A stretch of DNA of 41,884 bases, taken from positions 1 through 41,884 of the forward strand of contig NZ_MWLO01000138.1 of the NCBI RefSeq assembly GCF_002198735.1. Reading direction: 5' to 3'. This document shows, one piece after another, positions 1-41,884 of this stretch. The stretch comes from Ideonella sp. A 288 (GTDB taxonomy: Bacteria > Pseudomonadota > Gammaproteobacteria > Burkholderiales > Burkholderiaceae_C). The notes beneath the pieces were generated by a model that was given only the letters and a program-made list of their open reading frames with translations, did no database searches and was not told the DNA's origin. Position 1 is the first letter of the stretch. The number at the start of each line of letters is the position of its first letter. The position numbers and the translations under genes are program-made.

Positions 1-96
1 CATGGGGGCGGGGCGTGGGGCCCTGATTATCGACAGCGCGCGGCGCCGAGCCGGAATCACAGGTCGGACACGACGACCGCATCGCCCTGAGCGCCC

Positions 97-134
97 ATAA
101 AAAAGCCGCTTGCGGCCGGGGCCAGGCAAGCGGC
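97..134 (-). terminator. Intrinsic terminator of the glp operon
   Basis: Read on the minus strand, a perfect 9-bp stem (GCCGCTTGC at 105-113 pairing with GCAAGCGGC at 126-134, 12-nt loop) is followed directly by a run of six or seven T residues (the A-run at 98-104 on the plus strand). It lies about 170 bp past the stop codon of the last glp gene and is in the right orientation to end that operon. This is a textbook rho-independent terminator. Confidence 0.88.
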
Positions 135-205
135 TAACTCCATCACGGAGGACACAAGGTGAACGGGCCGGCCCGCACAGGGGCCGGCGGGAACCGGTGC
201 CACAG

Positions 206-275
206 GCCCGAGGCCGGGACCGCGGCGTCCGGTCAGGCCGGCCCGAGGCCGGGACCGCGGCGTCCGGTCAGGCCG
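206..275. repeat. Tandem 35-bp duplication in the glpV 3' untranslated region
   Basis: Bases 206-240 are repeated exactly at 241-275, and the first five bases recur again at 276-280. The duplication lies between the glpV stop codon (303) and the terminator (97-134), so it would be transcribed in the 3' untranslated part of the operon mRNA. It is GC-rich and not visibly coding. The perfect identity points to a recent slippage or duplication event. Confidence 0.9.
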
Positions 276-302
276 GCCCGCGGTGGGGCCGGCCGGAGAC
301 GG

Positions 303-2111
<1,809 letters not shown>

Positions 2112-2135
2112 TGTGTGTCTCCTCTTCGATCGCGT

Positions 2136-2178
2136 GCTTCCCCGTGTGCGGTTGGGTGGACCACGGCCCCGGGGAAGC
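2136..2178 (-). other. Intercistronic stem-loop between glpU and glpV
   Basis: GCTTCCCC at 2136-2143 and GGGGAAGC at 2171-2178 form a perfect 8-bp inverted repeat with a 27-nt loop, within the 100-bp gap between glpU and the binding-protein gene. No T-run follows, so it is not a simple terminator. In binding-protein-dependent transport operons such hairpins often stabilise or process the mRNA to raise binding-protein output. That role is inferred here. Confidence 0.5.
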
Positions 2179-2211
2179 GTCGGGCCGGATTCACGGACTT
2201 CGAAAAAGGGG

Positions 2212-2520
2212 CTACCCGCGTCGCATGACAAACGCCAGCAGCAGCATGGACAGCACGAAGCTGATCCACACGCTGGGCTCCTGCGACAACGAGAACCATT
2301 CGGCGAACGACTTCGACAGGCCGACGAAGGCCAGGTTGACATAGGCCGCGCCGAGCAGGCCGATGAACAGCCTGTCGCCGCGCGTGGTGGCGATGGGCAG
2401 AAAACCCTTGCGCATGACGGTGGGCGACTTGATCTCCCAGATCGTCATGCCGACCAGCATCAGCGCGATGCACGTGAAGAACACGGCCACCGGCAGCGTC
2501 CAGACCATCCAGGCGAACAT
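2212..2520 (-). CDS. glpU: Small membrane protein of glycerol importer, DUF2160 family
   Basis: A 102-residue protein with about three hydrophobic segments: residues 5-27, a middle one near 50-68, and 80-98. It has a short basic C-terminus. It matches the DUF2160 family found beside glycerol ABC permeases and corresponds by position to GlpU of the rhizobial glycerol operon. Its biochemical role is not established. It begins 20 bp after the glpQ stop codon and is clearly part of the same transcript. A membrane accessory subunit of the importer is the natural guess. The start at 2520 has an AGGAGA-like sequence upstream. Confidence 0.8.
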   Translation of the reverse strand: MFAWMVWTLPVAVFFTCIALMLVGMTIWEIKSPTVMRKGFLPIATTRGDRLFIGLLGAAYVNLAFVGLSKSFAEWFSLSQEPSVWISFVLSMLLLAFVMRRG

Positions 2521-2539
2521 GCGCGATTCTCCTTTGGCG

Positions 2540-3349
2540 CTAGACCCGGCCCATCGCGAAACCCTTCGCGATGTAGTGGCGAACGAACCAGATGACGATG
2601 GCGCCGGGCACGATGGTCAGCGTGCCGGCGGCGGCCAGCGTGGCCCAGTCCATGCCGGAGGCACTGACGGTGCGCGTCATCGTGGCGACGATGGGCTTGG
2701 CGTTGACGCTGGTCAGCGTGCGCGCCAGCAGCAGCTCGACCCAGCTGAACATGAAGCAGAAGAACGCCGCCACGCCCACGCCGGCCTTGATCAGCGGCAG
2801 GAAGATGGTGACGAAGAAGCGCGGGAAGGTGTAGCCGTCGATGTACGCCGTCTCGTCGATCTCGCGCGGGATGCCGCTCATGAAGCCTTCGAGGATCCAC
2901 ACCGCCAGCGGCACGTTGAACAGCAGGTGCGCCAGCGCCACTGCGATGTGCGTGTCCATCAGCCCCACGGTGGTGTACAGCTGGAAGAAGGGCAGCAGGA
3001 ACACCGCCGGCGGTGTCATGCGGTTGGTCAGCAGCCAGAAGAACACGTGCTTGTCGCCCAGGAAGCTGTAGCGCGAGAACGCATAGGCCGCCGGCAGCGC
3101 CACGGTGAGCGAGATCACCGTGTTGATGGCCACGTAGATCAGGCTGTTGATGTAGCCCGAGTACCACGACGGGTCGGTGAAGATGCGGTGGTAGTTGGCC
3201 CAGGTGAACTGCTGCGGCAGCAGCGTGAAGCTGGCGAGGATCTCCTCGTTGGTCTTGAAGCTCATGTTGACCATCCAGTAGATGGGCAACACCGCGAACA
3301 CCAGGTAGGCGACGAGGAAGATCGTCCGCTTCTGAAACCGCTTATCCAT
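2540..3349 (-). CDS. glpQ: Glycerol ABC transporter permease (MalG-like)
   Basis: A 269-residue inner-membrane permease of the carbohydrate-uptake type 1 (MalG) family. It has an N-terminal transmembrane helix (about residues 10-30) and a block of further helices. The cytoplasmic EAA loop is near residues 155-175 (I-L-E-G-F-M-S-G-I-P-R-E-I-D-E-T-A), the part that docks to the ABC ATPase. It is paired with GlpP, encoded immediately upstream, to form the membrane channel. Substrate (glycerol) is assigned from the operon. The ATG at 3349 is preceded by the unusual hairpin element in the glpP-glpQ gap. Confidence 0.9.
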   Translation of the reverse strand: MDKRFQKRTIFLVAYLVFAVLPIYWMVNMSFKTNEEILASFTLLPQQFTWANYHRIFTDPSWYSGYINSLIYVAINTVISLTVALPAAYAFSRYSFLGDKHVFFWLLTNRMTPPAVFLLPFFQLYTTVGLMDTHIAVALAHLLFNVPLAVWILEGFMSGIPREIDETAYIDGYTFPRFFVTIFLPLIKAGVGVAAFFCFMFSWVELLLARTLTSVNAKPIVATMTRTVSASGMDWATLAAAGTLTIVPGAIVIWFVRHYIAKGFAMGRV

Positions 3350-3355
3350 GACAGC

Positions 3356-3420
3356 CCCCTACGCGCTGCGCGCGGTCCCCCCGAGGGGGAGCGCCTGCCT
3401 TGAGGCGGCTCGGCGGCAGG

Positions 3421-3422
<2 letters not shown>
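3356..3422. repeat. REP-like double-hairpin element between glpP and glpQ
   Basis: The gap between the two permease genes is filled by a compact palindromic unit. TCCCCC-CGA-GGGGGA at 3376-3390 is a 6-bp stem with a 3-nt loop, and GCCTGCC at 3393-3399 pairs with GGCAGGC at 3415-3421. The element touches the glpP stop codon and ends just short of the glpQ start. From memory, similar GC-rich double hairpins are scattered between genes in Burkholderiales genomes; I cannot verify that here. It may dampen or stabilise the downstream part of the transcript. Confidence 0.6.
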
Positions 3423-4301
<879 letters not shown>

Positions 4302-4305
<4 letters not shown>

Positions 4306-5357
4306 GCGGTCACCTTGTCGATGAGGGTGTCGTCGGCGGCGTAATAGCAGGTGTGCGGACCGACCAGCCCCAGCCACACGGCCTCGCCGGCCTGCGGGGC
4401 GCGGGCCTCGGCGTTCAGGCGCAGCCGCACGGTGTGGGTGTCGGCCCCCTGGCCCACCTGCGCCGTCACCAGCCAGTAGGTGCCGATGTCCTGCGCCTGC
4501 AGCACCCGCGCCGGCAGCGCGCCGGCATCGCCCTCGCGCGCCAGCGTGACGTACTCGGGGCGCACACCCAGCGTGGCCGCGCCGGTGGGCGACGCCGGCC
4601 ACAACGACGCGGGCAGGAAGTTCATGCCCGGCGAACCGATGAAATGGCCGACGAAGCGGTGCTGCGGCCGCTCGAACAGCGCATCGGCCGATCCCACCTG
4701 CACCGCGCGGCCGCGCGTCATCACCACCACCTGCTCGGCGAAGGTGAGCGCCTCGACCTGGTCGTGGGTGACGTAGATCAGCGTCAGGCGCAGCTCGTGG
4801 TGGATCTGCTTGAGCTTGCGGCGCAGCTGCCACTTGAGGTGCGGGTCGATCACCGTGAGCGGCTCGTCGAACAGCACCGCGCTGACGTCCTCGCGCACCA
4901 GGCCGCGGCCCAGGCTGATCTTCTGCTTGGCGTCGGCGGCCAGGCCGGCGGCGCGCTGGTCGAGCTGGGCGCTCAGCTCCAGCATCTCGGCCACCTGGCC
5001 GACGCGGGCCTTGATCTTGTCGGCGGAGACACCGCGGTTGCGCAGCGGAAAGGCCAGGTTCTCGGCCACCGTCATCGTGTCGTAGATGACCGGGAACTGG
5101 AACACCTGCGCGATGTTGCGCTGCTGCGGCGTCTTGTGCGTCATGTCCTCGCCGCCGAAACGCACCGTGCCCTGCGAGGGCTGCACCAGGCCGGAGATGA
5201 GGTTGAGCATGGTCGTCTTGCCACAGCCCGAGGGCCCCAGCAAGGCGTAGGCGCCGCCGTCGTCGAAGCTCATCTTCAGCGGCAGCAGCGCGTAGTCGCT
5301 GTCCTGCTGCGGATTCGGCTTGTAGCTGTGCGCGAGGTCGAGGTCGATGCGGGCCAT
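4302..5357 (-). CDS. glpT: Glycerol ABC transporter ATPase with degenerate signature motif
   Basis: A 351-residue MalK-type ATPase. The Walker A motif G-P-S-G-C-G-K-T-T (residues 41-49), Q-loop (about Q87), Walker B with catalytic E165 and H-loop H198 are all intact. The signature motif is not: where LSGGQ is expected, residues 139-144 read L-A-A-D-A-K. A C-terminal TOBE-like region follows. The ATG at 5357 lies just beyond the glpS stop (5359), and the gene overlaps glpP by 4 bp. With GlpS it should form an asymmetric heterodimer whose only canonical ATP site combines GlpT's Walker and H-loop residues with GlpS's signature. The pairing is inferred; the motifs are read directly. Confidence 0.88.
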
Positions 5358-5358
5358 C

Positions 5359-6405
5359 TCAGTTGACCTTTCGCATCGGTGCGGTGACGAGCTGGCCGTC
5401 CGCGCCAAAGACGTACACCTGCGCGGGATCGAGGTGCAGCGTGATCGATGCGCCCAGGTCGAAGAAGTGCACGCCGGTGAGCTGCGCGACCAGTTCGCCC
5501 GCCGCGGTGGACACGTGCACGAAGGTGTCGGACCCCGAAATCTCGGCCAGTTCCACCTTGCCAGGCAGCGCGAGGTCGCCGGGCCGCGGGTACACGCGCA
5601 GCGCGCTAGCGCGCAGGCCGATGGTGGCGTCGGGCGCGGCCACCGACGCTGGCAGGCCCAGGCGCAGCGCGCCGCCGCTGACCAGGTTCATCGGCGGATC
5701 GCTGAAGGCGCTGGCCACGCGCAGGCTGGCCGGACGGTGGAACACCTCCGACGTGGGGCCGTACTGCAACAGCTGGCCGGCGTCCATCACCGCCGTCCAG
5801 CCGCCCAGCAGCAGCGCCTCGGTGGGCTCGGTGGTGGCATAGACCACGGTGGAACTGCCGGCGGCGAACAGCGCCGAGAGCTCGTCGCGCAACTCTTCGC
5901 GCAGCTTGTAGTCGAGGTTGACCAGTGGCTCGTCCAGCAGCATCAGCGGTGCGTCCTTGGCCAGCGCGCGGGCCAGGGCCACGCGCTGCTGCTGGCCGCC
6001 CGACAGCTCGGCCGGCAGGCGCTGCAGGAAGGGCTCGATGTGCAGCCGCTCGGCCAGCGCCTGCACGCGCTGCGCGATGGCCGCCTTGTCGAGGCCGCCG
6101 CGCAGCTTCAGCGGCGAGGCGATGTTGTCGGCCACCGTCATCGACGGGTAGTTGATGAACTGCTGGTAGACCATGGCCACGTTGCGCTGGCGCACCGGCA
6201 TGCCGGTGACGTCCTGGCCGTCCACATGGACACGGCCGCGCGTGGGCACGTCCAGCCCGGCCATCAGCCGCATCAGCGTGGTCTTGCCCGCCTGCGTGGC
6301 GCCGAGCAGCACGCTCACCGTGCCGGGCTGCAGCGCCAGGTCGAGCGGGTACAGGTGCGTGAACGCCCCCACCTTGTGCTCGATGCGGGCCAGCTTCAAT
6401 TCCAT
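5359..6405 (-). CDS. glpS: Glycerol ABC transporter ATPase with atypical Walker A and no H-loop histidine
   Basis: A 348-residue MalK-type ATPase, partner of GlpT. Its signature motif is canonical (L-S-G-G-Q, residues 134-138), as is Walker B (D158-E159). Walker A reads G-A-T-Q-A-G-K-T-T (35-43) instead of the usual G-P-S-G-x-G-K-S/T-T. The H-loop histidine is replaced by threonine (T192 in A-T-T-E-P-T-E-A). A C-terminal TOBE-like domain follows. The ATG at 6405 overlaps the end of glpD by 10 bp, so the two are translationally coupled. The defects complement those of GlpT exactly. Confidence 0.88.
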   Translation of the reverse strand: MELKLARIEHKVGAFTHLYPLDLALQPGTVSVLLGATQAGKTTLMRLMAGLDVPTRGRVHVDGQDVTGMPVRQRNVAMVYQQFINYPSMTVADNIASPLKLRGGLDKAAIAQRVQALAERLHIEPFLQRLPAELSGGQQQRVALARALAKDAPLMLLDEPLVNLDYKLREELRDELSALFAAGSSTVVYATTEPTEALLLGGWTAVMDAGQLLQYGPTSEVFHRPASLRVASAFSDPPMNLVSGGALRLGLPASVAAPDATIGLRASALRVYPRPGDLALPGKVELAEISGSDTFVHVSTAAGELVAQLTGVHFFDLGASITLHLDPAQVYVFGADGQLVTAPMRKVN

Positions 6406-8063
6406 GCCGTCTCCGATGTCGTTGTCGTCGCCACTTCGGGGTGGCGATCGGACCACCACTGTGCCACGCGTTGGCGTTGCGCGGTGTCAAGGTGCAGGCC
6501 CAGCTTGCTGCGGCGCCACAGCACGTCGTCGGCGCTGCGCGCCCATTCGTGCTGGAACAGGTGGTCCAGTTCGGCCTCGTAGAGACCCGGCACGACCTCG
6601 TCGCCGAACGATGCGCCCGGTGCACCGGCCTGGGCCAGCAGCAGCTCGATGCGGCTGCCGTAGGCCCGCGCCCAGCGGTGCAGCAGCGCGCGGTCGACCT
6701 GCGGATGTTGCCGGGCCAGCGCCTCGACGAAGCGCGCGAAATCTTCGTCGGGCCGGCGCGCGGCACCGATCCAGGCCGACAGGTCGCCGCCGGGCAGCAG
6801 CGCGGTCTCGGTCCAGGCCGGGCGGCGTTCGCCCAGGCGGCCCAGCAGCGCGTCGGTGGCCTCCTCGGCCAGCTTGCGGAAGGTGGTGATCTTGCCGCCC
6901 CACACGGTGAGCATCGGCGCCTGGTCGGCGCTGGCGCCGGTGTCGAATTCGAGCAGGTAGTCGCGCGTCACCGCAGAAGCGTCGCCCGATTCGTCGTCCA
7001 GCAGCGGGCGCACGCCGGTGTAGCGCCACACCACGTCTGCGGGCGTGACCGCCTTGGCGAAGTAGCGGCTGGCTTGCGCGCACAGGTAGGCCACCTCGTC
7101 GTCGTCGACGCGGGCGCTGCCGGGCTCGCCGTGCACCTCCACATCGGTGGTGCCGATGAGCGTGAAGCGGCCCTCGTACGGGATGGCGAAGATGATGCGT
7201 TTGTCGGGGTTCTGGAAGATGTAGGCGTGGTCGTGCTCGAAGATCCGCGGCACCACGATGTGGCTGCCCTTGACCAGCCGCAGCGAGCGCGAGCCCGGCC
7301 GCTGCACCTGGTCGCGCAGGAACGCCGCCGCCCACGGCCCGGCCGCATTGACCAGCGCGCGGGCCTGCACGGTGACCGGCGCGCCGCCCTGCGGCTGCAG
7401 CCGCGCACGCCAGCCGCCGGCCACGCGCTCGGCGCCGACGCAGGGGCAGCGGGTCATCACCGTGGCGCCGTGCGCCGCGGCGTCGACGGCGTTGAGCACC
7501 ACCAGGCGCGCATCGTCCACCCAGCCGTCGCTGTAGACGAAACCGCGGGTGAAGTCGGCCTTCAGCGGCACGCCCAGCGGGCTGGCGCGCAGGGCCACCG
7601 CCCCCGAGGCCGGCAGCCATTCGCGCTTGGCCAGGTGGTCGTACAGGAACAGGCCGATGCGGATCATCCACACCGGCCGCATCGACGGATCGTGCGGCAT
7701 CACGAAGCGCAGCGGCCACATGATGTGCGGCGCGCTGCGCAGCAGCCGCTCGCGCTCGGCCAGCGCCTTGCGCACCAGGCCGAATTCGTAGTACTCCAGG
7801 TAGCGCAGGCCGCCGTGGATGAGCTTGGTGGACGACGACGAGGTGTGCGCGGCCAGGTCGTCCTGCTCGCACAGCAGCACCTTCAGGCCGCGGCCGGCCA
7901 GGTCTCGTGCGATGCCGGCCCCGTTGATGCCGCCGCCGACCACCAGCACGTCCGTCGAGATCACCGACTCGCCCGAGGCGGTGGCACCCGGCGCCGACGC
8001 CACGGGCCCGCGTGCAGCGGCAGGATCGGACGGCGCAGTGCCGCCCGCGGTGGGCTGGGTCAA
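6396..8063 (-). CDS. glpD: Aerobic glycerol-3-phosphate dehydrogenase
   Basis: A membrane-associated flavoenzyme that oxidises sn-glycerol-3-phosphate to dihydroxyacetone phosphate and feeds electrons to quinone. The FAD-binding motif G-G-G-I-N-G-A-G lies near the N-terminus. The following stretch to [11 protein letters not shown] is characteristic of GlpD, as is the C-terminal helical domain. I place the start at the TTG at 8063 because AGGAGA sits about six bases upstream, giving 555 residues. An in-frame ATG at 8111 would add 16 unconserved residues. It is the first gene of the operon and diverges from glpR, so glycerol import, phosphorylation (GlpK) and oxidation are co-encoded. Confidence 0.93.
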
Positions 8064-8111
8064 GCGATGTCTCCTGGCGGGGTCGCGGCGTTCGGGACAA
8101 CCCGATGCCAC

Positions 8112-8240
8112 TGTTCGTTTTGCGTCTCAGTTTGTTCGAACAACGTTCGCTGCTGTTCGAAAAATGTTCGCTTGTGTTCTTTTTATCCCATTCGGCGCGA
8201 AAACACAATCCTGAACACCCGGATGCCGCGCCATCGAACA
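8112..8240. promoter_or_regulatory. Phased TGTTCG operator array, probable GlpR sites
   Basis: The glpD-glpR gap carries TGTTCG-like hexamers in one orientation starting at 8112, 8133, 8144 (CGTTCG), 8154, 8165 and 8175 (TGTTCT). Spacings are 21, 11, 10, 11 and 10 bp, so all face one side of the helix. The copy at 8133 is part of a perfect palindrome, TGTTCGAACA (8133-8142). A reversed half-site CGAACA is at 8235-8240. TGTTCG/CGAACA is the half-site of the E. coli GlpR operator, and this genome encodes GlpR next door. Repression of both divergent transcripts, relieved by glycerol-3-phosphate, is the likely control. Confidence 0.75.
8180..8208 (-). promoter_or_regulatory. Candidate promoter for the glpD operon
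   Basis: On the minus strand TTGTGT (8208-8203) and TAAAAA (8185-8180) are separated by 17 bp, a plausible -35/-10 pair. Transcription would start inside the TGTTCG array, so a bound repressor would block it. The match to consensus is partial. The assignment rests mainly on spacing and on the fit with the operators. Confidence 0.35.
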
Positions 8241-8306
8241 TCGGCTACCCTGGCAGCACGATGGCCCCAGGCGCACCCCACGCCGCCGCCACTTCCACCC
8301 TCAGCG

Positions 8307-9109
8307 ATGAGCGCGCCCACCCCCAACCCGCGCCAGGCCGGCGTGCTGCAGACCGTGCGCGAGCACGGCACCGCCACCGTCGAGGCGCTGGCCGAGCGCT
8401 TCGGCGTGACGCTGCAAACCGTGCGGCGCGACGTGAAGATGCTGTCCGACGCCGGCCTGCTGGCGCGCTTCCACGGTGGCGTGCGCCTGCCCGGCAGCAC
8501 CATCGAGAACATCGCCTACCGCCAGCGCCAGGCCCTGCACGAGGACGCCAAGCGCCGCATCGCCCGCGCGGTGGCGCGCGCGGTGCCCGACGGCTGCAGC
8601 CTGGTCATCAACATCGGCACCACCACCGAGGCCATCGCCCGCGAGCTGCTGCACCACAAGGGCCTGCGCGTCATCACCAACAACCTCAACGTGGCGGCGA
8701 TGCTGAGCGACAACCCCGACTGCGAGGTGATCGTGGCCGGCGGCGTGGTGCGCCAGCGCGACCGCGGCATCGTCGGCGAGGCCACGGTGGAGTTCATCAG
8801 CCAGTTCCGCGTCGACATCGGCCTGATCGGCATCTCGGGCATCGAGGCCGACGGCAGCCTTCGCGACTTCGACTTCCGCGAGGTCAAGGTGGCGCAGGCC
8901 ATCATCCGCTGCAGCCGCCAGCTCTGGCTGGCCGCCGACCACAGCAAGTTCAACCGCCCCGCGATGGTGGAGGTGGGCCGGCTGGACCAGGTGGACACGC
9001 TCTTCACCGACAGCCCGCCGCCCGCCCCCTTCGACACGCTGCTGGCCGAGGCCGGCGTCACCCGCGTGGTGGCCGACGACGCCCGCGCCGCCGACCCAGG
9101 AGACCCCCC

Positions 9110-9113
<4 letters not shown>
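8307..9113 (+). CDS. glpR: DeoR-family glycerol-3-phosphate regulon repressor
   Basis: A 268-residue DeoR-type regulator. An N-terminal winged helix-turn-helix (about residues 8-60, with [18 protein letters not shown]) is followed by the sugar-phosphate sensor domain. Typical segments are [16 protein letters not shown] and [10 protein letters not shown]. In this family glycerol-3-phosphate binding releases DNA. It faces glpD across the operator array and overlaps glpK as ATGA, so regulator and kinase are one transcript. The start at 8307 is the first that gives a normal family N-terminus. Confidence 0.9.
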
Positions 9114-10603
<1,490 letters not shown>

Positions 10604-10838
10604 GGTCCTCACCTGGCCGGCAGCGCCACCCGATGGCTGCTGCACGGGGCGCGCCGGTGGGCGCCCGCGGACGACCCAGTCGAGTCATCCAGCCTCCAGG
10701 ATTGACGACCGCGAAGCAGTCAACCATGTTGAAGTCGAGGCCTGCGCGCAAGGGCTGCCAGCTGCCGCATCGATGCCATCTGCAGGATCGCTATCCTCCT
10801 GCGCAGCGGTCGGTGCGCATCGGCGACGCAAATTGCGC

Positions 10839-10866
10839 TTGCATTTGCCTCAGAAGTGACTAATAT
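10839..10866 (+). promoter_or_regulatory. Candidate sigma-70-type promoter
   Basis: TTGCAT at 10,839-10,844 and TAATAT at 10,861-10,866 are 16 bp apart, in a locally AT-richer stretch upstream of the small gene at 10,927. The expected start of transcription falls on the palindrome at 10,874-10,888. Confidence 0.45.
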
Positions 10867-10873
10867 GGCCCAA

Positions 10874-10888
10874 TGCTGCAGTGCAGCA
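10874..10888. promoter_or_regulatory. Palindromic operator TGCTGCA-G-TGCAGCA, PhaR-like
   Basis: A perfect 7-bp inverted repeat with one central base lies right after the -10 candidate, where a repressor would block initiation. Its core is CTGC-N3-GCAG, which I recall as the consensus of the PHA-responsive repressor PhaR. Identity of the regulator is inferred; the palindrome is plain. Confidence 0.5.
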
Positions 10889-10926
10889 ATTTGGTTCTTG
10901 AGTCACTTGACCGGGGAGCGTCTGGC

Positions 10927-11283
10927 GTGCTGAATGCTGAACGATGCTTGGCGCCAACCGGGGCTGGCTTCGATGGTCCGACGAGGCGCCAATGGCCGGA
11001 ACGGGCCGGCGCGCCGGGCGCCTCGTCGCAGGCGTTGCGAGTCGGCCTCGAAGATTTGCTCGGCGACTTGTGGCATGCGCGCCGTCAAGGCGACATGGGC
11101 CGGTTGGCCCTTCTGCTGTACTGCGAGGTGCGGCGGTGGGCGCGTCTGGCCGGCGAACAGGCGCTGGCGCAGCAGGCCTCTGCGCTGATGGTTGAGGGTC
11201 CGTTGACCGGCCGGGAAGAATTCCTGGCGAAGGTCGATCGGCTCATCGGCGAACTTGAAGCTGCGCACCGGCGGCAGGTCTGA
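10927..11283 (+). CDS. Small helical protein of unknown function
   Basis: I do not recognise an established family. The product (118 residues from the GTG at 10,927, which has GGGGAG eight bases upstream) is rich in Ala, Arg and Leu and looks helical after residue 40. A core D-L-L-G-D-L-W-H-A-R-R-Q-G-D-M-G-R-L-A-L-L is followed by a charged C-terminal helix. An ATG at 10,873 would also be in frame but lies within the predicted promoter/operator. A shortened relative of the same core occurs at 38,366. The PhaR-like operator upstream hints at a link to polyhydroxyalkanoate granules, which would fit a small helical protein, but this is only a suggestion. Confidence 0.6.
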   Translation: MLNAERCLAPTGAGFDGPTRRQWPERAGAPGASSQALRVGLEDLLGDLWHARRQGDMGRLALLLYCEVRRWARLAGEQALAQQASALMVEGPLTGREEFLAKVDRLIGELEAAHRRQV

Positions 11284-11296
11284 GCGGACAAGCATC

Positions 11297-11497
11297 GTGG
11301 CCTACTACGCAAGCGTCGTTCTCGAGAACAAGGCATCAGCCACCGAGCGCCACGAAGACCTCGACACCGCTCGGCGCTGGATCGAAGAGGAGCGTCGGTC
11401 GAAGCCCAAACTGTTCCAGTTCGGACAGATCATCGAGGCTACCCCGGCGCGGCCCGTCGTCGCCTCCTGCAACGCCAACGGGTGGAACCCGACGTGA
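11297..11497 (+). CDS. Small hypothetical protein
   Basis: A 66-residue product from the GTG at 11,297, only 13 bases after the preceding stop, so probably cotranscribed. It reads like a compact folded protein: an opening strand A-Y-Y-A-S-V-V-L-E, a charged helix with R-H-E-D-L-D-T-A-R-R-W-I-E-E-E-R, then K-L-F-Q-F-G-Q-I-I-E-A. No family is recognised. The frame is open back to 11,255, but that part overlaps the preceding gene. Coding potential is moderate and the start uncertain. Confidence 0.45.
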   Translation: MAYYASVVLENKASATERHEDLDTARRWIEEERRSKPKLFQFGQIIEATPARPVVASCNANGWNPT

Positions 11498-11726
11498 CAA
11501 CATCCTGCGCAACGGGCGTCGTCACGGTCAGCGGCCTTTGAAGGTCGGCCAGTCGCTGGCCCACTTGCCAGTCGATTCCGAATCGCCATGAACCGGCCTT
11601 TCGCGGGTGCGGAATTTGGCCGGGTGTGTGAGATCACGAACTGCCGCTTCGCAGAAGCTAAACAAGAGAAGCATTGCTCGCCGTCCGGCCGCTTTGGAGC
11701 GACCCGGCTGGCAGGTTTGGGTCGGT

Positions 11727-11995
11727 CACTGCCGACCGCGCACGCCGCCTCTTCGGTCGCTCAACTTGGGAGTCAGCTTTTCGGCGGTGAGATCGCTCAC
11801 CCCGCTGTCGCTGGCCGACCCTCCGCTGGCGTCGACCCAGTGGGTCTGGCTGCCGCAAACCTGCCCTTCGATCGGCAGCAGCATGATCTCCAGCGGCGAC
11901 ATGACCAGGTGCGTGGTGCCGTCGCGCCACGGGGTCTTGAGCTTGGGCGCCGACTGGGCTGGGCGTGTCGACGAGTACGCCGGGCCTTTCCCGTG
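11727..11995 (-). pseudogene. Relic of an IS91-type transposase
   Basis: Between the small genes and the flavoprotein gene (11,498-12,001) there is no intact gene. On the minus strand near 11,889-11,949 a frame reads K-T-P-W-R-D-G-T-T-H-L-V-M-S-P-L-E, a hallmark segment of IS91/IS801-type transposases (the part just before their C-terminal region). Sequence on both sides does not continue the family and the frame stops near 11,727. So only a fragment of roughly 20-30 residues is recognisable. It marks past mobile-element activity within the interval bracketed by the glpK repeats. Confidence 0.5.
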
Positions 11996-12001
11996 GGCCG
12001 T

Positions 12002-13231
12002 CTACAGCAGCCTGATGGCCTTGAGATCGGGCAGCTTACTGAAGTCGGCCAGCGACATCAGCTGCGGCAGGGCCAGCTGGCGCCAGCTCTGCCACAGCCG
12101 GCCCGCCGCGGCTGGCAACGAGGTCAGCACGCCGCCGGGTGTCATCTGCGCCATGAACACCTGGTAGACGCCTTCCTTCGCGCCCGCCAGCACCTTGCTG
12201 GCAACCACGGTGCGGCCCGCGACCAGGTAAGTCTGCAGGTCACCGAACGTGATCAGCACGGGCTTGGGCGCCGGCTTGAAGGCCTTGAGTGCGCGCCCGG
12301 CCAGGAAGCGCGTGCCATTGGCCGCGGCGAGCGCACCCATGTCGATGGCGTTGTAGGCCTGCTTGCCGACGGGCTGCGGCAGCAGCGCCGCATCGCCGAC
12401 GACGAAGACGTTGTCGAAGTGGCGACTCTGCAGCGTGGGATGCACATCCGCCCAGATTTGGGGTGGCGGCGCCAGGCCCGAGTCGCGCAGCAGCGCTTGC
12501 GGTGCCAGCCCGGCCGTCCACAGCGTGAGCTCGGAACGCAGCCGCGTGCCATCGGCCAGGCGCACGCCCTTGGCCGACACGCTGGCGATCGTCGTGCTGG
12601 TACGGAAGCTCACCGCATACGGTTCGCACAGGTGGCGCAGGTCGGCATCCAGTGATGCCGGCAGGCCTGGCAGCAGCCGGGCGCTGGCCTCGATCAGGTC
12701 GATGGACAGGCCAGCATCGTCGCGGTGGCGACGCAGGATCTCACCCAGCGCCTCGATGCCCGAGAGGCCACCGCCGGCGATCACGATGCGCAACGGTTTG
12801 CCCTCCCGCAAGAGCCTGTCCAGCCGGTGCTCGATCGCCAAGCCGTCGGCGACGCTGCGGAACGGCATGGCGTGGCGGGCCACGCCCGGGACGTGGTGCG
12901 TGTTCCACAGCGCGCCCACCGCCACGATGCAGGCATCGAAGTCCAGTTCGCGGCCGCCGGCCGTGGCCAGCCGGCCCTGCGCCGGCTGCAGCACGGTCAC
13001 GCGGTCGCGCAGGAAGCGGTGGCCCGCCTGCTTCACGATGGCAGTGCGGTCCAGACGCAGCCCCTGCGGCGTCTTCACGCTCGACAGGATCTCGTGGATG
13101 CCGGGCGCCCACTCGAAGTGCCGGGACGGGTCGATGACCGTCACGGCATGCCGCCGCGACAACTTGATCGCAGCTGTCAGGCCGGCGAAGTTGCCGCCGA
13201 CGATCACGATGCGCTTGCGCTGGTCGGTCAT
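12002..13231 (-). CDS. FAD-dependent NAD(P)H oxidoreductase, NDH-2/FSP1-like
   Basis: A 409-residue two-dinucleotide-binding-domain flavoprotein. The FAD motif is I-V-I-V-G-G-N-F-A-G-L (residues 8-18), and the NAD(P)H motif I-V-I-A-G-G-G-L-S-G-I-E is near residues 150-161. The second FAD motif is V-F-V-V-G-D-A-A near 285-295. Members act as type II NADH:quinone or related reductases. The C-terminus has no obvious transmembrane anchor, but the last 60 residues are moderately hydrophobic. No partner gene is adjacent, so substrate is open. The upstream region shows only a weak ribosome site. It lies inside the interval flanked by the two glpK 3' ends and may be a passenger there. Confidence 0.8.
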   Translation of the reverse strand: MTDQRKRIVIVGGNFAGLTAAIKLSRRHAVTVIDPSRHFEWAPGIHEILSSVKTPQGLRLDRTAIVKQAGHRFLRDRVTVLQPAQGRLATAGGRELDFDACIVAVGALWNTHHVPGVARHAMPFRSVADGLAIEHRLDRLLREGKPLRIVIAGGGLSGIEALGEILRRHRDDAGLSIDLIEASARLLPGLPASLDADLRHLCEPYAVSFRTSTTIASVSAKGVRLADGTRLRSELTLWTAGLAPQALLRDSGLAPPPQIWADVHPTLQSRHFDNVFVVGDAALLPQPVGKQAYNAIDMGALAAANGTRFLAGRALKAFKPAPKPVLITFGDLQTYLVAGRTVVASKVLAGAKEGVYQVFMAQMTPGGVLTSLPAAAGRLWQSWRQLALPQLMSLADFSKLPDLKAIRLL

Positions 13232-13519
13232 GGGGTTGCGTTTTCAGGCCTCGGGGATGGTGCGAAGTATGGTGGAGCGCGAAGCAGCGGCACGTGCGCC
13301 AGCGGTCATGGGAGTTGACTGCCGGTCCGCGTCCACCCAATGCACCCCGCCGCCGCGCCCGCCGGCGTGGACCGATGGCCCGCGTTCGCCCGCTCGTCAG
13401 CTCACCCCGACGCAACGAGCCCGACGGTGTCGATGGACACTGCGGAGGCGTCAGCAATGCAGCGCGTGCGCTCCTCGGTGCAAGGCCTCTTCACAAGCAA
13501 GCAAGCCGTCGGGGCGCGC

Positions 13520-13693
13520 TCAACGCCCGACGGGTTGAGCACTGCTCACGTTGGCTGCCCGGCGCGCATCCCAGCCCCATCTGGCAAAGATCTTCTGCCC
13601 CTCAGCGGACTTGAGGTATTCGACAAAGGCGGCGGCTTGCGGCTCGGTCTTGCCTTTGCGCGTCAGCACGACACCGGTGTCGCGGTAGATGCG
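13520..13693 (-). pseudogene. C-terminal relic of a ModA-like substrate-binding protein
   Basis: The minus strand reads I-Y-R-D-T-G-V-V-L-T-R-K-G-K, then A-F-V-E-Y-L-K-S-A-E-G-Q-K-I-F-A-R-W-G-W and a stop at 13,520. This is the characteristic C-terminus of molybdate/tungstate-type binding proteins (ModA family). The upstream three quarters of the gene are gone: homology stops abruptly at about 13,693, exactly where the duplicated glpK 3' end begins on the other strand. The fragment therefore marks a recombination junction. It lacks a start and is not expected to be functional. Confidence 0.65.
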
Positions 13694-13694
13694 A

Positions 13695-13783
13695 AGGCGC
13701 TGATGGCGCAGTGGGAGCATGCGGTGCGGCAGGCGGTGGCCGGCTGAGATCCTCACCTGGTCGGCGGCGCCACTCGATGGCTG
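13695..13783 (+). pseudogene. Duplicated 3' end of glpK
   Basis: This segment encodes the same last 16 residues as glpK (ending H-A-V-R-Q-A-V-A-G plus stop at 13,745-13,747) and continues through the same 3' flank, about 93% identical to 10,551-10,639. Nothing of the rest of glpK precedes it; instead a truncated ModA-like gene abuts on the opposite strand. The rest of the 13,232-13,967 gap shows no further gene that I can support. Confidence 0.8.
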
Positions 13784-13967
13784 ACGCAGGCCGCCTGCGT
13801 CAAGCAGGGCAGCAGTGGTGGGGTCGGGATGTCAACGGTGCGCCGAAACTGGCGCGATCCTTGCTGGCCACCAGATACTGTCCGCGGCGCGCCAGGCCGA
13901 GTCATCGCTGGACGAACCGGCGCTGCGAGCAGCCACCGCGGCCAGGTGCCGCGAACGAGGAGCGTGA

Positions 13968-14906
13968 ATGGAAGCCAAATGGCTCGAAGACTTTCTCAGT
14001 GTGGCCCGCACCGGCAGCTTCTCGCTGTCGGCCGCCGAACGCCACATCACGCAATCGGCCTTCAGCCGCCGCATCAAGTCGTTGGAGCAGTGGGTGGGGG
14101 TGGCGCTGATCGACCGCTCGTCCTACCCCACGCGCCTCACCGCGGCGGGATTGCGTTTCCAGGCGGCGGCACGCGAGGCCACCGCAACCTTGCTGAACAC
14201 GCGGCAGGACCTGCGCCAGGCCGCGCGTGCAGACCGACGGCTGTTGCGCATCGCCATTCAGCATTCGCTGGCCAGCGGCTTCCTGGCACGCTGGCTGGCC
14301 ACCCTGCCGCTGGCCCGCGACGACCTGCTGACGCAGGTGCGGGCCGACAACCTGCACGACTGCGTGCGTGATCTGGAGGAGGGCTGCGTCGATCTGCTCG
14401 TCTGCTACACCCACCCTGGGCTGCCGCTGCAACTCAGCACCGAGCGCTACCCGTCGCTGACGCTGGCCCGGGACGTGCTCACCCCCGTATCCAGGCCTGG
14501 CGCCGATGGCCGCCCGACGCATGCCTTGCGGCCGGGCGCCGCTGCTGCCGTGCCCTGGCTGAGCTACAGCGCCGACGCCCAACTCGGCCGGATGGCGGCG
14601 CTGGCACTCGACACGGCCGAGCCGCCCCTGGCCGTGCACCCGGTGTTCGAGAGCGCGCTGGTCGAAGCCCTGCGCGCCACGGCACTGGAGGGGCTGGGCG
14701 TGGCCTGGCTGCCCGGCAGCCTGATCGCCGATGACCTGAACCACAAGCGGCTGGTGCGGGCCGGTCCGGCGTCGCTGGACGTGCCTTTGCGCGTCCGGGT
14801 CTTTGCAGAGCGGTCGCTGCTCAACGGGCGGCTGCAGGGGCTGTGGGACTGCGCGCGGCGGCTGGCCGAAGACGCGCCCGAGGTGCAAGCCGCGGCGGAT
14901 CTATGA
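13968..14906 (+). CDS. LysR-family transcriptional regulator, HypT-like
   Basis: A 312-residue LysR regulator with an N-terminal helix-turn-helix (residues 2-60, containing W-L-E-D-F-L-S-V-A-R-T-G-S-F and Q-S-A-F-S-R-R-I). A LysR substrate domain follows. The sequence resembles E. coli HypT/YjiE (hypochlorite-responsive), for example W-L-S-Y-S-A-D-A-Q-L-G-R and G-L-G-V-A-W-L-P. Apart from the initiator it has only one methionine, so the methionine-oxidation sensing described for E. coli HypT is unlikely to be conserved. A strong GAGGAG ribosome site precedes the ATG. It stands just upstream of, and in line with, the cysteine lyase and transporter genes and probably controls them. Confidence 0.85.
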   Translation: MEAKWLEDFLSVARTGSFSLSAAERHITQSAFSRRIKSLEQWVGVALIDRSSYPTRLTAAGLRFQAAAREATATLLNTRQDLRQAARADRRLLRIAIQHSLASGFLARWLATLPLARDDLLTQVRADNLHDCVRDLEEGCVDLLVCYTHPGLPLQLSTERYPSLTLARDVLTPVSRPGADGRPTHALRPGAAAAVPWLSYSADAQLGRMAALALDTAEPPLAVHPVFESALVEALRATALEGLGVAWLPGSLIADDLNHKRLVRAGPASLDVPLRVRVFAERSLLNGRLQGLWDCARRLAEDAPEVQAAADL

Positions 14907-14919
14907 ACGCCATGCATAG
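14901..14919. promoter_or_regulatory. Candidate LysR box (CTATG-N9-CATAG)
   Basis: A dyad at the end of the regulator gene, with T at 14,904 and A at 14,916 exactly 11 bases apart, fits the LysR T-N11-A rule. It overlaps the regulator's stop codon and lies about 95 bp before the desulfhydrase start, a suitable place to control that operon. One site only, so tentative. Confidence 0.35.
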
Positions 14920-15012
14920 AGTGCGCCGCAAAGTCATTGGACCGCGATGCCATGCCGGGCCTACCGTCGGCATCCCTACGCCAACCCCTGGTGGCTGTCA
15001 GCTGGAACCCCG

Positions 15013-16020
15013 ATGAACCTGCAAGATTTCCCGCGCGTCCGACTCGGACACTGGCCCACGCCGCTGGAGCCCATGAAGGGCCTGGCCGGCCGACTGAACG
15101 CTGCCCGTCTTTTCATCAAGCGTGACGACTGCACCGGGCTGGCCACCGGCGGCAGCAAGACACGCAAGCTCGAATTTCTCGTCGGCGAAGCCATGCGCCA
15201 GGGCGCTGACACGCTGCTCACCCATGGCGCGGTGCAGTCCAACCACGTGCGCCAGACGGCCGCCGCCGCCGCCTTCATGGGCCTGGCCTGCGAGGCCATC
15301 CTGGAAGAGCGGGTTCAGGATGCACCGGCCGCGTACCACGAGTCGGGCAACGTGCTGTTGGACCAGCTGTTCGGCATCCAGTTGCACCGGGTACCCGGCG
15401 GCACGGCCATGGATGCCGCGCTGGAGGCTTTGGCGCAGAAGCTGCGGCAGCAAGGCCGCAAACCCTACGTCATTCCTGGCGGCGGCTCCAATGCGCTGGG
15501 CTCGCTGGGTTACGTCGACTGCGTGCTCGAACTGCAGCGGCAATGTGAAGCCATGGGCCTGCGCAAACCGCATCTGGTGCATGCCACCGGCAGTGCAGGC
15601 ACGCAGGCCGGCCTGGTGGCGGGCATCCACGCCTTGGGCCTGGACTGGCCCGTCACCGGCATCGGCGTCAGGGCGCCGCGCGAGGCCCAGGAAACCCGTG
15701 TGCATGACCTGGCGGTGCGCGTGCTGAACCTGCTGGGCGTGACCCGACCCCTGCCGCGCGAACGGGTCGTGGCCGACGACCGTTTCATCGGCGCGGGCTA
15801 CGGCATACCGACCGATTCGATGATCGAAGCCGTGACCCTGCTGGCCCGCACCGAAGGCATCCTGGCCGACCCGGTTTACACCGGCAAAGGGCTGGCGGGC
15901 CTGCTGGAGATGGTGCGCACCGGTCGCTTCCACAGCGACGAGGACGTGATCTTCGTGCACACCGGCGGCTCGGCCGGGCTGTTCGGCTACGTCTCGGCCT
16001 TTGCCAAGGCCAGCGCTTGA
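15013..16020 (+). CDS. dcyD: D-cysteine desulfhydrase / L-cysteate sulfo-lyase family PLP enzyme
   Basis: A 335-residue fold-type II PLP enzyme of the ACC deaminase/D-cysteine desulfhydrase family. The PLP lysine lies in G-G-S-K-T-R-K-L-E (about K49). The segment G-A-V-Q-S-N-H-V-R-Q-T-A (near 73-84) holds the conserved serine, and the C-terminus has H-T-G-G-S-A-G-L-F-G. Members release pyruvate, ammonia and sulfide from D-cysteine, or sulfite from L-cysteate (CuyA). Sequence alone does not separate these. The ATG at 15,013 gives the family length; an upstream ATG at 14,947 would add 22 unrelated residues. It heads an operon with a peptide-type importer and an amidase, suggesting that the importer supplies its substrate or a precursor. 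Confidence 0.82.
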   Translation: MNLQDFPRVRLGHWPTPLEPMKGLAGRLNAARLFIKRDDCTGLATGGSKTRKLEFLVGEAMRQGADTLLTHGAVQSNHVRQTAAAAAFMGLACEAILEERVQDAPAAYHESGNVLLDQLFGIQLHRVPGGTAMDAALEALAQKLRQQGRKPYVIPGGGSNALGSLGYVDCVLELQRQCEAMGLRKPHLVHATGSAGTQAGLVAGIHALGLDWPVTGIGVRAPREAQETRVHDLAVRVLNLLGVTRPLPRERVVADDRFIGAGYGIPTDSMIEAVTLLARTEGILADPVYTGKGLAGLLEMVRTGRFHSDEDVIFVHTGGSAGLFGYVSAFAKASA

Positions 16021-16108
16021 GCCCGACCCCGTCTGCTTCGCCGCAACGCAGCGCGGTACGGCCGATCCACGCACGCCATTCCAACCCGCTTCACGCTGGA
16101 GTAATCCG

Positions 16109-17722
16109 ATGACACCCCTGCACAGCCTGCCCCGCGGCCTGGCGATCACCGCCGCTGCCGTGGTCTTGACTCTCTCCCAGCCCACGTGGGCCCAGGGCAG
16201 CCCGCAAAAGGGCGGCACGCTGGTGATGGTGGTGCAACCCGAACCGCCGACGCTGGCCTCCTACCAAAGCACCGCCGGCCCTGTGGGTCAGGTGGCCACC
16301 AAGGTCTACGAGGGTCTGCTCGAGTACGACTTCCAGCTCAAGCCAACACCCAGCCTGGCCCAGTCGTGGACCGTCAGTGCCGACGGCAAGACAGTCACCT
16401 TCAAGCTGCTGCCCGGCGTGAAGTTCCATGACGGCCAGCCCTTCACCAGCGCCGACGTGCAGTTCAGCGTGATGGACGTGCTGAAGAAAGTGCACCCGCG
16501 CGGTGTGAACACCTTCCGCTCGGTGACCGCGGTAGAGACGCCCGACCCGATGACGGCCGTGTTCCGCCTCAGCGAGCCGGCGCCGTACATGATGATGGCG
16601 CTGTCGTCCTACGAGTCGCCGATGCTGCCCAAGCATGTCTTCGGCACCGGCGACATCACGCGCCACCCCAACGCCAACCTGCCGGTGGGCACCGGCCCGT
16701 TCAAGTTCGTGGAATGGCAGAAGGGCCAGTTCATGCGCTTTGACCGCAACCCCGACTACCGCAAGCCGGGGTTGCCGCACCTGGACCGGCTGGTGGCCCG
16801 TTTCATCGCCGACACGGGCACGCGCTCGGCCGCGATGGAGACGCAAGAGGTGCACATGGGGGGCTTCAACGCCATCCCCCCGGTCGACGTGAAACGGCTG
16901 CAGGCCTTGCCGCACATCGCCGTCACGGCCAAGGGCTATGAGATGCAGTCGCCCATCGTGCAGCTCGACTTCAACACCACCAAGCCACCCTTCGACGACG
17001 TGAAGGTGCGGCAAGCCGTGGCCTACGCCATGGACCGCAAGTTTGTGCTCGACAACATCTGGTTCGGCTTCGGCCGGCCGGCCACCGGGCCCATCAGCTC
17101 CAACTTCAAGGCCAACGGCCTGTACACCGCGGACGTGAAGAACTACAACGTTCCCGGCGGCCTGGACATGGCCAACAAGCTGCTGGACGAGGCCGGCAAG
17201 AAGCGCGGCGCCGACGGTGTGCGCTTCGAGATCACCCACGACGTCACGCCCTACGGTGAGGAGTGGCGGCGCTTCGGTGAGTACACCCAGCAGCAGCTGG
17301 GCAAGATCGGCATCAAGGTGACGCTGCGCGTTGAGGACGTGCCGGGCTGGCTGCGCCGCGTGTACACCAACTACGACTTCCAGCTCACCAGCAACTGGAT
17401 CCAGACTCTGGCCGACCCGTCCATCGGCGTGCACCGCCTCTACCATTCCGGCTCCATCAAGCCCGGCACGGTGTTCGTCAACGACTCGCGCTGGAGCACC
17501 AAGGAAACCGACGAGCTGATGGACAAGGGCAACGTCGAGTTCGACCCCAAGAAGCGTGCCGCGCTCTACCACGAGCTGCAAAAGCGCGTGGTCGAAGCCA
17601 GCCCCCTGGTGTTCATGCACGAGCTGGACTTCGTGACGGTGCACAACAAGCGGGTGAACAACTTCCCGCTCAGCCCGCTGGGCCTGTACTCGTCGATGGA
17701 CCAGGTCTGGCTCGCCAAGTGA
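16109..17722 (+). CDS. Oligopeptide-type ABC transporter substrate-binding protein
   Basis: A 537-residue periplasmic binding protein of family 5 (DppA/OppA). A cleavable signal peptide covers roughly residues 1-28 (ending T-W-A-Q-G). The mature protein starts with the typical K-G-G-T-L strand and contains V-Y-E-G-L-L-E-Y and V-K-F-H-D-G-Q-P-F-T. The ATG at 16,109 has a TGGAG site about eight bases upstream. It follows the desulfhydrase gene by 88 bp and precedes the permeases. Family members bind peptides but also opines, glutathione and other amino acid derivatives, so the ligand is open. Confidence 0.88.
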   Translation: MTPLHSLPRGLAITAAAVVLTLSQPTWAQGSPQKGGTLVMVVQPEPPTLASYQSTAGPVGQVATKVYEGLLEYDFQLKPTPSLAQSWTVSADGKTVTFKLLPGVKFHDGQPFTSADVQFSVMDVLKKVHPRGVNTFRSVTAVETPDPMTAVFRLSEPAPYMMMALSSYESPMLPKHVFGTGDITRHPNANLPVGTGPFKFVEWQKGQFMRFDRNPDYRKPGLPHLDRLVARFIADTGTRSAAMETQEVHMGGFNAIPPVDVKRLQALPHIAVTAKGYEMQSPIVQLDFNTTKPPFDDVKVRQAVAYAMDRKFVLDNIWFGFGRPATGPISSNFKANGLYTADVKNYNVPGGLDMANKLLDEAGKKRGADGVRFEITHDVTPYGEEWRRFGEYTQQQLGKIGIKVTLRVEDVPGWLRRVYTNYDFQLTSNWIQTLADPSIGVHRLYHSGSIKPGTVFVNDSRWSTKETDELMDKGNVEFDPKKRAALYHELQKRVVEASPLVFMHELDFVTVHNKRVNNFPLSPLGLYSSMDQVWLAK

Positions 17723-17768
17723 CGCGGCGCTGAAACCAGCCCTGACGCAACACCTGGAATTCGCCGCG

Positions 17769-18752
17769 ATGCCCGGGCAACAGAGTCTGGCCTATGCCCT
17801 GCGCCGTTTGGCGCAGGCGGTGCCGACCGTGCTGGTCATCGCTGCCATGAACTTCCTGGTGCTGCAGCTGGCCCCCGGCGACGCGGCCGAGGTGCTGGCC
17901 GGCGAGGCGGGCTCGGCGACGCCGGAGTTCATGGCCCAGCTGCGCAAGAACTTCGGCCTGGACCAGCCGCTGGGGATGCAGCTGCTGCTGTACATCAAGC
18001 AGCTGATCACCCTCGACCTGGGCTACTCCTTCCGCCACAGCATGCCGGTGATCGAGTTGATCGGGTCGCGGCTGTTCCCGACGCTGCTGTTGATGGTCAC
18101 CGTGCTGCTGATTTCGGTGGGTGTGGGCACCTTGCTCGGCGCCTTCGCCGCGCGCAACCTCAACCGCTGGCAGGACAACGTGATCTCGATGCTCACCGTG
18201 CTGGCCTATGCCACGCCGGTGTTCTGGGCCGGCTTGATGTTGATCGTGGTGTTCTCCATCAAGTTGGGCTGGTTTCCGACCAGCGGCATGCAAGAGGTGG
18301 CGGCCTTCCATGAGGGGGCCGCCAAGGTGCGCGACATCGCGCACCATCTGGTGCTGCCGGCGGTCACGCTGACCATGTTCTACCTGGCGTTGTATGCGCG
18401 GCTGATGCGTGCTTCCGTGCTCGAGCAGTTCTCGATGGACTACGTCGTCACGGCCCGCGCCAAGGGACTGACCGAACCCCAGATCGCCCGCCGCCACGTG
18501 CTGCGCAACGCCGTGCTGCCCGTGCTGACGATGGCTGGCGTGCAGGTGGGTGGTCTGCTGGGCGGAGCCGTGGTGGTCGAAACCGTCTTCGCCTGGCCCG
18601 GCCTGGGCCTGCTGGCCTACGAATCGCTGTTTGCGCGCGACCTGAACCTGCTGCTGGGCATCTTCTTCATCTGCACCTGCCTGGTGGTGGTGGTCAATCT
18701 GGTGGTCGACGTGGCCTATTCACTGCTCGATCCGCGCATCGAGCTGCGCTGA
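17769..18752 (+). CDS. ABC transporter permease, DppB-like
   Basis: A 327-residue inner-membrane permease with the N-terminal helix and long periplasmic loop typical of DppB/GsiC (L-A-P-G-D-A-A near residue 35 and L-D-L-G-Y-S-F near 80). Five more helices follow, with the ATPase-docking loop R-A-K-G-L-T-E around residue 230. It forms the membrane channel together with the next gene, 10 bp downstream. The binding protein lies 46 bp upstream. Confidence 0.9.
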   Translation: MPGQQSLAYALRRLAQAVPTVLVIAAMNFLVLQLAPGDAAEVLAGEAGSATPEFMAQLRKNFGLDQPLGMQLLLYIKQLITLDLGYSFRHSMPVIELIGSRLFPTLLLMVTVLLISVGVGTLLGAFAARNLNRWQDNVISMLTVLAYATPVFWAGLMLIVVFSIKLGWFPTSGMQEVAAFHEGAAKVRDIAHHLVLPAVTLTMFYLALYARLMRASVLEQFSMDYVVTARAKGLTEPQIARRHVLRNAVLPVLTMAGVQVGGLLGGAVVVETVFAWPGLGLLAYESLFARDLNLLLGIFFICTCLVVVVNLVVDVAYSLLDPRIELR

Positions 18753-18762
18753 CGGTTCCCCC

Positions 18763-19590
18763 ATGAAGAGCGGCATCCTGCGTTTCCTGCGGCACCGCCC
18801 CGCCGTGGCCGGGCTGGCCTTGCTGCTGGCCGTGGTGCTGGCCGCGGCGCTGGCCGGGGTGATCTACCCCGGCGACCCGTTCAGCATCGTCGGCAAGCCG
18901 TTCCAGCCGCCGCTCAGCGAGCATCTGCTGGGCACCGACTCGCTGGGCCGTGACCTCGCCGCCGGCCTCTTGCACGGAGCGCGCACGACCTTGCTGGTGG
19001 GCGTGGTGGCCACCGTCATTGCCAGCGTCGTGGGCATCACGATCGGCGGCCTGGCCGGCTACTTCGGCGGCCGGCTGGACAGCTTGCTCATGCGCTTCAC
19101 CGAGCTCTTCCAGACCATCCCGTTCTTTCTCTTCGCGATCCTGCTGGTGGCGGTGCTGGGCGCGTCCATCCGCAGCGTGATCTTCGCCATCGCGGTGGTC
19201 TCGTGGCCACCGATGGCGCGCCTGGTGCGCGGTGAATTCATGGCCATGCGCAACCGCGAGTTTGTGCAGGCTTGCGTGTCGCTGGGCATGGGTCACACCC
19301 GCATCATCCTCGTCCACATCCTGCCCAACACGCTGTCGTCGATCATCGTCACCGGCTCGCTGATGGTGGCCACGGCCATCCTCATCGAGTCGGGGCTGTC
19401 GTTCCTGGGGCTGTCCGACGCCAACACCATGAGCTGGGGATTCATCATCGGCTCGGGCCGCACAGTGCTGCGCACGGCGTGGTGGATTTGCGCCGCGCCG
19501 GGGCTGGCCATCCTGCTGACGGTGATGGCCATCAACCTGGTCGGCGACGGCCTGAACGACGCGCTCAACCCGCGCTTGCGCTCGCTGTGA
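18763..19590 (+). CDS. ABC transporter permease, DppC-like
   Basis: A 275-residue permease of the DppC/GsiD type. An N-terminal helix (about 12-35) is followed by the conserved L-L-G-T-D-S-L-G-R-D segment (near 55-66) and further helices. The docking loop lies near residue 170-185 (A-C-V-S-L-G-M-G). Its TGA stop overlaps the GTG start of the ATPase gene, so the two are translationally coupled. It is the partner of the preceding permease. Confidence 0.9.
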   Translation: MKSGILRFLRHRPAVAGLALLLAVVLAAALAGVIYPGDPFSIVGKPFQPPLSEHLLGTDSLGRDLAAGLLHGARTTLLVGVVATVIASVVGITIGGLAGYFGGRLDSLLMRFTELFQTIPFFLFAILLVAVLGASIRSVIFAIAVVSWPPMARLVRGEFMAMRNREFVQACVSLGMGHTRIILVHILPNTLSSIIVTGSLMVATAILIESGLSFLGLSDANTMSWGFIIGSGRTVLRTAWWICAAPGLAILLTVMAINLVGDGLNDALNPRLRSL

Positions 19591-21248
19591 ACGCCGACGC
19601 CCCCCTGTTGCGCATCCAGGGCCTGAGCGTGAGCCTGCCGGCCAGTGCCGACCGCCGCCACGCGGTGGAGGACCTGAGCCTGGACCTCTGGCGCAACGAG
19701 ATCCTGTGCGTGGTGGGTGAATCCGGCTCGGGCAAATCGGTGATGTCGCGTGCCGTGCTGGGCCTGTTCCCTTCGCGCCATGTGCAGCCCAGCGCCGGGC
19801 GCATCCTGTTCGAGGGCGAAGACCTGCTGCAGGCCACGCCCGAGCGGCTGCGCGACCTGCGCGGCAACCGCATCGCGATGATCTTCCAGGAGCCGATGAC
19901 GGCGCTGAACCCGGTGCTGCGCATCGGTGCGCAGATCGACGAGGTGCTGGAGATCCACCGCTCTGGCGATGGTGCAGCGCGCCGCGAGCGTGTGCTCGAA
20001 CTGCTGGCTGCGGTGAACCTGCCCGATCCACAGCAGATCCTGTCGGCCTACCCGCACCAGCTGTCGGGCGGCCAGCGCCAGCGCGCGATGATTGCGATGG
20101 CGCTGGCGCTGGAGCCCGACATCCTGATCGCCGATGAGCCGACCACGGCGCTGGACGTGACGACGCAGGCGCAGATCCTGCTGCTGATCCGTGAGCTGCA
20201 GCGCAAGAAGGGCATGGGGGTGATCTTCGTCACCCACGACTTCGGCGTCGTGGCCGAGATCGCCGACCGCATCGCCGTCATGCAGCACGGCCACCTGGTC
20301 GAACAAGGACCGGCCGAACAGGTGCTGAACCGACCCCAGGCCGACTACACCCGCTCGCTGCTGGCCGCCGTGCCCAGCCTGACGCCGGGACCGAAGCGCG
20401 ACTTCAGCGCACAACCGGTGGTGCTGAGCGTCAACGCCTTGAGCAAGAGCTACCGCAGCGGCGGCGGCCTCTTCGGAGGCAAGGGCCGCAGCGTGGATGC
20501 GCTTTCGGCGGTGAGCTTCAGCGTGCGGCGTGGCGAGACCGTGGGCATCGTCGGCGAGTCGGGCTCGGGCAAGTCGACGGCGGCGCGCTGCATTGCGCGG
20601 CTGATCAACGCCGACAGCGGCCAGATCTTGGTCGAGGGTGCCGACATCGCCCCGCTGAGCGTCCGCGCTCTGCGGCCCGTGCGGCGGCGGATGCAGATGG
20701 TGTTTCAAGACCCGTTCGGCTCGCTCAACCCGCGGCGCACCGTGGGGCAGTTGATCGCCGAGGGGCCGATCGTGCACGGATTGAGCGAGGTCTCGGCCCA
20801 TGCGCGTGCACTCGAGTTGCTGGATCTGGTCGGGCTGGAGCGGCGCGCGGCGGCGCGCTACCCGCACGAGTTTTCCGGCGGGCAGCGCCAACGCATCGGA
20901 CTGGCGCGCGCGCTCGCGCTCGAGCCCGCCATCCTGGTGGCCGACGAGCCGGTGTCGGCGCTGGATGTGTCGGTGCAGGACCAGGTGCTGCGGCTGCTGG
21001 CTGACATCCGCAACCGCCTGGGGCTGACGGTGCTGTTCATCACCCACGATCTGCGCGTGGCCAGCCAGGTCTGCGACAGCATCGTCGTCATGCACAAGGG
21101 CCGTGTCGTCGAAAGCGGGCCGGTGGCCGATGTGTATGCCCGCCCGGCGCACGCCTACACCCAGGCGTTGCTGGCCGCCGTACCGGGCAGGCATTGGAGC
21201 CACGACAACGAAGCCCGGTTGGCGACGGCGCCGTCACCGACACCATGA
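19587..21248 (+). CDS. Fused double ATPase of oligopeptide-type ABC importer (DppD-DppF fusion)
   Basis: A 553-residue protein with two complete ABC modules in tandem, as in GsiA and YejF. Walker A G-E-S-G-S-G-K-S occurs in both halves (near residues 47 and 325). The signature motifs are L-S-G-G-Q and F-S-G-G-Q, each with a following D-E-P Walker B and a T-H-D H-loop. Each half ends with the oligopeptide ATPase C-terminal region ([23 protein letters not shown]). The GTG start at 19,587 overlaps the permease stop, and the end overlaps the amidase ATG, so the chain of coupled genes is unbroken. Confidence 0.92.
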
Positions 21249-22654
21249 CCCTGCCCACCGCCCCCGCCGCACCAGGCCTGCAGGCGGTGGCCCTGGCCCT
21301 GCTTGAGAAGCGCACCAGCGCCGTCGAACTCACGCAGGCCGCGCTGGCGCGCATCACCGCCCTGGAGCCCCGGCTGCAGGCCTTCATGCACCTGGACGCG
21401 GCCCGCGCCATCGCGCATGCGCAGGCCATCGACGGGCTGCGTGCCGCTGGCGTGAACCTGGGTCCGCTGATGGGCATGCCGGTGGCCGTGAAGGACCTCT
21501 TCAGCGTGGGCGGCATGCCCACCACCGCCGGCAGCCGACTGGAAGTGCAGGATCTCGTGCCGCCCCAGGGCAGCTTCGTGGATGCGTTGCTGCGCGCCGG
21601 CTGCATCATCCTGGGCAAGACCCGCACCACCGAATTTGCGCTGGGTGGCTTCAACCTCAGCCGCCCACCGCCGTGGAACCCCTGTGACGTGCAGCAGCCG
21701 CGCATGACCGGCGGCTCCAGCCATGGCTCGGCCGTGGCGATGGCCGCGGGGCTGGCGGGCTTCACGGTCGGCAGCGACACGGGGGGGTCGGTGCGCTGGC
21801 CGGCCGCCTTGTGCGGCGTCGTCGGCTACAAGGCCAGCAGCAGTCACTGGCCAGGCGACGGCGTGTTCCCGCTGTCACCCGAGCTGGACAGCATTGGCCT
21901 GTTCACGCGCAGCGCCCATGACGCCGCCCTGGTGCACGCAGCGCTGGGCGGCCACGCCCTGCGGCCACCGTCTTCTGTCCAGGCGCTGACGCTGGCGGTG
22001 CCGACGGTGCACTTCATGGACCAGCTCGACGAGCCCGTGCTGCACTGCTTCGAAGCCGCCGTTGCGCGCCTGCGCGCTGCCGGCGCCCGCGTCGTGGCCG
22101 CTGAAACGCCAGAGGCCGGCGAGATCGACGAGATCTTTCGCAGCCTGGTACCGGCAGACCTGCTGGCCTTTCTGGGGCGTGACCGCGTGACGGCGCAGTT
22201 CGACCGGCTCGATGCCGTGGCGGCCGACCGACTGCAGGTTTCGTTCGAGGTGCGGGCTGACGACTACGCGAAGATGCTCGCGCGCCGCCGCGAGGTGCAG
22301 CGCCTGGTGGCCGAGCGCTCGGTCGGTATCGATGCCTGGCTCACGCCCACCGTGCCCATGCTGCCGCAGCCGACCGCCCAGTTCCGCAGCGTGGCTGACG
22401 TGGCGGCCTGGAACCGCCGGGCCACGCGGAACACGCGGCCCGGCAACCTGTTCGGGCAGTGCGGGATCTCGTTACCGATCCAGCACCTGGGCGCAGACCA
22501 TCCCGGCCAAGCCAGCGACGCTGCCTTGCCTGTCGGTCTGCAACTGTGTGCGGCACCCGGCCAGGATCGGGAGCTGCTGACCATGGCTTGCGCGATAGAG
22601 GATCTGTTGGGTCGTCCGTCCGCCCCGATACTGGATCCGCTGGCTGGTCAGTGA
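21245..22654 (+). CDS. Amidase (amidase signature family)
   Basis: A 469-residue serine hydrolase of the amidase signature family. The Ser-cisSer-Lys triad is visible: K83 in M-P-V-A-V-K-D, cis-serine S158 in G-G-S-S-H-G-S-A, and nucleophile S182 in D-T-G-G-S-V-R-W-P. The family hydrolyses amides from fatty amides to aryl amides and the GatA substrate. GatB/GatC are absent here, so a catabolic role is likelier. The ATG overlaps the ATPase stop (ATGA), tying it to the import system. It may release the amino acid handled by the desulfhydrase. No signal peptide, so it acts in the cytoplasm. Confidence 0.85.
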   Translation: MTLPTAPAAPGLQAVALALLEKRTSAVELTQAALARITALEPRLQAFMHLDAARAIAHAQAIDGLRAAGVNLGPLMGMPVAVKDLFSVGGMPTTAGSRLEVQDLVPPQGSFVDALLRAGCIILGKTRTTEFALGGFNLSRPPPWNPCDVQQPRMTGGSSHGSAVAMAAGLAGFTVGSDTGGSVRWPAALCGVVGYKASSSHWPGDGVFPLSPELDSIGLFTRSAHDAALVHAALGGHALRPPSSVQALTLAVPTVHFMDQLDEPVLHCFEAAVARLRAAGARVVAAETPEAGEIDEIFRSLVPADLLAFLGRDRVTAQFDRLDAVAADRLQVSFEVRADDYAKMLARRREVQRLVAERSVGIDAWLTPTVPMLPQPTAQFRSVADVAAWNRRATRNTRPGNLFGQCGISLPIQHLGADHPGQASDAALPVGLQLCAAPGQDRELLTMACAIEDLLGRPSAPILDPLAGQ

Positions 22655-22693
22655 ACAGACTTGATCAAGTGGCGCGCGGCTGGCAGAACCGTC

Positions 22694-22725
22694 GCGCAGA
22701 GCCCGTGTTGGCGACTCTGCGCTTT
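22694..22725 (+). terminator. Candidate terminator after the amidase gene
   Basis: GCGCAGAG (22,694-22,701) pairs perfectly with CTCTGCGC (22,715-22,722) around a 13-nt loop and is followed by only three T residues. It lies 40 bp past the amidase stop in the short convergent gap before truD. The T-run is weak, so efficiency is uncertain. Confidence 0.45.
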
Positions 22726-22783
22726 CGATCCGCAACCCAGCACGCCGTGGCCAGTGGCCAAACCCACCCAGTTGAGAACACCG

Positions 22784-23797
22784 TCATTCGACCGCCGCAG
22801 ACTCGTTCTCTGTGTGCCGGTCAGGCTCCGTGGTGCGGAGGATCTCGTTCAGAACGGAAGTGGCGTAGTTTCCGGCGGGCAAGGAGAAGGTGAGCACCAG
22901 TTGATTGGCTTGCAGCCATTCCCATGACATGTCTGCCGGCCTGGCCACCAGGGCGCGGCGATCCTGATCCAGACCGGCGTGTTCCATGCCGTCGCACAAG
23001 GTGGCGTGACGTTCAGCCACGCCGAGTTCCAGGGCCTGCGCTTGATCGGTGGTGGTCACGCGGCCCCGTCCCCAGAGCGGTCCGGTGGGCCGGCCCGCCT
23101 CGTCCATCACGTCGCCGGGCAGGGTCTTGCCCCAGAGTCCCTGCTGAATGCGCAGCGCCAGGACTTCATTGAAGACGAACGAGCGCACCGCCGACAGGTA
23201 GATGCCCTTCTTCTTCGGGTTGCGCACGCGTATTTCGCGCGCCAGCATGGCCCTGCCCTGCTCGACGTTGCCGCCCTCAAAGCCGAAGCGCTGAGCACCG
23301 AAGTAGTTGGGCACGCCTTGTGACGCAACGGCCTTCAGATTGGCCTCGATGGCGTCGCGGTCGCCGGTCACGTCACGCAGCACGATTCGGAATCGGTTGC
23401 CCTGCAGATCCCCGGGGCGCAGCTTTTTCACGTGGCGGCTCTGACTCAGAACCTTGAACTCCGGGTGCTGAAGCTGGGTCAGGTCGGGCGTCTCGCCCTT
23501 GGGCAGGTAGATGCTGAACCACTGACGGGTGATGGCGTAGCGGTCCTTGAGGCCGGCATAGCCCACGTCTCGTTCCTGCACGCTGGCGGCCTCGGCCAGC
23601 TGCTGGGCGACGAAGGCGGTGTTGGCACCGTTCTTTTCGATGTCCAGCCAGAGGTGTTCGCCCTCACCGGAGGGCAGCTGCAGCGGCAGCTCGGTCACGA
23701 TGAAATCCTCGTTGAGGAGTTTCAGGGTGGCCGTGGCGCCGCTGGCCGGAAAAGCGTTGGGCCACTGCGGCAAAGCCGTGTATCGAGCGTCGGTCAT
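22784..23797 (-). CDS. truD: tRNA pseudouridine(13) synthase
   Basis: A 337-residue TruD-family enzyme that converts U13 of certain tRNAs (tRNA-Glu in E. coli) to pseudouridine. The catalytic aspartate is D85 in G-L-K-D-R-Y-A. Other hallmarks are N-F-x-V-x-E-like N-D-E-D-F-I-V-T-E and P-N-Y-F-G-A-Q-R-F-G in the insertion-domain region. The ATG at 23,797 gives the usual family length; an open extension to 23,920 lacks conserved sequence. It is a housekeeping gene converging on the amidase operon. No companion such as ispF or surE is next to it. Confidence 0.93.
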   Translation of the reverse strand: MTDARYTALPQWPNAFPASGATATLKLLNEDFIVTELPLQLPSGEGEHLWLDIEKNGANTAFVAQQLAEAASVQERDVGYAGLKDRYAITRQWFSIYLPKGETPDLTQLQHPEFKVLSQSRHVKKLRPGDLQGNRFRIVLRDVTGDRDAIEANLKAVASQGVPNYFGAQRFGFEGGNVEQGRAMLAREIRVRNPKKKGIYLSAVRSFVFNEVLALRIQQGLWGKTLPGDVMDEAGRPTGPLWGRGRVTTTDQAQALELGVAERHATLCDGMEHAGLDQDRRALVARPADMSWEWLQANQLVLTFSLPAGNYATSVLNEILRTTEPDRHTENESAAVE

Positions 23798-24075
23798 GAT
23801 CGGTCTGACGGCACCAGCCGTAGTTAGGGGGACAGGCCGTCCAACCGACCAGGGGCAGTCCAAGCGGTGATTCTCTCCCGACCCGCATGCCTTGGCGAGC
23901 GCCAACAGATGCGACTTCAATGAGAACCGTTGCGCGCTGCGACAGGCGGCTTGCGGGCAGCGAAGTCAACTCACGGACCCGGCCAGTTGCCGCCGTTTGC
24001 CAACGGTCGATCCATGGAATCCCCTCCGCGAGACCTGCCTCGGCACGTGCGAGGGGTGGTTTTTCTCACCACCAC

Positions 24076-24972
24076 TCATGGGCCGTCCTCACTGGGCTGG
24101 CGACCCCGCATCGCGTCGACGCGGCCTGCGCGAAAGTCCCGTGGTGCCATGCCGTAGCGCCGCCGGAACTGCTCGCCGAAGTTGGACAGCGTCGGGAAAC
24201 CGCAGGCCTGCGCGATCTGCGCGATGGGTTCGCGGCCCTGCATCAGGCGCAGGGCCGCCCAGCCGCAGCGTGCGTCGTTCACGTAGGCGGTGAAGCTCTT
24301 GCCCACCTCGCGCCGAAAGAAGCGGCCGAAGGCCGCCGGGCTGACATGCGCCACCGCAGCGGCGTTCTCCACGGACAGTTTGTCGGCCAGATGCGCTTCG
24401 ATCCAGCTGAGCACGCGGTCGGCGCGCTGGGGGCTGGGCCCTGCCCGCAGCGCAGCCGTGTGGGTTGCCAGCAGGGGCGCCGACAGCTCGCGCAGCTCGG
24501 CGGCGCCTGCCAGCAAACAGCCCAGCACCTCGATGAACACCGCCACGCGGCGTTGCGCCGTTGCGCCAGGCAAGCGGCCGAGCAGGCTCTGCACCTCGGC
24601 GCGTGTGCCGCCCAGCACCTCCACGCCCGCAGCGGCCTGCACCAACAGCGGCGCGACCGCCTTGAGCTCAGGGAGCCCGCAGCGCAGGAGCCAGTCGGGA
24701 GGAAACTGCAGCACCGTCGCCGCGCAGCCCTGAGGCGATTGCACGCCCCGGCTGGCCCACAGGTGCGGGGTCTCGCTGCCCACCAGCACGAGATCACCGT
24801 CGAAGAAGGGCTCCACGCTGTCGCCCACCCAGCGCAGGCCCTGCCCGCGCTCGATCCAGGTCAACTCGAAGTGCCCATGGCGGTGCAGGCCGCCGCGGAA
24901 GGCGGGGAGTTCGAGGTGCATGCAACGCAGCGACTCCTCGGCGTGGTGGATCGACTCGCGGGCAATCCTCAT
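24076..24972 (-). CDS. AraC-family transcriptional regulator
   Basis: A 298-residue regulator with an N-terminal cupin-like sensing domain (H-R-H-G-H-F-E-L near residue 30-37, then F-D-G-D-L-V-L-V-G). The C-terminal double helix-turn-helix AraC domain spans about residues 190-285, containing A-A-A-V-A-H-V-S-P-A-A-F-G-R-F-F and I-A-Q-I-A-Q-A-C-G-F. It is divergent from the GH13 glucosidase at 25,110 across a 137-bp gap carrying repeated operator-like half-sites. It is therefore a likely regulator of that saccharide operon. The cupin type fits control by a sugar. Confidence 0.87.
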   Translation of the reverse strand: MRIARESIHHAEESLRCMHLELPAFRGGLHRHGHFELTWIERGQGLRWVGDSVEPFFDGDLVLVGSETPHLWASRGVQSPQGCAATVLQFPPDWLLRCGLPELKAVAPLLVQAAAGVEVLGGTRAEVQSLLGRLPGATAQRRVAVFIEVLGCLLAGAAELRELSAPLLATHTAALRAGPSPQRADRVLSWIEAHLADKLSVENAAAVAHVSPAAFGRFFRREVGKSFTAYVNDARCGWAALRLMQGREPIAQIAQACGFPTLSNFGEQFRRRYGMAPRDFRAGRVDAMRGRQPSEDGP

Positions 24973-25022
24973 GGTCGGTCAAGGGCTTAGGGGGCACAGG
25001 GCTTACCCGGGGCCTGAAGGTA

Positions 25023-25093
25023 TGAAAACCGATATTTCAGGCGCGCCGGCAGGATGATTTGCCCGTCGGGCGCCGCGAGACTACCGGTTTTCA
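25023..25093. promoter_or_regulatory. Paired operator-like repeats upstream of the saccharide operon
   Basis: TGAAAACCG at 25,023-25,031 and its exact reverse complement CGGTTTTCA at 25,085-25,093 face each other 62 bp apart, about six helical turns. The left copy also forms a smaller dyad with TTTCA at 25,035-25,039. The right copy sits in A-C-C-G-G-T, a LacI-like centre. They lie between the AraC regulator (24,972) and the first glycosidase (25,110). DNA looping or a bidirectional operator is plausible. Confidence 0.5.
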
Positions 25094-25109
25094 GCAGGGA
25101 TGATCGCCG

Positions 25110-26780
25110 ATGAGCAGTGACTGGTGGCGAGGTGCCACCCTCTACCAGATCTACCCGCGCAGCTTCGCGGACGCCAACGGCGACGGCGTCGGCGACCTGG
25201 CCGGCGCGACGGCGAAGCTGCCTTATGTCGCCGGGCTGGGTGTCGACGGCATCTGGCTCTCGCCCTTCTTCACGAGCCCGATGCGCGACTTCGGCTACGA
25301 CGTGGCCGACCACCTGGGCGTCGACCCGCTGTTCGGCACCGGGACCGACTTCGACGCCTTGCTGGCCGACGCCCACCGCCTGGGCCTGAAGGTGGTCATC
25401 GACCAGGTGTGGAGCCACACCGCCGCCGAGCACCCGTGGTTCGAGGAGAGCCGCACCAGCCGCGACAACGCCAAGGCCGACTGGTACGTGTGGGCCGATG
25501 CGAAGCCCGACGGCAGCCCACCCAACAACTGGCAAAGCTGGATGGGCGGCCCGGCCTGGCGCTGGGAACCGCGGCGACGGCAGTACCACCTGCACAACTT
25601 CCTGCCGCAGATGCCCGACCTGAACTTCCACTGCCCGGCGGTGCAGGACGCGGTGCTGGGCATCGCGCGGCACTGGCTGGAACGCGGCGTGGACGGCTTC
25701 CGCCTGGACACCGCCAACCTCTACTTCCACAGCCGCGGCCTGCAGGACAACCCACCGTTGCCCGAAGGGCGACGCGGTGATGCACCGGTGCTGATGCAGC
25801 AGCACGTGCACAACGCCGACCAGCCCGAGGCGCCGGCCTTTTTCGAGCGGCTGCGCGCGGTGATGGAGGGTCACGGCGCTCGCATGGCCGTGGCCGAGAT
25901 CGGCGGCGCCGAGCCCCTGCCAACGATGGTGGGCTACACGCAGGGCGCAAGCCGGCTGCACACGGCGTATTCGTTCGCCTTCCTGGGCGAACGGCCCAGC
26001 GCCGCGCAGGTGCTGCGCCACCTGGCGCCTTGGGGCCAGGGCGCCGGCCGCGAGGCCTGGCCGAGCTGGGCCTTCTCGAACCACGACGCGCCGCGCGTGG
26101 CCTCGCGCTGGGGTGGTGGCGCGGCGGGCGCCTTCGCCTTCGGGGGCCAGGCCGATGCCGGGCGCGTCGACGCCGGGGCCACGCCCATCACCTGGCTGGC
26201 CCTGCTGCTGGCGCTGCGCGGCACCGTTTTCCTGTACCAGGGCGAGGAACTGGGCCTGCCGCAAAGCACGCTGGCCCATGAAGACCTGCGCGACCCCTAC
26301 GGCCTGGCCAACTGGCCGCTGAACCCGGGCCGCGATGGCTGCCGCACGCCCTTGCCGTGGCAGGCCGATGCGGCGCAGCTCGGCTTCAGCCGCGCCGCGC
26401 GCACCTGGCTGCCGGTGGACCCGGCTCACGCACCGCTGGCCGTCGACCGGCAAGAGGCCGACCCCGCCTCGACCCTGCACGCCACGCGACGGCTGCTGGC
26501 TCTGCGGCGCGCGCACCCCGCGCTGCGCCTGGGCGACCTGGAAGCCCTGGTGGCCGAAGGCGACGTGCTGGTGCTGCGCCGAGAGCACACCGATGCCAGC
26601 GGCGCCGATGCGCTGCTGCTGGCCTTCAACCTGGGCGCCAGCCCTGCCACGGTGCCGCTGCCCGCGGCCAGCGCCTCGGCCCCCGGTGCTGCGCCGCTGT
26701 TCACGCACGCGGGTGCGGTGCTGCAGGGGCCGCAACTGCACCTGCCGCCGGGCGCGGTGCTGTTCACGCGGCTGGCCTGA
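25110..26780 (+). CDS. GH13 alpha-glucosidase
   Basis: A 556-residue cytoplasmic glycoside hydrolase family 13 enzyme of the oligo-1,6-glucosidase/alpha-glucosidase type. The N-terminal W-W-R-G-A-T-L-Y-Q-I-Y-P-R-S-F is typical. The catalytic nucleophile is D200 (G-F-R-L-D-T-A-N), the acid/base E263 (A-V-A-E-I-G-G) and the transition-state aspartate D326 (F-S-N-H-D-A-P-R). There is no signal peptide, so it acts on imported oligosaccharides or glucosides. AGGGA nine bases upstream supports the ATG at 25,110. It opens a seven-gene plus-strand operon ending with a sugar transporter. Confidence 0.92.
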   Translation: MSSDWWRGATLYQIYPRSFADANGDGVGDLAGATAKLPYVAGLGVDGIWLSPFFTSPMRDFGYDVADHLGVDPLFGTGTDFDALLADAHRLGLKVVIDQVWSHTAAEHPWFEESRTSRDNAKADWYVWADAKPDGSPPNNWQSWMGGPAWRWEPRRRQYHLHNFLPQMPDLNFHCPAVQDAVLGIARHWLERGVDGFRLDTANLYFHSRGLQDNPPLPEGRRGDAPVLMQQHVHNADQPEAPAFFERLRAVMEGHGARMAVAEIGGAEPLPTMVGYTQGASRLHTAYSFAFLGERPSAAQVLRHLAPWGQGAGREAWPSWAFSNHDAPRVASRWGGGAAGAFAFGGQADAGRVDAGATPITWLALLLALRGTVFLYQGEELGLPQSTLAHEDLRDPYGLANWPLNPGRDGCRTPLPWQADAAQLGFSRAARTWLPVDPAHAPLAVDRQEADPASTLHATRRLLALRRAHPALRLGDLEALVAEGDVLVLRREHTDASGADALLLAFNLGASPATVPLPAASASAPGAAPLFTHAGAVLQGPQLHLPPGAVLFTRLA

Positions 26781-26831
26781 GCGCGCGCCCGGTCACGCCT
26801 TTCGCTTCCTTCCAGACACCCTGCCAACGCC

Positions 26832-27677
26832 ATGCAGACGACAACCCGCCCGATGAACGACACCACCACCCTCTGGCCCGATCTCGACAGCCCCTATGCC
26901 CTTGACCCGGCGCAGGTCGACGCCTTCCGCCGCGATGGCTGCATCAAGCTCAAGCAGGTGCTGTCGCCCGACACGCTGGCCCACTTCGGGCGCGAGATCA
27001 CGCGGCTGACCATCGACCTGAACACCGAAAACCGCCCGCTGGCCGAGCGCAGCACCTACGACCGCGCCTTCCTGCAGGTGATGAACCTGTGGGAGCACAG
27101 CGCGCTGGCGGCGCGCTTCGTGATGGGCCAGCGGCTGGCGCGCCTCGCGGCCGATCTGCTTGAAGTGCGCGGCGTGCGCCTGTACCACGACCAGAGCCTG
27201 TACAAGGAACCCGGCGGCGGCATCACGCCGGCGCACGCCGACCAGTACTACTGGCCCCTGGCCAGCGACCGCACCATCACCGCGTGGATCCCGCTGCAGG
27301 CGGTGCCCACCGAGATGGGCCCGCTGGGCTTCTACGCCGGCAGCCAGGGCGTGGCCTTCGGGCGCGACCTGGGCATCAGCGACGAGAGCGAAGCGCGCAT
27401 CAGCGAAAACATGGCCCGCCACGGCTTCCCCTTCGAAGTGGGGCCCTTCGAGCTGGGCGAGGTGAGCTTCCACCTGGGCTGGACCTTCCACAAGGCCGGC
27501 CCCAACACCGGCACGCAGCCGCGCTCGGTGATGACGGTGATCTACATGGACGCCGACATGCACCTGCTGCCCGCGCTCAACGCCATCCAGGCCAACGACC
27601 GAGACCAGTGGTGCCCCGGTGCGCGCGAGGGCGAAGTCATCGCCACGCGCAAGAACCCGGTCATCTGGTCGCGTTGA
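26832..27677 (+). CDS. Phytanoyl-CoA dioxygenase (PhyH) family Fe(II)/2-oxoglutarate oxygenase
   Basis: A 281-residue PhyH-family protein. The iron-binding facial triad is visible as H135-x-D137 (P-A-H-A-D-Q-Y-Y) with distal H220 (F-H-K-A-G-P-N). R231 is placed to bind 2-oxoglutarate. The family couples oxidative decarboxylation of 2-oxoglutarate to hydroxylation, which on a methoxy group yields formaldehyde by O-demethylation. It lies between a glucosidase and a class III-type alcohol dehydrogenase, so a sugar-linked or aglycone substrate is likely. The actual substrate is unknown. The ATG at 26,832 is preferred; an in-frame ATG eight codons later (N-D-T-T-T follows) is possible. Confidence 0.82.
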   Translation: MQTTTRPMNDTTTLWPDLDSPYALDPAQVDAFRRDGCIKLKQVLSPDTLAHFGREITRLTIDLNTENRPLAERSTYDRAFLQVMNLWEHSALAARFVMGQRLARLAADLLEVRGVRLYHDQSLYKEPGGGITPAHADQYYWPLASDRTITAWIPLQAVPTEMGPLGFYAGSQGVAFGRDLGISDESEARISENMARHGFPFEVGPFELGEVSFHLGWTFHKAGPNTGTQPRSVMTVIYMDADMHLLPALNAIQANDRDQWCPGAREGEVIATRKNPVIWSR

Positions 27678-27688
27678 ACGCGCACCGC

Positions 27689-28849
27689 ATGGCTGCTCCC
27701 GAGCCGAAGAACGCCGCACCCACCCTGCAGGGCGACGCCGCCATCGGCGACGGCCACGGCGGCTTCGTCATCGAGCCGGTGTCGGTGCGCGCGCCTGCGG
27801 CCGGCGAGGTGCGCGTGCGCCTGACGGCCGCCGGCATCTGCCACACCGACCACGCGTCACTTCGATGGCCCGGCCCGCTGGTGCTGGGGCACGAAGGCGC
27901 GGGCGTGGTCGACAGCGTGGGGCCGGGCGTGGCCGCGTTGCACCCGCAGCTGCGCCCCGGGCAGCCGGTGCTGCTGAACTGGGCCATCCCCTGTGGCCGC
28001 TGCCCGCAGTGCCAGCGCGGGCGCGGCTCGCTGTGCGAGCGCACGCATGGCGTCGACACCACGCTGGGCCACAGCGCGCCGGCCCCGGGCCACACGCTGT
28101 GGCGCGGGCAGCCGGTGGAACGGTCGTTCAAGCTGGGCACCTTCGCCGAACACGCGCTGGTGCGTGCCGAGGCGCTGACCGTGCTGCCCGCGCAACTGCC
28201 CGCACGCCACGCCTGCATCCTGGGCTGCGGCGTGATGACGGGCGTGGGCGCGGCCGTCAACGTGGCGCAGGTGCAGCCCGGCGACACGGTGGCCGTGGTG
28301 GGCTGCGGCGGCGTGGGCCTGAGCGTGGTGCAGGGCGCGCGGCTGGCGGGCGCGGCCCGCATCGTCGCCATCGACCGCCGGCCCGCGGCCTTGCAGCGTG
28401 CCGTGGCGCTGGGGGCCACGCACACGCTGGAGCCCGCGGCCGACCACCTCAACGCAGAACAGCAGGGCGACCAGCTGGCCGCCGCCGTGCGCGCGCTGAC
28501 CGAAGGCCGCGGCGCCGACCACGCCTTCGAGGCCACGGGCGTGGCCGCGCTGGCCTTCCTGCCGCTGAAGCTGTGCCGCCACGGCGGCAATGCCGTGCAG
28601 CTCAGCGGTGCGCACGGCCCGGTGAGCGTGGAGATGCCGCAGTTCTGGTGGGACAAGCGCTACCTGGTGCCGCTGTATGGGGGTTGCCTGCCCGAACGCG
28701 ACTTCCCGCGCCTGTTCGACTGGGCTGCGCGCGGCGAACTGCAACTGGACAGCCTGGTCACGCACACCTACCGTCTGGACGACCTGGCGCAGGCGCTGGA
28801 CGACATGCTCGCCGGTCGCAGCGCCAAGGGCGTGATCGTCTTCGATTGA
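27689..28849 (+). CDS. Zinc-dependent alcohol dehydrogenase, class III-like
   Basis: A 386-residue medium-chain dehydrogenase. Catalytic zinc ligands are C51 (G-I-C-H-T-D-H), H68-E69 (L-G-H-E-G-A-G) and the cysteine of L-G-C-G-V-M-T-G. Structural zinc cysteines are C102, C105, C108 and C116, and V-V-G-C-G-G-V-G is the NAD motif. L-G-C-G-V-M-T-G-V-G and V-V-Q-G-A-R-L-A-G-A place it in the group that includes glutathione-dependent formaldehyde dehydrogenase, although aryl-alcohol and other dehydrogenases share this group. It starts 11 bases after the PhyH stop. A TTG at 27,674 would be an alternative coupled start. A role in oxidising a product of the dioxygenase is inferred. Confidence 0.85.
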   Translation: MAAPEPKNAAPTLQGDAAIGDGHGGFVIEPVSVRAPAAGEVRVRLTAAGICHTDHASLRWPGPLVLGHEGAGVVDSVGPGVAALHPQLRPGQPVLLNWAIPCGRCPQCQRGRGSLCERTHGVDTTLGHSAPAPGHTLWRGQPVERSFKLGTFAEHALVRAEALTVLPAQLPARHACILGCGVMTGVGAAVNVAQVQPGDTVAVVGCGGVGLSVVQGARLAGAARIVAIDRRPAALQRAVALGATHTLEPAADHLNAEQQGDQLAAAVRALTEGRGADHAFEATGVAALAFLPLKLCRHGGNAVQLSGAHGPVSVEMPQFWWDKRYLVPLYGGCLPERDFPRLFDWAARGELQLDSLVTHTYRLDDLAQALDDMLAGRSAKGVIVFD

Positions 28850-28874
28850 CTTGCACCACAGGCGCACCCCATCG

Positions 28875-29687
28875 ATGTTCCGAACCCTCGAAGTCTCCGA
28901 CCCGGCCCTGACGCCACCCGGCCTGCGTTTCGTCACCGTCAAGAGCGCGGCGCTGGGCCAGCGTGCCGACCTGCTGCTGTTCGTGCCGCCGCAGGCCGCA
29001 GCCGGGCGTGACGTGCCGCTGGTCGTGCTGCTGCACGGCGTCTACGGCTCGCACTGGGCCTGGGCCTTTCAAGGCGGTGCACATGTCACCGCACAACGGC
29101 TCATCGACGAAGGTGCCGTCCCGCCCCTGGTGCTGGCCATGCCCAGCGACGGCCTGTGGGGCGATGGCTCGGGCTACGTGCCCCATGCCGGACAGGACTT
29201 CGAGCGCTGGATCGTCGACGAGGTGCCAGCCGCCGCGCGCGAGGCCTGCAGCGCGTGCAGCGAGTCTTCGCCACTGTGCATCGCCGGCCTGAGCATGGGC
29301 GGCTTCGCAGCCCTGCGGCTGGCCGGCCGGCACCCGCAGCGCTTCGTGGCGGCGGCCGGGCATTCGTCGGTGACCGAGGCCGCGCAGCTCGACGCGCTCA
29401 TGGCCGAAACCCGCACCGGCTGGGCCGCTGCGCCGGCCGACACCAGCGTCATCGCCTCGCTCCGCGAAGCCGAGGCACCGCTGCCTGCACTGCGGTTCGA
29501 CTGCGGGCGCGACGACCCCTTCATCGATGGCAACCGCCGGCTGCACGTCGAACTGCAGGCCGCCGGCATCGCGCACGACTACGCCGAGCACGACGGCGGC
29601 CACGGCTGGGCCTATTGGGCGCAGCACCTCGACGACACGCTGCGCTTCTTCGGCCAGGCCCTCACGACGCGGACCCCGACACCATGA
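28875..29687 (+). CDS. Alpha/beta-hydrolase esterase, S-formylglutathione hydrolase-like
   Basis: A 270-residue putative esterase of the EstD/FrmB type. The nucleophile elbow is G-L-S-M-G-G near residue 140. A catalytic acid is likely in R-D-D-P-F-I-D near 215 and the histidine is in G-G-H-G-W near 243. There is no signal peptide. This fold group includes S-formylglutathione hydrolase and several acyl esterases. Placed directly after a class III-like dehydrogenase, it could finish formaldehyde oxidation. Equally, it could deacylate sugars. Its stop overlaps the ATG of the GH92 gene. The ATG at 28,875 is chosen over 28,851, which adds eight unremarkable residues. Confidence 0.8.
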   Translation: MFRTLEVSDPALTPPGLRFVTVKSAALGQRADLLLFVPPQAAAGRDVPLVVLLHGVYGSHWAWAFQGGAHVTAQRLIDEGAVPPLVLAMPSDGLWGDGSGYVPHAGQDFERWIVDEVPAAAREACSACSESSPLCIAGLSMGGFAALRLAGRHPQRFVAAAGHSSVTEAAQLDALMAETRTGWAAAPADTSVIASLREAEAPLPALRFDCGRDDPFIDGNRRLHVELQAAGIAHDYAEHDGGHGWAYWAQHLDDTLRFFGQALTTRTPTP

Positions 29688-31897
29688 ACCGGTCGGCGCT
29701 GAACCCGTTGGCAATGACCCCCAAGCGCTGGCTGTTGGCGCTGGCCCTGGCTGCCACGGCGGGCACCGCCGCAGGCCGCGGCGACCTCACGCGCCATGTC
29801 GACCCCTTCATCGGCACCGACGGCACCGGCCACGTCACGCCGGCGGCCATGGTGCCCTTCGGCATGGTGGCCCCCGGGCCGGACAACGCCGACCGCGGCT
29901 GGAGCTACAGCAGCGGCTACCAGTACCGTGCGCCGCGCATCCTGGGCTTTTCCAACACGCACATCAGCGGCGCAGGCATCCCGGAGCTGGGCGACGTGCT
30001 GCTGATGCCCGCCGCCGGCACACGCTGGACAGCCCAGAGCACCGACTTCTCGGCCGCGCCCGACAAGCAGACCGAAAGCGCCCGCCCCGGCGTCTACCGC
30101 GTCACGCTGCCAGGCCACGGCGTGCGCGTGGAGCTGACCACCACGCAGCGCGTGGCCGTGCACCGCTACACCTTCACGCAGGCCGGCCGCGTGCAGGTGC
30201 TGGTGGACCTGCAGCACGGCCTGCTGTTCGGCAACGGGCCGCGCGTCACGCAGGCCACGTCCAACCTGGACGTTGCACGTGGCGAGCTGACCGGCACCAC
30301 GCACGCGAAGAACTGGGTCGAGCGCGAGGCCTCGTTCATCGTGCGCTTCGACCGGCCCATCGCGCGCGTGACGCCGCTGCCGCCGCGCGAAGGCGATCGC
30401 GCTGCGCGCTACCTGCTCGACTTCGACCTCGGCACCGGCCACGTACTGCACGCCCGCGTGGCCCTGTCCACGGTGGACGTGGACGGCGCGCGCCGCAACC
30501 TGGCGGTTGACGAGGCCAAGCCCTTCGACGCCGTGCGCGCTGCGGCCGACGCGCAGTGGCAGCGGCTGCTGTCACGCATCGAGATCGACGCCGACGCGCG
30601 CTTCAAGACGATCTTCTACTCAGCCCTGTACCGCACGCTGCTGCACCCCAGCGACATCGCCGATGCCGACGGCCGCGTGCGCGGCCCCACGGGCCAGGTG
30701 ATGGCTGCACCGGGCGGCGTGTACTACAGCACCCTCAGCCTGTGGGACACCTTCCGCGGCGTGCACCCGCTGTTTACGCTGCTGGTGCCCGAGCGCGTGC
30801 CCGGCTTCATCAACACGATGCTGGCCCACCACCGTGCGCAGGGCTACCTGCCGCTGTGGACGGCCTGGGGTCGCGAGACGCACACGATGATCGGCAACCC
30901 GGCGCTGCCGGTGATTGCCGACGCGGTGGCCAAGGGCTTTCACCGGCAGGGCGCGGGCTTCGACCTGCAAGCCGCGCTGCAGGCGATGGTCGAGACCTCC
31001 ACGCTGCCGCGGCCGAACGCGCCCGAGTGGGCGCAGCGCAGCTGGGACGTTTACGAGCAGTTCGGCCACATCCCGCTGGACAAGATCAGCAACGAGTCGG
31101 TGAGCAAGACGCTGGAGCTCGGCATCGGCGACGACGCTGTGGCGCGCGTGGCGCGCGCGGCGGGCCGCCTTGACGTGGCCGAGCGCTTCGCGCGCCGCGC
31201 CCAGGGCTGGCGCAAGCTGTGGGACGTGCAGACGCAGATGATGCGCGGCAAGGACAGCGCCGGCCGCTGGCGCGAGCCCTTCGACCCGCTGGTGCCCACC
31301 AGCCCGATGAACAACCCGGGTGACTACACCGAGGCCAACGCCTGGCAGTACACGCTGACGCCGGCGCTGCACGACCCGGCCGGCCTGGTGGCGCAGATGG
31401 GCGGCGCCGCGGCCTTCGAGGCCTGGCTCGACCGCTTCTTCAGCGTGCAGGCGCCCGGCGATCACAAGCACCTGGGGCAGGAGGCCCTGATCGGCCAGTA
31501 CGCCCACGGCAACGAACCCAGCCACCACATCGCCTACCTCTACGCGTGGACAGCCTCGCCCGAGAAAGGCCAGGCGCTCGTACGCCGCATCGTGCGCAGC
31601 TTCTACGGCAGCGGCCCCGACGGCATCGTCGGCAACGACGACTGCGGGCAGATGAGCGCCTGGCTGGTGCTGTCCACGCTGGGCTTGTACCCGGTGGTGC
31701 CGGCCTCGGGCACGTATGTGGCCGGCGCGACGCTGGTGCGCCGCGCCACGCTGATGCGGGCCGACGGCACGCGGCTCGTCATCGTGCCCGGACGGCGCCC
31801 CGGCGTGTGGCTGGACGGGCAGCGCATGGACCCGAAGGCGCTGCCTCACGCCGCGCTGCTGCAGGCGCGACGGCTGGAAGTGGGGCCTGCGCGATGA
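29684..31897 (+). CDS. GH92 family alpha-mannosidase, exported
   Basis: A 737-residue glycoside hydrolase family 92 protein. These are calcium-dependent exo-acting alpha-mannosidases. After a signal peptide (about residues 1-32) come V-D-P-F-I-G-T-D-G near 40-48 and F-S-N-T-H-I-S-G-A-G. The acid glutamate region Y-T-E-A-N-A-W-Q-Y includes E550, and G-N-D-D-C-G-Q-M-S-A-W carries the base aspartates D652/D653. Export places it in the periplasm or outside. Coupled by ATGA overlaps to the esterase before and the GH13 enzyme after. A second ATG at 29,714 would give a shorter signal. Confidence 0.9.
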   Translation: MNRSALNPLAMTPKRWLLALALAATAGTAAGRGDLTRHVDPFIGTDGTGHVTPAAMVPFGMVAPGPDNADRGWSYSSGYQYRAPRILGFSNTHISGAGIPELGDVLLMPAAGTRWTAQSTDFSAAPDKQTESARPGVYRVTLPGHGVRVELTTTQRVAVHRYTFTQAGRVQVLVDLQHGLLFGNGPRVTQATSNLDVARGELTGTTHAKNWVEREASFIVRFDRPIARVTPLPPREGDRAARYLLDFDLGTGHVLHARVALSTVDVDGARRNLAVDEAKPFDAVRAAADAQWQRLLSRIEIDADARFKTIFYSALYRTLLHPSDIADADGRVRGPTGQVMAAPGGVYYSTLSLWDTFRGVHPLFTLLVPERVPGFINTMLAHHRAQGYLPLWTAWGRETHTMIGNPALPVIADAVAKGFHRQGAGFDLQAALQAMVETSTLPRPNAPEWAQRSWDVYEQFGHIPLDKISNESVSKTLELGIGDDAVARVARAAGRLDVAERFARRAQGWRKLWDVQTQMMRGKDSAGRWREPFDPLVPTSPMNNPGDYTEANAWQYTLTPALHDPAGLVAQMGGAAAFEAWLDRFFSVQAPGDHKHLGQEALIGQYAHGNEPSHHIAYLYAWTASPEKGQALVRRIVRSFYGSGPDGIVGNDDCGQMSAWLVLSTLGLYPVVPASGTYVAGATLVRRATLMRADGTRLVIVPGRRPGVWLDGQRMDPKALPHAALLQARRLEVGPAR

Positions 31898-34536
31898 GCG
31901 GGCATCTGTCGTGGCGCCTGGCCCTGCACGCTTGCACCCTGCTGCTGGCTGCGCTGGCGTTGCCCGCCGTCGCGCAGCCGCGTGGCCTGAAGCTGCACGT
32001 GCCCTCGCCCGACTGGCGCGACCAGGTCATCTACTTTGTGCTGACCGACCGCTTCGACGACGGCAACCCGCGCAACAACGAACAGGGGCTGGGCGAACAC
32101 AACCCGCGCGAAGGGCACATGTACAGCGGCGGCGACATCGAAGGCATCCGCCGCCGGCTCGACTACGTGCAGGCCCTGGGCGCCACCGCCGTGTGGCTGA
32201 CGCCGCCGGTGCTCAACCAGTGGCACGACACCACGCACGGCTTCTGGGGCTACCACGGCTACTGGGCCAGCCACTTCAAGCGCATGGACCCGCACGTCGG
32301 CACGCTGGCCGACTACCAGCGCCTGTCGGATGCGCTGCACCGCCGCGGCATGTACCTGGTGCAGGACGTGGTGGTGAACCACACCGCCAACTTCTTCAGC
32401 TATGGCCCAGGCTGGCGTGCCGACGACCCGGCGGCCGACTTCCGGCCCAACACGGGTTCGCGTCCCGTGCCGCGGCCGCTGCAGACGCCCTTCCACCTGA
32501 ACGATCCCCGCCGCGCCAATGACCGCCGCGCCGGCATCTACCACTGGACGCCGGAGATCCGCGACGTCACCGTGCGCGACGAGGAGCTGAACTTCCAGAC
32601 CTCGGGCCTGGACGACCTGAACACCGAGAACCCGCGCGTGCGCCGCGCCCTGCGCGACAGCTTCGGCCACTGGGTGCGCGAGGTCGGCGTGGACGCCTTC
32701 CGCATCGATACCGCGTACCACGTGCCGCCCGAGTTCTTCGAGGACTTCCTCTACGCCCAAGACCCGCAAGCCCCGGGTGTGGCCCATGTGGCGCGGCGCA
32801 CCGGGCGGCGTGACTTCCTGGCCTTCGGCGAAGGCTTCGGCATCGATCCCCCGGGCCAGACCCGATACACCCGCAAGCTGGAGAGCTACATCCGCGGCGA
32901 GGACGGCCGCCAGCGCCTGGGCGGCATGCTCAACTTCCCGCTCTACGCGGGCCTGGTGGACGTGTTCGCGCGCGGCCGGGCGCCGGTTGAACTGCAGCGC
33001 CGGGTGCAGGACATGGTGGCCGCCGACGCGCGCGGCATCGACCCGCGGCGCCTGCCCAGCTTCATCGACAACCACGACGTCGACCGCTGGCTGGCCGTCA
33101 GCGGCGAGCCGGCGATGAAGCAGGCGCTGCTGGCGATGATGACGCTGCCCGGCATCCCGGTGCTGTACTACGGCACCGAGCAGGGGCTGGTGGCGCAGCG
33201 CGCGTCGATGTTCGCCGGCGGATGGGGCTCGGGGGGGCGCGACCGCTTCGACACCCAGGCCCCGCTGTTCCGCTACACGCAGGCGGCGGTGGCGCTGCGC
33301 AAAGCCCACCGCGGCTTCTCGCGCGCGCTGCCGCAGCCGCTGCAGGCCGGCGGCGCCGGACCGGGCGTGCTGGCCTGGCGCAACGTGCATGAGGGGCAGT
33401 CGCGCATCGTGCTGTTCAACACCGCCGACGCGCCGCGCTTCGTCGACAACCTGGAGGTCGGCCCGCCGCAGGCGAGGCTGCGGCGCCTGTTCGACATCCA
33501 TGCCGACACGCCCGCGGCCCTGCCCCCTGAACTGCAGGTCAACGCGCAGGGCCGCGTGCACCTGAGCCTGCCGCCCCGCAGCGGCACGGTGTGGGCGGTG
33601 GAAGCAGCGCCGACCGCGACGCCGCCTGCGACCACGCTGCGCCCGCAGTTCGACGCGTTGCCCACCGAAGCGGTGCAGGGTGACTTCGACATCACCGGCC
33701 GAGCACCGCCCGGCGCGGCCATGGAAGTGATCGTCGATGGTGATGCCGATCGCGCCCAGCGTGTGGTGGCGGGGCCCGACGGGCGTTTCAGTGTCCGCAT
33801 CGACACCCGCCGCATGACCGACCCGACGCTGCTGCACCGCCTGGTGCTGCGCGCCAGCGGCACGGCCGCCGATGCGGGGGTCAGCGAGGCCGCCACCTTC
33901 CGCGTGGCGCTGCCCTGGCGGGTGCTGGCCGACGTGCCGCAGGGTGAAGCCACCGGCGGCGGCCCTCAGGGCCGCTATGTCTACCCCACGCACGAGAGCT
34001 ACACCCGGCAGATGGACCTGCGCCGCACGCGCGTGCTGTCCGCCGGCGGCGCCTTGCGCATCGAATTGGAGATGGCCGACCTGACGCGCGTCTGGGGGCC
34101 GGCCAACGGCTTCGACCACGTGGCCTTCTCGGTCTTCATCGAACTGCCCGGCCGCAGTGGCGGCGCCCGTGCGATGCCGGGACAGGATGCCGAGCTGCCC
34201 GAGGGCATGCGCTGGCACCTGCGCTTGCGCGCGCACGGCTGGAGCAACGCGCTCTTCGGCCCCGAAGGTGCAGACACCAACGCCGACGGCCGCAGCATCA
34301 CGCCCGCCGCCGAGATCGACACCGACGCCGCCCGGCGCACCGTGCGCTTGACCATCCCCAGCGAATCCCTGGGCGACCCGGCCAGCCTGAGCGGCGCCCG
34401 CGTCTTCGTCAGCACCTGGGACTGGGACGGCGGCTGGCGCCCGCTGGCGCCAGCGGCGGGCAGCTTCACCGTGGGTGGTGGCGACCCGGCGGCGCCCAAG
34501 GTGTGGAGCGCCAGCCCCGTGATCCGTCTGCCCTGA
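31894..34536 (+). CDS. Exported GH13 amylase-like enzyme with glucodextranase-type C-terminal domain
   Basis: An 880-residue secreted enzyme with a signal peptide at residues 1-28 (ending A-V-A-Q). The GH13 catalytic domain spans about 40-560: nucleophile D272 (D-A-F-R-I-D-T-A), acid/base E313 (A-F-G-E-G-F) and D395 (I-D-N-H-D-V-D). A linker with a small beta domain (about 610-720) follows. A C-terminal domain at about 720-875 resembles the binding module of glucodextranase (F-D-H-V-A-F-S-V-F-I-E-L-P and S-T-W-D-W-D-G-G-W). This architecture suggests an extracellular alpha-glucan hydrolase that generates oligosaccharides for the downstream transporter. The start overlaps the GH92 stop. Confidence 0.88.
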   Translation: MSGHLSWRLALHACTLLLAALALPAVAQPRGLKLHVPSPDWRDQVIYFVLTDRFDDGNPRNNEQGLGEHNPREGHMYSGGDIEGIRRRLDYVQALGATAVWLTPPVLNQWHDTTHGFWGYHGYWASHFKRMDPHVGTLADYQRLSDALHRRGMYLVQDVVVNHTANFFSYGPGWRADDPAADFRPNTGSRPVPRPLQTPFHLNDPRRANDRRAGIYHWTPEIRDVTVRDEELNFQTSGLDDLNTENPRVRRALRDSFGHWVREVGVDAFRIDTAYHVPPEFFEDFLYAQDPQAPGVAHVARRTGRRDFLAFGEGFGIDPPGQTRYTRKLESYIRGEDGRQRLGGMLNFPLYAGLVDVFARGRAPVELQRRVQDMVAADARGIDPRRLPSFIDNHDVDRWLAVSGEPAMKQALLAMMTLPGIPVLYYGTEQGLVAQRASMFAGGWGSGGRDRFDTQAPLFRYTQAAVALRKAHRGFSRALPQPLQAGGAGPGVLAWRNVHEGQSRIVLFNTADAPRFVDNLEVGPPQARLRRLFDIHADTPAALPPELQVNAQGRVHLSLPPRSGTVWAVEAAPTATPPATTLRPQFDALPTEAVQGDFDITGRAPPGAAMEVIVDGDADRAQRVVAGPDGRFSVRIDTRRMTDPTLLHRLVLRASGTAADAGVSEAATFRVALPWRVLADVPQGEATGGGPQGRYVYPTHESYTRQMDLRRTRVLSAGGALRIELEMADLTRVWGPANGFDHVAFSVFIELPGRSGGARAMPGQDAELPEGMRWHLRLRAHGWSNALFGPEGADTNADGRSITPAAEIDTDAARRTVRLTIPSESLGDPASLSGARVFVSTWDWDGGWRPLAPAAGSFTVGGGDPAAPKVWSASPVIRLP

Positions 34537-34545
34537 AAGCCCCCG

Positions 34546-36075
34546 ATGCTCGATGCCCAGAAGCGCCTGTCCACCGGCTTCCTCGTCCTGCTGAGCCTGC
34601 CCACCGCGGCCGTCGGCTTTGCCCTGTCGTCGGGCATCGCCACCACGACCTGGCTGCTGAGCACGCGCTACAACCTGCACCTGGAGAACATCGCGCTCAT
34701 CTGGCTGATGGGGCCGCTGATGGGGCTGCTGGTGCAGCCCCTCGTCGGGGCGCTGAGCGACCGCACCTGGCTGATGAAGGGCCGCCGGCGACCCTATCTG
34801 CTGGCTGGCGGCGTGGCGGGCGCGGCCTCGACCTACGCCATGCTGGCACTGGACAGCATCGCCATGGCCACCGGCCTGAGCCTGATGGCGGTGGCGGTGC
34901 TGGTGGCCCTGGTGGCCGACCTCGCCACCAACGTCACCTTCAATCCGGCACGCTCGCTGGTGGCCGACCTCACACCCGAGGGGCCGGCCCGCGTGCGCGG
35001 CTATGCCTGGATGCAGACGGTGTCGGGCGTGCTGGGCATCAGCGCGTACCTGATCTCGATCTTCTTCGGCAACCTCGCCCTGGTGCTGGTCACCGTGGCC
35101 GTGGTCTTCTTCCTGACGCTGCTGCCGCTGCTGTTCATCGAGGAGACGCCTCCTGCAGCCATGGCGGCCGTGGCAGCACCTGCGGCAGCCAGCGCTGATG
35201 GCGCGGCGCGGCGGGCCACCGGCATGGCCGCCTTCAAGGCGCTGTGGCCGATGGTCGGCTTCCTGGTCTACGGCGTGTTCGTCGCCGTTGACAAGCTCGT
35301 CTTCGGCGACGCGCTGGCGGCCTGGGCCGTGCCCCTGTTCCTGGCGACGGTGGGGCTGACGCTGCTGTGGGGCATCGCCATCGTCTGGCAGGGCCGCAGG
35401 CGGCCTTCGCCCCAGAACCGGCTGTGCACCATGCTGGTGGGGCACGGCTTCGCATGGCTGGGCGTGCAGAGCATGTTCGTGATGAGCTTCTTCTACGTGC
35501 GCGACTTCGTGGTGCCGCCGGCGGGTGCTTCGGTGCTGGCCGATGGGCTGTACCACCTGGCGAACAGCGCCGCGGCGACCACCGCCACGACGGCCGGCGA
35601 CACCGCGGGCCGCATCCTGTCGATGGGCTTCCTGCTGCTGAACCTGGTGGGCGCAGCGCTGCCCGTGCTGGTGCTCAAGCCGCTGTGCCTGCGCTTCGGC
35701 AAGGTCCGTGTGCACCGCAGCGCCATGGGCCTGATGGCCGCCGCCTATGCCTTCATCGTGCTGACGCCGACGAACGAGGCCTTCTACTACCTGGGCATGC
35801 TGCTGTGCGGCATCGGCTGGTCGTCGCTGATTTCCATCGTCTTCGCGATCTATTCGGAATCCGTCGACTCCCGCGAGATGGGCGTCAGCATGGGCGTGTT
35901 CAACTCCAGCCTGGTGCTGCCGGCCCTGGTGGTGCCCGGGCTGCTGAAGCTGTCGGATGCCCTTGATCAGCACCGCTGGGTGTTCGCGCTGTTCGCTGTC
36001 TGCCTGGCGCTGTCGTTCGCCTTCTGGTGCGCTGTGTCTGAGCGTGAGACCGCCTGTGCAGGGCCCGTTGACTGA
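34546..36075 (+). CDS. Sugar:cation symporter, SLC45/GPH-like major facilitator
   Basis: A 509-residue membrane protein with about 12 helices and the loop motif G-R-R-R-P-Y (near residue 80), characteristic of sucrose/maltose-type symporters (SLC45, SUT1, GPH). A long Ala-rich cytoplasmic loop lies near 205-225. It follows the secreted GH13 enzyme by nine bases and closes the operon. It would carry released oligosaccharides or glycosides across the inner membrane to the cytoplasmic glucosidase at 25,110. No TonB receptor is in the window, so outer-membrane passage must use a porin or a gene elsewhere. Confidence 0.87.
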   Translation: MLDAQKRLSTGFLVLLSLPTAAVGFALSSGIATTTWLLSTRYNLHLENIALIWLMGPLMGLLVQPLVGALSDRTWLMKGRRRPYLLAGGVAGAASTYAMLALDSIAMATGLSLMAVAVLVALVADLATNVTFNPARSLVADLTPEGPARVRGYAWMQTVSGVLGISAYLISIFFGNLALVLVTVAVVFFLTLLPLLFIEETPPAAMAAVAAPAAASADGAARRATGMAAFKALWPMVGFLVYGVFVAVDKLVFGDALAAWAVPLFLATVGLTLLWGIAIVWQGRRRPSPQNRLCTMLVGHGFAWLGVQSMFVMSFFYVRDFVVPPAGASVLADGLYHLANSAAATTATTAGDTAGRILSMGFLLLNLVGAALPVLVLKPLCLRFGKVRVHRSAMGLMAAAYAFIVLTPTNEAFYYLGMLLCGIGWSSLISIVFAIYSESVDSREMGVSMGVFNSSLVLPALVVPGLLKLSDALDQHRWVFALFAVCLALSFAFWCAVSERETACAGPVD

Positions 36076-36471
36076 AGATTCATCTCCACGCGCTGGGTTG
36101 CCTGCAGGCAGCGGTGCGCAGCAGGCGCACGCTCGAGGTCCACCCTGTCACACCTGCCGAAGTGGAAGCGCTGTCTGGGCGTGCCCTGGGCTGCCGTTCC
36201 CTGGCGCCTGACCTTGGCGTGCACGTCTCGATCCGATTCAACGGGTGTTCGAGCCCATGCAAAACCAGCTTCGGGCGTGTCAGTGTCCGCGTCGTGGCGT
36301 CCCCGCCGACCTACAGGAGACGTCCGCCTCTCTGACTTCGTTGCCACACAGCGGTCGCTTGGCCTCGCAAATGCACCCGCAGGAAGTTCAGCAGCCGGCA
36401 GCACGCGCGGGCTCAGACGAGGAGGCACCCGCCGTCGGCTTCTCCGATCCCTTCAGCACTGCTCCGCTTGC
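36076..36471. other. Gap without a supported gene
   Basis: Between the transporter and the AraC gene I see a 12-bp palindrome TGCCTGCAGGCA (36,099-36,110) soon after the transporter stop, with no T-run. A 73-codon plus-strand frame runs from 36,114 to 36,335 and is not recognisable. Neither is strong enough to call as a gene or terminator. Confidence 0.5.
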
Positions 36472-37320
36472 TCAGGCGGCTCGGGCCGCATTGGCCTCGG
36501 GTTGGCTGATGTGCTCGTACGCAGACAGCACCTCATCTTCAGACACGTCGATCGTCACCCCGAACGCCAGCAGGTCGCTGGCCGTCAGGCCGAACATTCG
36601 CTTGAACGTGCTGCTCAGGTGCGCCGAACTCGAGAACCCGGCGGCGTGGGCGGCGTCGGTCAAGGTTCCGCCGACAGCGACCGTGCGCATCACGGTGGCC
36701 ATGCGCCGCCACAGACGATAGCGGCGGAACGGCAGGCCAAGCTCCGCGTCGAAGCGTGCCCGGAAGCGCGACGGTGACAGGCAGGCCAGCGCGGCAGCGT
36801 CCTGCAAACGGCCGAAGGCGTCAGGCCGGCGTTCGATCTCGCGCACGACGCGGGCGATGCGTGCATCCCGCGGGCGGTGGGGCCTCAGCCCGAAGGCAGC
36901 GAAGGCCTCGTCGAGGCCGACCCGTTGACCCGCCAGCCGCAGCCGCTCACGGCCGCTCAGCAGGTCGTTCTGGGACAGCGGGTGCCGACGGTCGGTGAGC
37001 GGGTCCAGGTAAAGGAAGGCCATCGGCCCGAGGCTCTTCAGGTGATGCAGCGTCTCCGACGGGATGACGCTGATGACCTCCGAGCGCCACGGCGACCAGC
37101 CCCCTGACTTCGCCCAGGTCCGCAACTCGAAGGGCTGCCGCAGAGACACCGCGATCGTCGTCGCCACGTTCAGGTGCGGCGACAGGTCCAGCCCCGGGCC
37201 AACGTACAGCGCGCGCGCCGGACCCGCCCAGATGCGCGCAAGGACAGGCGAATCTTGAAAGCCCGAGGCGACCTGCTCCGACACGATGACGGCATCAAGT
37301 TCGCTGTGGCTGCGCTCCAT
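36472..37320 (-). CDS. AraC-family transcriptional regulator
   Basis: A 282-residue regulator with a C-terminal AraC helix-turn-helix domain (about residues 165-260: D-A-A-A-L-A-C-L-S-P-S-R-F-R and L-T-D-A-A-H-A-A-G-F-S-S-S-A-H-L-S-S-T-F-K). The N-terminal domain is of the AraC-binding type. The ATG at 37,320 is chosen because upstream residues in the same frame are not conserved. That places its start codon in direct overlap with the start of the divergent gene at 37,319. It probably regulates that gene and the following small membrane protein. Inducer unknown. Confidence 0.83.
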   Translation of the reverse strand: MERSHSELDAVIVSEQVASGFQDSPVLARIWAGPARALYVGPGLDLSPHLNVATTIAVSLRQPFELRTWAKSGGWSPWRSEVISVIPSETLHHLKSLGPMAFLYLDPLTDRRHPLSQNDLLSGRERLRLAGQRVGLDEAFAAFGLRPHRPRDARIARVVREIERRPDAFGRLQDAAALACLSPSRFRARFDAELGLPFRRYRLWRRMATVMRTVAVGGTLTDAAHAAGFSSSAHLSSTFKRMFGLTASDLLAFGVTIDVSEDEVLSAYEHISQPEANAARAA

Positions 37321-37747
37321 GCAAGACCTTCCAATCCTCATCGCGATCGCCGGATTCACCGTCATGGGCATCGGCGCGATCGCCAAGCCGGCCTTGGTGA
37401 CGGCCCAGTTCGGTATTCTGGAACTCACGCTGACGAGCCGCAACGAGGTTCGCGCTGTCGATCGCGGCTTCGGCGTCTTCATGGCGCTCGCGCTGCTGGC
37501 GGCCCTTCGGCAACCTGAACTGCGCGACTGCATCCTCTTCGCCGTGGCCGCGGCGCTCGGTGGCATGGCCGCCGGCCGATCGGATCGATGCTGGGATCGG
37601 CCGCCTGGGGGGCGCGCCAACGGCGGGCGCCTGACGCTGGCAGAGCAGTGCCGTTACGCCATGCAGACCGTGGTTGCCCAGCCCCACACCGCCCCCTTGA
37701 ACCGGCGCAACTGCCCCACTGCCCGACAGCAATTGAATCAACCCTGA
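37319..37747 (+). CDS. DUF4345-like membrane protein, probably frameshifted or truncated
   Basis: The first 86 residues fit the small membrane family DUF4345: two or three hydrophobic stretches with R-N-E-V-R-A-V-D-R-G-F-G-V-F-M-A-L-A-L-L and A-L-G-G-M-A-A-G-R. After this R the sequence turns polar and unrelated (S-D-R-C-W-D), while the +1 frame offers I-G-S-M-L-G-S-A, more like the family. So a one-base change near 37,580 is likely, and the remaining tail up to residue 142 is probably not native. AraC plus DUF4345 as a divergent pair is a common arrangement in proteobacteria as far as I recall. Confidence 0.6.
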   Translation: MQDLPILIAIAGFTVMGIGAIAKPALVTAQFGILELTLTSRNEVRAVDRGFGVFMALALLAALRQPELRDCILFAVAAALGGMAAGRSDRCWDRPPGGRANGGRLTLAEQCRYAMQTVVAQPHTAPLNRRNCPTARQQLNQP

Positions 37748-37755
37748 GGAAAGCC

Positions 37756-38142
37756 ATGAAATACGTCTCCATCGTCGCCCTGCTCGTGGCAGGCATCATT
37801 CACCTGCTGCCCGTCCCCGGCGTCATGGGGGTGAGCACCCTGGCACGGCTCTACGGGATCCAGGTGAATGACCCGAACACGGCCGTCCTGCTGCAGCACC
37901 GGGCGCTTCTGTTCGGCGTGCTGGGTGTGCTGATGCTCAGCGCCATCGCGCTGCCCTGGCTGCGCGTCACGGTGCTGACAGTTGCGCTCTTCAGCGCGGC
38001 CAGCTTCATCGTCGTTGCGATGGCGGTGGGCGGGTACAACTCGGCCATCGGCAAGGTGGTGGTCGCCGACGTTGTGGCCTCGGTGCTGCTGGCGGCCGGG
38101 CTTGCGGCAGAGCTTTGGCTGATCGGCAGGAAGACGACCTAG
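37756..38142 (+). CDS. Small integral membrane protein
   Basis: A 128-residue hydrophobic protein with four predicted helices (about 1-20, 50-68, 72-92, 100-122). It has conserved-looking segments G-I-I-H-L-L-P near residue 13 and L-L-Q-H-R-A-L-L-F-G near 44-53. Relatives are frequently labelled phosphopantetheine adenylyltransferase in databases, which the sequence does not support: no nucleotidyltransferase motif is present. A good GAGGAAA site precedes the ATG. It lies eight bases after the DUF4345-like gene, so the two are probably cotranscribed. Function unknown. Confidence 0.75.
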   Translation: MKYVSIVALLVAGIIHLLPVPGVMGVSTLARLYGIQVNDPNTAVLLQHRALLFGVLGVLMLSAIALPWLRVTVLTVALFSAASFIVVAMAVGGYNSAIGKVVVADVVASVLLAAGLAAELWLIGRKTT

Positions 38143-38365
38143 GGAACCGAGCCGACTCCCCTGTCTCCCGGACGAGAGCGACTTCGAGCGGGGGCGTCGG
38201 CCGGCGTCGGGCAACACGCGAATCGGCCTGGTGGTGACGGCGACAAGCTGCCGAAGCTGACCGGATGGCAGCCATCGGTCACGGTCCGATGATGGTCGCG
38301 ACCCGGCTTTCACGGACGTCTGCTGTGAGGCACGGCAGTCGCATGCCACACGCCAAGGCCCTGCA

Positions 38366-38500
38366 ATGACCGAGTTGCTGCAAATTGACCTGGCCCTCAT
38401 TCTGCGCGACTTGCACCAGGCGCGCGCGCAAGGCCATGTGAGCAGGCTTGCGCTGCTTGCGAGGTCCGCAGGCGTCCGATGGGCTGGTCGTGCGTCAGTC
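38366..38500 (+). pseudogene. Truncated paralogue of the small helical protein at 10,927
   Basis: From the ATG at 38,366 the frame reads D-L-A-L-I-L-R-D-L-H-Q-A-R-A-Q-G-H-V-S-R-L-A-L-L and then R-W-A-G. This parallels D-L-L-G-D-L-W-H-A-R-R-Q-G-D-M-G-R-L-A-L-L and R-W-A-R in the gene at 10,927. The similarity ends near 38,490, where the 3' end of the GH13 gene begins on the other strand, and the charged C-terminal half is missing. It is therefore probably a remnant, although the start is intact. The preceding 220 bp after the membrane protein hold nothing I can name. Confidence 0.5.
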
Positions 38501-40336
38501 AGGCCCGCAGACAACGCAGCCCGCGGCGGGCAAGTCGAGCCAGACGGCACTGCGCCCTGCGACGAGAACGACGGTGAGCGAGGTACCGACCAGCGCTGGA
38601 TCCGACGCGTAGCGGCAGACGAGCCGGCGGCCGGGCGGCGACAGACCGGCGTCGACGTTGACCCAGGCGGCGCGGGCACCGCCTGAATCGGTGTTGATGG
38701 CGCACAGCCATTCCTGATCGAGGAAGAGCCTCGACCAGGCCACGACCGAGCGGATCTGCCCGCCCACCATCGCGGGCAAGCCGAAGCTGTGGCCGTCGCC
38801 GGAGATCTCGCGCAGGTACTGTCGACCACGGCGCAGCGCCAGGCTGCTGCGGCGGACGGCCAGCAGCGCCGCGACGCTGCGAAAGAGCGGCAGGGTTTCG
38901 TCGAAGGCATGGCGGTCCGTCGAGCGAAAGGCACCGAAGTCGCCGCCGAACATGGTCTCGCGAATGTAGCGATCGTTGTCTCCCGCGCCGTCGAAGCCTT
39001 GCTCGCTGCCGTAGTAGATGCACGGGATGCCGAGCGTCAGCGCGTTCAGAACCATGGCGTTCAGCGCGAACGGCGCACCCCCGTCGGCGGCGAAGCGCGC
39101 CTTGTGCGGCCCCTTCCTCACCTGGTCATGGTCGTCGTACAGCGTGACGACCTTGTCGCGGAACCAGACGTGGCTGTCCTTGCCGAGCTCGTAGGAATTG
39201 CGGAAGAGGTCGAAGTAGTCCGAAGGATTCCGATGGCCCTTGGCGAGGTATTCGAGCTTGTCCGGGATGTCGTCGATGCCAAGGGCGGCGTCCAGGCCCG
39301 TGGCCTCGCGCAGCGCGAAAGCGTTGCCGCGTCCTCCGGTGATCTCGCCGATCAGGATGAAGTGCTCCTTGCCGATCGACTGGGCGAATTCGTGGATGCA
39401 GGCGGTGAAGTAGCGCACGGCTCCCGGGTCCATGTGCTTGACCGTGTCGATGCGAAAGCCGTCGATATCGGCGAACGCAATCCAGTACTGGTACGCCCGC
39501 ACCAGTGCTCGCAACGCAGGCGACACCGCGTAGTGGTCGATGGACCCCACCCCAAGGTGCACATCCTTCAAGTCGAGAAAGTCGCCTTCCAGGAACTCGG
39601 GGGCGTAGTCCCAGTTGTCGATGCGGCCCTTGCGGGTGAAGGCGTCGGCCTGCTGCAACTCACGCGGCCAGACGGCTGCGTCGGGGTCGGCGGTGGTCTG
39701 CGGAAACGGAAGCGTGGCGCCGCCCGCCGCGTCCCTCCACCCTTTGACCTCATAGGCGCCGCCATCCCAACGCGGGTCAAAACCGCTGTCTGTGGGGTAG
39801 CGGTCCGGGTCGTAGTCGAACACCGGACCGGTGTGGTTCAGGATGATGTCGAGGATGACGTGGATGCCATGGGCGTGCGCCGTGGCGACCAGGTCACGCA
39901 GATCATCGGATGAGCCGAAGCGCGGCTCGACGGCAAGAAAGTCCTGCACGCCGTAGCCGTGATACGACTCGGCCCACGGAGGCTGCTTGAACACCGGGCT
40001 CACCCAGATCGCCGTGATGCCCAGCCGTGCGAGGTAGCCGATCTTGCTCGTCGCCCCTTTCAGCGTGCCGCCAACGAAGCGCCCCCCGGCGTCGCGCCAG
40101 GCCGCGGCGGCGGCACCGCTTCCGACTGCACTGTCGAAGTCGTTCGGCGCAAAGTAGCGCACCGTGCCGGGCCCAGTGACCAGGAAGCCATCGTTGCCGA
40201 CGTAGTCGGTCTCCCTGCCGTCCGAGAATCGGTCGAGCATGAAGAAGTAGAGCGTCTGGTCCTCCCAGGCTGCGGGCGACGGGTGAAAGTGCCTGTTCGT
40301 CAGCAGCGCAAAGTCGATGTCGAATACCGATTGCAT
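38495..40336 (-). CDS. GH13 alpha-amylase family protein, cytoplasmic
   Basis: A 613-residue GH13 enzyme without a signal peptide. Motifs: D-I-I-L-N-H-T-G near residue 163-170; nucleophile D297 (G-F-R-I-D-T-V-K-H); acid/base E331 (I-G-E-I-T-G); and D404 (D-D-H-D-Q-V-R). The N-terminus includes L-Y-F-F-M-L-D-R-F-S-D-G, typical of amylases that act on intracellular glucans or trehalose-type sugars. Product specificity cannot be told. It lies 95 bp downstream of, and on the same strand as, the PHB depolymerase-type gene, with a GGGAAGGG site before the ATG. It is separate from the saccharide operon at 25-36 kb and not closely similar to its GH13 enzymes. Confidence 0.88.
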   Translation of the reverse strand: MQSVFDIDFALLTNRHFHPSPAAWEDQTLYFFMLDRFSDGRETDYVGNDGFLVTGPGTVRYFAPNDFDSAVGSGAAAAAWRDAGGRFVGGTLKGATSKIGYLARLGITAIWVSPVFKQPPWAESYHGYGVQDFLAVEPRFGSSDDLRDLVATAHAHGIHVILDIILNHTGPVFDYDPDRYPTDSGFDPRWDGGAYEVKGWRDAAGGATLPFPQTTADPDAAVWPRELQQADAFTRKGRIDNWDYAPEFLEGDFLDLKDVHLGVGSIDHYAVSPALRALVRAYQYWIAFADIDGFRIDTVKHMDPGAVRYFTACIHEFAQSIGKEHFILIGEITGGRGNAFALREATGLDAALGIDDIPDKLEYLAKGHRNPSDYFDLFRNSYELGKDSHVWFRDKVVTLYDDHDQVRKGPHKARFAADGGAPFALNAMVLNALTLGIPCIYYGSEQGFDGAGDNDRYIRETMFGGDFGAFRSTDRHAFDETLPLFRSVAALLAVRRSSLALRRGRQYLREISGDGHSFGLPAMVGGQIRSVVAWSRLFLDQEWLCAINTDSGGARAAWVNVDAGLSPPGRRLVCRYASDPALVGTSLTVVLVAGRSAVWLDLPAAGCVVCGPD

Positions 40337-40431
40337 GGTGGCCCTTCCCAGTTATGTGCAAATGCGCCCCGCCGTGGTGCGCCCAGGTGTTCAAGGCCGC
40401 CGCAGTCGGCGTGCTCGTCGAAGCCTGTTGT

Positions 40432-41538
40432 CTAGCGTTGCAGTGCGGCAACCATCGCGCGCACCGCAAGCATTTGCGGTGCCATGTTCGTGACCTGCCG
40501 GCTGATGAAAGCGACCGGCTGCGTGTACCCCCAGAAATCCCAGCAGCCTCGGGGGTTGTTTTGGTAGGCGACCAGCGGATTGCCGGTGTCTGTCGGTTGC
40601 ACTTGTGGGTAGAGCACGACGATTCGGCTGCCAGCTGCCCAGCGGTTGTAGCCGGCCTCGCGTGCAAAGCGGTCACCGACGGTGCCACCCTGCTCATCGT
40701 CGGACTCCCGCGCCTGTCTGCAACCATGGAACACGACGTGCAGTCGACAGGCCGCGCCAGCGGCGGTGCACGCGTTCGGCACGTAGACGTAGCCCGTATC
40801 GCCAAGGCCGGTATCGCCCAGGCCTGCCGCGTACATCCGCTGGTCGAATTCGAGCAACTGCCCGGCATCGGTCGGCGCGCTGGCCACCGAGCGCGGATAC
40901 AGCCACTTGAGCAGCTCGCCGGCAGCGTCGAGCGGGCAGTCGGTGAGAAATGGATACGCCGATTCCGTACAGGCCACTGCACCCGCTGGTTTTGGCAACA
41001 CCGGCAGTCCGTGGCCGGCGCCGGCGATGCGCCGGTGGCGCAGCTTTGAGCGAGGCAGCTTCATCTGCGCCACATAGAACAGTTCGACGGCCTTGACGTT
41101 GGCGGCCGGCACGGTCTTGTCATTGCCGCCCGAGAACAGCCAGACGCGTTGAGCCTTCAGGTTCTTGAGCGGGTCGATCTGTTCGACCGCGGCCTTCCCG
41201 CGGGCTCGGTTGGCGCTTTGGAATGCAAGCACCGAAGGCGTTGGCGTGCTGCACCACGGAGGAAAGACACAGGAGCAGCGGGTGGTGGCCTGTTGCGGGT
41301 CGCCCAGCGCACAATCGTAGGGCCCCCCAGCCAGCACACCGACCCCCTGGACGCTGGCAGAGAACGCGACGGCAAACTGCGCCGCCATGTAGCCGCCGGA
41401 CGAGAGTCCAGAGACAGTGACCTTCGCATCGACGCCGAGCGACGGCAAGGGCGGGGCAGCGTTGCTGCTGCAGCACCAGAGCAGCAGCACAGCGAAGCGC
41501 AGGATCCAGGAACTCCGTGTGGCCGGCGGTACGTTCAT
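40432..41538 (-). CDS. Secreted PHB depolymerase-type esterase
   Basis: A 368-residue esterase of the poly(3-hydroxybutyrate) depolymerase family. It has an N-terminal signal peptide (hydrophobic residues 12-28, then A-A-P) and the lipase box G-L-S-S-G with nucleophile S46, followed by G-Y-M-A-A-Q. G-V-G-V-L-A-G-G-P-Y-D-C-A and the cysteine-rich stretch R-C-S-C-V-F-P-P-W-C are typical of this subgroup. So is the C-terminal G-C-W-D-F-W-G-Y-T. It would release hydroxybutyrate from extracellular polyester or cleave related esters. AGGAGA before the ATG at 41,538 fixes the start; the frame extends upstream without signal-peptide character. No separate substrate-binding domain is visible. Confidence 0.85.
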   Translation of the reverse strand: MNVPPATRSSWILRFAVLLLWCCSSNAAPPLPSLGVDAKVTVSGLSSGGYMAAQFAVAFSASVQGVGVLAGGPYDCALGDPQQATTRCSCVFPPWCSTPTPSVLAFQSANRARGKAAVEQIDPLKNLKAQRVWLFSGGNDKTVPAANVKAVELFYVAQMKLPRSKLRHRRIAGAGHGLPVLPKPAGAVACTESAYPFLTDCPLDAAGELLKWLYPRSVASAPTDAGQLLEFDQRMYAAGLGDTGLGDTGYVYVPNACTAAGAACRLHVVFHGCRQARESDDEQGGTVGDRFAREAGYNRWAAGSRIVVLYPQVQPTDTGNPLVAYQNNPRGCWDFWGYTQPVAFISRQVTNMAPQMLAVRAMVAALQR

Positions 41539-41712
41539 GCGGTCTCCTTTTGCGGCGGCTATGAGTTGGGGTTGCGGTTGCGGTTGCGGCACGGCGCGCC
41601 AGCGCAGTCGCGGCCCATCGCCGCTGCGTGCAAGTTGTCTGCCCGATTCGCTCTCTGACGGGCTGAATCCGTCATGACGAGGCGCAAACCTCATCCGCAT
41701 TGAGGATGCCGC

Positions 41713-41884
41713 TCATGGCGCCGATGCCACTGCCACTGCCGGCGCTGCGTCGTGTCCCCCGGCCCGAGCGGGCGCCGTGAGCCGTGGCTCTGCCGTGGGG
41801 GCCGCTGCCATGGGTGGGCGGATCTGTTGCCAGACCGGCGGGCGCTCGATGATCTTGACGATCGGCGAGGGCGACCCGACAACT
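41713..41884 (-). CDS. C-terminal end of an unknown protein (partial)
   Basis: From the window edge a minus-strand frame reads V-V-G-S-P-S-P-I-V-K-I-I-E-R-P-P-V-W-Q-Q-I-R-P-P, then an Ala/Pro-rich tail and a TGA at 41,713-41,715. Third codon positions are strongly GC and the opening part looks like a real protein, so it is probably the 3' end of a gene lying mostly outside. No family is recognised. The gap to the esterase start (41,539-41,712) holds three tandem GGTTGC hexamers at 41,570-41,587. Confidence 0.45.
   Translation of the reverse strand, partial: VVGSPSPIVKIIERPPVWQQIRPPMAAAPTAEPRLTAPARAGGHDAAPAVAVASAP

Follow-up and report, generated by a model that had tools for sequence, protein, structure and literature searches.

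Why should a PhyH-type dioxygenase, a zinc-dependent dehydrogenase (ADH) and an esterase be encoded in the midst of an alpha-glycan operon? In the window (the whole stretch of DNA that was analysed, 41,884 nucleotides of contig NZ_MWLO01000138.1 from Ideonella sp. A 288), these three genes share one operon with GH13, GH92, GH13 and MFS genes (Table 1). The first-pass annotation had read them as a possible sugar O-demethylation system in which a dioxygenase replaces the cytochrome P450.

Operon layout and the PhyH-type enzyme

Coordinates and Pfam assignments agree with the earlier placement of the three genes between an alpha-glucosidase and a mannosidase gene, with intergenic gaps of 51 bp (GH13–PhyH), 11 bp (PhyH–ADH) and 25 bp (ADH–esterase) and an ATGA overlap between the esterase end and the GH92 start. 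The GH92 end in turn overlaps the start of the next GH13 gene, and an internal ATG at 26853 provides an alternative start for the PhyH gene. Since the arrangement recurs in beta-, gamma- and alphaproteobacteria, it is not a product of chance; culturable species that carry it include Rubrivivax rivuli (strain KYPY4) and Luteimonas suaedae. The top solved relative of the first GH13 protein is the alpha-glucosidase 3wy1 (561 bits) and that of the GH92 protein is 7zgm (GH92, 557 bits), most other matches of the latter being named alpha-1,2-mannosidase. The MFS transporter gave a weak match to TIGR01301 (61 of 511 bits). Judged by eye, the N-terminal start of the second GH13 protein resembles a signal peptide.

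Table 1. Genes of the operon and its divergent regulator (window coordinates)
Feature	Position	Strand	Assignment and remarks
AraC-family regulator	24076..24972	-	Pfam HTH_18, HTH_AraC; divergent from operon, 137 bp between
GH13 alpha-glucosidase	25110..26780	+	Pfam Alpha-amylase
PhyH-type Fe(II)/2-oxoglutarate dioxygenase	26832..27677	+	Pfam PhyH; proposed sugar methyl-ether demethylase
Zinc-dependent dehydrogenase, FoADH/ZoADH clade (not FrmA)	27689..28849	+	ADH_N/ADH_zinc_N; solved-structure scores, tree
Alpha/beta-hydrolase esterase (not FrmB)	28875..29687	+	Pfam Esterase; relative of esterase adjoining demethylase-type P450
GH92 alpha-mannosidase-type hydrolase	29684..31897	+	Pfam GH92
GH13 amylase-type enzyme with glucodextranase C-terminal module	31894..34536	+	Pfam Alpha-amylase, Glucodextran_C
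MFS sugar transporter (GPH-like)	34546..36075	+	Pfam MFS_1/MFS_2

The dioxygenase belongs to PF05721 (PhyH) by its family score (78.5 bits against a cut-off of 22) and by its 2-His-1-carboxylate and arginine residues. H128-x-D130, H213 and R224 are invariant in 29 aligned rows, in line with the intact iron and 2-oxoglutarate residues noted in the first-pass annotation, and they align with the corresponding residues of SnoN. An ORF labelled PhyH on the opposite strand at locus L047 was manually left out of the alignment and the tree labels, and it also lies outside the same-strand filter of the locus count. Structure prediction, for which the alignment left out five PhyH relatives of loci L094–L098, gave a pLDDT of 90.2, and the best solved folds were SnoN and SnoK of nogalamycin biosynthesis, followed by MysH. 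These proteins have the PhyH fold in common with the window enzyme at 18–26% identity in structural alignment, but their setting differs: SnoN (an epimerase) and SnoK (a carbocyclase) act on the sugar part of nogalamycin and MysH is biosynthetic, whereas a catabolic setting is proposed for the window enzyme. We know of no activity for any member of its PhyH family.

Affiliation of the dehydrogenase and the esterase

The first-pass annotation had described a zinc dehydrogenase with class III hallmarks and an EstD/FrmB-type esterase, and in both cases the broad assignment holds while the narrow one does not. The ADH matches Pfam ADH_N/ADH_zinc_N (72/72 bits), and in an alignment with E. coli FrmA (34% identity, same superfamily) the zinc-site cysteines and histidine common to both are present. 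It was rejected as a class III FrmA (TIGR02818), scoring 211.2 bits against a cut-off of 543.95; moreover, the acidic DPEG loop that follows the first zinc cysteine of FrmA is deleted in the window ADH, as in three other members of its clade, and a later arginine is not conserved. We take the loop and this arginine to be glutathione-contacting residues of FrmA. The nearest solved chains are 8h2a and 8h2b (359 and 350 bits; next match 188), and the tree placed the ADH in a 47-row clade with FoADH and ZoADH, separated from FrmA with 99% SH-aLRT support. This tree and that of the esterase are quick trees with SH-aLRT values only, whose outgroup contains very long branches, and the ADH of L049, which is split in two, was left out of the former.

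8H2A and 8H2B are the structures of FoADH and ZoADH, the ADHs of 6-O-methylgalactose clusters (PMC10033563). A Zobellia mutant lacking the ADH gene is impaired in growth on 6-O-methylgalactose and not on galactose; within the clade, such a requirement on a methylated sugar is reported for ZoADH only (PMC10033563). In vitro, both enzymes were inactive on formaldehyde combined with glutathione, mycothiol, bacillithiol, cysteine, coenzyme A or ergothioneine, preferred aromatic and furan aldehydes, and showed no activity on the sugar substrates tried (PMC10033563). Grouping of the ADH with aryl-alcohol enzymes had been named beforehand as evidence against sugar demethylation; its position in the FoADH/ZoADH clade speaks for the proposal, but as these relatives prefer aromatic aldehydes in vitro, the objection keeps some weight.

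The esterase matches Pfam Esterase with 68.5 bits. The nucleophile motif GLSMGG occurs in 40 of 40 family rows, and 36 of the 40, among them the window esterase, show a C-terminal histidine in an approximate H-x-W pattern; the serine motif and histidine expected of FrmB/EstD are thus present, but these features are common to many esterases. Membership of the FrmB/EstD S-formylglutathione hydrolases (TIGR02821) was rejected at 38.2 bits against a cut-off of 281.7, and E. coli FrmB, alike in superfamily and serine-hydrolase motif, is 24% identical. The esterase of Microscilla plasmid pSD15 is 48% identical over 263 columns and scores 264 bits, compared with 40 bits for E. coli FrmB. In the esterase tree the outgroup was separated with only 77% support.

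P450-type systems and related loci

Plasmid pSD15 of Microscilla sp. PRE1 carries a P450–ferredoxin–reductase group, an AraC gene and an ADH–esterase pair near a beta-agarase gene. Its P450 scores 666 bits with the solved P450 6g5o (next match 152), which we take to be the Zobellia demethylase. The pSD15 ADH, like the esterase, is 48% identical to its window counterpart, and the two genes are adjacent in the same order, whereas P450, 2Fe-2S ferredoxin and FAD reductase genes replace PhyH and the neighbour is a beta-agarase. In Zobellia galactanivorans and Formosa agariphila, the 6-O-methyl-D-galactose clusters (PMC10033563) likewise combine an oxygenase with an ADH of this clade, an esterase and glycoside hydrolases, and the reaction type, in which a methyl ether yields an alcohol and a one-carbon product, is presumed to be the same. 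They differ from the window operon in the oxygenase (a P450 with redox partners versus a PhyH-type Fe/2-oxoglutarate enzyme without partners), in the hydrolases (GH2/GH16 versus GH13/GH92) and in their hosts (Flavobacteriia versus proteobacteria for the PhyH version).

In the window operon the ADH and esterase genes are adjacent and of the cluster type, but a search of its genome found no demethylase P450 with redox partners: the sole P450 match at E 1e-20 lies on a different contig and shows 29% identity. The demethylase P450 was likewise absent from 14 of 14 PhyH-type genomes examined (best 30% identity). In other families of the window's class, all three of the ADH-carrying genomes examined have the demethylase-type P450 at 65–73% identity, lying 21–23 kb from the ADH in two and 1.9 kb from it in the third, where it adjoins galactose-pathway genes.

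Because the ADH-clade loci were collected with peptides from the window ADH, and many are near copies, the following counts are not independent: PhyH stands beside the ADH in 28 of 41 loci and a Pfam-less Verrucomicrobiota protein in five, one or the other lying within about 5.5 kb in 33 of 41 compared with 0 of 28 control ADH loci. Eight of the 41 lack a nearby oxygenase of the types searched and six lack the esterase. GH13 accompanies PhyH in 27 of 27 PhyH-type loci (controls, 0 of 28), and an AraC relative is present in 16 of the 27. A tannase/feruloyl-esterase family gene was seen at one locus, L012. Viewed from the dioxygenase the association is looser: five of eight family genomes with a window-type PhyH lack the ADH clade, other genes occupying its place, and in two of them a weakly xylose-isomerase-like or an unassigned protein adjoins PhyH. 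The expectation that the three genes travel together is borne out from the ADH side but not from that of PhyH. A strict three-gene unit was rejected, given PhyH with GH13 but no ADH in those five genomes, and the ADH–esterase pair in three Erythrobacteraceae genomes in which neither a window-type PhyH nor a demethylase P450 was found.

The Verrucomicrobiota protein has two invariant ExxH motifs. At the near-identical loci L036 and L037 it is adjoined by a full FAD/2Fe-2S reductase gene, of which L038 and L040 hold only a short frame resembling a part and L039 nothing. No match was found in Pfam (L036, L038, L039), NCBIfam (L036, L040) or solved structures (L036), and structure prediction from five sequences gave a mean pLDDT of 49.7. 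Its motifs and the reductase gene at L036/L037 make it a candidate oxygenase, perhaps of the diiron kind. Locus L036 adjoins an L-rhamnose isomerase gene, which hints at methyl-rhamnose as the substrate. Since the window ADH is kin to FoADH/ZoADH and the esterase to that of pSD15, the same pair appears, as judged from sequence, to accompany three unrelated oxygenase types: P450, PhyH or this candidate.

Proposed reaction and its alternatives

We consider it probable that the operon encodes the methyl-sugar demethylation module in an Fe/2-oxoglutarate version, with PhyH taking the place of the P450. Close kinship of its ADH and esterase with the pair of the 6-O-methylgalactose P450 lends the first-pass proposal strong, albeit indirect, support. 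We infer the reaction and substrate of PhyH, and the chemistry of its two companions, as follows. The operon would import and cleave O-methylated alpha-glucosides, and alpha-mannosides where GH92 is present; the dioxygenase would then hydroxylate the methoxy carbon of the freed methyl sugar, and the resulting hemiacetal would fall apart into the unmethylated sugar and a one-carbon fragment. The equivalent reaction in marine Flavobacteriia would be that of the P450 and its redox partners on 6-O-methylgalactose, so that a single self-contained iron enzyme would stand in for P450, ferredoxin and reductase, while the ADH and esterase would be the helper pair of the P450 system, working on a product that every one of the oxygenases yields. 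Methylated sugars of this sort occur in algal glycans: the N-glycans of Chlorella vulgaris, for instance, are reported to end in 3-O- and 3,6-di-O-methyl mannose (PMC6344472). For such methyl sugars, the P450 was the only demethylation route found in our literature search, and no PhyH or other Fe/2-oxoglutarate sugar O-demethylase came to light among the open-licence PMC papers covered, an outcome that speaks weakly for its absence. Expression of a PhyH version should be straightforward, as the enzyme works without redox partners.

A point against a demethylase is that, of the solved relatives, SnoN is an epimerase and SnoK a carbocyclase. In an unlikely alternative no methyl ether is involved: PhyH would hydroxylate a ring or deoxy carbon of a sugar or epimerise it like SnoN, with the ADH and esterase processing the alcohol so formed, or else sugar esters. 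Such a role would suit the five genomes in which PhyH dispenses with the ADH, including the two with the xylose-isomerase-like or unassigned neighbour, but it leaves unexplained why the same ADH–esterase pair accompanies the methyl-sugar P450, and FoADH/ZoADH were inactive on the sugars tried (PMC10033563). Quite improbable is an aromatic side-chain system, in which feruloyl-type or methoxy-aryl glycosides would be cleaved and a feruloyl esterase and an aryl-alcohol/aryl-aldehyde ADH would act with a PhyH that hydroxylates or demethylates the aromatic part. The best solved matches of the esterase are indeed named ferulic acid esterases, but at no more than 81 bits, against 264 bits to the P450-linked esterase; the aldehyde preference of FoADH/ZoADH and the L012 gene would also fit, but the deletion phenotype concerns a sugar, and no aromatic-ring catabolism genes were found among the neighbours scanned with Pfam (part of all neighbours). 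Least credible is the formaldehyde-to-formate route of the first-pass annotation, with a glutathione-dependent FrmA and an S-formylglutathione hydrolase clearing formaldehyde made by the dioxygenase: the gene order oxygenase–ADH–esterase, the broad FrmA and FrmB superfamilies and a genome search that found no protein over either cut-off would agree with it, but both proteins fall outside those families (211 of 544 and 38 of 282 bits), the DPEG loop and arginine are lost, the characterised relatives are inactive on formaldehyde with six thiols (PMC10033563), and elsewhere the genome has two Fae genes over the cut-off, Fae being the enzyme that opens a different formaldehyde route.

Within the demethylation reading, it is conceivable, if doubtful, that the ADH–esterase pair is a general off-loading module for the three oxygenases. 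The oxygenase would produce an O-hydroxymethyl hemiacetal of the sugar, which the ADH would oxidise to a sugar formate ester; the esterase would release sugar and formate, and free formaldehyde would be largely avoided. The scheme would follow the logic of FrmA–FrmB, the hydroxyl group of the substrate itself standing in for glutathione. A point against it is the narrowness of the active site reported for FoADH/ZoADH. If true, it would explain the role of ZoADH in growth on 6-O-methylgalactose despite its inactivity on formaldehyde with thiols. The occurrence of one pair beside three unrelated oxygenases makes it an approachable question why a formaldehyde-inactive ADH is needed for growth on methyl sugars. 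Precedent for the oxidation step comes from a yeast ADH reported to oxidise the methanol–formaldehyde hemiacetal to methyl formate (PMC12572079).

Operon layout and families of the encoded enzymes

The window (C44:1-41884) comes from a 6.98-Mb genome in 164 contigs that is 99.99% complete. The three genes and their neighbours lie where the first-pass annotation had placed them, with gaps of 51, 11 and 25 bp and an ATGA overlap into the GH92 gene (see table). That annotation proposed that the dioxygenase demethylates a sugar, the formaldehyde being cleared by a class III dehydrogenase (FrmA) and a FrmB/EstD-type S-formylglutathione hydrolase. Its description of the dioxygenase was borne out: the protein belongs to the PhyH family PF05721, and its iron and 2-oxoglutarate residues are all invariant in 29 aligned rows. 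The nearest folds to its structure model (pLDDT 90.2) are SnoN and SnoK, followed by MysH. We know of no sugar O-demethylase in this family.

The families named for both helper enzymes, on the other hand, were wrong. Against the class III FrmA model the window dehydrogenase (ADH) scores 211 bits, the cut-off being 544 (NCBIfam); its best-scoring NCBIfam model, TIGR03989, gives 261 bits, far under its own cut-off of 440, and the acidic loop of FrmA is deleted in all four ADH-clade members aligned to FrmA. The esterase reaches 38 bits against the S-formylglutathione hydrolase model (NCBIfam cut-off 282) and is 24% identical to E. coli FrmB over 189 columns; identity to the esterase of Microscilla plasmid pSD15 is 48% over 263 columns. 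In the esterase tree, the outgroup was separated with 77% support only.

The solved chains closest to the window ADH are 8h2a (359 bits) and 8h2b (350 bits), the next scoring 188. The two chains are FoADH from Formosa agariphila and ZoADH from Zobellia galactanivorans, enzymes whose genes adjoin that of a cytochrome P450 that demethylates 6-O-methyl-D-galactose; in that study, deletion of the ADH gene impaired growth on 6-O-methylgalactose and left growth on galactose unaffected (PMC10033563). It reports no activity of these ADHs on formaldehyde, whether alone or combined with any of several thiols, and leaves their role open; their in vitro preference for aromatic and furan aldehydes and their narrow active site count against the demethylation reading (PMC10033563). 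A 52-row tree, in which some outgroup members have very long branches, places the window ADH together with FoADH and ZoADH in a clade of 47 ADHs (99% SH-aLRT); E. coli FrmA and four further ADHs lie outside it. One subgroup (96%) holds 31 proteobacterial rows, 27 with PhyH and 4 in which no oxygenase was found, and the other (95%) holds 16 rows of the P450 type, the Verrucomicrobiota type and others.

Sugar O-demethylation by the operon is nevertheless the best reading, and this part of the earlier interpretation is retained. The operon would then be a variant of a known methyl-sugar demethylation system.

Neighbourhoods of the dehydrogenase

A scan of genome contigs with the window ADH yielded 69 loci, of which 41 (L009-L049) are at least 45% identical and 28 (L050-L077), with other ADHs at 27–35% identity, served as controls; sampling is skewed toward peptides of the window ADH, and the set includes several near-duplicate loci. 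Neighbours were counted on the same strand within about 5.5 kb of the ADH. PhyH and esterase accompany it at 28 of the 41 loci (including L046, from an acidobacterium, with a different PhyH), a Verrucomicrobiota candidate oxygenase and esterase at three, the candidate alone at two, the esterase alone at four and neither at four. The esterase is thus present at 35 loci, and one of the eight loci lacking an oxygenase, L016, is a short contig (7974 bases). Within the same limits, none of the 28 control loci has PhyH, candidate or esterase. GH13 occurs in all 27 window-type PhyH loci and GH92 in 22 (three of these at 30–37% identity), compared with 0/28 controls.

Some results run against a fixed association. 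Among 299 genomes sampled from the family, eight carry this type of PhyH, and five of these lack the ADH clade and have other genes in its place; one of the five has a 38% identical ADH that groups with FrmA in the tree. Genome searches of three Erythrobacteraceae with the ADH–esterase pair (L018, L019 and L028) found neither window-type PhyH nor demethylase-type P450. An MFS gene accompanies the pair in all three.

Exchange of the oxygenase

On pSD15 (L103), the ADH and esterase genes meet end to end. Next to this pair lie a P450 gene and the genes of a 2Fe-2S ferredoxin and an FAD reductase, with a beta-agarase gene nearby. This P450 scores 666 bits against the solved P450 6g5o (next 152), which we take to be the Zobellia demethylase. 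In a draw of 398 genomes from the phylum, six carry this ADH; three of them, from other families of the window's class, encode a demethylase-type P450 (65–73% identity). In one of these the P450 gene is separated from the ADH gene by 1.9 kb that include a reductase gene; in the other two the distance is 21–23 kb. Window-type PhyH was found in none of the three at E 1e-8, although a different PhyH-family gene adjoins the P450 gene in one of them. Fourteen PhyH-type genomes, the window's included, hold no P450 closer than 30% to the demethylase type.

At five loci from Verrucomicrobiota, the ADH is preceded by a protein for which Pfam gave no match (the scan covered three of the five). It has two invariant ExxH motifs, no family match was found, and it may be a diiron oxygenase of a kind not yet described. 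L036 and L037 have a complete FAD/2Fe-2S reductase gene as its neighbour, L038 and L040 have a short frame resembling part of that reductase, and none was found in L039. P450s related to the demethylase type are also encoded in the genomes of L039 (45% identity) and L041 (43%). The P450 in L084 has genes for GalT, galactokinase, an epimerase and aldose epimerase (galactose pathway) as neighbours, and the candidate in L036 has those for L-rhamnose isomerase and an FGGY kinase; the L036 candidate perhaps acts on methyl-rhamnose. The adjoining sugar genes vary with the oxygenase (galactose with the P450 in L084, rhamnose with the Verrucomicrobiota type in L036, GH13 with PhyH), and the data fit one ADH–esterase helper pair serving different oxygenases for different methyl sugars.

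Substrate and fate of formaldehyde

The presence of GH13 in every window-type PhyH locus points to an O-methylated alpha-glucoside as substrate; GH92, and GH125 in L012, would suggest mannosides. Chlorella vulgaris N-glycans, which are reported to end with 3-O-methyl and 3,6-di-O-methyl mannose (PMC6344472), are a possible source of methylated mannose.

In a search of the window's genome, no protein passed the cut-off for FrmA or for FrmB. Two Fae genes are over cut-off, and formaldehyde can therefore probably be handled by enzymes outside the operon. As an idea of our own, the ADH and esterase might act on a hemiacetal by way of a formate ester, chemistry for which a yeast study offers a precedent (PMC12572079).

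Positions of features in the window and in comparison loci of other genomes (L-numbers)
Feature	Position	Strand	Remarks
Operon	25110-36075		GH13 - PhyH - ADH - esterase - GH92 - GH13 - MFS
PhyH	26832-27677	+	
ADH	27689-28849	+	
Esterase	28875-29687	+	
AraC regulator	24076-24972		divergent from operon
TruD-like pseudouridine synthase frame	22784-23920	-	upstream of AraC gene; named by eye
GH13-like reading frame	38495-40336	-	further frame outside operon, on opposite strand; named by reading translation
Verrucomicrobiota candidate	L036:7424-8872		~480 residues
Verrucomicrobiota candidate	L037:7424-8872		~480 residues
Verrucomicrobiota candidate	L039:7983-9506		~480 residues
Verrucomicrobiota candidate	L040:8223-9656		~480 residues
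Verrucomicrobiota candidate	L038:1-699		same family
Second, different PhyH and GH125 alpha-mannosidase genes	L012:1425-4410		beside window-type PhyH
ADH in two reading frames	L049:9377-10971		beta proteobacterium AAP51; neighbour-gene relatives full length
Protein with weak xylose-isomerase-like Pfam match	L094:10385-11272		right behind PhyH in a relative without ADH
Protein without Pfam match	L097:1718-2722		right behind PhyH in a relative without ADH
Another PhyH-family gene	L125:6418-7176		directly upstream of demethylase-type P450 in a genome of the window's class
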